NCBI GenBank assembly: GCA_010356995.1
Contig: ML996707.1
Span: forward strand, 310,001-374,000
Length of the DNA: 64,000 nucleotides
Source: Trichodelitschia bisporula
Taxonomy: Eukaryota; Ascomycota; Dothideomycetes; Phaeotrichales; Phaeotrichaceae
Direction of reading: 5' to 3'
Shown: positions 1 to 64,000 of the stretch, one piece after another
Layout: each line of letters starts with the position of its first letter
Position numbering within the stretch: position 1 is the stretch's first letter
Notes under the pieces: model-generated
What the model was told of the DNA's origin: nothing
The model's database searches: none
The model's input: the letters and a program-made list of their open reading frames with translations, nothing else
Translations under genes and position numbers: made by a program

Positions 1-16
1 CGCCCCACTAGCAGAC

Positions 17-3000
17 ATGCCCGGTCTAGTCCGGAAGTTGCTCATCTTCGCCGCTATCGACGGTCTAGTTCTCCAGCCCGCGCCGCCGCGCAACCATAAA
101 CCCGCGACCGAGCAAGCCATAAAGCTCGCCTACGGCTCAAATGCGATCGCACCGCTGCTAAAGGACCGCCGTGAGGAGGACACGTCTCCAGATGCGCTTG
201 AGGCGCATGGCGTAGTCGGTATGTGCGTCTGAGAGATTTAGGCGGGGGTGCTGATCCTATAGGCTTGTTGAAGGTCGCGTCCGCGTCGTTCCTGATCTCC
301 ATATCCCGCCGTGAGCAGGTCGCGGTCATCCGCGGCAAGCCTGTGTACTGCATCAGTGAGGTCGCGCTTATTCCTCTGTCGTCTCAGGGTGATGCTGCAG
401 AGGCGATTCGGCGCGCGCGAGAGTCGCAGCAGCGGCATGCGAAGAAGGAGGCCAACGAGGATGAGATGCTGAGCTCGAGCTCGGAGGACGAAGCGGAGGA
501 CGACATTTCTATCCCTGACGCACACTCGACAACGTCTTCCCCGCCTCCGGAGAGCGCGCGCGAGGCCCCCAAGACAAAAGTAGCAGAGGATGTTATCGGC
601 AAGAAGGGGGTTTACGGCCGCTTTGCTCAGCGCTGGTTTTCCAAAGCCGGTTGGGCATCTGAAAGCCGTAGGACCCAGGGCATGAGTAGTGAGGAGAATC
701 TTGCAAAAGCTGTCTCGGATGAGAGCGCTGCAGCCCAGGTTGACGCCTCCGAAGCTGCTCCCGTGAAACAGTCCGTGTCTAACGAAGCACCGGAAGAAGT
801 TGCACACGTCGTACAACCCAAGCAGCCAGAGAACGCGTTCATACTGTACCGCACTGCCTATGAAAAACAAGTTTCTAAGCAAAACAGCGAGATCCCTCTT
901 CTTCCGAAGCTGTTGACCGTCACGAAGTTGTTCTTCAGCTCGAAGAACTTCTACTTCTCTTATGAGTACAATTTGTCGAAGACCTTTGCCCAACAAGGAA
1001 ATCAAAACAGTTCAGTGCCGTTGTATAGGGCATATGATTCATTGGTGGGTTACCATTAACCGTTTGATCTCATGCTGACTCTGTAGTTCTTCTGGAATCA
1101 GCATCTCATTTCGCCATTCATAGAGGCAGGCCAGGACAGCTTTGTTCTGCCCCTTATTCAAGGCTTTATCGGCCAGCGCGGGTTTTCCGTCGACACTACG
1201 CCTTCGGATGCCAACTCGATCATCGATGTTCACAACTCCGACGGAGCCATCGCCCTGCAACAGTTGACGCCTTCGAGCGAAGAGCCTGAGCCTAACCTTA
1301 CGCAGCAGCAGAAGGAGGTGAAGGAGAATCCGAATGTGGCCAACTTCTTCCTCACACTCATCTCTCGCCGCTCTGTCAAGCGACCTGGCCTCCGCTACCT
1401 CCGCCGCGGCGTTGACGACGAAGGCAATGCCGCCAACAGCGTGGAGACGGAGCAGATTCTGTCATCGTTGACCTCAGACTCCAAGGATGCCAAAACCTAC
1501 TCCTTCGTTCAGTACCGCGGTTCGATCCCGCTCTTCTTCTCCCAGAGCCCGTACAGCCTAAAGCCAATCCCCGTCTTCCGCGGTTCATTTGAGCAAAATG
1601 CCGCTGCCTTCAAGCTGCATTTCCAACACCTTGCCTCCCGCTACGGCCAAATCCAAGTCGCAAGCCTGGTCGAGAAACACAACACCGAAGGCAAACTAGG
1701 CGAAGCCTTCGAGAAGCACGCCAACGCGCTCAATGAAAGCGGCGGCATCGACGGCCACGGCGCCCAGCTCGGCTTCGAATGGTTTGACTTCCACGCCGTC
1801 TGCCGCGGCATGAAATTCGAGAACGTGTCCCTGCTCTTCGACACCCTGCGCTCCCGTCTCTCTGCCTTTGGCTACACCGTCGTGGAGGCCGATCGCGTGA
1901 TCCAGACGCAATCCGGCGTCCTCCGTACTAACTGCATGGACTGCCTCGACCGCACAAACGTCGTCCAGTCCGCCTGCGCGCGCGACGCCCTCGAGCAGCA
2001 ACTCACGGCTCAGGGCGTGAGCATCGATCTGCACCACGACCCGCGCACGGCGTGGTTCAACGCGCTGTGGGCCGACAACGGTGACGCGGTGTCGCGGCAG
2101 TATGCCGGCACCGCGGCCCTGAAGGGCGACTTCACGCGTACCCGGAAGCGCAATCTCACGGGCGCTCTGACGGATTTCGGGCTCACGCTTACGCGGTACT
2201 ATAATAACCTCGTCAACGACTACTTTGCGCAAGCGGCGATCGATTTCTTGCTTGGCCGCGTGGATGCGAGCATTTTCCAGGATTTTGAGGCCGATATGCG
2301 CGCCCAGGACTATGCGGTTGACCTCAGGACTGTTAGGCAGAATGCGATTGCGACGTGTGGCAAGATTTGCGTTGCGGATGCAAGAGAGGAGGTGCGGGAT
2401 GGGTGGTCGCTGAGAGCACCGGCTAAGGCGGGCACGCTCCGGAGTCTGCCGTTTGATGAATGTGTTGTGCTGCTCACCGGGCAGGCGCTGTATGCTTGTA
2501 GTATGGACTGGGCGACGGAGAAGGTGCGCAGTTTTGAGCGGATTGCATTGGCAGATGTGGAGGGGGTGCAGAAGGGGGTGTATATCACGAGTACCCTTGC
2601 CGGGCGCGAGATGGATGAGGAACGGAATGTGGGGTTTTTGGTTAGGTATAGGGGGGGAGGAGGGGGGTTGACGAGGGTTAATACGCGGAGTTTGGGGAAT
2701 GAGGATGAGGTTGGGGGGGAGGGGAGTGGGAAGGGGAGGGATGGGATGGAGGTGGAGAAGGAGGGGAAGGGAAAGGAGAGTGATGAGGCGAAGGGGAGTA
2801 CTACTGAGGGGAAAGAGGAGCCAAAGAAGACCGACGGCGTCAAGTTCCTCGCCTTCAAGGCCCTCCCCAAGCGGAGCAGCTTCCTCGGCCCCGAGCGCGA
2901 GGGCGAGGATCCGCTCAACGAAGCCGAAGTCGTGAGCAGTATCTGCGAGCAGATCACGCGGGCAGTCAATGAGGTTCGCACGAAAGAAGCGGAGGAGAAC

Positions 3001-3249
3001 CAGCAGGCGGGTGCCGAGCATGGCGTTGCGGTAAACGACAAGGCTGCGGAGAGGAAGCCTGCGATTGATGATACGGCTGCGGCAGCGGCCGGCGCCCCGG
3101 TGGATAAACCGGCTGATGAGGCGAAGGTTGGGGTCAAGCTGCTTACGGTCGAGGAGGCGGATATTATCTCCCTCGCAGATGCGAGGCGTAGCACGGGGTA
3201 CTTGGAGCAGATTGGGCATTCGCTGAAGAAGCTTGTTTGGGCGACGTAG
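17..3249 (+). CDS. SacI-domain phosphoinositide phosphatase with C-terminal hSac2 domain
   Basis: Exons read as 17-218, 263-1044 and 1087-3249 (introns of 44 and 42 bp), giving 1048 residues. The start MPGLVRKLLIF is typical of fungal Sac proteins, and joining exon 1 to 2 restores GLLKVASASFLISISRREQ. The Sac catalytic CX5R motif is seen in RTNCMDCLDRTN (Cys about 611, Arg about 617). After it comes an hSac2-type segment (LPFDECVVLLTGQALYACS onward, about residues 775-840). Members of this family remove phosphates from phosphoinositides on endomembranes; the exact substrate is not visible here. An acidic Ser/Glu-rich insert (about 130-180) splits the N-terminal Sac region, and a low-complexity Gly/Glu/Lys stretch (about 865-910) interrupts the C-terminal part. 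Convergent with the ferric reductase downstream. Family assignment is secure; intron ends are inferred. Confidence 0.9.
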
Positions 3250-3556
3250 GGGGGTGGCTGGGTAGATAGTACATAAACATAACGACGGGAAGGGGAAGGG
3301 GGGGTAATGCTTGCGTACAATCATCGTTCACTGGGTAATCACTTCACAATGCAGTCTGGCACAGATATTTGGTTCGAAGATATCATTCTTTGTCCAGGGC
3401 TCGCGCCCTAAGGTTATTATGCACAGCGGCCTATTCGCCGCACAATCGCAACGCTATGTACAGTTGAACTACAAAGTCCATGGTCCCGGTCCACAGCTCC
3501 ACGCCCGCTATGCAAATCCCACAACAATACAAGGAATATGTACAACCTCTCCTCTC
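3250..3556. other. Convergent 3' intergenic spacer
   Basis: Lies between the stop of the Sac gene (+) and the stop of the ferric reductase (-). It should hold both 3' UTRs and polyadenylation signals; the A/T-richer part around 3330-3560 fits this. No gene or repeat seen. Confidence 0.6.
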
Positions 3557-5452
3557 TCAATAACTAAAAGCCTCCTCCACAAAATCCACAACCCCAACAT
3601 CAACCCTCCGCCTCGCCGCCTGCCTCACCGCATCCGCAAAAGCCCCGGGCCCACACACACTCACCGCCATCGCCCCCTCCCGCTCCAACACCTGCTGATC
3701 AATAATCTTATGTGGATTACACCGCCCAGGCACCATATGCACGCTCCCCGTCTCGGAATGTACCTCCGCCCTGCTCCGCGGCTTCGTCACGTACAGCTCA
3801 ATCCGCAGCACCTGCCTACGCCCGGGTAGACGCAGGATGGCATCCATCCACGGCCTAACCCACTCCAGCGCCTCGGTGTTGGGTACGCTCCACACTAGCA
3901 GCACTTTTCGGGTGGCCACTGTGCCCGCGCCGAAGCCGGAGACCAGTTGCCGCACGATGCTGACTTGGTGTGTTATCCCGACGCCGCCCGCGAACAGGAC
4001 TACCGTGCCGTAGGACCCGAATTTATCGAGCCCGCCATAGGGGCCTTCGACCGCGCCGTACGTGTGGAGAACGCCGCCCGGCGCCGCGGACGCGAGCGCG
4101 TGCATCCGCCCCGTGAGGCCCGTCCGGGCACGCACGATTAGGCTCACCGTCGAGGCGGCCGGCTTGGCGGTTGCGCGGTCCAGGAGCACGGTTGGGTCTT
4201 TGAGTGTCACGACGCTCGTGGCGCGGGGCTTCTCGCCATCGGCCGGGGCCTCAATGTCTTCGGCTTCGCCATGGTGCGGGGTGGTGTCGTTCTCGACCCA
4301 GGCGACACTGAACGGGTGAGATGTAAACCAGCTCAGCGCGGGGATGTACGCGAAGACGTGTGTGCCGGGCGTGTTCGGGAAGGCGCGCGGTAGCGCAAAA
4401 GTCACGCGACACGCATCGCTGGGGAGCGCTTCGATGGTAACGCGTGTCGGGCCGGATCGGCGGGAGTAGTTGAAGTACGCGGTGCGGGCGATGCGGGCTG
4501 CGATTTCGAGGGCGTAGAGGACGATGACGGCTTGCACCCAGGAGACTTGCGGGAGGTGGTCGACGTCCAGGTGGATGTAGATTAGGACGATGGTGGCGAT
4601 GGCCAGGACGCGGTGGCCGACGAGGAAGGCTTCGTAGAAGGCGTGGCGCAGGGGGGACCAGGCTGCGAGGCCCATGATGAGGAGCAGAACCGTTGCGATC
4701 ATGCCGGGCCCGTAGCTGGCGGCGTGTTTGCCCTGCGTCAGGCCGCTCCAGACGGCGGCCCAGTGGCCGGCGGCGACGGTGCTGGCGACCCAGGCGGCGC
4801 TGTGGACTAGGGATTCGGCGATGAAGACGCGGGCTGTCCAGCGGTGGAAGAGGTTGAATGTGTCGTAGGGTGTCTTGAGGATGCGGATTAGGGGGTTGTT
4901 GCGTAGGGCGAAGAGGACGGTGGGGACGAGGTTGAGGGCTGCGAGCATGCCTGTGCGGCCGCGAAGCGAGGCGAGTACGACCATTTTGTCCTGGTGGTAG
5001 GGCAGGGCGACGCAGTACGCGATGTTGCAGGCGGTGTAGGCGACGAGGATGAAGGTGTGTCCACGACCGGGCAGCGTGCCGATGGTTATGGCTTTGCTGA
5101 GCCGGATTTCGTTGTTGTGCCGGATGCTCCAGATGGGCGCGTACATGAAGTGCTTCTTCAGCCATGGCCACCAGGTTGTGCGGTTGTGGGCCCAGAAGAA
5201 TTGGCGTTCTGGGTTGGGAACGGCAGAGATGTGGCGCATCTGGGCGATGATCATGCTTGTCCAACGGAGGAGGAGCGTGAAGAAGATTAGGCCGCAGAAG
5301 CTGATGATCAGGACGTGGGTGTAGAGGAAGTTGCTCTCCTGATCGACGCCGTGGAGACCCGAGGAGAAGGGAAACAGAGTCGAGAAGCCGGTCTGGGACT
5401 CATCGGTGACGTTATCGGTCTCCCCGCGGGGAAGCAGAGGCGCAGGCGCCAT
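3557..5452 (-). CDS. Ferric-chelate reductase (FRE family, flavocytochrome b type)
   Basis: Uninterrupted 631-residue reading frame. The ATG at 5452 was chosen because its context (ACCATGG) is good and it opens on a short Asn-glycosylatable N-terminus; the frame stays open 52 codons upstream but that extension is unlike the family. A first TM segment (about 44-66) is followed by a ferric-reductase transmembrane domain with haem-ligand histidine pairs (H203/H217 in FHRWTARVF...LVHSA and H270-H280/H294 in VGHRV...IYIHLD), an FAD-binding HPFSV motif (379-383), an NAD(P)-binding LFAGGVGITHQVS, and the C-terminal CGPG...VDFVEEAFSY ending typical of fungal FRE proteins. The family transfers electrons from cytosolic NADPH across the plasma membrane to Fe(III) or Cu(II) chelates before uptake. 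No uptake partner lies beside it. A 3.1 kb promoter region lies upstream; I saw no clear SreA-type ATCWGATAA site. Confidence 0.92.
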   Translation of the reverse strand: MAPAPLLPRGETDNVTDESQTGFSTLFPFSSGLHGVDQESNFLYTHVLIISFCGLIFFTLLLRWTSMIIAQMRHISAVPNPERQFFWAHNRTTWWPWLKKHFMYAPIWSIRHNNEIRLSKAITIGTLPGRGHTFILVAYTACNIAYCVALPYHQDKMVVLASLRGRTGMLAALNLVPTVLFALRNNPLIRILKTPYDTFNLFHRWTARVFIAESLVHSAAWVASTVAAGHWAAVWSGLTQGKHAASYGPGMIATVLLLIMGLAAWSPLRHAFYEAFLVGHRVLAIATIVLIYIHLDVDHLPQVSWVQAVIVLYALEIAARIARTAYFNYSRRSGPTRVTIEALPSDACRVTFALPRAFPNTPGTHVFAYIPALSWFTSHPFSVAWVENDTTPHHGEAEDIEAPADGEKPRATSVVTLKDPTVLLDRATAKPAASTVSLIVRARTGLTGRMHALASAAPGGVLHTYGAVEGPYGGLDKFGSYGTVVLFAGGVGITHQVSIVRQLVSGFGAGTVATRKVLLVWSVPNTEALEWVRPWMDAILRLPGRRQVLRIELYVTKPRSRAEVHSETGSVHMVPGRCNPHKIIDQQVLEREGAMAVSVCGPGAFADAVRQAARRRVDVGVVDFVEEAFSY

Positions 5453-8400
5453 GGTAGAATGTGATGTTTGAAGAGAGGCCTCGAAGGCGATCCGAGGTAA
5501 AACGGCCAGAGTTGAAGTAAGCTCGAGACGTGCTAAGCGTTCAGCAGTCAGGTTATGCAGAGAACGACGAGCGTGGTGTGCAAAAGGGGAGAAGGTATGA
5601 GAGTGCATTCGACGTGTTTTGATGGCGAGTGATGTGTGGGGTGTGAAGCGCGTCCGAATGAGTCTGATGATCCAGATGTGGTGAGGTCACAATTGCTGTT
5701 GTGAGTGTTGCCGAGTGGTCTTGGATGTCATTTTGCTCGCTTCGCGTCCACAATAGGAAAGAGTGTCGAATCGGATACAAACGGCCCTCGCCAACCACAC
5801 AGCTATCGATAACCGGACCGGCGACGCAGTCGCTCCTGCTTTCTTGGAGTTGTTAGCAAACATCGGCAGCTGCGGGTATGCACTTATCCTACCAGAAAAA
5901 AAGCTTCGGTTGCAAGTACCCAAAATTCGCGACTCGTGCGCAAGGGTCGGGAATGCAGATGAGGGGTGGTCTAGCCACGGGAATGTATCAAAGGAAAGGT
6001 TCTCTCGAGAATGCCGTAGGCGTAGGACGTATAGATCTTCCGGAAGGGACAGTGAAAGGAAGCTGGTCAAGACACACTCTGATGCACACGGATGGAAGAG
6101 AGCGGAAACGACCGATTCCAGGCTGAGCTGGTAAAAAGTGGCACGACCGACTTCTCCTAGGCTAGCTAGGTAGTCGTAGTTAGAGCAAGGCACACGTACC
6201 AAAAACGAGCGACGAAAAGAAGGAAAAGACGGACGGGTCCAAGGATCATCGGCCAAAAAGGGTCAAGGGACGAAGGGGATCAAGTATTTTACTAGCAAAG
6301 CGTGAACCTCACGCAGGGGCCCGTGGTACGGGGAGGTGATAGCGGGAGACCTCCAAGGCTCAAGGGGGGCACATCTTGCCATTCCCAGCCATACGCGGCT
6401 CGGAGATGCATGTTTCTCTGGTTCGCTACTCGTTAGCATAGTGGACAAGCCTTGCGCCGTTGTGAGGCCCTGGGGTTCGTTTCACGCCTTCCGCCCGGAC
6501 TCTTGGGCCGAAGCATCATGGGATGCCTGTGGGGATACGGGTAATTGTGGGTTTAGCGGTGGTGATGCAGAGGACGTGAGTGGTTGTCGGTGGTTTGTCG
6601 TCCCTTGAATCGCCCCGCCACCCATGCTGTGGCTGAAACTAGCCAGCCTACCGGCCGTGGCGAATGGCAAGGGGAGGCTCTGCCAAGTGGTGGAGGAGAG
6701 CTCGTTCAGTGCTAATCTCGCCACGGTATGTCCTGTTCTGGCTGTTTGTTGATCATCATTGGCGGTGCAGTCTACGGATGGTAATGAACTGCATCTCTCC
6801 TACCACAAGGATAACTGGGAATCTACTTCATGACGTCTCCTCTCCTCTCGCAATGTACGGTATATTTACACTCCTCGCTCACTCACATTCGTTCACATTA
6901 CCCCGGCCCCTCCCGCCCAGGCCACACCCGTTCCTGCATAAGCTCGGGCCATACAGCGGCGCCAGGGCGTCGTCTCCGACACTCTCCCGAAGCCATGGCT
7001 TGAGGGCGCAAGCCTGACTTTGAACCTCACACCTTCAATCATCAAGCTCGAGTCCAAAAAAAAACACCTCGCATCACATTGACACAACCCCCATTCACAA
7101 CCCCATCCCTCCCACAAAGTCCCCGACATCCCACTCCCCGCCTAAAGTCAACCCGGGCCTAGGCTACGGTACATCCAGCGTCCCTGATCGCTAGTTTCAT
7201 CCTAGGGGCTCCGAAGCTTCTGACATGCAGGTCCACGCACGCCCACCGCGAGAGTCATGTTCCCCCATCTCCCTCACAAGCCCGCCCAGCAGCAGTAAGA
7301 AGCATAAATTTAAAAGTGACGCTCACGCCCGCCGATGCAACCCCATACGCTCCCCAGCTCCATAACCGCGCCCAGAAGCGCCCAGTGGCGCACGCCTCCC
7401 ATCCCCGTTTCTTCCTCGTATTTCCCCGCCCGCGCGCCACCGCGCCGAATGGCGAATTCCGGCCGGTAGGGTCGCGCAATCCGTTGGTACATAATCGCCG
7501 CCAGGCGCAATCTCGCCTGCTGAGGATCACGGCTTGATCGTGCATGAGGGCTGGTGAATTGGCCGGTGATAGCTCCGGCGCGGAGAGGCTGTGCTTGATA
7601 ACCGATAAAGAGTGTTGTACTTTGTACTCTGATCTCCTATCGGTAGTTCGCGGGTCGTGGGTGAGATAAGGTGCGGCTCGCATATTGTTTCGCAAATGTT
7701 TAAGGCCGTGCGGGTTGGCTTCGGGATGTAGGAGCATGTCTCACTCTGCCCTACGGGTACAGGAAGAAGGAACAATAGTGGACTCCTCGAACCTTCCGCG
7801 GAGTTTGAAACATTAAGAAGCAACCTCACTCTTAAAAGCATCACCACGACTAAACATACTCTCATCGCATACAATGAAGAAACTCCGCTTGTCTTCGACC
7901 CCGCGTCTTACTGCTGACACTGATGACCCGTCCAACGCACGCCCGTGCGTGTGCTTTCTTCTTCTGCCTGACGACATCCTGCAATCTGTGGAAGCCTCGA
8001 GACGTGTCTGGGCGTGGGGCGGAGTTATGTGCCGCCTTATCTTTGTCTCGACTCCTGATGCTGTACCGAAATCCTGGACATAGCTCCGGAATATCCGCGT
8101 ACTGTGGTAGAGGCTTCGCGAGAGAGGTGGAAATGGGACGGGCGGTACGTCGTTCCTAGCTTCCCCTGGTAATTTCTAGGGGAGATGTTGAGTACTCCAC
8201 GCGCTTAGGGCGTCTAGAATGTACTGCATGTTCTCCTGAATGCTAATCGCAGCCGTGGCGAACTCACATTGTTAGGGGAACGGTCGAGTTGTCAGCGGAA
8301 GTGCTGACGTGCAGCTTGCCTTGAACAAATTCACAGAGTCACGTCACGCCAGGTTTGGTGCACAAGGCTTTTCTGATTTTTTTGTACCACAGGGTTAGCT

Positions 8401-8575
8401 GAGAGGAAGGAGGCTGTATCAAGGCGACTAGCCAGTCATACCAAGCGTCCACACAGCGGACTGAGAACCCTCCATCCAAGCCCGCTAAAGATCAACCTCC
8501 CCCGAGAACGTCGATGAGAAGACCGCAGAGTGAGTTCACCTTTCCCGCTGGTATAATGGACAACCTCCCAATGGC
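5453..8575. other. Gene-free spacer upstream of the ferric reductase
   Basis: About 3.1 kb without a reading frame I would defend. The frames present are short, overlap on both strands and have no recognisable motif. It contains scattered GATA cores (for example near 7590 and 7664) that could serve fungal GATA factors, but none is the full iron-repressor consensus. It presumably includes the promoter of the ferric reductase and the 3' UTR of the orphan gene ending at 8576. Confidence 0.5.
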
Positions 8576-10358
8576 TTAATGGTTGACCTCGTTCTCGAGG
8601 CCAGGCTCGAACTCGATCGCGACCGAGCCATCGCCCCGAGCCATCGCGAGGAGTATCTCACGGGCCGAGGCAGCGGCAGTAAAGGGGACCTCAGCATGCG
8701 GGTACTTGTCGGTGTGTTTCCCGGCGGCACATGCCTGCCGCTCAGCGTCGTCGATCTCACGCCTCTCCATGTCAAGCTCCTCCCGCTCAGCCTTAATCAG
8801 AGCCTTCCGCTCAGCATCAGAGATCCCACACGCCTGAGAAAGATTCCTGATCTTCTCCATGCGAGCCAGATAACACGACCAGTGGGACTCCGAGGTGCCC
8901 CAGGGCCAAGGGATGGAAGGCTGATACTCGCACACCTCCGGATCAGGCTGAGGCTCGGCCTGGGAATCATCTTGCTTGGCGCGCTTGTTCGGCTGATCCG
9001 GGGCTGGGGAAGCCTCGCGCTTGCGCGCTTCAGAGGCGTTAGCTTCCTTACTATCGCGACTCTTTTTGATAACTGCTCCAGGCGTGCGTCCGATGGCCGG
9101 CACCACATTGTGACGATAACGAAAGCAGGAATCCTAGAATCCGGCGGTGGTCGGAGGTTCTGACCTTGTTGGCGACAAGACGGGATGATGGGGTCGAATT
9201 GATGTCGAAGGAAGGTGCCTCCCGGACTAGCTCGGAGGCCATGGTGATGGGAGCCTGCACTCCTTTGCTAACGGAAAGCTTGATGTCGTCAGACTTACGC
9301 TGGCCGGTCTCCTTGGTGGCAGAAGTATCCGGACTGGACGCGACCTCGGTCATGGGACTGACAGTGGAGTCCGCACCGGATTCGACCTCAGTCGTGGGGA
9401 TGATGGTATCACCCGAACCGGATGCGACCTCTGTCGTAGGCATGGCCGTAGGTTCCGGATCGTCGGCGACCTCGGCCAGGAAGATGATAGTTTCGTCCGA
9501 ATCGGACTCAGCATCCGCCATGGCAATGTCCATCGGAGCCGAACCCTCCCTGTCCTCAGCCATGGTACTAACGGCCGAGTCCGAATCATTCGTGATCTCC
9601 ACTACGGGAGTGACCGTAGACTCCGAGCCAGACGCGACCTCAGTCGTGGGCTCAGCAGTGGAGTCCGAACCGGACGCGACGTCAGCCATGTCAGTTTCGG
9701 TAGAAGGCGGATTGACTGGAATCTACAAACAGTAAGCAAAGCCCCTATCTCTAGCGCTCAGGCAACATACTGAAGTCCGATACGTGGCACGAAGGACGGA
9801 GTCAATGACGGGAGCCGGAACGACGCCAAAGTTTGGCATTGTGGCTGGGTTCACGTGAACAATAGTCGTCTGCTGGTGGACGAGCTTGGCATCAGAGTTG
9901 AAGGACAGCGTCGCCTCCAAGGTGACGTTCCGGTGGGTGCCCGCGATGCCCACGATGTCGCCGCGGCGGCGGTGTGGGACGCGCAGCTCGAAGACGCCGT
10001 CTCCGCGCACCTGGAACGGAAGGCCCGTTATGGTGTTAGGCATGTTGGTGCGATGGTTTGAAGCGGGAACGTAGCCGTCCTTTGGCAATGTGGACGGGTG
10101 CGCGTGACGGATGTGCGTCGTGTGCTGGACGACGGTGTTGTGGTCGGCGTGGAAGATCAGCGTCGCTTGCAGCCGGACTGTCCGGTTGGTGCTCGTGATG
10201 AACACCATGTCGCCGATGGTGGGGATGTAGTCGGCTGGGAGGCACAGCTCGAAAACGCCGTCACGGTGCAAGTGGATGGGAGGCGCTTCCCATTCGCGAG
10301 TGGGAGGCGCATGGCAGGCGCCAGTGGGAGGCGCATTCCGGGCGCGAGGGCGAGGCAT
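8576..10358 (-). CDS. Orphan protein with two tandem ~68-residue domains and an S/T/E repeat linker
   Basis: Inferred exons on the minus strand: 10358-9771, 9722-9165 and 9061-8576, about 543 residues. Intron 1 (48 bp, GTATGT...TTGTAG, phase 0) is clear. Intron 2 (103 bp, GTCAGA...AAAAAG) is uncertain, but both flanking frames need joining. Residues about 33-105 and 115-175 are two copies of one domain: both read GVFEL-x2-P ... GD-x-V-x-I ... T-x-R-x-V-x-L-x-ATL-x-F ... TT ... H-x2-P-x-T-x-P ... G-x-VPA. The middle exon encodes 14-residue degenerate repeats of the type TEVASGSxST. The last exon is charged, with a Lys/Glu-rich helix-prone stretch (about 465-490). No family recognised, no signal peptide or TM. 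The start at 10358 opens on a Pro/Arg-rich leader; a longer in-frame N-terminus to 10595 is possible but of odd composition. Confidence 0.55.
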
Positions 10359-10428
10359 GTTGACTGGATCCCGAGTGTTTGCGGGGCGGGACAAGTCGAG
10401 GTTGTCGGGGAGCGAGGTTGAGATTGCT

Positions 10429-10503
10429 GAGTAGCAGATGTCTGTGGATCGCAGTGTACCAGATGACTGTGGATCGCAGAGTAGCAGATGGCTGTGGATC
10501 GCA
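10429..10503. repeat. 25 bp tandem repeat, 3 copies
   Basis: Three consecutive 25 bp units (10429-10453, 10454-10478, 10479-10503) share the core CTGTGGATCGCA and differ at a few positions. They lie 70-145 bp upstream of the ATG of the minus-strand orphan gene, so in its promoter or 5' UTR. Confidence 0.8.
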
Positions 10504-10609
10504 GTGTGCAGTGTGCTGGTGAAGAAGAAGAAGAGGATTGAAGACGGCGAGCTCGAGGTCATGGACAAGGCTGGCGGTCTGCGCATCCTCGCCATTCACT
10601 GGAATTCAC

Positions 10610-10757
10610 CTGGATTTCCGTGTTGGGCAGGTGGGTCTGCTGGAGGTCGCTCTTTCCTCCATGGCCGTCGATACGTATGATCCACTGGATTTCCATGTTG
10701 AGTAGGTGCGTCTGCCGGAGGTTGCTCCTTCCTCCATGGCCATCGATACATGTGGCC
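10610..10757. repeat. 74 bp direct duplication
   Basis: Two adjacent copies (10610-10683 and 10684-10757), each beginning CTGGATTTCC and containing CTTTCCTCCATGGCC or a close variant. Most differences between the copies are C/T or G/A transitions, as expected from deamination or RIP-like decay, though too few to prove it. Confidence 0.7.
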
Positions 10758-11544
10758 TCGTGTGTGCATTAGGGCTTGGCTTGCGGGGGGCGGAGGTGTT
10801 GTTGATGGGAGATTCCTCTCGGAGGTATAAGGCTAGCTGCTACGGGCCCTCGCGGTTCCTGGCGAGCAGAAACTGAGGCTTATATACACATTCCATGGCC
10901 GCAAAGCCGCAACCTAGCACTAGACTCACAGTCAGAGAAGGCACCATTTCAACAACCAAGACTTACGAGAAGCATGCGGATTGCCATACAAACCCCTTCG
11001 TGCTGAACAGCGGCAGTACATGCTCACGCAAACCCCAATCCCACATCACACAAACAACCCAGCATGGCTCTCAAACACTCATATTACGTCCACTACCTCA
11101 TCGCTCATAACACCCCATCTAACTCATACCCATCACCTCATGAGCCCCCCACACACACAAACAAACACATACACACCCTCATAACAAACGTACAATGAAA
11201 AGATAACCCCATCCCGATCTCATAACACCATGCCCCCGCTCAAAGGCGGGTACCCAGAAAAACGCCATCCGTTGGTATACCCCCTCCGTCCCTCAGGGAT
11301 AAAAACGCACAACGCCTCCAAACACCAGAAATCCGTGAGTAAATGCATCTATACATGCAAGGGGGCAGATAACCCATCTAAACGCCGAGCCAAAAACGAG
11401 TAAGAAAGAGTCTAAGGTAATACCGTGCTCGCTGCCTGAGCCGGTTTGGTCTATTATGTCGTCTTAAGGTCGTGGAAAGGTCGGAACTGTAGTAAGGCGA
11501 GCGCGTCTTCGTATCTCAGGCGTGGTTGGTGAGGTCGGGATTGA

Positions 11545-12944
11545 TCAGAACGTGCTCCAATTCCAATCACTCGGCACACTCTTCGCCAACTCCGCCGTCT
11601 TCCCCAGCTGCCCCCCCACCGCCACTCCCTGCCCCACCACGGGACTCCGGATCATCATCTTCCCCGCCGTCGCCGCTCCATCAGCAACTAGTTCCGTACT
11701 CTGCCTCCTCAACCGTGCCACACGCACCTTCTCCCACGTCCTATAGTCCGAGAAACACGCCTCGCAAGCACGGAAACGCGATGCGCTGGGGTGGAACCGC
11801 GCTTCTTGGTCGAGCGGCACATAGTACTGGCTGTGCTCGCCGCAGAAAATTTGCCCGCAGCGGCGGCAGTGGTGGCGCCGAGAGAGGAAGGTGAAGGGCT
11901 TGGAGCAGGCGGGTGCGTCGCAGTTGGGGGAGGAGGCGTCGGGCTGAGATGGAGTTAGTACGAAATCGAAGGACGAGTATGAAGTGCAATGTGGAATTGA
12001 GCAGTGAAGTTAAGAGGAAGTAAAAGTTGATGTGAAACCGAGCAGCGAATCAGAGTCCGCCAAAACGTCATGAACGGTTTCCCCGCTGCCGCGTGCACGC
12101 GCGGGTTGGGGTTTCCAAGATGGGGCTAGGCGCTTTGCAGGCCGGGCCGGTGCATTCCGTGCCTAAGCGGGAGGGGCTCGCCCCCCCACGCCAGCCATGG
12201 GCGGGGAGCACGAGACCCGCGGGTGTCATAATAAACGCGAAATCGCGCGATTTTGTGCGATAGGATTGTCTCATGCCGTGAGTGTAACCCATGTAGCTGG
12301 CGGAGTATAAAGAGTACGGTGCGGCGTGCGGGGTTTATCTGAGTTTGGACGGAGTTTTCGCTTTTGGTGGGGTTTTTGATGCGCGGAGGATGGCAGCTTG
12401 CGATGGCGCGACCGGCGGTTGATGAGAGGGGGGGGAGGAGAAATGAGCGCGTAATACAAGAGGAACAGGAAAAGAAGTATCGTACACTAACGCAGCAGAT
12501 TTCACGCGGGGGATATCTCACCTTCCAATGATTCCTGCTCGGCGCGCCCGTAACCTTACACGGCCCCTCATCCTCATTCCACTCATCCGTCACAATGCGG
12601 CTCAAAAACGGCGCCAAATTATCCCCCGGGCGCAAGTCTTCGATACTCCGCCGCGCCTCGCCGCCTAGATGCCCGCTTGTTTTCGGTGGCGACTGGCGGA
12701 TGGGTTTTTCGGTTGGACGCAGCACGGCGGGGACGTACATTGGCGATTTGGGGGGGCGCAGTTGACAGGCGTGTTGGAGGTGGGGGGGGATGGCCCAGGT
12801 GGGGGAGGCGGGGGTTTGGGTTGATTCGGAGGAGCTGGGGGGGGTGTAGGCGGCTTGCGAGGTGTAGGGATGGGAGGAGGGGGGGGAGGGGAGGCGTGTG
12901 CTGCTGGGGGGGGAGGTGAAGGGGTTGGGGAGGGTGGTGGCCAT
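11545..12944 (-). CDS. FYVE zinc-finger protein
   Basis: Two exons, 12944-12522 and 11943-11545, give 273 residues. Exon 1 encodes a Ser/Pro-rich N-terminus, then YVPAVLRPTEKPIR and RIVTDEWNEDEG. Exon 2 begins DASSPNCDAPACSKPFTF and carries the FYVE hallmark RRHHCRRCGQIFC plus the paired cysteines CDAPAC and CEAC (about 146-205). The end VPSDWNWSTF is, from memory, typical of this fungal family. FYVE domains bind phosphatidylinositol 3-phosphate on endosomes and vacuoles, suggesting a trafficking role. The intron is 578 bp, ten times the local norm, though donor GTGAGA and acceptor CTAAC...TCTCAG are good and the protein join (NHWK|PDASSPNC) matches the family. The frame happens to stay open into the intron to 12126; I do not read that as coding. 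Confidence 0.85.
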
Positions 12945-15900
12945 TGTGGAGAGGTTGGCGGGCTGGATGGAGAGGGGGGACAGAGAGCGGAGGACTCGGC
13001 GCGCGAGTGACGATGTTGTGAGCTTCGATGCCGGACGGTTCGGAGGATGATGTCGTTGCTAAGTGTGGGTGGCGAAGTTCGTTGGGGAGGTGGAGGCGTT
13101 CGGAAGAGCGGGCTTGGTGTCGTAGTGTGGTTGCAGCGGGCGTTGGGTGGCAGTGGTAGTGGTATGTTTCGCTCGTTCGCAGCGCGGCTCAAGTAAGAGG
13201 GCTGAGGGGCGGGCGGCGACGCGGGTGGCGGGAGCGGGTTTGCAGCGAAACGGGCCGGAGAATATAGCGACGGTTATCAGTCTCTCAAAGCCGCCCAGCG
13301 GGCAACGAGGCGGTCTGCAGCACCCTGGCTCTTGCGGCGGGCTCCTTCTGTCGGGGGAGTGCTGGAAGGGTTGATGCGCGGAGCGCAATCAGTTGCCTTG
13401 TACTTGGTACGATTGGGCGGCCGGGTATCTGCGAGCGATTCGCAGTGATGGGGGGAGATAAAGATAAGCCGAGCCAGTTGGGGCGCGAGGAATGGTGATG
13501 GTTAAGCCCGGGCACGCGAGGTGGAAGCAGGATAGTGAGACTGCTGGCTGCGAAGCAGGGCGTACTGATGGGGGGGTGAGAAAAAGACAGTAGAATGAAG
13601 TGAGAAGTGAAAGATGGTTGGTTGATGGTTCACCGAGGGCGAGATGCCTGTTGGTTGAGAGAGTAGTGGAGGTGGTGGTTTGAAGGTGGTGAATGAATTC
13701 GGAGGAGAGGGGAGCGAGGGAGAGAAAAAGAAGCTGGTGAAAGGCGACGACGAAAAGGCTGGCGACGGAAACGCGGCTTCAACCGCTCGACCCAACGATA
13801 CAATAACCACACGACCGCGGCCATCCCTGTTCGCCATTTCTTGTGAGCCTGTGGGTCTGGCTTTTCGGGTGTCTGGCCGCTGTTTTCCATGGCCCATGGC
13901 GGAGCTAACAGTCATGGCTTTGCCTCCCGCGAACATCGCTCAAGGGCTATTACGGCAACAGCTCACGAGCCACAGGCCGCGATTGCGTTGGGACGAGGCC
14001 ATGAAGAGTGTGAGGGGCCTGGTAGCCGCCGATTCTTCTACGAAAGCAGCAGCGCGTGGACTAGTTCCAGTTTGAGAGGTCCCGCGGTTGGATTTATATC
14101 TCTCTAGCTTGCAGTTCTATCGCGTGCGCCTTTTGCGCTGCCGGTACCTCCACGCCCTCCACGCTCTCTTTCTCCCCGTCCGTCATTATGTACGGTTCTA
14201 CCACCGATTGCATACTGCAGAAGTACAGTGCGTACTCAAGAAAGATGACTGTTTCGACCTGTCATTCACCAGCAACACGCAGACAGACTCGCGCGCGCGG
14301 CAGCAACACTCAAAGACAAGCAAAGAGGTTGCTTGTTCCCTGCGAAGGAACCGCATTTGGTCCATCTTTCCTCGTGCAACCGGGGCGGGGAGAGATAAGC
14401 TTCTGCAAAATGATTCGACGAGACCGCACTGCCGCGCAGAGGGCCCGGGCAAGGGCATGGGGCGCCAGACGCCGCAGATTAGCGCGGCGGGGCTAACGAT
14501 GGAAAGGAACGACGAACGCCACGCCTTCAATTTCGGGACGGGCGCTGCGCCGACGCCCGCGTTTACTTCAGTCCTGACCCTGCACGCGAATCTCGCTCTT
14601 CCGACGACCGCAAACAGAACACACCCGGTTTCCCTGCAATCTTTCTCTCTCTTCCGTTCCACGTGTCCCGCGACTCACGATGCGAGGTACGAGGTTGCAA
14701 GCGCTCTTCAGCTTTCCCCAGATCTACTCGGCATTCCCACAGGATGCCTGTCCCAAGCGCCCTTGGTGACAGCTCCGCGGAGGGGTCACCTTAGCTCCAT
14801 GAGGACGTGCGGGTAGTGTCGGTGCCAAGGGCACAGGGCGCAAATTATATTGGGCCCATTTCGAAGCCCAGCCATGCATCCCTCACCTCGCAAACCCATC
14901 CTTGTGCAACGTGACCTGCGGGCCTGCAGTGCATGGATGCATCTCGACCGCGCCTGCACTGCGGCATGCAATATATCTCGGGGCGTGTGGTCGAGGTGGA
15001 CGTGACCTGCGGTTGATTGTTCCTGAAACATATCTTATATCTTGTGTGCGATCGTCGCTGGCTGGATTGTGACTATCGTGAAGGGACGCGTATTTTCCCA
15101 CGTTGTGGCGGATCGGCTCTCCTCATTTCTGGGCCCAGCGGGACTTGAACTTTGGATGAAGTGAAGGGATCCGTCACGCTCGTTACCACAGACGCAATGG
15201 TCAGTTGATCGCTGCATACTGGACCGGGGACGGTGAAGCGGTGAGCCCGGTGAGTGATGAGAATGTGGCTGGAAGGCATTCAACGTCAACCCTTACTCGG
15301 CAGCCTTCTGCAGACGAAGAGGTGTATCTTCCGGTGATGCGTCCTGATTGCCAGCACCAAGTCTTGCTACTGTCGTTGTTGAACAGCGACGGCGACTCAG
15401 TCGGTGATATTCCATCGGTGTATCCACAATGCTACCGTGCTGACGGAGGTACTCGCGAGCTGGATGATGCCATCTTGTCGATCTGACTGGTCGGCCGTCC
15501 ACCAGCCTCGCTCAGTAATCGGTCTTCCATTGGCAAACAGATGATCCGTAGATCGACTACTGGATAATCTGCTCTTGACGTTACGGTACAACCCCATCTC
15601 CCCTCGCCTGGCACTTGCCGAGCGACATCAATCCCAAACCAAATGCCATAACGATCGGCCCCGGGATCCACACTCTCCAGGCATCAACGCGAGCGGAACG
15701 GAAAGCGACTGGATACTACAGTATCGGAGGGCTACCCGGATACGAACAAGACACGCGCTCGGCTCGACGGAGAAGTGGCGAAGGAACGTCGCGCATCTAG
15801 CCCATCACAGGCACCGATTTGCCATCGCGGCTCGTCCTCCGCGGCACCAGTGTCCGCCACCGACCTCACTCACCCCGCTAACACGTTCATCCCACTCTCG

Positions 15901-16487
15901 CTCAGCCACTTACCTAACGGAGGCGGTGCGAATTGTGGCAACGCGGCGCGCCCCTCCTTGTGCCGGACGGAAAATGAATTGCCCATCGGACTGATCTCGG
16001 ATTCGCGTCGCGGCTTTCGCGGGCTGGGCGCGCACGGGGACACGCTAAACCTCACCCCCTCACCCCTCACCTTCCCCTCGACCCCTCCATCAGGAGGCCC
16101 GTGCCGAAGGTGTCCATGTGCTTACCCCAGATTGTCGGCGTCGGGCAACGCCTCGGCCCGTCCAGAACACGTGAAGTGTTTGAGACGACGAGCGGCGCGA
16201 GTCTCCGCTGCTCATGCCATTAAGGCCGCCTGTTATTGCGCACAGAATTGATTAAACGCTACACTTCAGCCCCCGTATATACAGCCTCAATCTTAGAACA
16301 CACGTACGAATCGGAGTGGCACCACCGGCTTCACTTCGGGCGCATGTGGTCAGTCTTAGCCTAAGACTTCGCGCTGAATGTTTGACTCGCGCCGTCGCTG
16401 CTGTCTCACCATTCCACATTCCCAATATACATAACCGCCCACCCGTCCAGCAGTTTCTGGCACCGAATCCGAATTCCAACCGTAGCC
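12945..16487. other. Long divergent spacer (FYVE gene / alcohol oxidase)
   Basis: About 3.5 kb between two divergent starts. 12945-13150 is C/T-rich on the minus strand and probably 5' UTR of the FYVE gene. Frames elsewhere (such as 14088-14816 and 15775-16251) lack motifs and overlap frames on the other strand. It should hold both promoters. No RNA gene or repeat recognised. Confidence 0.5.
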
Positions 16488-17357
16488 ATGATCAAATCCA
16501 GCCCCCTCCCCCCCGTCGGCCCGCTCGACCCGCTCTCCGAAGACAACTGGCGCACACTCCTCGCCTTCGCCGACGCCGTCATCCCATCCATCCGCCCAGC
16601 CAGCACATCGGGATCAACCAGCAACATCAAGGCCCTGCCCCAAGCCGAGTATGCTACCGTGCTGGCGGCAACGGAGGCCAATGCCGCGCCAGAGGGCAAG
16701 AGTATCGTCAAGCAGTTCCTGGAAGAGCGCCCGAGCGACAACCCCGCGTTCAAGGAGCAATTGTACCGCTGGCTTGCGCATTACACGCCGCCTGACCAGC
16801 GGAAACAGCTTGCGTTGGGGTTGGCGGCGCTGAAGTGAGTCGCCCGTCGCAGACACGTTCAAGCGCGTGGATACTAAAGCCCGCAGTTATCGCATCGGCG
16901 CCCTCCTGATGACGGGCTACACGACCCCCTTCGCCGACCAACCAATCCCCATCCGCGAGTCGATAATCAAATCCTGGTCCACAGCGCGCCTCCCCGTCTA
17001 CAGGCTGCTCTTCAAGCAACTCACCCTCCTCTGCAAGCAGAACTGGATCTTCACGTCCCCTTCCATAGGCCCCGTTCTCGGTTTTCCGCGTACACCGCTG
17101 CACGGCGAGCCAGCCCCCGGGTTCGACCACTCGTTCGTGCAAATCCCGCCTGGCGAGGGGGAAGAGGTCCTCGAAGCCGACGTCGTGATCGTAGGCTCTG
17201 GGTGCGGTGGCGCGGTGTGCGCTAAGAACCTGTCTGAGGCGGGGTATAAGGTGCTAGTCGTGGACAAGGCGTACCACTGGCCCGCGGAACATTTTCCGAT
17301 GACCCAGGTCGAGGGCTTCTCGCAGCTGTTCATGAGCGGCGGGGCCATTCTCTGTAC

Positions 17358-17396
<39 letters not shown>

Positions 17397-18820
17397 CTAA
17401 CACCCTCCTAGCCGACGACGGAACCTCCGCGGTCGTAGCAGGGCAGGCCTGGGGCGGCGGCGGCACGGTAAACTGGTCCGCCTCGCTGCAAACACAAGGG
17501 TTCGTAAGGCAGGAGTGGGCGGACGCCGGGTTGCCCTTCTTTACGTCGGCGGAGTATCAAGCGTGCATGGATCGGGTGTGTGCGAGGATGGGCGTGTCGG
17601 CCTCCGCGATCGAGCACAACAAATCCAACGCTGTGCTCCTCGAGGGTGCGCGCAAACTAGGCTGGGCGGCGGGGGCGGTGCCGCAGAACACGAATGGCAA
17701 GAAGCATTACTGTGGGTATTGCTCTCTGGGGTGTGGGGCGGGGGAGAAGCAGGGGCCGGTTGTGAGTTGGTTGCCGGATGCTGCTGGGAAGGGGGCGGTG
17801 TTTGTGGAGGGGTATGAGGTGGATAAAATCCTCTTCGAAACCAGGGGCGGGAAAAAGACGGCCGTTGGTGTGACGGGGTCGTGGACGAGCCGCGATTCGA
17901 ACAACGGCGTCGCGGGGGCGGACCGATATACCCGCAAACTCACCATCCGCGCCAAACGCGTCATCGCCTCAGCAGGGAGCATGTCCACGCCCCTCCTCCT
18001 CCACCGCTCCGGTCTCCGCAACCCACACATCGGCCGCAACCTCATGCTCCACCCCGTAACCTTCCTCGGCGCCTCCTACCCCTCCCCCATCCACCCCTGG
18101 GAAGGCCCCATCCTCACCGCCGTCGTCAGTAGTTTCGAAAACCTAGACGGTCACGGGCATGGCGCCAAACTCGAGGCCGTGAGCATGATGCCCTCTGGCT
18201 GGCTCGCTTTTCAACCCTGGGCTGGGGGGGCCGAGTATAAAGAAGATGTTCTGAGGATGAGGCGCAGTGTGGGCCAGTTTGCGATTGCGCGGGACGAGGG
18301 CCCGGGGGGGCGGGTGTATGCGGATCCGGTGGATGGGCGGACGCGGTTCACGTATGTGCCGAGTAAGGCGGATAGGAGGCATTTGCTTGAAGGCATCGTC
18401 GGGCTCGCGAAGATTAATTACGTGGCTGGGGCGACCGAGATGTGGGTCACCGTTCCCGGGGTCTCGCGCTTCGTGCGCGGCGAGCCGAAGGCGAGCGATA
18501 TCGATCAAGGCATCAACGACCCCGCCTTCCAAACCTGGCTCCAGGAAGTGCGCGCACGCGGGCTGCCGGACCCCGACACGCTGTTCATGTCAGCGCATCA
18601 GATGGGGTCTTGTCGCATGGGGGCGAGTCCGAAACAGGGGGCTGTGGATGCGAAGGGGAAGAGTTGGGAGGCGGAGGGGCTGTATGTTGCGGATGCGAGT
18701 GTGTTCCCCAGTGCGAGTGGGGTTAATCCGATGGTTACGAATATGGCTATTGCGGATTGGATTTCGGGGGGCGTGGGGAGGGGATTGGCGGCTGGTGGGG
18801 CAGGGGAGGCGAGGCTTTGA
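16488..18820 (+). CDS. Long-chain alcohol oxidase (GMC oxidoreductase)
   Basis: Exons 16488-16834, 16887-17353 and 17412-18820 give 740 residues. The FAD Rossmann motif VVIVGSGCGGAVCA lies at about 215-228; WGGGGTVNWSASLQTQ follows the second intron; the active-site region SAHQMGSCRMG and the C-terminal ADASVFPSASGVNPM...TNMAIAD are diagnostic of the fatty-alcohol oxidase branch of GMC enzymes. The N-terminal ~200 residues precede the Rossmann fold, as usual for this branch. The family oxidises long-chain fatty alcohols to aldehydes with O2, yielding H2O2, in microsomes or peroxisomes. Intron 2 (58 bp) is mostly a 35 nt poly-C run yet keeps GTACAC and CTAACTAAC...CTCCTAG. An SDR gene follows on the same strand 567 bp downstream. 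Codon third positions switch between C-rich and G-rich blocks along exon 3. Confidence 0.92.
17359..17393 (+). repeat. 35 nt poly-C run inside intron 2 of the alcohol oxidase
   Basis: An uninterrupted run of 35 C between the donor (GTACA at 17354) and the branch-site sequence CTAACTAAC. Its length may be imprecise because homopolymers are hard to sequence, but since it lies in an intron the protein is unaffected. Confidence 0.9.
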
Positions 18821-19387
18821 CTGGACGGTGGTGGGGATGGTGGATGGGGGGGTTGGGATTGGATTGAGGGGTTTGTGGGTGGGTGAACTGGTGATATATT
18901 GGATCTGGATGTGTTTATATGTTGGATCTGGGAATTGTGCGATGTAAGTACTGTAGCGATGGGTATTCTTTCTGTCAATTGGTTACTGTCAAATATGGGA
19001 ACGGTTCTTATGGGTCTTCGCTCAGACAAAAGCCTCTCAGCACAGCACGTCATATTCTGCGAAATGGCACTTCCTCAGCAACAGCATCTGTAGATAATCG
19101 GCTTCGATGCCCAGTCCCCGGCTCCCGTGCATCGGCCGGCAGCGCTAGCGTAGCGGACAAGTTGCCGCATTCGCCAGCCTCGGCAAACCCCCGCAACGCA
19201 CCCCAGCCCGGGGAGACCAGCGCGCATCCTCGGGCATGGGGTTTGCAGCGTTATTGCGACACTCTGTTCCCAACATCCATATCTACTCGCACACCTCTCA
19301 AAAGGCAGTTCAAATCCCTTCTCCACATCCGTAATCCCATCTCCCATCTCCCATCCCACCGCCCAACCTCCCCCCAAAACCGCCACA
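18821..19387. other. Spacer between alcohol oxidase and SDR
   Basis: Contains the 3' UTR of the oxidase (G/T-rich to about 18950) and the promoter and C/A-rich leader of the SDR gene (about 19250-19387). No separate gene seen. Confidence 0.6.
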
Positions 19388-20292
19388 ATGTCCGAAGCCA
19401 AAGAACAAGCAACCCTCAAAGACTTCCCGAGCATTTTCCGCCTCGACGGCAAAGTCGCCGTTGTAACCGGCGGGTCGCGCGGCCTGGGACTGCACGCCGC
19501 ATCGGGGCTGCTCCAATCCGGCGCCGCCAAAGTCTTCATCACATCCCGCAAAGCGAAGGCCTGCGAAGAAGCCTGCGCGGCCCTCAATGCGCTCCCCAAC
19601 CGCGCTCCGGGCGCAATCGCAATTCCCATTGCCGCGGACAGCAGCAAAGTCTCCGAGATCGAGCGGTTGGTGGCCGAGGTGAAGAAGCACACCGACCACG
19701 TGGATATTCTGCTCGCCAACGCGGGCGCGACGTGGGGCGAGGGGTTTGATACCCATCCGGATCATGCGATTGCCAAAATCCTGGACTTGAACGTGCGGGC
19801 TGTGTTTAATACGATCCAGAAGTATGCCCCCCCGCTGCCCCCGCTTTGCTCGGACAAGGCTGACGAACCAGGTTTGCGCCGCTACTGCAAGCAAAGGCCA
19901 CACTGGAAGATCCCTCGCGCGTCATCGTCACCGGCTCCGTGGCCGGCATCGCCATCGGCTCGGTCAACAACCCAAACGCAACCTACGGGTACAGCGCAAG
20001 CAAAGCCGCAGTCCTGCACCTAACCCGCAATCTGGCTGTCGAGCTGGGCCCGCGCGGCATCCTGGTCAATGCCATTGCGCCCGGTTTCTTCCCTAGCAAG
20101 ATGGCGTCGGGTCTCATTGGGCTGAATGGCGGCGAGCAGAAGCTTGCGGATACGAATCCGAACAAGCGGCTTGGACGGCCGGAGGATATTGCGGGTGTGG
20201 TTGTGTTTTTGTGCTCCCGTGCTGCGAACCACGTTAACGGTGATACGGTCGTTATTGATGGCGGGAAGATGCTGGGGAGTGGGAAGCTGTGA
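19388..20292 (+). CDS. Short-chain dehydrogenase/reductase (classical SDR, RhlG-like)
   Basis: Exons 19388-19821 and 19872-20292 (50 bp intron, GTATGC...AACCAG) give 284 residues. Visible motifs: nucleotide-binding TGGSRGLG (about 27-34), LLANAGA, catalytic Ser in VIVTGSVAG (about 167), and Tyr-x3-Lys in YGYSASKAA (Y185, K189), followed by NAIAPGFFPSKM and a C-terminal GDTVVIDGG. This is the classical NAD(P)(H)-dependent alcohol/ketone fold; the stretch LADTNPNKRLGRPEDIAG resembles fungal proteins annotated as RhlG-like 3-oxoacyl reductases. Substrate unknown. Same strand as and next to the alcohol oxidase, so a link in fatty alcohol or aldehyde metabolism is possible but only inferred. Confidence 0.9.
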
Positions 20293-20512
20293 GGGAGAAG
20301 TGAAAGGGAGATGGTGTGAACGAAAATGCGGCGGGAAGGCGTGTACATAGGCGGATTGATTTTGGCATAAATACTCATAGACTCCAACAGTAAAGCTGAT
20401 ACCATCACACAAGCGCGGGAAGCAGACGGCTCAACGTCTGGTGCCTAGTGATAGGAGCAAGGCTCATTCCGTGCAAAGGCAACCGTAAAACTGAAGATTG
20501 AAGTTGAAAGAC

Positions 20513-20549
20513 GAAGAGAGGAAGAGAGGAAGAGAGGAAGAGAGGAAGT
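20513..20549. repeat. GAAGAGAG short tandem repeat
   Basis: A purine-only run of about four and a half GAAGAGAG-like octamers in the 3' flank of the SDR gene. Confidence 0.8.
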
Positions 20550-20689
20550 ATCCTCCGTTGGTCCTTCCTTCTATCATACACTGATTACATCATGTTCCTT
20601 CCCAAGAGGAGCAATGCTTCTTCTATGTCCACGTCACGACTAGTGCCTAGTGGGGGGGTCTGGGTGCACTCTGAGGTGATTCCTCTCAC

Positions 20690-21060
20690 TCTGATCATTC
20701 TTCTCTCTCTCTGATGGTTCCTCTCTCTTTGATGGTTCTCTCTCTCTCTCTCTGATGTATCGCTCTCTCTCTGATGTATATATATCTCTCTCTGATTTAT
20801 CGCTCTCTCTCTGATGTATATATATATCTCTCTCTGATGTATCGCTCTCTCTCTGATGTATCGCTCTCTCTCTGATGTATCGCTCTCTCTCTGATGTATA
20901 TATCTCTCTCTGATGTATCTCTCTCTCTGATGGTATATCTCTCCGTCTCTGGTGGTATCTCTCTCTCTGATGGTATATCTCTCCGTCTCAGGTGGTATCG
21001 CTCTCTTTGTCATGGTTTTTCTCTCTCTCTGATAAATACACCCTCCGATGGCTCCCTCTA
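20690..21060. repeat. CT-rich satellite, about 19 bp unit (TCTCTCTCTGATGTATCGC)
   Basis: Roughly twenty imperfect copies of a CTCTCTCTCTGATGTAT-type unit, some with TATATA expansions, later grading into CTCTCTGATGGTATAT variants. It yields a long minus-strand frame made of Arg-Glu-Arg-Ile repeats, which is an artefact of the satellite. Confidence 0.9.
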
Positions 21061-21853
21061 TCTCTGGTGGTTCCTCCCTGACGATGATTCTGCGCTGATG
21101 ATGCCACGTTGAGGATGATGCCTCCGAGATTATGCCTGTGAGACATCTGAGTTGTTCCCAAACCAAACGGACGAATTTCACCTGAAATAGGTTCTCGGTG
21201 GTCCACCCAAGAGTACCGGCTCCTAACTCCAACCCAGCAACGCCGTCAAGCGGAAATGGCCCACAAAGCCTCTGACGATGTCTCCAAGGAAGGCTTTGTT
21301 AGGGAGTAGGAGCGGTGGCGCCGTACTTAACCACATGCGATGTTTACCAAATATCCACCGGTACGCCTGCCACAGTCGTCCTGTCCTTTCCCCGGGCATG
21401 ATGATCCTCTTTCTGATTGCTGAGGAATGCCATCCCTGGAGTAAGGATACTCCTTCCAACGGTAAGAAATACCTCCCTTAGGGCGTGTCAGTTCCCGAAT
21501 TTGGGATATCGTAAGAAAAGATACGCCATTCCGAACTGCTCTTGAGCAGCAGGGACATGGAGAAAGGCACCATTGCGGAGGTGAAGCAGGGAAAGGAAGC
21601 AATGCATGAGGGAACCGAGGAGCGGAAAGCCATTCTTTGCACAGTTACGAGGCTACATCATCCATGACGCAATTGCGTCTCCGAGCCACCATCTGGAATG
21701 AGGTCGCGGGGCACCATGACGTGCAGTGGCAGTCGTCAGAACAGAGCCCGACATGTCAAGCATCCACCCCACCAAACGCGCAATCACCTGACATCCCCTC
21801 CAACCTCAAAGGAGGGGTACGGTAGCTACCCCACCATGAAAAGCAAGAGAAAC

Positions 21854-23553
21854 ATGGTCCACGAAATCGTAACCCTCCAATTTGGCCCGCAGAGCAATTA
21901 TCTCGGGACACACTTCTGGAATGCGCAGGTAGAACCTCCTGACCCTCCTCACGAACATCTGGACTCCAGCTGAAGCATCTCCGCAGGAATCCTACTTCAC
22001 CTACGGCGACGAAGACCAATCCGTCATTGACCATGACATCCACTTCCGAGTACGCTCTGTCCCTTCCCCTTCCCCTTCCCCGTCCTCGAGACTGATACAG
22101 ACCGCAGCCCGGCCTCGCCCCCGACAACACAGAAACATTCACCCCCCGCGCCCTTCTCTACGACCTCCGCGATTGCTTCGGTACCCTGCGGCACGCAACC
22201 GCGCTCTACGACCTACAAGCCGAAAACGCAGACGACCCAGCCAACGCCCTCTGGAACCGTCCCGCCCTAACAACCCGCCTCCCCCCCATCCCCCCGCACA
22301 CCTACCAAACCGCCCTCAGCGCCGGTCTCCCCCCACCCCCCATCGACCCCTCCTCCCTACGCTACTGGTCGGACTTCAACCGCGTCTTCTACCACCCCCG
22401 CAGCCTCATCCCCCTCACTCCACCCGCCGCGCAACTCGCGCCCTTCGCCGACGGCGCGCTCTCCCCTTTCGAGCGCTGGGATGTCGGCGAGGACGTCTTT
22501 GCGGCCGAAGACGGCGAACACGATCTCCTCGACCGGGACTTACGGCCATTCGTCGAAGAATGCGATCAAGTACAGGGATTTAGTGTCATGACGGGGGCGG
22601 ACGATGCCTGGGCCGCGTTTGCTGCGAAGTACGTCGAGCGGATACGGGATGAGTACGGGCGGAAGGCGGTGTGGGTGTGGGGCGTGCAGGGCCCTCGTGG
22701 GGAATCGCGGGTTCGTCCCCCCTACTATCCTAAAGAAGCACGAACCTGACACAGGCAGGAACAAGCAAACAACCGCCTCACGAACAGCGCGCGCGCGCTC
22801 GACGCCTTCGCCACGCATGCCACGCTCTACATGCCTTTGCGCAACGACGCCGTGACGAGCCCGGCGTACCTCGCCGTTGACCCGGCGTCGAGATGGCATA
22901 CTGCGGCGCTGCAGGCTGCGGCTATGGAGACGGCGACGCTACCCTCGAGGCTAAGGCGCGGGGGTGACTCGCTGTATAACAGTTTGCAGGACATGGCGGA
23001 TGTGTTTACGGCTGATGCGAAGCGGAATGTGGTGCAAGTGAGTCTGAGGGCGCGGGATCCGAGCGTGAAAAGATTAGTCAACGGCACGGGCGGCGTCCAT
23101 GATGTAAAGATGGGCGGCGTGGATGACGAGGACCACGAGCGGGAACCCGCGGAGCTGGATATCAGTCTTTTCTCCACTGCGCCCAGGCCGCGTGCGAACC
23201 ACGTGTTTGCGCGGGTAGATGTGCGGCGGCGGCAGGGCAAGGGAGGAGAGAGCGACGACGAGGAAGAGAACACAAGACAGGCGCAAAGGGTTGTCACGAA
23301 GCTCAACGTGCCGCTCGGGCTGCCGATTCTGAGCAGCTTCCCTCGCATCTTCGACTTCACGGGAGACAGCATCGACGTGCACACAGGTCTAGGTACCGGT
23401 AGCGGCGTTGCAGATCGGGTGCGCTACGAGGCCGAGGTGGTGCAGCGGAGTCGCATGATTCCAGACCGCGAGGGATTGCGGGCGGACCTGTTGGCACGGG
23501 CGGAGGAGTATGTTGAGGGGTGGGAGTGGAGCGAGAGCGAGGAGGATGATTAG
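21854..23553 (+). CDS. dml1: DML1/Misato family protein, mitochondrial inheritance component
   Basis: Four exons, 21854-21928, 21987-22049, 22108-22710 and 22759-23553, give 511 residues, close to fungal Dml1. It opens MVHEIVTLQFGPQSNYLGTH, the tubulin/Misato segment, continues ESYFTYGDEDQSVIDHDIHF and PGLAPDNTETFTPRALLYDL, and ends in a tubulin-like C-terminal half with an acidic tail (ESEEDD). Dml1 in yeast is essential and implicated in partitioning mitochondria and mtDNA; Misato in animals affects mitochondrial morphology. All introns keep the frame (phase 0). Intron 3 uses a GTTCGT donor. The start at 21854 fits the family best; an ATG six codons upstream is also in frame. Confidence 0.92.
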
Positions 23554-23817
23554 CGTCACGGGACGTGGTTGACGATGCTCTGGAAGAGCTGAGAGGTGGG
23601 CTTCATTGCTGCTAGACGATGCTGGTAGCTTTTGTGCCCCGATTTAGCATCGCTTCGTGTCTGCTCGTCTTCTGCCTGACCTCACCTTGCCAGCTCCTGC
23701 CTTGATATCAATACGGTGGCCAACTAAGTGCGAGTGTCTAGCCTGATTCTGAGGCTGTTCTGCACATGTGTAGCCGACCTGCTGTATTCTCGAGTTGTCG
23801 CTCCTGTCCTCCCCGCT

Positions 23818-24282
23818 CTACTCCGCGTCGATAAACGGATTGGCAATCTCCTCGCTCCCATCCAGCGGCGATATAAGCGTCAAAAGCGTCCCCCTCGCAA
23901 CAATCAACCCAAGCGAGCGCGAACTCTCCTCGCCCTCCTCATCTGCCAGTCATCAGCCCCACCTCCCAAAATCACACCAAACCCACTCACCCCTCATAGT
24001 CTCCTTCACCTCATCCAGCACCAAATTCATCAACTGATCAAAACCCTTAAGCGTGCCCACAACCTCGCGCCCGCCGTTGAACTTGACGCGGATCTGCTTG
24101 TCCATAAACCGGCTCAGGTCGAGGATATTCTCCTTCTTGGGCCGCTCGCGCTCGCCGTGGTCGTCGCCGTGGCCGCCGCGTGGAGCTCCGCGGTTGCCGC
24201 CGCGGTTGCCGCCTCTACCGCTGCCCCGGTCGGAGCGCCCGCCGCGGTTGAACCCGCCGCGGATGGTGGCGCGGTCGGACAT
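23818..24282 (-). CDS. lsm7: LSm7, U6 snRNA-associated Sm-like protein
   Basis: Exons 24282-23991 and 23942-23818 (48 bp intron GTGAGT...TGGCAG) give 138 residues. An RGG-rich N-terminus (about 1-45) precedes the Sm fold: Sm1 motif ENILDLSRFMDKQIRVKFN...VVGTLKGFDQLMNLVLD, then Sm2 motif SLGLIVARGTLLTLISP. It ends SEEIANPFIDAE. LSm7 is a subunit of the LSm1-7 ring (mRNA decay) and LSm2-8 ring (U6 snRNA). The RGG leader is known from filamentous-fungal LSm7 but absent in yeast. Convergent with DML1, 264 bp between stops. Confidence 0.93.
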
Positions 24283-25261
24283 GCTGTGTGGGGTGTGGGT
24301 TGCGGTTTTGCGAGGGGGATGAGGAGACGTGAAAGTCGAGATGGAGTTGGAGATGGATGGAAGGCGTGGTCGAGGTAGGGGTGGGGTGGGAGAGGTGAAA
24401 GCGGGGTGTGGGGTGGTGAGCGGAAAGAGAAAGGGCGGTGGGAGGGCGTCGTGGGTTGGGATGGAAGTCGCGATGCTGGCCGAGTGTTTTGCCAAGTCAT
24501 GTCATGTGACAGTTGTGACGGAGTGGAACCGCCAGCCTTGCTTAGGACGACGGATATGGTTGGATGAAATGGCGGAGTGGAGCGGAGTGTGATTGGGTGA
24601 GAGGGGAGGGGAGTGGAGTGGGGAGGGGCGGAAAAGCTTTTATGGTCGGGTGCTGACGTAATCTCCGCTCCGCTGGACTCCGCTCCTCTCCGGGTTTAGG
24701 TCGGAGTCAGGTGACGGAGCATTAAAGAAGCGGACCCATTGCTGAAAGAGTGCGTAGCTGGTCGCCGTCTACAATAATTGATCTCATCGATCATCTTTCC
24801 GTTGCATTTCTCTGTCAAACAATCGTCCATTGCCGAGTGTCAGCGCAATCAATTGGCGCATTGCTATCCACGAAATTCCAAGCGAGAGCTGCGTACAAAC
24901 TGCGCAACGCGTCGTCTGCTGGATTGCCATTTTCCGCGTCTTCCGTTGGCGTCTCTCTTCTCTCTTCTCTCCTCTCCAATCCCCCCACCTCTCAGAGAAT
25001 CCCTCTCCTCCCCTCCCCTCCCCTCCCCCCCCCCAGTCCCCATCCCGCCCATCCGCCCGCTGCTTTTTTTCTTCTTCCCCCTCCTCTCCTCCCCCCTTCC
25101 ATCCTCCTCCCCCTCCAAAAATTCCTCTCCTCCCTCCCCTTTCCTTTCCTCTCCTCTCCACCCAAATCTTCCTCTCCACTCGTATTTTCCCCCAACTTCC
25201 TGCACCTCCACCCCGCGCTCCATAATTGTTCTTCCGCCCCAATTCCGCTCCCATTTTAATC
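24283..25261. other. Divergent promoter region LSM7 / Zn2Cys6 gene
   Basis: Contains a CRE-like TGACGTAA at 24654-24661, flanked by GGAGCGGAG and CTCCGCTCC motifs in opposite orientation, and a long pyrimidine tract listed separately. No gene seen; the minus-strand frame 24784-25518 is a polypurine artefact. Confidence 0.5.
24955..25215 (+). repeat. Polypyrimidine (CT-rich) tract in the leader of the Zn2Cys6 gene
   Basis: About 260 nt almost free of purines (TCTCTTCTCTCCTC, CCCCTCCCCTCCCC and similar), ending about 45 nt before the ATG at 25262. Such leaders are common in fungal regulatory genes; the tract can form triplex DNA and may bias initiation. Confidence 0.8.
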
Positions 25262-26834
25262 ATGGACAGTATTACAACTGTCCAGCACGAACAATCCGTT
25301 CCCCCGGCCGACGCCTCCAATCCACATCTCAAGCGCAAGCGGAGTCCGTCCAACGACACCCTCGCCGCGGCCGCGGCCGCTGCAGCAGCGGCCGCTACGG
25401 CCAACACCTCCGCCAACTCCGCCGCCCATCCACCTCCGCAGAAAGCCGCCAAAACGACGCCGACGCCAACGCCGAATCCACCAGCAACGACAACAAACAC
25501 ACAGCACCTCGCGATCAATTACCTCGCGCGACAGTACAACGAGGACCTGCCGCTCATTTCCAGCGATGACAGTCTCCCTAGCATCCTGCAGCTGCTCGGT
25601 GAGTATGCCGGCGTGCTGGAGCGCCACGAGAGCATGGCGTGCAACCTGGGCGCGCGCCCACTGGGTCCTATTCTGATAAAGCGCTTTGAACGGCTTTTCG
25701 ACGAGCCGCCCAAGGTGCTCAAATGCCATGGCAAGGAGGGCTCGACGGTGACGTGGTTGGACGTGGTGGAGTTTGCGCGCAGCAAGCCGGAGCAGTTCAC
25801 GCTGGGCCAGCGCAGCGAGGGCGCGCGCGTGTGCCAGTTCTACACCAAGCAGTGTCGCGTGCAGATCTCCGAGGAGGATTATGTGCTCATTTCGTCGGGC
25901 ATTCCGCAGAAGATGATTCCGCCGCAGCCCATAATCGAGGATGAGGACAAGGAACTGTTGACGCTTGAGATACTGGAGAAGAACCTCAACTCCATCTGCC
26001 ACATGGCCGACCAAGGTACGTGGTCGCACCTGCCTTCTCTCATACCCAAGCTAACCCACCCCCGCAGTTGCCGCGCGCACCCGCCAACTCCGCCACCGCA
26101 TAACCGGCCGGCGCAACGCCATCCTCGACCGCAGAGCCAACGACACAAGCCTCCCCATCCGCGCCTCCTCCCCCTCGCACAACGGCGCCGCCGGCACCGC
26201 CGCCTCACCCAGTTCCTCCATACTCGCGCAGCTCGCAGCCGCCGCCTCTGCCCCTTCCGCCGGCTTCGTCGCCGTCAACACGCGCTCGTCGGCCGACAAC
26301 CCAGCATCCAATACCCGCTCCCTCCTCGACCGCCTCTTCCCCCAGCCCGACAGGCCGAGCTCGAACGGCGGCGAAGCTACCTCGCCCATTACCCCCGCCG
26401 CGCCCTTCTCCCGCGCCGCCTCCGCGTCCTACAGGCCCGACGACCCGTACGGCGGAACGCCGGGCGCTCAGCAGCGTGCGTCTGCGGGCTCGACACCACA
26501 ACCGACGCCTGTGCCGCAGAAGGACGACGGCGGGCCGTTTAAGACGGAAATGGTACTGAGGATGGATTCGCTACGAAGGGGTGAGCGCGTGCTCCCGCCG
26601 TGCGATAGGTGTCGCAGGTTGCATATGGATTGTATTAAGAATTTGACGGCGTGTCAGGGGTGCACGAAGAAGCATGCTAAGTGTGGGTGGAGGGATGTGC
26701 GCGAGAGCGAGGTTTTTGCGGCGGCGGTGGGGGGGCTGGAGGGCGAGTTTGAGGCGTTGAGTGCGCGGGCGATGGCGGTTGAGGGGTTGGCGGTGGAAGG
26801 GGGTTCGGGGGGGGAGGGTGAGGGCGGGACGTAA
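25262..26834 (+). CDS. Zn2Cys6 protein with C-terminal binuclear cluster
   Basis: Exons 25262-26015 and 26068-26834 (52 bp intron, CTAACCC...CCGCAG) give 506 residues. Poly-Ala (about 37-47) and Pro/Thr stretches lead into a conserved middle region (about 75-265) with NLGARPLGPILIKRFERLF, VTWLDVVEFARSKPEQF and CRVQISEEDYVLISSG, then VAARTRQLRHRITGRRNAIL. The cluster near residues 430-457 has exact C-x2-C-x6-C-x6-C-x2-C-x6-C spacing. A C-terminal cluster is unusual among fungal Zn2Cys6 factors, which usually carry it near the N-terminus; the middle region looks conserved and may be the main functional part. Target genes unknown. It may not be a classical activator. Confidence 0.85.
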
Positions 26835-27101
26835 TGAATGAGGTACATGGGTGCATAGGGTAGGCGTTTTCGTGGGTTAGGGTAGGGTGCGGGATGCATG
26901 CACGCATGGCATGGGTACGGCGTTACGTAGGCGGGAGCAATGGATACAAAGCCTTTCCCTCCGCCCCTGCAGGAGGTCCGAGGCACACGGGCTTATTATA
27001 CAAAACACACAAGACTTCCCCTGGATGTCGTTCTCCTTCAATCGTCCCCCTCATCGCCCCCCTCGTCGTCGCTCTGCGTAGGTCGAGGATTCCAGGGCCG
27101 C

Positions 27102-27893
27102 CTAGTGCTGCTGCTTTTGGGCGGGGCGCGGGTCGTACTTTTCGGTGAAGGGCGAGGCGTGTTCTTGGGCGGGGGGCGCGTGCTGGTCGGGCGTGTGCTG
27201 CTGCTGCGCGGCGTGCTGGTTGGTCGGCCCCTCGTTGTGCTTGAAGTGCTTGGCGGTTGCGGGGCGAAGTCGTCGTCGCTGGGCCAGGCCGCGGGGGGGG
27301 GNNNNNNNNNNNNNNNNNNNNNNNNNNNNNNNNNNNNNNNNNNNNNNNNNNNNNNNNNNNNNNNNNNNNNNNNNNNNNNNNNNNNNNNNNNNNNNNNNNN
27401 NNNNNNNNNNNNNNNNNNNNNNNNNNNNNNNNNNNNNNNNNNNNNNNNNNNNNNNNNNNNNNNNNNNNNNNNNNNNNNNNNNNNNNNNNNNNNNNNNNNN
27501 NNNNNNNNNNNNNNNNNNNNNNNNNNNNNNNNNNNNNNNNNNNNNNGGATAGGGTTGGTTGGGGGGGGGCGCGGTGAGCGTGACGGTCGAGGCGGTGATT
27601 ATGACTGTCGAGGTGTAGGTTGGGTACGCGTACTCGGTGTCGTCGGGGGTCCAGGAGGGGGTGAAGGTGCGGGTTGGGGGGTTGGTGGTGCGGGGGGGGT
27701 TGCGGAAGGAGGTTGACCAGACTGTGCGGTTTTGAGGTCAGTGTGGGCTTTTGGGGAGAGGGTTAGGGGATGGGAAAGGGATAGGGAGCGGACTTTGTGG
27801 CTCTGGCGTGGGCGCTGGATCGGCCTCTGGCTCCGGTGCCGCGAGGGGCAGCGCGGCGGCGAGCGAGGCGAAGAGCAGAATGGCGGCGCGCAT
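27102..27893 (-). CDS. Secreted or cell-surface Pro/Thr-rich protein, interrupted by an assembly gap
   Basis: Exon 1 (27893-27794) encodes MRAAILLFASLAAALPLAAP, a clear signal peptide, then a PEPEADPAPTPEP segment. After a 72 bp intron (GTCCGC...CGCACAG), exon 2 from 27721 reads WSTSFRNPPRTTNPPTRTF, then SWTPDDTEYAYPTYTSTVI and ITASTVTLTAPPPNQPYP, and enters the gap 27302-27546. Beyond the gap the frame with extreme G/C third positions ends ASPFTEKYDPRPAQKQQH, stop at 27102. Size and reading frame across the gap are unknown. Ser/Thr/Tyr-rich TVTLTA-type segments are common in fungal wall proteins, but no domain is recognised and no GPI signal is seen at the end. Confidence 0.65.
27302..27546. 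other. Assembly gap (245 N)
   Basis: A run of N directly preceded by a poly-G stretch and soon followed by a nine-G run. Sequencing through GC homopolymers probably failed. It removes part of the coding sequence of the secreted protein. Confidence 0.98.
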
Positions 27894-29132
27894 GGCTAAC
27901 GAGCGTGGAACCTCAGATCGCAGGTAACTGAGGAAAGGAGCGGCGGCGCACGGATGCGACCGCACCGGCGGCGACGGCCATTATATACCAAGGGCCTGGA
28001 GGGGGTCGGTTGCGATCGGCTTGGGGGGTTTATATTGCGCCCAGAGGGGGGTGACCGGGTGGATGTTTTTATGTGTCTTGTGAACGGGCGCGGCGATGGG
28101 TGCACGGCGTGAGGTGGGCGGGTGCGGGTGGGTCATTTCGCGGGATTGGGAGCTGGGATGGGGGGGTGCGTGGCCACCCTAGAGTTATAGTTGGTATACT
28201 GTATGGATTGGGTGATGGGGAGATGAGGGCGAGATGGGGAGGGGGGGGGGGGGGGGGGGGGGAGTGCGGAGAAGTCTAGAACTAGAACTGGGTGCCGGGG
28301 AACGGTCAGGTACGGCGGCCTGTGTGCTGAGCGATGTGTAGGCGATTGAAGGATCGATCGAGATTCCAATGCCTCATACTTCAGCATGTTGGGCCTGATG
28401 CTTTTTTCCTTCGCTTCGGTTTTGATTCCCGTGCTGTCTCCGACAGCGAGCTCCGCCCGGCGAGCGGCCGCCTTGTCCTCGTCAGCGCATAGTCGCACCG
28501 TTCGACAGCGTACTTGGCGGCTTTGCCCGTCCGGGCCTCATTCGCGCGGTAATGCGCCATCCAAGACGCCAGATGGGGGGGTAATATGGAGTGCATTTAT
28601 TATAGGGCTTTGGCGGACGTGATGCTGGGGGGGGTGGTGGATATGTCCCGCGGAGGGCACGTGGCGAGGCTGGGCAGCCTTGTTGGGCGGCGGAGTCACG
28701 TGGGCTGACGTCATGAGAAGTTGACTTTTTGAGTGCTTGTGAGGGTGTGGGGTGATGAGGGTGGAAAGGAGCGTTGTCGTAGCCAAATGGCTTAAGATAT
28801 AGGCGTTGGAGGCTTTGTGAGGTATTTCCTGGGCCTTCGGTAAAGAGACGGGGAAAGGGAGATGCGCCAGGCCGATGGTTGGCATGGGCGCTTGCTCCAT
28901 TTGGCGGGATGACGTCTGATATCCAATCCAACTCCAGCCTAGCCCCTCCTCTTGTCCCTCCCTGCAACATTACTTGCAACACAACCTCCTCCATTCCTGC
29001 TTTTCACCACCCCTCCTCTATTCCCTGAGAAAGCTCTTTAAATACCTTTCATCTCTACTTGTTTCTCCATCTTTCAAACAGCAGATTGTCGATTGCTGGG
29101 TTCATCCTTGAACACCACCCGCTCCATTCATC
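27894..29132. other. Divergent spacer: secreted protein / Gly-His repeat protein
   Basis: Holds both promoters. Contains a poly-G run (separate entry), and a C/T-rich leader with a TTTAAATA box at 29037-29044 about 90 bp before the ATG at 29133. No gene seen. Confidence 0.55.
28241..28262. repeat. 22 nt poly-G run
   Basis: Uninterrupted G homopolymer, preceded by GGGGA, in the intergenic region; capable of quadruplex formation. Confidence 0.9.
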
Positions 29133-32100
29133 ATGAATTCGTTGAGAAACATCCTGTACGTTTGCCCTTGTTTGCTTGCTGTTGCTTGCTGGTGACGACG
29201 TTGCTGATACTTTATACTACAGACACCCTGGCTACAAGAATGACGAGGAGATCTTGTACGGCAATCGTAAGCCAGAGCCTAAGCCTGGACGCGGAGATAT
29301 GCCGCATGGTGCGGGGAATTCGTCCGCTGTTGCTGCAGCAGACACGGCCATGAAGATGCAGTAAGGTCATTGAACGAGGCGATGATACACATAGCTGACA
29401 ATGGCAGTCCGGAGAGCGCACACGCCGCACCGGTAGGACAGCAGCACGAGGCCACAGCTACTACCAACGACACACAACATCCATCCCGGAGCCCCGTCCA
29501 GCGACATCATGATCGGCCCGAGGAAGTAGCTGGCATCGGCCATGGTCAACCAAGTGAGAAGATAGTGTGAGTCGCTCCCCCTTCGATCCTTCCCGCCGTC
29601 TCGATGCACGGTCGATCGCACGGTGATCACTTCATGTCAGATTCTGACATTCTACCAATGACAGGCACGAAGATCCTCACTCTGGCCCCGGCCGTCAATC
29701 AACCACGGCACCGACCACCCAACACCCTGAAAGCGACCACCGGCACACCCTGGCCGGCACCACCGCCAGCCAAAGCCATCCCGACCGTCCAAAGTCGACC
29801 GACAACCAAACCAATGCGAGCATCAAGTCCGGCACTGTGGGCCGCGCACCGAAATCAGGTCTCGACCAAGAAGGCAGCGAATTCCACCGTGACACCGAAG
29901 CTGCTCTTGCAGCGGCTACAGGCACGGTAGCGGTTACAGGCGTGTCAGGCAGTCGCTTCAAGGAACACGGCCTCGGTGACACTCATGGCCAGTCCGACGC
30001 TCAAGGCCAGCGCCGGGACGTCCCCACTGCCTCCACCGCAGTTCCTTCTAATGAGGCACGCTCCTCCGGCCCTGCTCCAAATACCGTTGGCCCGCACAAG
30101 AGCGACATCCTCAACGTCATTGACCCTCGTGTGCTGCCCGTCCCGGAACTCCAGAAGAGCAACCGCGCCCAGCCTACTGCTACTGATCCTGCGCCTCACA
30201 CCGTTGGTCCGCACTCTAGCGATGCTCTCAACGTGCTCGACCCGCGTGTGCTGCCGCAGCCGGAGAAGCAAAAGGGCAACCGCTCGGGTTCGACGACGGA
30301 AGACCCAGCCCCGCACACCGTCGGCCCGCACAAGAGCGACGCCCTGAACGTGCTAGACCCGCGCGTGCAACCACAGCCGCAGAAGATGAAGGATCAGCAC
30401 CTGCATATCCCAGGGGAATATCCGGAAACCCCGCAGCAGGAGATGGATGATCCGCACAACGCACCGCACAAGGAGACGCATGACTCGTCCAGTCATGGGC
30501 TGAAGGGTCTCCTAGCCGGTGCGGGTATTCTCGGTGCGGGGAAGAAGCTTGCTCATCGCGAGAAACAGGGCGAGAAACGGGACCAACCGTTTGGCGGCGA
30601 TAATACCCAGGAGTATCATGACCACCAGGACCCGAATCCGTATACGTCCAAGCCGGTTGATCCGCGGGTTGGGAGTGTGCGCGGCCGGAAGGAAACAACG
30701 AGCCCTAAGCAGGAGACTGGGCATCACTATGGTCGCGATGCGGCGGTGGCTGGTGCTGGTGCCGGTGCGGTACTGGGCGTACATGAGCTGAAGAATCGCA
30801 AGAGCCACGAGGATCCGGCTCAGCCGAGCGCCGTCCACTCGGCTCGTGATACTGACGCAGTGAGACACTCCGGCGAGATGGAGCAGCGTGGCAAGCACCT
30901 TCCCGGTGAGACGGGAACCCACAGCGAGCACCACTACGGCCGGGATGCCGCCATCGCAGGCACCGGTGGAGCAGCGGGCGCGCATGCCCTGCGGCATCAC
31001 GATGCGCAGGATGATCTCCGCCATCCGACTGAAGAGACACATGCTCCCAAGCCAGTCGAGCAGACCGCTAACCCCGCCCCGCAAGCCCTCAGCGGACCGC
31101 AAGTTCTCAGCGGAGCGGGCGCTCACGAGCAGACGCAACCCCCAAAAGAGTCCCACCACTACGGCCGTGACGCTGGTCTCCTCGGTGGGGGGGCCGCTGC
31201 GGCGGGTGCCTACGCCCGCCATCATAACGACCAGGAGGGCGACCTGACTCAACACCAATATAACGGTCTGGTGGGCAAGACGCATGAATCCCAGCCGGTT
31301 GGCCAGACAGCTTACGCTGCCCCGCAGTCGCACGGCGGAGTGGGTGCTCGTGAGCAGACGCATCAGCCAAAGGAGTCGCACCATTACGGCCGCGATGCAG
31401 GTCTCCTCGGTGGCGGTGCCGCTGCCGCAGGTGCCTATGCCCACCACCATAACGACGAAAAGGATAGGGCACATGGATCCCAGGCAGTCGACCAGACGGC
31501 CTATGCTGCCCCGCAAACTCACAGCGGCGCAGGTGCCCATGAGCAGATGCAGAAGCCTAAGGAGTCCCACCATTACGGCCGTGACGCAGGCCTCCTCGGT
31601 GGCGGCGCTGCTGCCGCAGGTGCCTATTCCCACCATCATGATGGACAGCAGAGCACGGCACAGGGTCCCCAGTCGGTCGATCAGAAGACCTACGCCGCGT
31701 TACAAGCACACAGCGGAGTAGATACTCACGATCAGACGCGTCATCCGCAGGAGTCCCACCACTATGGTCGTGATGCTGCTGTCCTCGGAGGCGCCACCGG
31801 GGCGGGTGCCTATGCCGCCCACCACCTCAACGATCAGCACAGCACGACACATGCGTCCCAGCCGACCACTACCCAGCAAGCTCACAGCTCAATGGGTGCT
31901 CACGAGCAGACGCATCACCCACAAGAGTCTCACCACTACGGCCGCGATGCCGCCGTCCTCGGTGGCGGCGCCGCTGCGGCGGGTGCATACGGCCATCATC
32001 ATAACGATCAACAGAGCACGGCGCATACATCCCAGCCGGCCACTACCCAACAAGCTCGCAGCGGAGCGGGGGCCCATGATCAGACGCGCCACCCACAAGA

Positions 32101-32875
32101 GTCCCACCATTATGGTCGTGATGCTGCCGTCCTCGGCAGCGGTGCCGCCGCCGCAGGTGCCTACGCGCACCACCACAACGACCAGCAGCGCACATCGCAG
32201 CCTACTCACGATAGCGGACACCACCCCGTTCAAGCCGCCGATCCCACACATCCTGCCCAAGGCCGCGACCCCATCGACGTGCTCTCCACCTCTCACACGC
32301 TCGAAGGGTACTCCGACCAACGCGCCTCCTTCCACGGCGCACACGGCGCCGGCAACGCCGATCTACACCCCGGCTTCGCAGCCGCGCCCGTGCTAGGCGC
32401 CGGGGCTGCTCCGCGGCTTGCGGAGCATGTTGCCGAGCACAGGCACGAACCCACGCATGAGCATGGGGCTGAGCCGGTGCGCGAGTCGCTAGATTCGGAT
32501 CGGGAGGGGCATGGCCGGGGGGATAGGAAGAAGAAGAGGCGGAGTATTCTTGGGTTTTTGCATAGGGATAAGCATCATGATGAGGAGCGGCACCATGATG
32601 AGGATGGTAGTGTAGCGACTGGACATGGGCATGGTGGTGATGGCGCGATCGGGCCGGCGCCTGGGATTGCGGTGCCGGGTGGTGTGGCCCCGGGTGCCGG
32701 GGCGGCGGCGGCGAGTGCGAGTATGGCGGCTGTGCCGTCGGGTGCGCCGGTGGGGCCGCAGGTTGTGAATGCGAAGCATCCAGTTGTTGAGCAGCGGGAT
32801 GATGGGCGGAATAGGCTGCATAAGGATCCGCCGGCGAAGTATCAGGCCGGGAGCGGGAGGGGTTCGGCTTTTTAG
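29133..32875 (+). CDS. Large Gly/His-rich repeat protein (glycine-zipper/LEA-like, stress type)
   Basis: Exons 29133-29155, 29223-29360, 29408-29566 and 29665-32875, all introns phase 2, give 1176 residues. It opens MNSLRNILHPGYKNDEEILYG, a start I associate with a fungal family of repeat-rich stress proteins. Three repeats of the type TVGPHKSDALNVLDPRV (30077-30375) are followed by eight repeats built on HHYGRDA plus a Gly/Ala run (30722-32200); six close ones read HHYGRDAxxLGGGAAAAGAY with His-rich tails, at 165-180 bp spacing. The Gly/Ala run looks like a glycine zipper and could insert in or associate with membranes; the flanking His clusters could bind metal. A basic, His-rich C-terminus ends NRLHKDPPAKYQAGSGRG. 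No signal peptide. Function unknown; desiccation or stress protection is a guess from composition. Confidence 0.8.
30722..32200 (+). repeat. Coding tandem repeats (HHYGRDA units, eight copies)
   Basis: Eight copies at 165-250 bp spacing. The last six are nearly identical in protein and close in DNA, indicating recent expansion; the first two have diverged. Such arrays change copy number easily. Confidence 0.85.
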
Positions 32876-33421
32876 GGGTGCGTTGTGAGGGCGTTGGTGC
32901 ATGTACGTTTTTAGGCGAATGGTAATGATGACGGCTTTAGTTCTTGAAATGAATTGGTGTGGTTTGAATCTTGCGAGTGAATGTGATGCCGTGAGGCTGT
33001 AAGGGGGATAAGCCGTGAGGTACCATACAGGCAAGAGCATGAAGCAGCGGTCCAAAGGTACGAGTATGTTTGGGAGGACTATTTTCCGCCGAGCCACAAG
33101 ATTTTAATGTGCTGTAGATGTGCTAGTACGCAAGCCCCGAGAAACCCGATCTCGCATGTAGGACAATCTCCCCGCGGCGTCTGTACCCCAAACATGCCAA
33201 TCCCGGTCTCCCAAATCAAGGGCCCTATCCCGCATGCCCCCGGGTCATGGAATGCCCTCAGCGCTCCCGCTCCATATAAACATATGAGTATATACTCGGA
33301 GTTCATGGCCCACCTCTAATTATACTGCCGGGCGTAGCCAGTTTCTTCAACACCATATAGTCTGCTTTAAATGTAGTGCACCGCTGCGGCGCCGTCTTGT
33401 GGAAATCCGGTCTCTTTCGCG
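32876..33421. other. Spacer before GH51 gene
   Basis: 3' UTR of the repeat protein and promoter of the arabinofuranosidase; a CATATAAAC box lies at about 33271. No gene seen. Confidence 0.55.
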
Positions 33422-35672
33422 ATGTTGCTCCTCAGCCTCGCCTTGCTGCTCCCCCTGGGCGCAGCCTTGCGCCCGCGCGCGCTGAACATCTCATACTCCG
33501 ACCTCCTGGAGTACACGAACACAGGGAACACAAACGTCGCGCTGAAAATACACACCAAGAACACAGCCGCACGGAATGCTACTGCGCCGTTCGTCCCCCC
33601 AGCTTCCCCCTTCCCCATTCCTCACTAACCCGGTAGGCATCTCTACGGCCTAATGTTCGAAGACATATCCCACTCCGGCGACGGCGGGATCTACGCCGAA
33701 CTGCTCCGGAACCGCGCCTTCCAGGGAAGCGACGGTAACACCGGGCCGAATCTAGACGGGTGGACGCCGATCGGGGGTGCGAAGCTTAGTCTCGACCGCT
33801 TACACCCGATTTCCGATGCGCTGCCTGTGAATCTCCAGGTCGATGTTCCGCAGGGTGCGAGGGGGGAGGTTGGGTTTCAGAATACCGGTATGTGGTCCTG
33901 GGGCGAGTGGGGAAGGAGGGACTGACGGGGATAGGCTGGTGGGGGATTGATGTCCGGCGGCAGACATACACAGCCAGTTTCTACGTGCTCGCCAATGAGC
34001 CGAAGCAGAAGGGCCGCGCTGCGAGTCTTCGCGCGAGCATACGCTCGAAAACTGGCACCCAGTTCGGCAGTGCCGCAGTCGCCAAACGCGTGTGGCCGAC
34101 GGCGGAGTGGACGCGGGTTGAGCTTCCCATCACGGTGACGCAAAAGGCGTCGAATGAGAATAATACGTTTGTAGTTACGTTTGACGGGGCGGAGACGGCG
34201 GGGATGACGTTGTACTTCCAGCTCATATCCCTCTTTCCGGAAACGTACAAAGGGAGGAAGAATGGACTGAGGAAGGACCTCGCGGAGGCGTTTGCTGACC
34301 TCAAGCCGAGCTTTTTGAGATTCCCTGGGGGAAACAATCTCGAAGGTGAGAGCGTGCAGACGCGCTGGCGGTGGTGGAAAACGATCGGCCCGCTCACCGA
34401 GCGCCCCGGCAGGTGGGCAAATTGGGGGTACTAGTAAGTCTCCCCTTTCCCCTTTTTCTCAGGTGGGTACTGATGCCAGCGAAGCAACACCGACGGCCTC
34501 GGCCTCCTCGAATACCTCGAGTGGTGCGCCGACATGTCCATCGAGCCCGTCCTCGCCATCTGGGCCGGCTTCAGCCTCGACCGGTACGGGAGCAGCGGCA
34601 CCTCCATCCACCCCAACGCCATGGAGCCCGTCGTCCAAGAAGCGCTCGACGAGCTCGAGTACTGCATGGGCGGGCCGGAGACAAAATACGGCGCGTTGCG
34701 GGCGGCGCATGGACACCCCGCCCCGTTCAGGATCAACTACGTGGAAATCGGGAACGAGGACTGGTTCTCGCGGTCGTATGGATATCGTTTCCGCGCGCTG
34801 TACACCGGGCTCAAGGCGCGGTATCCGAATATCACGTATGTGAGCACGCAGTGGGATGAGGTGGGTGGGGTGAAGATGGAGTTACCGCCGGGAGCGATGT
34901 GGGACACGCACCACTACGAAGAACCGCACTACTTCCTCAAGAACTTTGATTTTTACGATAACTGGCAGTTGCGGACCGGGAACAAAGGCGTCGGGGTCCT
35001 GCTCGGGGAATACAGCGTCTACCAATCCGACACGCCGTCCGGCGCCGTCAACTTCCAGAACCCGCCGGACAAACACGTGTTCTACCCGCAGATGCTGAGC
35101 GCGATAGCGGAGGGAGTGTACGCCCTGGGGGGTGAGCGGAATCCGCATACTGTGAAGATGAGCAGCTATGCCCCCTCTTTGCAGAATCTGAACAGGTATA
35201 ATTGGACGCCGAATATGATCCAGTTTACGGCGCATCATGATAGGACGGTTTTGAGCACTAGTTACTGGCAGCAGTGGATGTTTGCGAGGTATCGCGGGAC
35301 GCATACGCTGCCGGTTACAAATACGGGCGGGTTAAATCCGCTGTATTGGGCGGCGGCTATTGATGAGCGGGCGAAGGTGGTGTATCTCAAGGTTGGTGTG
35401 CGAGGAAGTCGGGACGAGGACATGCTGACGGGGAATAGGTGATCAATGCCGGCAAGGACGTAGCGAACCTTGCCGTGGACATCGACACGCCGTATTCGGC
35501 GGTTAACGGAACCATTCTCTCGGCCGAGGACGCCAAGGCTTTCAACTTCGTGGACCATCAGACGTCCGTCGTGCCGAGGCCGCTCAGCCTGCCGGCGCAG
35601 AAGTCGAGCACTGGCAACTTCAACTGGAAGGTGCCGGCATTCTCGATTACGGTCTTGCAGTTCAATTTGTAG
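33422..35672 (+). CDS. abfA: GH51 alpha-L-arabinofuranosidase, secreted
   Basis: Exons 33422-33588, 33637-33887, 33935-34433, 34485-35391 and 35439-35672 give 685 residues. A signal peptide (MLLLSLALLLPLGAALRPRA) is followed by HLYGLMFEDISHSGDGGIYA, the GH51 hallmark. Acid/base Glu lies in VEIGNEDWF (about E397) and the nucleophile Glu in LLGEYSVY (about E481); GLNPLYWAAAID is also typical. The enzyme releases terminal arabinose from arabinoxylan and arabinan (EC 3.2.1.55), outside the cell. Intron 1 uses GTTCGT and intron 4 GTTGGT as donors; intron 3 has an AAG acceptor chosen because it restores GYYNTDGLGLLEYLEW. No neighbouring carbohydrate-active gene, so it is not part of a degradation cluster here. 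Confidence 0.93.
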
Positions 35673-35880
35673 AGACCTGGGAGAGCGACTGTATCATACC
35701 GCTTCTGAATCCATAAGGTTGAAACGAACCTTCTGCTTTGATATCTCGGAATGACGACCCATGATCATGGGATCACGACGTATTCAATGCGATGATGGAC
35801 ACAGTTGATCCGCGCAGTGCTTCAATAGCAGCTGTATCGACAGTCCCAACCGATTGATCATACTGTAAAAACCGACCTCC

Positions 35881-38312
35881 CTAATTCCCCTTATTCCCCC
35901 TCTTCCCCCCCCTCTTCTGCCGATCCACATGCCCGCGCAACGCCTTCCTCACATCCCCCAAACTCCTCTTCCCCTTCTTCTTCGCCTTCCCCAGCGTCAT
36001 AAGGAAATTCTTTTCTCGCTCCTTCTCCTTATTAGTCGTACTCTTCCCCTCATTCCGCTTTTTCTCCTTCCGCTTCGCCGTCGTGCTCTGGTGCTTCTCA
36101 TCCCGGTCTGCCCGCGCCCCCGCTATACGCTCCTCTTTCGTCTGCTTGTATGACATCTTGGCTAGACCCTCGATTGCTTCTGCTGTCAGCGGGTCGTCTG
36201 CGTGTCTGGTAGCGGCTGCTGCGGCGGCGGCTTTGCGTTTGTGCGGCGGGAGGGCTGCCGTGACGGCGGCCGTGGCCTGAAGTTCGCGCAACTTCAAGAG
36301 ATCGGCGGGCGTCAGGATACGTGTAGTCGCCAGTTTCGACGGCTTGGACTCGACAGCCTCAGCCGTAGTCGCCGCAGCTCCGTCCTCCAGCTTCGACTTC
36401 TTCGCCGGGCGCCCCTCGTCCTCCGAGTCACTAATCTCGATATCCGGCCCGTCGCTCTCGACGTCAATCCAGCCACCCGAGTCATCGCTAGCATCCGACT
36501 CGGCATCCCAGTTGTTCCAACCTGCCTCTTCATCCTCCTTCTCCTCCTGCTCCTCTTCCGAGTCCTCATCATCAGTCGCAAGGCCCTTCTCTTCACGCTT
36601 CTTCTGCCGCTGCTCTGCCTTCCACTTCTCCAGCAACTCAATACCCTCAATCGTAACATCGGTCTGCTGCTCACCAAAACGCAGCTCCTTACGCGTGCCC
36701 GTCTGAATCGCGATCGCCGCATCGCGTCCACGGTCCCGCTTCTTCAGCATATCGGCCGCAACTTCGCGGTACAGGCTGAGTAAACCCTTGGCCGCCATGA
36801 CAACGCCCTTGTCCTTGCTCTTGCGGTACATGACCAAGTCCTGCAGCAGCGTGTCGTTCATAGCCAACGGCTGGCGGGCGCACACCTCGCGGATGCCGTT
36901 GAGCCCGGCGGTCGCGACCTCAGACGAGGAAGCCTCGGAGACGAACTCGTTGGCGATTTTCTGGATGAGCGGTTGGAGCGAGTCGGGTGGTACGAGAGGA
37001 TGACTGGCTTGTGCGAGGCAGGCGAGAAAGGTGGTGACGGAGGGCTGGCGTGGGGTGAGGTATTTCAGGAAGTAGGAGTAGAGGCTGATGATGGTGAGCC
37101 TATGCAGGCCGACAAGGCGCGTGACTAGCTGCAGGACCAGGAGTTTTTGCTCGAGATTGAGCTTCGACTTGACGGTCTGCAGGTGCTTCTGGAACAGCTC
37201 TTCGGCAAAGCCTTGCGGATCGTGGAGGAGGTGAAGGGCGGAGAAGTTGAGCTGGGTTGGCGTCTGCTTCTTGCGTTCTTTCTGTTGACTGTTAGTATAT
37301 CCTAAGCCGACTGTACGTAGTGCATACCTTCTTGGCCATCACGGCAGCCTGTCTCAGTGCGTTCTCACGCTTCTTGGTCTTCTTGTTGATGCCGACCTGA
37401 TGCTTGAGCTTGCCCATATCAATCGTCTCATCCTCATCACTGCTGTCGTCCTCCGCGTCTTCCCGCTCCTTGTCAGATCCCAGGAAGAACCTGACCCCAC
37501 CAGCCACCAGCTTCTCATTCTCTGCCAGACTCGCCTCTTTCATGATCTCAACAGCCTTGGCCTCCGTCCACACCTGCCGCTTCCACAGCTCGCGAGTGAT
37601 CTTAATCGACCACAGACCCTTCGATGATATCCTATCGCTCACAACCAAGTTGTAGAGGACAGTTTGCATATTCCGGTTCAGCTTGTGGTTGGTACCCTTC
37701 GTGTTCGCGGACCGAATATCGGATACGATCTTCTGCAGGAGGAAAGCGCGGAGGGACTTGCTTCGCGTAGTAATGAGGATCGGGAAGAGGCTGTTCAGTA
37801 ACCTGGACCTTGTCAGCACGTATCCCGCGTCCATTCTCGGCAGCACCCACGTTATCGAGTCGATAATGTCCTTATTCCGCAGTAACACCAAGCTCCCAAC
37901 CACCTTCTCCCGCAGCTCAGGCTCGAGTTCAGCATGATGGTCGCTCAAAAGGTCCATCAGATTCTGGGGGAACGACTTGGTCAAGTCGGGATAGCACTCG
38001 GCGACATGGGCGACGAAGTCGATATACTCGCGCAGCGAGATGATGCTGCTGCCATCCGTCGACGACGGCGACTGCAAGAAGATAGCATACATGGACTCAT
38101 ACTGAGAGAACTGGTGCACAAAATTGTCGCGATATGAGCTATCCCAATTAGCTCCAGCGCAAAGCGTCCGGTGGAGGTCTTACAGAGGATCGCGGCGGAT
38201 TTTGTTCTGCAGATTCGGTCTGAAGTGTGTCAGTGCCAGCTACCGAGATGGTTCGGAGTATTTACAAGTCTGCTTCGACCTTTTCGAGTGCGCCAACTTT
38301 GCGTTTGCCCAT
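35881..38312 (-). CDS. sda1: SDA1, 60S pre-ribosome assembly and export factor
   Basis: Exons 38312-38266, 38219-38184, 38138-37328 and 37281-35881 (introns 45-46 bp) give 764 residues. It opens MGKRKVGALEKVEADLPNLQ then NKIRRDPLSYRDNFVHQFSQ, the conserved Sda1 start. The helical-repeat body includes LNFSALHLLHDPQGFAEELF. An acidic stretch (about 540-600, DDEDSEEEQEEKEDEEAG) precedes a basic tail ending KALRGHVDRQKRGGKRGNK, the conserved Sda1 C-terminus. In yeast Sda1 acts in nuclear 60S maturation and export, and in actin organisation and G1 progression. The tiny first two exons were chosen because they restore the conserved N-terminus. Confidence 0.94.
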
Positions 38313-39097
38313 GATTGCAGTGTAGATGCGATTGTACTGGCAGCCTCGCTCGTGTACCGCGCGACCTGCAGTCCCACGAAAAAAAAGTCGAGAAGCAGTG
38401 CACGGGCCACCTGTAGGGATTTTGGCGCCGCGCGGCCGCACGCTGTTCTCCGCACTCCGCAGACGTCACACTTGGCAAGGCTTTATCTCGGCCCCCCTGG
38501 ATGGAGATAGTGGAGACGGCATCTGAACTTGCAAATCATTCCTTTCGATCCGCCGGCGTGTCACGGTCGTTGAAAGCCGAGCACTTGCATCAAGACAGAC
38601 AGCGATGGTCAAATGGATAACTGATCGTGTTCCAAAGGTCTAATTCCATCTACTACACGCCAGTGTGGAAAATCCGACCCCAACCATCACCAAACCGAGC
38701 ATTATCCATTAAATAATCCCAATTTTTGCCTTATCCAAGGGCCGGCATGAAGGGACAAAGTTTCCAACGGATCACCCGGCATTCAACAAGGGCATCCATG
38801 GGTGCAATCAGAACATCACCACCTGGCTCTATGGTCCAAGGGCAGTCGACCGCATGCACGATTACTAGCGTCGCCCTATCCGACTTGGTACTACGTCGAG
38901 TAATACAGCCGGCCGTTACCGGAACCAGAAAACGCGAACAGGGACAAATGCCAAAGGTATCAAGCATGTCCCAAGGGGACACAGGCTAAAGAAACGGGGT
39001 ATCTTGCAGTGTATACAACTGAATTCCAAGAGGCTCGAGATACGCAAAAATGTAGATGACAGGGTTCAAAAAAGAGCGAGTCTCGAGTGTGCCTGAC
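38313..39097. other. Spacer between SDA1 start and PHD gene end
   Basis: Contains the SDA1 promoter and the 3' UTR of the PHD gene. Short frames only; no RNA gene or repeat seen. Confidence 0.55.
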
Positions 39098-41511
39098 TCA
39101 TTGGCGGCGGAAGGATTTGTAGTTTAGGGGCGAGTTGTAGGCAGGCGCTGCTGCGCGCATGGGTTCCCGAATGCGACCTCCTCTTGCCACAGGTGTGTTT
39201 CCTGTGCAGAATATGCAAACGTATACCGGAGGCAGATGCTGGGTGTTCAGCCCAATGCATTTTACATGAAGCCATTTCGTGCATGATTCGCATTGTATCA
39301 TGAGCTGGCCGTCGCCTTCTGTGGTATTGCAGACGCATCGCGTGCTGTCGGTGGAGCGTGAGCTGCGATCGGTAGTGGGTGTAAGGACTTCGGAATCGTT
39401 GATCGTAGCCGGAGAGGCGCTGGAGTTGGTGTTGAAAGGGTCGTAGCCGATTTTCAGCTTCGCTGCGTCGATAGAAGCCTGTGACCAGCGCTTGTTGTGG
39501 GCGTTTAAGATGCTTTGGGGGTCGCTATTGTCTGGGTAACATTAGCTAACAGCAGCAACAAGAGCCAGCGCGGTCGAACCTTGACGTTTCATGCGGCCCT
39601 CCATAACTCGTCGCAGAGCCGCCTGGGCATCCCCGCTGTCGTCGTCGGTAGTCACAGAGTCCTTCGACGGACTTTCGGAGTCCGCAGCACTCAGCGAACC
39701 CCCAAAGTTGCTCATGCTGAATCGCCGAAAATTACTGTTTCCCAGGTCGCCGCTTGATCGCTGGGACGCTGATCCAAGTCTCGACGACAAGCTGCTGATC
39801 GAGGCAGCGGAGAGCGGCCGCTTCGAAACGTCAAAGCGATTGGGATCGCTGTCCATCCGAGCGTGCTTGCCTCGCCGGGGCGGATCTGGTTGGAAAGCAA
39901 ACGAGTTTCGTTGGCTGGTAATGACGGGATCTTCTTCGGATTCGTCATCATCATTCCACGTCGCAAAGCTACGAGGTATTTCGACCTCAGATCCCTGGTC
40001 TACCGTCTCTGTTCGGGCTCTGCCAGTCTCATCAATCACCAGACGAGTGCGGGGACGCGGCCGAATACTGGATTCCGGGATGGAAGTAAGCGAGGTTTGG
40101 CTATTCCTCTTTAGTGGAGACGGCCGTCGGGGGATGTTCTCTGAGCTTTGTGCATGGCCTCGTGAATCTATGGACACGCTCTTTATCCTGCGGAAGCCGC
40201 TGTCTGTGTTACTGCGCTGGAGGGCGGGCTTGGCGAGAGTTTGCGATGCCATGAACACGCTGGCGGACCGGTTTTGTTGCTGGCGCGCCTTCTTTGCGAG
40301 TTCCCGCTCCCGATTTGACTCCCATGTTTGATGTTCATAAGGCTGGCGATTGACGGCCTCCACCGTGGTTTGAGTAAAACTCTGCCGCATCGAAGAGGGG
40401 TCGACGGTATGTTGTGGACTGGAGAAGCTGAAGATGAGGTTTGGGTTTACTCCAGTAGTAGATATAAAAGACTCGTTTTGCATGAAGGATGTCTGTTCTG
40501 TTGTAATACCGGATGTCCAGTATTCCGTGGCTTGACTTGTCTGATTGAGCGAGATGGCACTTTGCTGCTGGAAACTTTCATGAGCCTGCAGCTGAGCCTG
40601 ATGGATCTGCCAGTTCTGCATTGCACTGCTCTGGGCGAACGGGTTATGTGAGGCATCGACATAGCCAGCGCCAAAATTAGGTTGAGGGCTTTCCTCCCAA
40701 GGGAGTCGTGGCATCTGCATCGGCGGTGCGCTCGCGGGGCCTTGACCTTGAAGATTAAAGACTTCGGGGGAGAACTGCAGGGTTGGATACTGCAAGGGAG
40801 TCTGGAAGGCCTGTGACTGGGCGCTCGTATGACCATTTTGCACGGGAGTAGATACTGGACCATGAAAGGCAGTCGCAGGAGTGCTAAACGCTTGCTCCTG
40901 GCTAAAGTCTCTTCTCGATGAAGAGTCTCTGGTTGGTGGCGGCGTTTGCATCTGAAAGGAATCCATCGAGGAGTCCGCCTCAGCTTTAACGGCCGATAGC
41001 GGGCCCTTCTTCTTCGAGGGGTCGGGCGAGGAAGATAGACGGCGGGAGGGCGAGACTGGAGGCAGGGGGAGGGTCTGGGTGTTGGCAAAGTGGTTTACGT
41101 GGAATTTGGGGTCATCCGGTGTGAGAGGGGCGGGCTTTGAGATGCTGGCCGGTCGTCGGACTACCGTAAAGCTGTGGTATAGAGGAGTGTCTGCGGGAGT
41201 TTGCTGACCAGTGGCTTTCGGTGTGAAGAAAGCATCGGCAAAGTGCGACGTCGACTCGGTCTTCGGGGTCTGGAACGGTGGCTGGTGGAATGCGTTGGAT
41301 TTTGGGGTAGACGATGGGCTTGGGAAGTGCCAGTCAGGTAATCTGAAGAACAAGATGTGATTAGTTTCTATTTGACTCGGGACAAGGAGATATCATGAAG
41401 CAGGCGGATGAGCGGGCCAGGATCCCCACGTCGGCCAATACCGTTGCTGAGGCGCTGCCACCATGCCCAATTCAGGTGGATGCCTGGAGTGAATCCGAAG
41501 AAGTGCTCCAT
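39098..41511 (-). CDS. PHD-finger protein, putative chromatin reader
   Basis: Exons 41511-41384, 41342-39580 and 39531-39098 give 774 residues. The first exon opens MEHFFGFTPGIHLNWAWW, which fits a conserved fungal start; its intron (41 bp, donor GTCCCG) is the weakest call. A long Ser/Pro/Gln-rich disordered region (about 45-600) contains basic patches. A C-terminal PHD finger (about 695-745) reads RCVCNTTEGDGQLMIQCESC, then WLHVKC and YVCIFC, giving the C4HC3 pattern; it ends YNSPLNYKSFRRQ. PHD fingers commonly read histone H3 tail methylation. Target complex unknown. Intron 2 uses GTTCGA as donor and TACCCAG as acceptor. Confidence 0.85.
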
Positions 41512-44500
41512 CTCAACAGTATCGAAGCCCAGCTAGGTGTTTGCCTCTGGCGGGGAGCAGGGAAGCATTGGGGGAGTATGGAGTCATATGAGCCATTCTG
41601 CCTACCCATGTGTCTGGTGTTCCACGTTCATATCACTAAGTCTAAGAGGCCCCTTCGTGCAGTCTTCTCAGCGTTATGGACCAAGGTGCGCAGCCGCTGG
41701 GTATGTCTGAAGGGAGACGATTGGTAACAGTGGCGACGGGTGGGTGCAGGAATGTTCGGCTGCGACGTTGTAAGGGAGAGAGGACGGTGGAGAGACGGTG
41801 AGGGGACAACGAGCTGCTGCGAGCGTGGTAAGCACAAAGTGCAAGATTTTTCTGGACTTTCCAAGGACAAGCGGAATTGAGGAAGTGCAGGCACAAGGGA
41901 AGGGAGCCAGGCCACGATAGTACAAGATAGTGTGGGGAGGGTTTTTTTTCCCTTTTGAAAAGCTCCTTGCGGAGGAAGATGGGAGGAGGAAGAGGAAGCA
42001 GATGAGGCTCCGGACACGCAGCGGCCGTCTCCCTTTGCAGCTGCAGCTGCAAAAGAGGACAGGGTTGCACTTGGACGGAAAGAGGTAGTAGGAGCTCGGC
42101 AGGTGAGGAGTAAGAAAGTAGGAGGTAGTGTGTGTATGGTTGCGTTTTGGTGGGTGCTGCATCGTTCGTGCATAACGTACCTGCGGGTGTGGGTTGGAGG
42201 TCAATGCCTCGGTGAGCCTTGACAGTATCGAACAGCACGACAGCAAGTCAGCGTCTCCTGATGGGCCGTTAGACCGCCTAGGAAGACGCAGTGCTCCGTC
42301 GAGCCCATAGTCTAAGTGGTGAGAATCTCATTTTTTTGATTGTAGAGGAGAGGGTCGGACAGCGGGGTTGGATGAAGGGCTGAAAGAGAGAAAGATGTAA
42401 GAGAGAGCAGCAGATGGACTACTGAAATGGGTCCCAACCCTGTCCCAACTGCCAGGGCCCGGCATTGGCGTTGGTATTCTCGGCTTCGATGACAGGGGTT
42501 CTTTTCCATGATCCATCATTATCCCCATGTTGGTACCGCAACCTTTTTGCTGGCGTATGGCTACTTTCTGCCCGCTCTTTCTTGTGGAAGAGATGTGTGT
42601 GTGTGATTCAGGACTTGCTAAAACGGGCAAGCTCTCCGGGGACTTTGTGAGGAGTATTATGTGTCTTTTGATATAATGTCTGATCACTGGGCAACCGAGA
42701 AAGTGATCTATAGATACAAGTACGACATACTCATACAGCTTTGATACCCCTCAATGCATGTACCCAACCCTTTCCTGCTTTGCCGCCTTGCCATGTGCGC
42801 CATCCAGGCACATTTCTCCGCAGCATGCAACCCCGAGAAAGCGCAACCCTCCCTTCCCCTCAAATTCTCGGATACAGACGCCCGAGTCGGTCCACGAAAC
42901 TGGTGTCCGTTGCTGGGATTCTTACCGTAGCCTTCTCACCTCTAGGAGACGCCCCTCAGTGGATATTGGCTGGCGGTGCAGCGTGGGGCAAAAGCGAAGC
43001 AGATCCTCCCCATCAGACAGGGCCGACCGCCTCCTAGTAAAAGCGTGGCCCTGCCTAAAACTACCGCAGGTACCGCCTAACTTCCAAGGGGGTCCCTCAA
43101 CCCATAGCTGCTCATCACACCTTATATTCCCTCTTCTTACCGGTCGCTCCAAACGATGTTCAAGGGACGTCGTCCCGCCGGGTCAAGGGGGCTAGAGAGT
43201 GCGAACCCTTCAGCACTCAGGGCATGAGGGGACTTGTTTGGGGTTCGGGCGAATCAATGGCTAGAGAGATACTTCGGCAGCTCCATTCTGCCCCATCATG
43301 CCCTGTTGCTCTCCTGCCGCCGTGGGTATGGACATTCCGTAGTGTACCGCAAATCGAGTGTGAGCATGTGGGCGTAATTGGCCGGAGCAGAGGTCAACCT
43401 TGCTATCATATTGCGAATGCCGTTTGCCGTGGTCCAAGGGGGCCTAAGAGAATGACAGTCGACAGCATATCATCCCACCATGGCTCAGCCAGCCGCGGAA
43501 GGGACGGCTATCAACTCGCAACACCTTCCATCGGCCCCTCTACCTCTTAGAATAGTAAAGAGAGAGAAAGTCGAACGACCGACGTTGTCCTGCACTCCTG
43601 AATGCTACATGCAACCACCAATTGCCAACCTTTTAACCGGTTTTACACCAGTGGATGGAGCTCCGCAACGCATTCAACGGCGCAGCGAAATCTCCGCCGG
43701 CCAATCCCAGCCAGCCAAATCAATCCATCGCCCTATCTCGAAGCGCCTCGTTGCCAACGCATCATCTAGCCAGGCTCCCAGGCCATCTCTTCCAGGCTGG
43801 CTACCGTTTGAACAAAGAGCGGCAGGTACGCAATGCGTCAGTCGTCGATAGTCCTGGGCCGCCCTTAATATCCGCCATATGCTAGACGAGTGAGCTCACA
43901 GGAGCCCGCAGCTTACTAACTGATGCAGCTTCCGTCATCCATCGGCAAGACTACGAAATGCGATAATCCCCCCATGATTGTCCAATCGCAAACCACACGC
44001 CAGCCAGCCCAGTGGAAGGCCCGGCTCGATTTATCGCGGAGCGCGGCCAATCAGTCTGCGTGGATCTGATCGATTCGTGCGATCTTGTCCCGCTGCAAGA
44101 AAAAGAAGAAGGAAATTAAAAAACAAAGTAGCTTCCCCCACCAAATGGGGCAGTTCGTCAGTCGGCATGCAGGCATCAGATTCAAGGATGCATTTGTGGC
44201 ATGCCATCTACCGTACCTTTGAACAACCCGCCGCCCGATGGATTCGCCCCCTTGATCCTTTTGCAATCGATTCCGAATACGGGACATATCGACAATAACT
44301 CAGGTATATCGCCGCTCATTACCGTCGCACCCGTCGCCCTGCCCCCTTACCCCATCTCCCCCCAGCGTCCCCCTCCTTCACGAGAAGACATGTTCCACGC
44401 CCGTTTGCACACCCGGAGATCTCTCGCCGGGCCAGATTTTTGACGCTGTGGCGAGGCTTGGCGGAGCAGTGGCATCTGTGCAAGCCGTGGAGTTTCGGCA

Positions 44501-45953
44501 AGAGTAATGCAGTGCGCCGACGCTGGCTGCAAGGTACGCCCGCACCGCGGCCGCCCTGCGCACTGTGCATTCCGGAAAGCCATGCCACAGTGGCACAGGA
44601 AACCGGTCCAAACGTACGCCGCCCCCGAAAGGCCGTTTTCTGTCGCCTTTTGCTTAACCAAACGCTCCGGTCTTCGGTTGCAACGCTTGACTCGAGACGT
44701 CCTTGTCGAGGATGGCGATCGCCGCCGTTGCTCTGGCCGCGCACTCTAATCCGCATGTATGGCCCAACTGAGACACCTCCGCCGTGCAACCGCAGGCGGG
44801 GTATCCAATACACCACAGTGACATCTCATCCACCCCCACGAACCGATACACCAACCCCACAAGCCCCTCAGCATCAGAAGCCTCCGGCCGCCCTACGGGC
44901 TTAAGCCCGGCGCAAGCCCGGCTCAGCCCGCCGCCTTCCCGGCCCCCAAGCCCTTTATACCAACTGCACCGGAGCTTGCATGTCCGGCGATGAGCCAGCG
45001 ATGGAGTAATTCGATAACCTAATAGCCCCCCGGGTTCTAGAATCCAGGCGCCGCCCCTCGGTGCCCCGAGCTTCGAATCCTTCCAGCGCCTTTCGCGCCC
45101 GCCGCCCGCCGGCCCGGCGTCACCGGCTGAGTACCCTTGCGTTTGCGGGCCGTGCGGGTGGCTCGCGTAGCCGATGGGTGTTTCAGTGTCAGCCGTGGGC
45201 GCGGAGGGCGCCGGTTTTGGGATGCGGGGATGGGGAGGGAGATGGAGATGGATGTGGAAGGGATGGGTCGGTGGGTTGAGTGTATGCTGCTGCTTCGGGC
45301 TTGTCTATGGGGAGAGGGAATGAGAGATGGAGGGGAAGTTCGATTGTTGCGGAGAGAGCAGCGCGCGGCTGGCGAGCATCTGACTCGGGGAGAGCGGCTA
45401 GAAGGCTTTAGAACACAATCCAGCCGGTCCGTTCGGCCATCAACAAACTCTAGCCGCAATCTCGAAACACCCGTCAACGGATCGCCTCGCAAGCTCCCTC
45501 GCAGAAGCTTGCAGTTATAGCAAGCTTCCCCGCGAACCCCACATGCTCTATTTCGCCCCACTCATCCCCTCTCCACAAACAGGCCTTATGACTCGCGGCC
45601 CGTTCGCATTCCCCCTATGGTGTCGGGTTCGGCAACGTAATTGGAACGTGGTCGCGCGGCACGGTAAACCAGGGCAATCGGCCGACGGAGGCCAGGCTCC
45701 GCACTTAATCCGTGTATTATGATCGGCCGCGCATGACGCTAGCCATATCAACGCTCATCACTTCAGGGGTAACACAAGCAATGACCATATCTATAACTCG
45801 GTCCTGACTCTACGAACCCGGACCGTGTCCATCGCTGGTCTCGAACACCAAAAACCAAACGCGTTCACACAGCAACGGTATACATATATGTACGCAACCA
45901 CAGACGCCACCCATCCCTTATCCAATCTGATCCTCTGCTCGGAAACCGCCGCT
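41512..45953. other. 4.4 kb stretch without a supportable gene
   Basis: 41512-42250 is probably promoter and leader of the PHD gene (C/T-rich on the minus strand, with TGCAGCTGCAGCTGC near 42040). The rest holds frames up to about 170 codons (for example 44440-44904, 45037-45561) that overlap on both strands, lack motifs and have no intron-exon pattern. 45770-45953 includes the 3' flank of carboxypeptidase Y. No tRNA or 5S rRNA recognised. A non-coding RNA gene cannot be excluded. Confidence 0.45.
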
Positions 45954-47666
45954 CTATGCAAACCACTCACCAGACACCCAGCGCCGGACCATGTCCAGGC
46001 TGGGCTCCGGCTGGTCGTAAGGGACCATGTGGCCCGCAGCGTGAATCTGGACAAACGTAAAGTTGCCACTCGACTTGACGTGGCCAACCTCGGAGTCAGA
46101 ACCGCTGAGCTTCAGCGTCTTGAACTCGGCGTCCTTGTAGGCAGCCTGGCCCGGCCACTCGAGCGCCTCGGTCCAGGCCTTGTTACCCAGCCAGTTGCAG
46201 ATGTCTAATACAATCAGCTTGCGAACCACAACGAGAGATATAACTTACAGTCGGCGTCGCCAGCATAGATGAGGACCGGAATCTGTTCGAGCAGGCTGGG
46301 GACCAGGCGGTGGAAGGGCTTCATCCAATCGCCCTGGAAGAGGAAGTTGCGGTTGATGTCGAAGTTGCAGCTCTCGTAGTTGGACACCTCAGCGCCCAGA
46401 GCCTTCTGCACATCACGCTGGTTCAGGTAGTCGCTGATCCAGCCGAGCTCCTCGTAGCAGAGGTTGCTAGAGTCCTTGCACTTGCCGCGCACGTCGTAGA
46501 CGTTCTGACCGGTGCGCTGGTACGGGCCAATCAGAGCATTGTTGCAGTAGATGGACGCCGGGACACAACGCCAGACGCTCTCGCTGTCATAGCACTGCTC
46601 AATGAGCGCGGCGCAACGGGGATAAGCGTTCTCCATGCTCTGGCACTCACCAGCGCCGAGCACCGCCGGCCAGCCTCCATCACCGCAGGCCATGGGCTTG
46701 TAGTACTCATACTGAGTGAGGCCATCCGTCAGACCGTTGCCGATCAGGACGGACTTCAGGTTGATGTTCCGCTTCTTGTGGGACAGGATCTCGTGAGCGA
46801 AAACAGGGATGTAGTGCCCAGCATAGGACTCGCCCGAGATGTGGAAGTCTTGCGTGGCATACTCGGGGAATTGCTTGAAGAACAGGGTCAACAGGGCATA
46901 TACGTCCTTGCCGGCAGCCACGGTGTTCGAAACGGCGTTCCCGCTGTAGGAGAAGCCGACATTGACAGGCTGGTCAAGGAAAATGACGGAAGCGTTGGCA
47001 TTCCACGACGCCGGATTGTACTTCACTTTGCCGTTCTTGTTGATGGAAGACGGGCCGAGCTCCATGAACAGACCAGTCAACGAGGAGCAGCCTGGGCCGC
47101 CGTTCAACCACAACAGCACCGGATCATTTTTGGGGTCGTTTCGGGACTCAAAGAACCCTATGGATATCAGTGCCTACAAATGCAATGACAGAATGTCACT
47201 TACAATAGAAGAGATGCTTGTCCTCGTCCTCGTCATCAAGGTAGCCAGAGTACTGCTTGACAGTATCGACATTGAGCACACTGGGATCGACCGTCTTCGT
47301 GCGCAGATTGTAGTTGGAGAGCTTTCCATCAATCTCCCGCTCCTTCTCGCCCTGGGCGTTGGTGACCCAGACGCTCTGCAAATCAGCACCCTTGGTGATG
47401 AAGTCCCACTCCGAGGCTGGCTTCTTCTTGTGCGGCTTGGGGGCCGAAAAGAAGTTCGCCTTGTCGAAGGCCGCGGGGAAGATGGCAGCCACCTCGTCCC
47501 AGGCCTGGCGGGCTTCGGCCGAGAGGCTCTTCAGCGACTCCTCCAGGTGATGGAGCGGGTTCGCAACCGCATCGGTGATAACATTGGGAAGCTGGAGGGG
47601 CTGCTGCTGCTGAGTGACGGCAGCACTCGCCGCTCCAAGCAGCGACAGACAAGCAACGGCCTTCAT
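45954..47666 (-). CDS. cpyA: Carboxypeptidase Y, vacuolar serine carboxypeptidase
   Basis: Exons 47666-47204, 47157-46249 and 46204-45954 (introns 46 and 44 bp) give 540 residues. A signal peptide ([15 protein letters not shown]) and a propeptide of about 120 residues precede the S10 domain. Catalytic Ser lies in GESYAG (about S265), Asp in AGDADYICNW (about 455) and His in HAAGHMVP; the oxyanion region [10 protein letters not shown] is intact. CPY is made as a zymogen, sorted to the vacuole and removes C-terminal residues from peptides. The propeptide includes QPLQLP, similar in place to the yeast QRPL sorting signal. Divergent from SDO1. Confidence 0.96.
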
Positions 47667-48291
47667 AGCCGCGACGACGATGTGAATGGAGCTGTCCGCT
47701 CAAGGGGAGGTTGGGGAGGCAGCTGTTTCAGATACGGACGCTCCGCTTACACGCTGCTAAAAGCCCTGCGAAGGGTCTGGACAAAGGAGATAAAAGCCTG
47801 AACGCGGGTTGAGCTTGAATGGAGATGAGAGAGATGGAGGGAGTTGAGTGATGATGGGAGTTGGGTCGGAAGCCGGATGGATGCAAGCTCATGTGTTGTC
47901 ACGGCGATAACGGAACCTGGCAAGTGTGGCGGCTGAGCTCCTGTGACCTTGATCGAGCGGCTGTTGCCTGTGACTGGTGAAACTGATGACGAGTGTTGGG
48001 AAGTGCCTGGTCTAGCCTGTTCCGGCAGCCAATCGGCAGCGGTACGTGCGGGGAAAGTGTCAGAGCCCCAGGCATCAAGCTGTCCTGGGGTTTAAGGCAT
48101 CAAACCCCGATTTAGCCGCCCCCACCAGATACGCTAGCAAGGCTATGGGTGTGACACACGCGGAAAGACTCTGCGGTCTGCGGGGTCTGCAGTTGGAGTA
48201 CTCTGCACTACCGTGTAAACAGCAGGTGGAGCGCGTTCAGACCTCACAAGCATCAAACCCCACATAGGACTCTTCAAAGCCAACACTCAAA
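47667..48291. other. Divergent promoter CPY / SDO1
   Basis: Holds both promoters; no gene seen. GCATCAAACCCC occurs twice (48094 and 48250 areas), a short direct repeat close to the SDO1 start. Confidence 0.55.
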
Positions 48292-49287
48292 ATGCCGGTG
48301 GGAATCATCCAGGTAGGTCTTGTTTATCCAGTTCGCATCCTTGCTCACCCTGGTAGCCCTCCAACCAGATCAAACTCACAAATGTGTCGCTGGTGCGGAT
48401 GAAGAAGGGTATGGCTCTTTACAGTGGTCAGATCTTTCGCTAAAGAGACAGGCAAAAAGCGCTTCGAAATCGCGTGCTACAAGAACAAAGTCCTCGAGTG
48501 GCGCAGCGGTGTTGAGAAAGATCTCGACAATGTCCTACAAATCCCAAATGTCTTCATGAACGTCAGCAAAGGGCAAGTTGCGTCGTCGCAAGATTTGGGC
48601 AAAGCTTTTGGCGAAAAGACGCCACTGAACGACATAATACTGGAGATCCTTACAAAGGGAGAGCAACAGGTTGGCGAGAAGGAACGGCAGGCGCAGCTGG
48701 AGCGGGTACATCACGAAGTCGTAGACATCGTGGCGGGAAAGCTGGTGGACCCGAAGACGAAGCGCGTCTACACGCCCGGCATGATTGAGAAGGCGCTCGA
48801 CCAGCTGAGCTCGCAGGCACAACAACCAGACAAGACGGCCAGCGGAACAGCGACACCCGAGACTGCCGCGGAGAAGGGCAAGCGCAAAGAGCTTCCTATC
48901 TGGACGGGCGTCGTCACTACAAGGTCGGCCAAGTCGCAAGCGCTCGAAGCGATGAAAGCCTTAATCGCCCATCAGCCCATTCCCGTAGCACGCGCTCGTA
49001 TGCGTCTCCGCATCACTTGCCCAACCAGTGTCCTCAAGCAGTCTGTCAAAGCCGCACCCAAAAGCGGCGACGGGCCGGAAGACAAGGCAACAGGAACAGT
49101 CAAGGACCGGATACTCGGTTATGTCGAGCAGGTGGAGAGCCAAGATGTCATAGGCGAGGATTGGGAGGTTATTGGCTTCGTCGAGCCCGGTGCGTTCAAA
49201 GCATTGACCGACTTCGTGGGTGGGCAGACGAAGGGACGCGCAAGAGCCGAAGTATTGGACATGGCTGTAGTTCACGAAGATGATTAG
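48292..49287 (+). CDS. sdo1: SDO1/SBDS ribosome maturation protein
   Basis: Exons 48292-48312, 48357-48408 and 48452-49287 (introns 44 and 43 bp) give 302 residues. MPVGIIQ joins PSNQIKLTNVSLVRMKKGGK and RFEIACYKNKVLEWRSGVEK, the SBDS N-terminal (FYSH) domain; IPNVFMNVSKGQVAS follows. ALEAMKALIAHQPIPVARAR marks the second domain and RAEVLDMAVVHED ends the third. SBDS/Sdo1 works with the EFL1 GTPase to release eIF6/Tif6 from 60S subunits. Compared with yeast (about 250 residues) there is a low-complexity insert (about 145-180, QQPDKTASGTATPETAAEKG). The small first exons are inferred. Confidence 0.95.
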
Positions 49288-49544
49288 ATAACAAAGCCAC
49301 ATCACTTGTCGCCATCATGCTCTCCCCACGGGACGCTCCTCGACAGCAGACGTCGATGCCTTCTTGTCATTTTGCTCACACATGACCATTCATTGTGCAA
49401 GCATATAGGGATTTCCAGTTAGAGTAACAAGCGGCAGAGGTCGATAGTCACACCCAGTTGTTCCCTCACGCATCGCCGTTCCACCGTAATGCCATAATGC
49501 TCCGAAGAAAACGCCCCATTGCCGCACCCGTTACGACGATCCGC

Positions 49545-50158
49545 TTAACCCTTCTTCTTCGACACACCGACGGTACGACCACGACGGCCAGTGGTCTTAG
49601 AGTGCTGGCCGCGGACGCGAAGGCCCCAGAAGTGGCGCAGACCCCGATGGGCGCGGATCTTCTTCAGCCGCTCAAGATCGTCACGGAGCTTCGAGTCGAC
49701 ACCGTTGGCAAGAACCTGGGAGTCCTTGCCATCAACGATATCGCGCTGCCTGTTGAGGAACCATGAAGGGATCTTGTACTGCGTGGGGTTCTGGATGATC
49801 GTGACGATACGCTCCAATTCCTCAGAGGTGAGTTCACCAGCGCTGCTGCTATTAGCTCGGGCCGTGCGTCCGTCAAAATCCCGTACCGCTTGTTGAGATC
49901 CACATCGGCCTTCTTGCAGACCAAATTGGAGTAGCGGCGACCAACACCCTTTATCTTGGTCAGGGCGTACATGACCTTCTGCTTGCCTGCGTATTGTTAG
50001 TGTGTCCATGGAAGCGTGTGCGCTGGCGGGCGAGGACTGACCGTCGACATTGGTGTTAAGGAGACGGAGCTGAGCTGCATTAGCATAACAACACAGTATG
50101 AGAAATGAATACTGACAATGAACTGGAAGTTCGACTTCTCTCCACTGACGAGCGACAT
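49545..50158 (-). CDS. rps18: 40S ribosomal protein uS13 (S18)
   Basis: Exons 50158-50117, 50069-50042, 49986-49887 and 49842-49545 give 155 residues, the normal length. It reads [61 protein letters not shown] and ends [14 protein letters not shown]. uS13 sits in the head of the small subunit and contacts P-site tRNA. Three introns of 44-55 bp fall near the 5' end, as usual for fungal ribosomal protein genes. In introns 1 and 3 the nearest AG would break the frame; the AG 5-6 bases downstream was chosen. Convergent with SDO1. Confidence 0.96.
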
Positions 50159-51284
50159 GATGGCGGTTGATGGTGATGTCGTCGGTGTGGATTTCGAGGC
50201 GATGAGGAGAAGTGGTTTGTCGAGGAGCGATTGTGGGCGCGCTAGCGAAATTATTTATCCGGCCCGGCCCCTGGACGACGTTGAACCTTGGCAACCCTCC
50301 GTCTCGGATCATAGGCAGCCCTGAAGGGATACACTTCTTTCTGCTCCCCACTGCGCCTTACGGCAGTGGCATCTTGTGCAATTTATCTCTCTGTTGGCAA
50401 ACTAACTGCTTGGTAAACGGCACCTGGACTGCGAATGCATAGGTATGGAATCGCAGTCTACCTTCAACTTTTATCGCACTTCACTGCATCCCCCTGTAGA
50501 CTAATTCAAATGGGACATCCATCTTTAACTCAGCTGAAGTGGCTCGGTCCATAGGACCTCATGCCAAACCATATCAATTACCTGGGCTCATTACGTCCTC
50601 CGGGCGAAAACTTAGCCCGCAATGCCCGAATGCTCCTATGGTGGAACCACAACCCCTTTCAGAGCCATTCGCGATATGCTACTAAATTACGTTTTGTGAC
50701 TATTTTGGCCCACATCACCGCGCGAAGCCATGGCGCCCTTTCAAGGGCAACTTTGAGATTCCGGGGTTCCATCACTGGTGAAACCGTTGCTAGGACCATT
50801 TGTGAGCTGAGTCACAGGCGACTTTCAACATTGTGTCAGACGTAAGTAGTATATTTGGGCGATCTCATGAGCTAACGAAGGAAGTGGATCTGCCCATATC
50901 CATGCGTCGGTAGTTTACGTGGAAGGCGGACTTGGGGACTATACCATTCCTAAGGCATCGACCTCCAACGAAATGCAGACCACTTGTACAGGATCGCAAC
51001 TGCACTGTACTGTAGTGCTGCGACGGTGATTATCAGGCATTTCCCAGGTAATCAAGGTGTTGTAAGAGCAAGTGTGATGTGCGAAGTCTTACTTCCCTCG
51101 ATATTGTCCCCACGCACCCTCTCGATTTCAATCTCGCAATCTACTCCGTCTACCAACATCGCATTCTCTGGCAACCTCTGCAAACGCCGCAAGAATCTGC
51201 TCTCACCATCTTCATCTCCATCGCACATCCTTCTCGGTTTATTCTCGTCTGCCGTTCCGTCCTCTCCGACCGACAACGCCCAGG
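50159..51284. other. Divergent spacer RPS18 / large orphan gene
   Basis: Promoter of RPS18 and upstream region of the orphan gene. AT-richer than the left part of the window. No gene seen; several short frames on both strands without motifs. Confidence 0.5.
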
Positions 51285-54200
51285 ATGGCCGCTCTGCCGA
51301 CCCTTTCGCCTATTCACCAGCAAATACCGTTACCTGCACAAATTTACCACTCGCAAGCATGGCTCTCAGTGCTGGTCTGGATTGCAGAATGTGTACCAGA
51401 GCAGGGGAAACCCATCTTAGACTTGCTGCATAAGATGAACTCGAAGGGTATCGACTGGAATTCGGAGGATATCGACTGGACGGGCGTTGACGAACCGAAG
51501 CTTAAGAGAGCAATGGCCGAATTTCCTATCGACCTCAATTGCTGGCTACACCAAGTCATCTTCAAGATCGAGGAGTACCACAGAACGCGCGACTGCGAAA
51601 ACTTGAAGGCCGACAAGGCCTCTGATAAATGTTACAAAAACATTACCAGCATTAGTAAAATCCTGAATGCTGTCGCTGTCCCGCCAACGTTTCCACTCAA
51701 GGCGGTTCCCATCAAACTGGATCACAGGTGCATTTCCCTCACGGCTCTCTCCCAAGCTGTACGGGATTCATCCAAGCGTCCTCGTACCTTATCGTCGGAT
51801 GCTTGTGAGAACGTCTGCTCACATCTTTTAGGCAAGTTTGTGTCTGTTCCTTGCCTCCAAACGCGCCCCCACTGAACCATGTTTTGGACCCGGTCGGGTT
51901 AAATGTGTTCTTTAACCTAGCAGAATCCAGTTTCACTCGCAAATACCTCAAAGGAGTATGGGAGAAGCGTGAGCGCAAAAGCGGCGATCATTTTACCGCA
52001 GCGGTTCTTACCGCAGCTGGCCTTGAGTTCTACGCGTGGGGGGTAGTGTCCATCTTTAGGCCAGACCAGAGAGTCGTCGCCAAGCTCAAAGTAGGGGATC
52101 CGATCCAGCACCATCATCTGATCAACGCGGTCTATCAGAAGAGTGCGGCGAAGCAGGCGGCCGACGACACCAGGGTCCCCAAGCTGATGGAAGAAATTGC
52201 GCACCAGTCCGAGGTGTTGACTGCCACTATGTCTCCAAACTCCCTTCCGTTCCTTCGGCCCTTTAAGGAGGTCTCAGGCAAGGACTTGGAATTCCTCGCA
52301 CGGCTGATGCTTGACCAACTTTATGATCATCGCTGCAAGCAGGACAACTACCTGAACCTGCAAAACTCCAACTTGGATGGATTTGCGAAGGCCTTGCACG
52401 AAGTGACGCTTAAAGGACTTGTGACACCCGAGGCTGTCCTTGCTGGCCGCATCCTGCTTGACATCCGGCGTATCTTCAAGGACAACTACCCCGGCCGTGA
52501 GAATATTAAGCACCAGGCCAAGCTGGTTATTGAGAAGTTCGAGTTGGACATGGTTGATGACGCGTTGGTATACAAGCCGCTTTTTAACCACATGCCGATG
52601 GCCAAGATGATGATGTCGAACCTCTACCTCTTCATCGGGTACTTCTGTGCACGCAACAGCGCAACCCACCTCTGGAAGCTCCATCTGCGGCTTTCTTACA
52701 ACTTTGATAAGAAGGAGAAGCGTGAGCCCCACTCCATCCTGCCATCAACGCGTGACTTGTGTACCGACGGCAATCCAATGCGTTGCGCGCTTCTGGAGTT
52801 AATGCTTGCCTCAAAGACCGAGGACGTTCGGTTAGGCTTTGCAAATTACACCTGCACTATCGCCCCCATGGCGCACCTCTTCAACGCTATGAATGTGATG
52901 GGGTTTTGTGAGCGCGGTTGGCATCGTCTACAAGAATGCATGGCATATCAGGGGCCCAGCATTTTTGGCTCGGACGTTGAGCTACCCAAGTCTCGCCAAA
53001 GCTTCCTCTCGGTCATGGAAAACCGCCTATGCGATGATACGTCTGATGGTACCTTGCGCCGCCCGCCTTGCGGCTGGAGATGGCAAATGACCCGGTCCCC
53101 GGCTACGGACATTTTAAGTGATCTCCTGCAGTGCGAAAGCAACTTCCCGTGGCACCATGAGGTTATGTTGCGTCTCGAACAATGCTACAAGCGGGTACAG
53201 GCTGCGCCTTGCGGAGAAGAAATTGGCGTCCAAAGGAGTGACCCGCAGCCAACCATCAAGGGAATTACAGCGGCGACGTTCCTCGACCGGCTCGAGACGC
53301 TGGTAACGGCGGCTCAAACTGAAATCAACTTTGACTACATCAAGCTTTCGGAGGACTGCTTCTTCATCCTGTGCACCATTTACAACACCCTTCTCTACTG
53401 CGATTATGCGATGGTAAGTTCCCGAGTGGAGTACATGTCACGCTCTGATATTTCCAGTTGCCAGTCCGCCCTTCTTGGGAGAGGCGCGGAATCTTTCATG
53501 TCGAGCTCACGTACATGTGTCACCTGCTCCTGGAGGAACTGGCGGAAGCCGGCGATGAACCCGACTACACGAAAGTTCTGGGCATCGTCATCGCCGCCAA
53601 AACCTTTGACGAAGTGGTCAATCAATGGCCGACGCTCGACAAACGCAAGCAGTACACGCTTATGTATATTCAGGGAAAGGGGGTTGAGCTCAAGGCCGAT
53701 CATCCCCTTCCGTACGCGGAACTCGGAGACCCGGACGAAGAGAACTTGAAGGATCGTTACGGCTGGTGTCAGCATGAGTTCGAAGGCAAATTACACGGAG
53801 TGCCAATGCAATGCCCCTACGATCGGGGTGTAGGCCATATAGCGCAGTTTCGCAGTTTGTTCGAGGAGCACGAGGGAGGAGAGTATAGCATCTCGCAACC
53901 TTTGTCTCTCAAGCGCGAGAGATCGCCTCCGCGCCCCATCCTCAACCCCTCTTCTACGCCGCCCACACTCGACAGTACCGTCGTCGCCCAACCCGTCGGC
54001 GAAAACCAGGCACCACCGACCCGTCCACCACCGGGAACTCTGGCTTCCGCGCCCCTACCAGCCAGCGGCGCTGTGCCCACGGTGACGGAGGAGCCGGCCA
54101 CGGATGGCGGGGAGGAGGAACTCATATTCATTTCGTCGGCGTCTGACTCTCACCGGATAGGAGATCATCCAACCCGCCCGCTGGCGGAGAACGTGAAGGT

Positions 54201-56028
54201 CGTGGCCAAGGACTATAAGAAGGTGGCCGAGGAAAGCGGGCCGGAGGATATTAGAGCAGCAGAGGTTCGACCGTCTGAGCCGGCCCGGCAAGGAGATGAC
54301 CGAGCCCTCCTGTTGGCGGAAGGGCTGAAAGATGTAAAGAAGGCGACGCGTGCGAAGAAGAAAAATAGGCCTACAGACAGTCGAACGGAGACTACGACTA
54401 CGGATCCCTCGCCGCCTGGAACGGAGAACGGCGGAGAGGCCACTGCGAGTACGACTACCACCAGCAATGATGGGAAGGACAAGGCTGCGCCTCCTCTGGC
54501 CTCCGCGCCCTTGCCAACCAGCGGCACTGTTCCCACGCAGGGACAGACGCCTACGGTGACGGAGGATCCGGCCAAGGACAGGGACTGGAAAGATATCGCG
54601 AGAGTGGAAGCTGAGGTGTCTGAGATGGTCCGGCAAGGAGATGACCGACCCACCCCGTTAAGGGAAAAGCTGAAAGGTGTAAAGAAGGCGACGCGTGCAA
54701 CGAAGGCAAAGGTGGATGCAGATATCCGAATGGAGGCTACGAGGACGGCAAATCCCTCGCCACTTGGAACGGGGAACGGCAGAGAGGCTACTGTGAGTAC
54801 GACTGCCACCAGTAATCAGGGGAAGGGCAAGGCTGCGCCTCCCCCGGCCCCCGCGCCCTTGCCAGACAGTGACACCGTACCCACGCAGGTACAGACACCT
54901 ACGGTGACTGAGAATCCGGCCGAGGATCGCGATTATGAGGAGATCAAGAGCGCAGACGCTCTGGTGTCTGAGATGGTCAGGCAAGGAGGTAACCGAGCCT
55001 CCTTCTCCGTGGAATGCATGAAAGCTGTAAAGGTGGGGCATGCAAAGAGGGCAAAGATGACTGCAGATAGCAGAACGGACGCTACGAGGACGACGAATCC
55101 CCCGTCTCCCGGGACCGGGGACGGCGGAGTGGCCATCGCGAGTACGACTACCACCAGCAATGAGGGGAAGGACAGCGCTGTTCTCCTCCCGGCTCGAATA
55201 TCCGGCGTCCAAAGTGCCCTGCAGCCGGTAGGTGACCATCCCAGATTGATTCGGCTTCCGACGACAGAGGAGTCGGCCGCGGACAGCAGTAAGGAGGCTA
55301 CTGCGGCGTCGGAACCCGTGTTCCCTGGGACGGGGAACAGCGAGGAGGCTACCACGGCCCCGACTGGCACTACCGATGAGGGGAAGAACCCGGCCAAGGT
55401 ACCGGATGAGACAGCCGCGGATCGTGGATCGGAAGCTACTGTTCCGAAAATCCTGCTGACTGGGCCGGAAAACAGCGCGGAAGTTACCGGGGAGGTCACC
55501 GAGGATATCACCAGGTCCTTGACTGGCACTGCCGAGGGCCAGAACTCGGCTGTGGCGCTGGAGGAGAGGGTGGCGGATTGCAAAGCGGGGGCTTCTCCTC
55601 CTCCTACTCCCCTTCTTCTTTCTCCTCCTCCTCATCATCCTCCTCTTACTCGTCCCCCTCCTCCTCCTTCGCCTCCTCTTTCTCCTCCGAAAACCCGGTT
55701 ATGTGGGTCAGGGAACAGTGCGGAGCTCACCGAAAGGGTCTATAAGGCGATCACCACAATTCCAAGTGGCCCCACCAACAAGGGCACGGGCCCAGCCACG
55801 GGGACGGAGAGAACGGCCGCGGATCACGACGCATCGGAGTCTTCCCCTCATGGCCGGGGGTCAGTGAGCGACAGTCTTGGAGAAGGAGGAGGGGAAGCAA
55901 GGGCCCCTGATCCGACTTCGGCTCACCTGCCCGGTGAATCACTTGAAATAACGGAGCTAATGGAAGGCTTACTAAACCGTCTGTCTGCGTCTCGGAACGA
56001 TCGACACGTGAAGCGGGGCCGGGTGTAG
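51285..56028 (+). CDS. Large orphan protein with C-terminal ~115-residue tandem repeats
   Basis: Exons 51285-51831, 51921-53413 and 53458-56028 give about 1536 residues. The N-terminal ~850 residues look globular and helical (for example KYLKGVWEKRERKSGDHFTA and LSEDCFFILCTIYNTLLYCD) but I recognise no family. The C-terminal ~690 residues are low complexity: three clear repeats (54034-55190) built on APLP...TVPT...PTVTE-x-PA...VSEMVRQG...KATRAK...TTTTSN-x-GK, then degenerate copies and a Pro-rich block (about 55595-55690). Intron 1 has two in-frame readings: a GC-AG intron (AG|GCAAGT, 51832-51920) or a GT-AG intron (51836-51930). Intron 2 (53414-53457) is clear. No signal peptide; the charged tail ends KRGRV. 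The 5' end could include an unseen exon. Confidence 0.65.
54034..55190 (+). repeat. Coding tandem repeats, about 345 bp unit, three copies
   Basis: Units begin at about 54034, 54500 and 54846, each with a GCGCCC(T/C)T(A/G)CCA core then ACGGTGAC(G/T)GAG. The second and third are 345 bp apart; the first is longer by an insert. Weaker partial copies continue to about 55600. Confidence 0.8.
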
Positions 56029-56238
56029 CGATGGACTGGATGGGGGTTGGCACCTTTCTATGCGCGTTTATGTGTGTTCGGGCACCGGGTTGTGGTTTGG
56101 CTATACGAAGCATTCGTTAGAAGGTGTTATTTCTGTGTGGTGTTGGACAAGGTCGGCTCTCGTTTTCGGCCGGGTTATGGCGCTCAAGGGAACCCATGGT
56201 TGTTTTGGTGTATCAAGACTTTGACAATTTGGGTTGCA

Positions 56239-56306
56239 TTCTTCGTTCATATGCACTTTTCGCTGATATGCATTCTTCGCTGATATGAATTCTTCGCTCA
56301 TAGGTG
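56239..56306 (+). repeat. 17 bp tandem repeat, 4 copies (ATTCTTCGCTGATATG type)
   Basis: Four consecutive 17 bp units starting ATTCTTCG, ACTTTTCG, ATTCTTCG and ATTCTTCG. The same ATTCTTCGTT motif occurs once, more or less altered, at the head of each following cassette, so here a shared element has been multiplied. Confidence 0.8.
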
Positions 56307-56443
56307 TTGGGTTTCACAGTCCCAAGCCTCAGTGATGAAGCTATGACACCCGTCGACTTCCAAAGCTCACGAACCTCGACCGACTTCACAATGCTAGGGG
56401 CATAAGGAGTACATAAATCTTGGAGTACATCCTCCAACGAATT
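56289..56443 (+). promoter_or_regulatory. 5' block of cassette A
   Basis: Holds GTGATGAAGCTATGACAC (weakened dyad), the Cys-rich-looking CTTCCAAAGCTCACGAACC stretch, a TATA-like TACATAAAT at about 56410 and CCTCCAACGAATT at 56431-56443. Ends 133 bp before the ATG at 56577. Confidence 0.65.
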
Positions 56444-56576
56444 TTTTTTTTCTCTACTGTTCCACTGATCTGTAGACCGCCGTAAAGCACTGAGCTCATC
56501 GAACTTAGCGCTTTGACAGCAATTCTGCACGCATAGCTTGCCTCTACCCCTTGCTCTCCTTCCCTTCTTGGACGGA

Positions 56577-57188
56577 ATGGCTTCCTTCCTTCCAGAATTG
56601 CTGAAGCGTATCGTCGAGCACGATCGCTCTTCGAAGGAGACCTCAGATAAACCCCCAAAGCGCAGCATGCTCAGCATTCGTAGGAGCAAGGAGAAAGATC
56701 CGGAGGCCTCGCACTCGGAGGCTCTCGCCGCGGAAGAGTTTCAAACGCTCCATCACATCTTTCCGCACAGCCGCTGCGAGGTCGGTTTGGCGGACGAGAC
56801 CGCGCATGCTCCTCTGTCGCTCATCTGGCATGAAGACGCGCGGGATCCCAACTTCCCGGAGTACTTTTGGGATCCCGACGCTGCGGAAATTGACAAGGAC
56901 GAGCTTCAGGAATTATGGGACCGGCTCGAGCGGCCCATCTCCTTAGGCGAGTCTCTCGACTCTATCATATTCGAGCCGTCGCCATGGATCTCTCCGGCTG
57001 GAAGTCGAGAGTCAGCTGCACTTGAAAGAGAGTCAATCGACTCCATCTTACATGGCAGCATGTCGAGCGGCTCGAGCGACTTCGACCGGACATCATGGTA
57101 CACTGCGACTGGGAGTCGACGGTTATTTGACAGCGATGAGAGTGTCTATTATTCCGCATGTAGCGAAAACAGCTGGGTACTCGCATGA
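56577..57188 (+). CDS. Cassette A protein: acidic 203-residue orphan
   Basis: Single exon, 203 residues, ATG at 56577 after a C/T-rich leader. The start MASFLPELLKRI is a weak version of the family N-terminus (hydrophobic, then LKK/LKR). A basic segment (about 14-45, with KRSMLSIRRSKEKD) is followed by an acidic, Ser-rich body. A partial internal duplication is visible: ESLDSI...ISPAGSRE and ESIDSI...YTATGSRR. It lacks the family C-terminal FGKxPxLxKT motif. No signal peptide, TM or known domain. Membership in the array rests mainly on its 5' and 3' blocks, so its coding part may have been replaced or has diverged beyond recognition. Confidence 0.6.
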   Translation: MASFLPELLKRIVEHDRSSKETSDKPPKRSMLSIRRSKEKDPEASHSEALAAEEFQTLHHIFPHSRCEVGLADETAHAPLSLIWHEDARDPNFPEYFWDPDAAEIDKDELQELWDRLERPISLGESLDSIIFEPSPWISPAGSRESAALERESIDSILHGSMSSGSSDFDRTSWYTATGSRRLFDSDESVYYSACSENSWVLA

Positions 57189-57546
57189 TTAGCTTGCGAC
57201 AGAAATTGAAATTTGTCTGAATTACACAACTGCCCCATATGCCGCCTGAAGTGAAGTGAATTGCTAGCTTAGTAGTCCGAAGGGCCGATGATTAGCCACA
57301 CGTACTGTTGGAATGCCTGTGTTTTTGCGCTGTTTTGGGGCGGAGGCTCACCCTCTGTATTCTGTCTTGATTTGGAGCTCGAGGTAGTGCATGATGTGTT
57401 CGGTAATGCGGATGTTTGGCAGGAGCATTGTTATCAGGGAGGGGCACACTTATCTGAGGAAAGAATATACGCTATGCGCGCATAATGGGAGGAAGGAACA
57501 TAGGAAGAGATTTGCCACATTGTGTGTTGAATCTCGATCTCGGTTG

Positions 57547-57760
57547 CATTCTTCTTTAATAGGCCGGAGTTTCACAGTCGCAGACCTTAGTGATGAAGTT
57601 AGATCATGTCTCTCGGCTTCCAAAGCTCACGAATCTCAACAGTGAAGAAGGTATATCCCCATGCATCAGCTTCCAAGCCTCACGAGCCTCGACCGCCTTC
57701 ATAATCTTGGGGTCCTACGGAGAAATATATATCGTGGAGTATATCCTCCAAAGAATTCTT
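57547..57760 (+). promoter_or_regulatory. 5' block of cassette B (duplicated module)
   Basis: Begins CATTCTTCTTTAATAGG. The CTTCCAA(A/G)CTCACGA module occurs twice (about 57619 and 57668). A TATATAT core lies at about 57726, and TCCTCCAAAGAATTC ends the block, 114 bp before the ATG. Confidence 0.65.
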
Positions 57761-57873
57761 TTACTCTCCAGATCTCCAGTTCTCTGCAGACCCCCTTGAA
57801 GCCCCCAGCTCTTCAAACCATCTTTGAGCTGAACACTTTTCCCTCTCCTCGATCCTCCCATTCCGTTGTCAGA

Positions 57874-58266
57874 ATGGCTTTCCGCCTCTGGAAGTGTTTG
57901 AAGAAGCAGGTCGCCGGGTTGGGCGATAAGCTCAGTGGCAAGAAGAAGGGCCCGCTCCCTCAGCCTCGCGGCTCCGGGGCCGGCTCGTTGAATGCAGCCC
58001 CTGGAGCTCAGGCTCCTCTTCAGGGAAAGCCGCTGCCACCGTTGCCTGTCGGGTTGAATAAGCCACTGCCGCCGTTGCTTGTCGGGCCGGGGAATCCTGC
58101 GCCGCTGGATCCTGCTGTCAACGGCCCGGAGTTTTTCTCGGACCTCATCGCGGAGGACCTTAACGGAGGCGGCGTGCACATTGATGACGAAGAAGAGTAC
58201 AACTGGGATGGCTTCAACTTGAGGGCCACTCCTCCGTCGGCACCGATACCGCAAGAGCAGAACTAG
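57874..58266 (+). CDS. Cassette B protein: 130 residues, LKKQ motif, Pro-rich
   Basis: Single exon, 130 residues. The N-terminus MAFRLWKCLKKQVAGLGDKL carries the family motif W-x2-LKKQ-x-AGL-x-(D/E)KL, predicted amphipathic helix, then a KKKGP linker. A Pro/Gly/Leu region has two copies of KPLPPLPVG(L/P)-type units (about 49-70). The C-terminal ~50 residues are acidic (FFSDLIAEDLNGGGVHIDDE). The family C-terminal FGKxPxLxKT motif is absent. No signal peptide or TM. Function unknown. Confidence 0.65.
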   Translation: MAFRLWKCLKKQVAGLGDKLSGKKKGPLPQPRGSGAGSLNAAPGAQAPLQGKPLPPLPVGLNKPLPPLLVGPGNPAPLDPAVNGPEFFSDLIAEDLNGGGVHIDDEEEYNWDGFNLRATPPSAPIPQEQN

Positions 58267-58837
58267 GCTTCTGGGGTTAGTGATAAAAATGAAAATTAGT
58301 TTGACTTGGATAGTTGCGGCATATCGCGTGAAAAAAGTGGAGTGAAGAAACTAAAGTGAAGAATTTGCCGCTAAATTAATGGTCTGAAGAGCCTGAGATC
58401 AGCCTTGTGTACTGCTAGGAGGCGTTACGTGCTGCGTGGTGGTAAGCGAGGCTGACTCTTTTGTCGGCGTGGATTTTGGGATCAAGTAAGCGCGTGGTGG
58501 CTCTCGGTACATTGAGATATTATCAGGTCTAGTTCGCATTCTCCGTTGTCAGACTGAAGGCCTTCTAAGGTTCGCCAGCATCTAACAGTTGAGTGTTTCA
58601 GCCTTTCATGGTCAAACAAGGTTAGTCACAATGGGATGGAACAGTGATTATTCTCAAAAGACCGCGCCGGGCGGTACTTTTTACTGCGAGCTAGAGTTAT
58701 CGTTAAGTTTGCTTCATTTTCCATAAATGCTCTAGATAGTTGAACGGTTTCTTCTCCATATTGAAATCATCATCATTATCCTCTCAAAACCCACCCGCGG
58801 TGTTGCTCATCCTTGCTTCACCGTGTGTGACACTATA
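58267..58837 (+). other. 3' block of cassette B
   Basis: Non-coding. Contains the shared elements GATAAAAAT (58282), ATATCGCGTGAA (58321), AGCCTTGTGTACTGCTAGGA (about 58403) and GTAAGCGCG (58486). The part 58560-58830 has no counterpart in the shorter cassettes. Confidence 0.6.
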
Positions 58838-59094
58838 CATTCTTCGTTAAGGCGTTAGACTTTCACAGCTGCCAGACCACATCAGAAGGCTCGGCATTGG
58901 TGGTGATGTTGTATCACGTCCACCGGCTTCCTTCCGAACCTCACGAACCTCAACCGACTTCACATGATAGTCCTAAGTGATGAAGCTATATCACAATCCG
59001 TCGGCGTTCAAGCCTCACAACCCTCCATCGACATCACAATCTCAAGGGACCTAGGGAGTATGTAAACTGTGCCGTATCTCCTCCAATAAATTCG
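58838..59094 (+). promoter_or_regulatory. 5' block of cassette C (duplicated module)
   Basis: Begins CATTCTTCGTTAAGGCGTTAGA. Two dyad-bearing modules: GTGATGTTGTATCAC (about 58900) and GTGATGAAGCTATATCAC (about 58976). TATGTAAA core at about 59059, then CCTCCAATAAATTCG. Confidence 0.65.
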
Positions 59095-59144
59095 TTTCCT
59101 CCCTACACCTCTCTACGCCCATTCTTCCCTCTCTCTTCTTTAGC

Positions 59145-59786
59145 GTGGATCCCAGCATCTGGAAATCGCTGAAAAAGCAGACCGCTGAGCTCGGCGATAA
59201 GCTTACCGCTAGTACTCAGAAGAAGAAGGATGACGCCTCTCGGCCTCGTCCCTCACCGATCTTTGAGTGGGCCCCGACCGCCATGATGTATCGCGGAATT
59301 AGGTCTGAGGACGCGGAAGACGTCTCTCGGCCTCGCACCGCTGGGCCTTCCACCTCTCGGCCTCCCACCGCTCGGCGTCCCACCGCTCGACCTTCCACCT
59401 CTCGGCCTCCCCCCTCTCGGCCTCGCACCTCTCGGTCTCGCACCTTACCGGGCAATGAGCGGGGCCCGACCACTGAGGATTATCGCCGGATCCGTCTGAG
59501 GACCTGGGAGGCGCTTCTCGGCCTCGCACCTGGGTCTGTGGATCCGGAAGGCGCCGTCCCGGGACTCGGCGAGGCATCTACAGATAAATCTGAGCCGACG
59601 CGGGAATTTAAAGGCCGGCCCGAGCGGCGCAGGTCCTGTGCCGGGGTCGAATGCACCGGGGAAAGCGATGACAACGACTCGCTTTACGGAATCGAGTCGA
59701 CTAAGAACACCTCATTTGGTAGGATGCCTGCGCTCTCGAAGACGCAGTCGGCTTACCCCGGGCTGCAAAGGAATAATCACTTTTGA
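59145..59786 (+). CDS. Cassette C protein: family motif intact but ATG replaced by GTG
   Basis: Open for 213 residues from GTG at 59145, exactly where the other cassettes have ATG: DPSIWKSLKKQTAELGDKL carries the family N-terminal motif. Residues about 62-100 are short Arg/Pro/Thr/Ser repeats (SRPPTARRPTARPSTSRP). The C-terminal part has GVECTGESDDND and the family motif SFGRMPALSKTQSAYPGL. The first in-frame ATG is at 59283, after the motif. Either initiation is non-AUG, the product is N-terminally shortened, or the copy is decaying. The long open frame argues for recent function. Confidence 0.5.
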   Translation: MDPSIWKSLKKQTAELGDKLTASTQKKKDDASRPRPSPIFEWAPTAMMYRGIRSEDAEDVSRPRTAGPSTSRPPTARRPTARPSTSRPPPSRPRTSRSRTLPGNERGPTTEDYRRIRLRTWEALLGLAPGSVDPEGAVPGLGEASTDKSEPTREFKGRPERRRSCAGVECTGESDDNDSLYGIESTKNTSFGRMPALSKTQSAYPGLQRNNHF

Positions 59787-60133
59787 GGTTGGAGCAATAC
59801 TAACTCAGTGCTAGGCTTTTGTGGTTAGGGATAAAAATCTAGAAATCGAATACATTCTGACGAGGATAAATGCCATGTATCGCGTGAAGTGAAGTGAAGT
59901 GAAGTAAGTGCTGCCAACGCAGTAATATGAAGAGCCTCAGATTAGCCTTGTGTACTTCTAGGATGCGTTTTGATGTAGTCATGGCAGGAATATTGATACG
60001 GAAGGAGCATAGGAGGATACTTAGCATCGTGCATGTAGGCTCGAGTCTCTACTCTCTTTAGTCTGCCTAGAACATGCGCTCGAGAAAGCGCGTGACAGGC
60101 TCGGTACATAGAGACGTTATCTGGTCCAGGCCG
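59787..60133 (+). other. 3' block of cassette C
   Basis: Carries the shared elements: GGGATAAAAATCTAGAAATCG at 59828, CATGTATCGCGTGAAGTGAAG (from 59873, with the GAAGT unit repeated four times), GCCTTGTGTACTTCTAGGA (59945), TCGAGTCTCTACTCTCTT (60040), CGAGAAAGCGCGTG (60073) and GAGACGTTATC (60110). Confidence 0.65.
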
Positions 60134-60304
60134 TATTCTCCGTTCCTAGGCGTTAGAATTTCATACGTGTCAGGCCAGAAGACTCACATCAGTGATGAAG
60201 TTGCATTACGTCTATAGGCTTCCAAACCTCACGGCCCTCAACCGACATCACAATCTCAAGGGCTTAAGGAGTACATGAATCGCGCCGTATCCTCTAACAA
60301 ATTT
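60134..60304 (+). promoter_or_regulatory. 5' block of cassette D (single module)
   Basis: Begins TATTCTCCGTTCCTAGGCGTTAGA. One dyad GTGATGAAGTTGCATTAC at 60192-60209, CTTCCAAACCTCACGGCCC, TACATGAAT core and CCTCTAACAAATTTC. Confidence 0.65.
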
Positions 60305-60335
60305 CTTTCTTCCCCGCACCTCTCTCTTCTTCAGC

Positions 60336-60656
60336 ATGGCTCATCCCTGGAAACTGTTGAAAAAGCAGGCGGCCGAGCTCCGCGAAAAGCTTACTGTTGG
60401 CAGTCAAAAGAAGAAGTCTACCCCCGGGCCTCGCACCTCCTGGTTCTATACGTGGGACCCAGTTACCATGACCTAGCGCCAGTCCAGGTATAAAGACCCG
60501 GATGCCGACGGGGAGTCTACGGACGGGCGTGAGCCGGCCTGGGAATTCGAAGATGCGCCCGAGCAGCGCCGCTCCTGGGCCATCGATACGATTAAATCGC
60601 TCGACGCCATTTCGTTCGGTAAGGTGCCGTGCCTTGCGAAGACGCAGTCCATATAG
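60336..60656 (+). pseudogene. Cassette D: family gene with one in-frame TAG
   Basis: ATG at 60336 opens MAHPWKLLKKQAAELREKL, a good family N-terminus. TAG at 60474-60476 ends the product at 46 residues. The same frame then stays open to 60656 and keeps family sequence: RYKDPDADGESTDGREPAWE, EQRRSW and the C-terminal motif ISFGKVPCLAKTQSI. So the frame beyond the stop is conserved, implying a recent single mutation (CAG to TAG is the simplest, a C-to-T change), or stop read-through, or a functional 46-residue product. Without expression data I call it a young pseudogene. Confidence 0.6.
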
Positions 60657-60821
60657 GAATTTAACTGCAATGGGAATCTGCTCTGAGGCTGTTGCAATAC
60701 TAACTGGGTACTAGGGTTTTGGGTTGGTAACAGAAATCTAAGGATTGAATTTAGTTTGACGAGAATAGCTGCCATGTGAAGTAAGTAAAGTGAAGTAGTT
60801 ACTACGAGCTAAAATGAAGAG

Positions 60822-61517
60822 TGATGTGGGCATGGAGACAGGTAGGCATCAAGGCAAACATCCTAATTTGGGTGATACGCTGTCCTGATGACGGTTATCA
60901 TGAGCTTGTTGGCACGCTGCCAGATCTTCAATATGCTTTCGAAGTTGGCGGCGGGCTCCCTTTCGTTGCGACGTGCAACGATACTGACCCCGTCATCGAC
61001 ACGGAGCCGGATCTTCCTACTCGTCACGAAAGGGAGCCCGCTGCTAACTTCGAAAGCAGATTGAAGATCTGGCAGCGTGCCAACAAGCTCATGATGGCCG
61101 TCATTAGGGAGCGTATCACCCAAGCTGGCCCATAACCTGTGAGAAATGGGTGCCAAAGGGGTGAGTAAACGTGGTGATTGCATTGATTGAGGTTAGGAAG
61201 TGGGAAATATCCTACTTCCTAACACCAATGGGCTGATGACTAATACACATATTATGTGACTACATCAAATCACGTTTGCTCAGTGGCTCCATCACACATG
61301 ATTGCAACACCTAACCCAGGCATGTGATTTCGTTGGAAGGAATATCACATTCGGGAAGGCACAAGGGTAAGAGAGTGGAAGGAGCTATAGGAATAATATA
61401 TGCCACATCATATACTTAGTCCGGAGAGTCTCTTGACTCTCTTTTCCCGTCGTCTTTTATCAAATGCTTCACATTTCAACGTCGCACTGCACCAGCCATG
61501 AGCCCTGCCATACATCA
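60822..61517. mobile_element. LTR-like fossil (possible solo LTR), family undetermined
   Basis: About 696 bp absent from the same place in the other cassettes: sequence matching the shared 3' block stops near 60821 and resumes near 61525. The segment starts TGATGT and ends ACATCA, the inverted hexamer and TG...CA ends typical of LTRs. The flanking five bases (AAGAG and CAAAG) may be a degenerate target duplication. No internal element genes. It contains the inverted repeat listed separately. It is broken or solitary. Age: later than the duplication that made cassette D, since no other cassette has it. Confidence 0.4.
60868..61123. repeat. 256 bp near-perfect inverted repeat
   Basis: Arms 60868-60966 and 61026-61123, about 99 and 98 nt, starting TTGGGTGATACGC and ending GCGTATCACCCAA, roughly 85-90% matched by eye, with a 59 nt spacer. 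Structure fits a MITE-like element nested in the LTR-like segment, or a hairpin-forming segment. Frames on both strands (HELVGTLPDLQ) simply reflect the palindrome. Confidence 0.75.
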
Positions 61518-61792
61518 CAAAGGTTCAGATGAGCCTTGCGTACTGCTAGGACGCGTTTGATGTAGTCGTGGCAGGAATATTGATACGTGAAGAAGCTGCA
61601 TATCTTTTAGGAAAGAACATGATCTAATGTGAGCATGATGGGAAGAAGGAGCGTAGGAGAATACTTAGCATCGTATATTTAGACTCGAGAGCCTCTACTC
61701 TCTTTGGTTCGCCTAGATGCTGGGCTCGTGTAAGCGCGTGGCAGGCTCGGTATTTCGAGGCGTTATCGGATCTAACTCACTTCGTTAATAGA
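61518..61792 (+). other. Resumed 3' block of cassette D
   Basis: From about 61525 the shared sequence resumes: GAGCCTTGCGTACTGCTAGGA (61531), GTAGTCGTGGCAGGAATATTG, GACTCGAGAGCCTCTACTCT (61682), CGTGTAAGCGCGTGGCAGG and GAGGCGTTATCGG. Confidence 0.6.
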
Positions 61793-62020
61793 CATTGTTC
61801 GTTAATAGGCGTTAGACTTCCACACTCACTAGGATCCAACAGAAGGCTCACATCAGGGATGAATTTCCATCACGTCGATCAGTTTCAAACCTCACTCACC
61901 TCAGCAGTGATGAACTTCCATCACGTCTATCAGTTTCTAAACTTTACTCACCTCAACCGACATCACAATCCCAAGGGCCTAGGAACAATATGAATCGCGC
62001 CGTACATTCTCAAACGAATT
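61793..62020 (+). promoter_or_regulatory. 5' block of cassette E (duplicated module)
   Basis: Begins CATTGTTCGTTAATAGGCG. A module of about 62 bp is tandemly duplicated: GATGAATTTCCATCACGTC (61859) and GTGATGAACTTCCATCAC (61907-61924), each followed by AGTTTC-type and CTCACC sequence. Core ACAATATGAAT, then CTCAAACGAATT. Confidence 0.65.
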
Positions 62021-62106
62021 ATTTTCCTCCTCACCCCCAATATCCCCAATAACCCCAATACCCTCAACGCCCTCAGCACCCTCTCTCTTCTCCGTCTTCC
62101 TTTACT

Positions 62107-62542
62107 ATGGCTCCCAGTTTCTGGCAACAGCTGAAAAAGCAGGCCACCGGCCTCCGCGAAAAGACCGCTGCTTACGCTCTCACGAAGAAGGATAGTAGTA
62201 AGATAAAGGCTGCCCCCCAGCCTCGCACCTCGCGGGATGCAACCGCCGGTATTCCTCGCCGGCACCAGAACGCGGACGCGTACGTGGCGGTCCTGGGCGA
62301 CATCTGATATCCTGAAGGGTTGGATGATACTTATAACCCTGGTTGGGTATCATTTACTATTGTGCCCACGCGGCGCTGGAGCTGGGCTGGCTTCGAGTGT
62401 ACCCGTGAGAACGATGCGGACTCCGAGTATAGCGATAGGGAATCCGAATTTTAAGGAAGTTGGAGCGATCGATGCGATGGAGAGGATCGAGGATATCCCA
62501 TTCGGTAAGGTACCTTTGATGTCGAAGAAGCGATTGTTTTAG
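62107..62542 (+). pseudogene. Cassette E: interrupted family gene
   Basis: ATG at 62107 opens MAPSFWQQLKKQATGLREKT, a good family N-terminus, but TGA at 62305-62307 stops it at 66 residues. Beyond the stop the same frame still shows family sequence (WSWAGFECTREND, like cassette C GVECTGESD) until 62454; the C-terminal motif IPFGKVPLMSKKRLF lies in the +1 frame and ends at 62542. So at least one stop and one frame change separate it from an intact gene. The 66-residue product might still be made. Confidence 0.6.
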
Positions 62543-62886
62543 GGACTTAACTGCGGTAGGAGAGTGGGTTGAGATTAGCTGCAATGCTAACAACAATTAA
62601 GAATCGAATATGGTCTAACTCGGATAGCTGCCATGCATCGCGTGATGTGAAGTGAACTAAACTGAAATAATTACCCCCACCTTGGTGATATGATGAGCCA
62701 CAGATTGGCCTTGCGTACTGCTTAGGAAGGAACATGATCTATTGTGCGTATAGTGGGAGGAAGGGGTAGAGGAGGATACTTAGCATCTATCGTACATTTG
62801 GACTCGAGAGTCTCTATTCTCTTCTATCTGCCCAGATTATGGGTTCGAGTAAGCACATAGCAGAATCGATACATCGAGACATTATC
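62543..62886 (+). other. 3' block of cassette E
   Basis: Contains GCCATGCATCGCGTGATGTG (62629), AGCCACAGATTGGCCTTGCG, GACTCGAGAGTCTCTATTCT (62801), CGAGTAAGCACATAGC and CGAGACATTATCC (62875). Confidence 0.6.
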
Positions 62887-63080
62887 CGCCCTAGGTCATA
62901 TTATTCGTTTCTGGGCGTTAGAACTTCACATTCATCAGGCTATACTTGAAGACTCACATCAGTGATGAACTTCCATCACGCCCATCAACTTCCAAACCTC
63001 ACGAAATCTCAACCGTTATCACAATCTCAAGGGCCTAGGAAGTATATATACACGCCGTCCATCCTCCAACGAATCTTGTT
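62887..63080 (+). promoter_or_regulatory. 5' block of cassette F (single module)
   Basis: Begins near TATTATTCGTTTCTGGGCGTTAGA. Perfect dyad GTGATGAACTTCCATCAC at 62962-62979, CTTCCAAACCTCACGAAATC, a TATATATA core at about 63044 and CATCCTCCAACGAATC at 63060-63075. About 55 bp lie between this box and the ATG at 63131. Confidence 0.7.
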
Positions 63081-63130
63081 TTCCTCGCCAGTCCTCTCTA
63101 CACCCTATCTCCTCTCCTTCTTCCTTCAAA

Positions 63131-63316
63131 ATGGCTCCCCGCCTCTGGTCCCTGCTAAAAAGGCAAGCCGCCGGCCTGCGCGACGAGCTCCGCGAAAAGA
63201 TCGAAAAGCAAGCCGCTGGGCTCCGCAACGAGCTCCGCGACAAGCTCCCCACTCGCATTCTCACGAAGAAGGGCCGTGGTAAGATGCCTAGGCTTGCGAA
63301 GACGCGGTCGGTTTAG
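63131..63316 (+). CDS. Cassette F protein: 61-residue minimal family member
   Basis: Single exon, 61 residues, uninterrupted. N-terminal MAPRLWSLLKRQAAGLRDEL shows the family motif; the helix unit is then repeated (EKQAAGLRNELRDKL), giving two tandem copies of (K/R)QAAGLR-x-ELR-x-K. The protein passes directly to TKKGRGKMPRLAKTRSV, the family C-terminal motif. It thus keeps both conserved ends and lacks the variable middle. Strongly basic; two amphipathic helices likely. No signal peptide. A short, clean frame with the best-preserved promoter makes it a good candidate for an expressed member. Confidence 0.65.
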   Translation: MAPRLWSLLKRQAAGLRDELREKIEKQAAGLRNELRDKLPTRILTKKGRGKMPRLAKTRSV

Positions 63317-63642
63317 GAGTTTAGCTGCGACGGGGTGTTTGATCTGGGGCCTTTTTGCGATACCGACTTGGAGTTAGGCGTTTTTGGGTTGGTGATAGAA
63401 ATCTAGAAATTGAAATTAGTCCGATGAAGATAGCAACCATGTGGAAGTGAAATGAAATGATTACCACTAACTTAGAATATGAAGGGAGAGGAGAGGAGCA
63501 AAGGATATTAGTATCGTACATCTTGACTCAAGAGTCTCTACTCTTTTTTGTCCGCCCAGATTGTAGGCTCGAGTAAGCGCGTGTCGGCTCTGGAAAATCG
63601 AGACGTTATCCGGTTGAACTCATTTCCTTAATATACACATTC
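63317..63642 (+). other. 3' block of cassette F
   Basis: Contains GGTGATAGAAATCTAGAAATTG (about 63392), AACCATGTGGAAGTG, GACTCAAGAGTCTCTACTCT (63523), CGAGTAAGCGCGTG (63570) and CGAGACGTTATCCGG (63599). The TCGCGTGAAGTG and AGCCTTGTGTACTGC elements of other cassettes are missing here. Confidence 0.6.
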
Positions 63643-64000
63643 TTCGTCAATAGGCGTCAGTCTTCCACTAGGTGGAGGCGCCCGCCTTGTGGACAGTCAA
63701 AGACTTCATACATATGAAAGACGTGTTGAAGACATCGTACGCTTCAAAGAGTAAGCGTTGAAGGCTTTCACTACGTTCCTCTGCGAGCGTTCCTCTCAAG
63801 CGTCTCTACGAGCGTCTTGCTAGAGCGTAGTGAGCGGTGGCATATTGAAAAGTGTGAGGATACTCGCCAGACTCCACCAAAAGGCCCAGCATTAGTGATG
63901 AACATCCATCACGTCCATCCCCTCCCAACCCTCAAACCCCCTCACAATCCCGCAGGCCTAGGAAGTTTTAAATAGCGCCGTACGTCCTCCAGCGAATTCT
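63643..64000 (+). promoter_or_regulatory. 5' block of cassette G, cut by the window end
   Basis: Begins CATTCTTCGTCAATAGGCGTC (about 63643), is interrupted by the 208 bp insert, then has the perfect dyad GTGATGAACATCCATCAC at 63895-63912, a TTTAAATA core at about 63967 and CGTCCTCCAGCGAATTC at the window edge. A seventh gene should start roughly 60-130 bp beyond the window. Confidence 0.65.
63671..63878. repeat. 208 bp insertion in the 5' block of cassette G
   Basis: The shared sequence breaks after CTTCCACTA and resumes near 63867. The insert is bounded by a 7 bp inverted repeat, GGTGGAG (63671-63677) and CTCCACC (63872-63878). Inside are GAGCGT/AGCGTC-type short repeats (63785-63830). No target duplication seen. 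Confidence 0.4.

Follow-up and report, generated by a model that had tools for sequence, protein, structure and literature searches.

Birth and death is the general model for tandem gene families, and the locus described here resembles such families in that its copies lie head to tail with open and disrupted reading frames mixed. It differs from them in that the coding middle of the copies has passed beyond alignment, whereas their promoter is still about 72% identical. Most of the spacers between the copies hold an element that we take to be comparable to the solo LTRs of fungal LTR retrotransposons; the likeness lies in its length of 203-226 bp, its dispersal, and the 5-bp target duplications at three of the five copies tested, and the difference is that its copies are old, about 71-80% identical in an alignment of 14 rows, two of which are the same copy. 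For fungal orphan genes, a study on Neurospora crassa counts 670 lineage-specific (orphan) genes, mostly near telomeres (PMC10684091). Those orphans have in common with the present genes the absence of a domain at family cut-offs and the frequent clustering of paralogues that arose by duplication; most of them are subtelomeric, whereas here there is a single array, with about 141 kb between it and the closer end of the contig. The locus is best explained, with a probability of roughly 0.6, as a small orphan gene family that was tandemly amplified at one locus and is in birth-and-death decay. Most likely, it is a clear but ordinary instance of a birth-and-death array and no new molecular system. 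Its value is that of a compact case in which the build-up and loss of a local orphan family can be followed, with graded copies, a repeat insertion that can be dated in order, and varied disruptions.

The window, the whole stretch of DNA that was analysed, is 64 kb long (C21:310001-374000) and belongs to an assembly of 25.65 Mb in 30 contigs. The array consists of eight direct units (A-H), each with a promoter block and an ORF, which begin at 56.3 kb, end at about 65.7 kb, and fit within 9.5 kb. Self-BLAST of 50-83 kb showed direct repeats between units far above chance from 56.3 kb onward, for example between 59844-60325 and 62602-63099 (72% identity, E 5.6e-67), and the self-comparison established that the units are homologous head to tail. 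The ATG codons, or the codons in their place, are at 56577 (A), 57874 (B), 59145 (C, a GTG), 60336 (D), 62107 (E), 63131 (F), 64065 (G), and 65296 (H), with a start-to-start spacing of 0.93-1.77 kb. The initial annotation had counted at least six direct cassettes and the beginning of a seventh, which is what the window contains, namely six units and the promoter of G; the self-comparison that it proposed extends the array to G and H, whose ATG codons are on the same contig past the window end. About 0.8 kb beyond H the sequence is unrelated and holds a minus-strand ORF recognised by eye as kinase-like. The features inside the window are as follows.

56324-56443, plus strand: promoter block of unit A, 80% match to C1:1447840-1447963
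56577-57188, plus strand: ORF of unit A, 203 aa, open, without the W of the N-terminal motif
57418-57537, plus strand: dispersed solo-LTR-like piece, spacer A-B
57638-57757, plus strand: promoter block of unit B
57874-58266, plus strand: ORF of unit B, 130 aa, open
58973-59092, plus strand: promoter block of unit C, with a second similar module just upstream (58939-58966)
59145-59786, plus strand: frame of unit C, 213 codons, GTG start, without an upstream in-frame ATG
60000-60059, plus strand: dispersed solo-LTR-like piece, spacer C-D
60184-60303, plus strand: promoter block of unit D
60336-60658, plus strand: unit D, ATG at 60336, TAG at codon 47 (60474), the frame running on to the C-terminal motif
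60868-61123, no strand assigned: imperfect palindrome, an insertion in spacer D-E, 84% identical to its own reverse complement
61557-61705, plus strand: dispersed solo-LTR-like piece, spacer D-E, with a further weak piece at 61406-61485
61901-62020, plus strand: promoter block of unit E
62107-62542, plus strand: unit E, 66 codons and then TGA, the C-terminal motif in a different frame
62713-62829, plus strand: dispersed solo-LTR-like piece, spacer E-F
62956-63075, plus strand: promoter block of unit F
63131-63316, plus strand: ORF of unit F, 61 aa, open, with N-terminal helix and C-terminal motif and without the middle
63487-63547, plus strand: weak solo-LTR-like piece, spacer F-G, found with one of eight query copies
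63879-63998, plus strand: promoter block of unit G; the ORF of this unit starts at 64065, past the window

Conservation along the units was compared as mean pairwise identity with tight gap costs, for which shuffled controls gave 0.533-0.542. A loose-gap measure was dropped as uninformative, its shuffled controls reaching 0.71-0.73. The promoter, in which a TATA-like stretch is visible by eye together with a CT-rich leader, has an identity of 0.723 over 90 nt (B-G, 15 pairs) versus 0.537 when shuffled. Codons 1-20 reach 0.691 in B-G and 0.671 in B-H (21 pairs), the final 60 nt of coding sequence 0.652 (C-G), and the 130 nt 3′ of the stop 0.656 (B-G), and the coding middle falls to 0.560 (B, C, D, E, and G; 10 pairs) versus 0.533 for the shuffled control, which is near noise. 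Thus, the earlier statement that the flanks are better conserved than the coding sequence holds for the promoter and in comparison with the middle, but not against the two ends of the coding sequence. The promoter of this array outlasts recognisable coding sequence. Its upstream module appears by eye to be doubled in some units, in unit C also by pattern search, and unit H shows only a weak promoter match. Conversion of the flanks, which had been suggested as a cause of their likeness, is not required because a dispersed repeat, which has at least 28 further matches in the genome, makes up part of the flank.

The proteins share three short blocks. The N-terminal amphipathic helix W-x2-L-(K/R)(K/R), previously noted in B-F, is indeed there and is found in G and H as well, so that seven of the eight units (B-H) carry it; unit A, which has the promoter and leader, begins with MASFLPELLKR and is without the W motif. 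An R-x-x-S-(W/C)-A block that the initial annotation missed is present in C, D, E, G, and H. The C-terminal GKxPxLxK block occurs in C, D, E, and F (four of the eight), as had been observed, with the qualification that in E its frame differs from that of the start. The reported length range of 61-213 residues fits the ORFs, except that the 213-residue frame of C starts with GTG and reaches an in-frame ATG no earlier than codon 47. The helical moment, taken as the best of eight windows and uncorrected, exceeds most shuffles in seven of the eight N-termini (fractions 0.003-0.034; 0.276 for H). AlphaFold2 (AF2) without an alignment predicts for F a helix over residues 3-38 with a pLDDT of 92 over residues 11-30, and for H a mean pLDDT of 54.1, a low single-sequence value being poor evidence of disorder. 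By eye, the N-termini of the array proteins show nothing that resembles a hydrophobic secretion signal.

The array proteins were not assigned to any known family, in agreement with the first impression. None reaches a Pfam cut-off, the sub-threshold values being E 0.0043 for A and E 0.0041 for H; NCBIfam gave no match at E 0.1 for the seven proteins scanned, and a profile of all eight proteins had a best E of 0.22 against the PDB. Searches of the own genome with C, A, H, and B returned the array members and four weak matches, and no further full copy at the sensitivity used. The weak matches, on C12 (E 0.002), C4 (0.73), C1:72718 (0.29), and C9 (1.13), were judged to be chance; ORFs were listed for those on C12 and C4, the two examined of the four, and the C12 match is antisense to a larger ORF.

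Open and disrupted copies stand side by side in the array. The ORFs of A, B, F, G, and H are open, and C, D, and E, three of the seven units B-H, are disrupted: C has no ATG ahead of codon 47, D has a TAG at codon 47, and E has a TGA after 66 codons and a frame change before the C-terminal block. Introns of 45-130 nt that would remove the stops of D and E were sought, and none fits the GTRNG, branch, and YAG consensus. G is probably shortened, because the DNA past its stop at 64538 can be aligned, over 64551-64755, to sequence of E that includes the coding part for the C-terminus (62462-62658). The chance of an open frame is 0.0016 for A, 0.0046 for C, 0.011 for G, 0.011 for H, 0.043 for B, and 0.20 for F, and third-position GC is 0.64-0.76 in six ORFs versus 0.45-0.52 for the GC of spacers. 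Judging from these open-frame chances and the disruptions together, the array thus includes ORFs that are very likely genuine as well as broken ones. Repeat-induced point mutation was considered as a cause of the divergence and rejected because the array indices (TpA/ApT 0.77; second index 1.21) are inside the range of the sixteen 4-kb blocks of the window (0.55-0.85 and 1.11-1.33).

Selection could be addressed in the alignable blocks, to which the tests are confined, as the coding middle is not alignable. Over codons 2-20, dN is smaller than dS in 20 of 21 pairs, one of them with saturated dS. A frame-shift control gave the same direction in 13 of 15 pairs at offset 0, 14 of 15 at offset 1, and 3 of 15 at offset 2; this pairwise test is thus not frame-specific, since offset 1 gives nearly the same count as the true frame. 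Across 38 codons of the three blocks, differences at first, second, and third positions are 0.326, 0.280, and 0.393, respectively. The third-position excess has a Wilcoxon p of 0.027 and the first-position control a p of 0.67, in a comparison whose pairs share sequences and whose cells are not independent. The C-terminal block by itself (0.317, 0.233, and 0.300) has no third-position excess. At most, weak purifying selection can be claimed for the conserved blocks.

Pieces of the dispersed solo-LTR-like element are found in six of the seven spacers, spacer B-C being without one. A 201-bp query retrieved at least 31 rows in the genome, at least 28 of them outside the array. The presence of the element in most spacers suggests that it inserted before much of the amplification. 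Elsewhere in the genome, three solo-LTR-like copies lie within about 1.6 kb on contig C20, around 545.0-545.8 kb. Spacer D-E additionally contains pieces of other dispersed repeats and the 256-bp imperfect palindrome at 60868-61123, which has no other genomic copy among the matches listed.

A relative of the promoter is found on another contig. The promoter of unit A matches C1:1447840-1447963 over 124 bp at 80% identity (E 1.2e-23), and a 28-nt promoter pattern allowing up to three mismatches, a tolerance outside which E, F, and G fall, occurs five times in 25.65 Mb, four times in the array and once on C1, with no occurrence on the other strand and none for the reversed control. The alignment of A, B, F, and the C1 locus continues through the 5′UTR, or leader, to the start codon (ATGGCT). 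The C1 ORF (C1:1448087-1449076) is open and encodes 329 aa. Its protein has no Pfam match, does not match the A protein, the one array protein with which it was compared (best E 0.71), and retrieves itself alone from its own genome at E 0.1. The C1 gene may belong to the family, with a protein that is no longer recognisable, or it may be a different gene to which the promoter was transferred.

The C1 gene bears on the possibility that the family is defined and kept by its regulatory module. Selection would then act on the promoter and 5′UTR, which are retained at about 72-80% in the eight tandem copies and C1, and on the co-expression of disordered proteins over their sequence, and the attached proteins could change or be exchanged for others with little constraint. 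A match that extends through the 5′UTR into a gene whose protein is unlike A is what would be expected. However, it is a single dispersed case, and a single duplication whose breakpoint lay close to the start codon could have copied the promoter and leader to C1; we consider this reading unlikely. Should it be true, homology searches limited to proteins would overlook a portion of such families.

Quite unlikely, too, is a functional diversifying family, for example of self/non-self or host-interaction proteins, with the middle under positive selection. The unalignable middle between two retained ends and the several open copies are consistent with it, but three of the seven units B-H are disrupted, dN is below dS in nearly all N-terminal pairs, and a secretion signal is not seen. 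The diversifying selection proposed at the outset is accordingly unsupported, with the proviso that the dN/dS evidence concerns the conserved parts and comes from a test that is not frame-specific. That the units are non-coding repeats or remnants of mobile elements with chance reading frames is very improbable. Solo-LTR-like pieces and other dispersed repeats in the spacers, together with the broken frames of C, D, and E, point in that direction, but the long open frames of A, C, G, and H are improbable by chance, third-position GC is coding-like, and four of the array proteins, used as queries, found no repeat of the ORFs themselves elsewhere in the genome. The cassettes as transposon genes were likewise rejected, the dispersed repeats being in the spacers only. 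The view that the units derive neither from a transposon ORF nor from a satellite is supported.

For the tandemly amplified orphan family in decay, a course of events can be proposed. Each direct unit comprises a promoter, an apparently single-exon ORF, a 3′ flank, and, in most spacers, an old solo-LTR-like insertion, and the copies could have originated by unequal crossing-over. The open copies would encode small, mostly disordered cytosolic proteins, in which the basic amphipathic N-terminal helix may dock on a membrane or a partner and R-x-x-S-W-A and GKxPxLxK may serve as short linear motifs. Redundancy among the copies would permit drift of the middle and loss of copies.

The domains found in neighbouring ORFs are SBDS, serine carboxypeptidase, SDA1, arabinofuranosidase, ferric reductase, inositol phosphatase, and GMC oxidoreductase, a set that agrees, together with the size of the genome, with a filamentous fungus. 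Further from the array, the ORF at 26940-27716 is a run of unknown residues, indicating an assembly gap or a masked stretch at about 27.3 kb, and an 829-aa ORF at 30386-32875 is made up of recurring HHYGRDA...GAY segments and has no Pfam match at E 0.001. Directly upstream of the array, 52187-56028 is occupied by large ORFs with no Pfam match, inside which a direct repeat of about 345-350 bp, about 77% identical, lies at 54225-55190.
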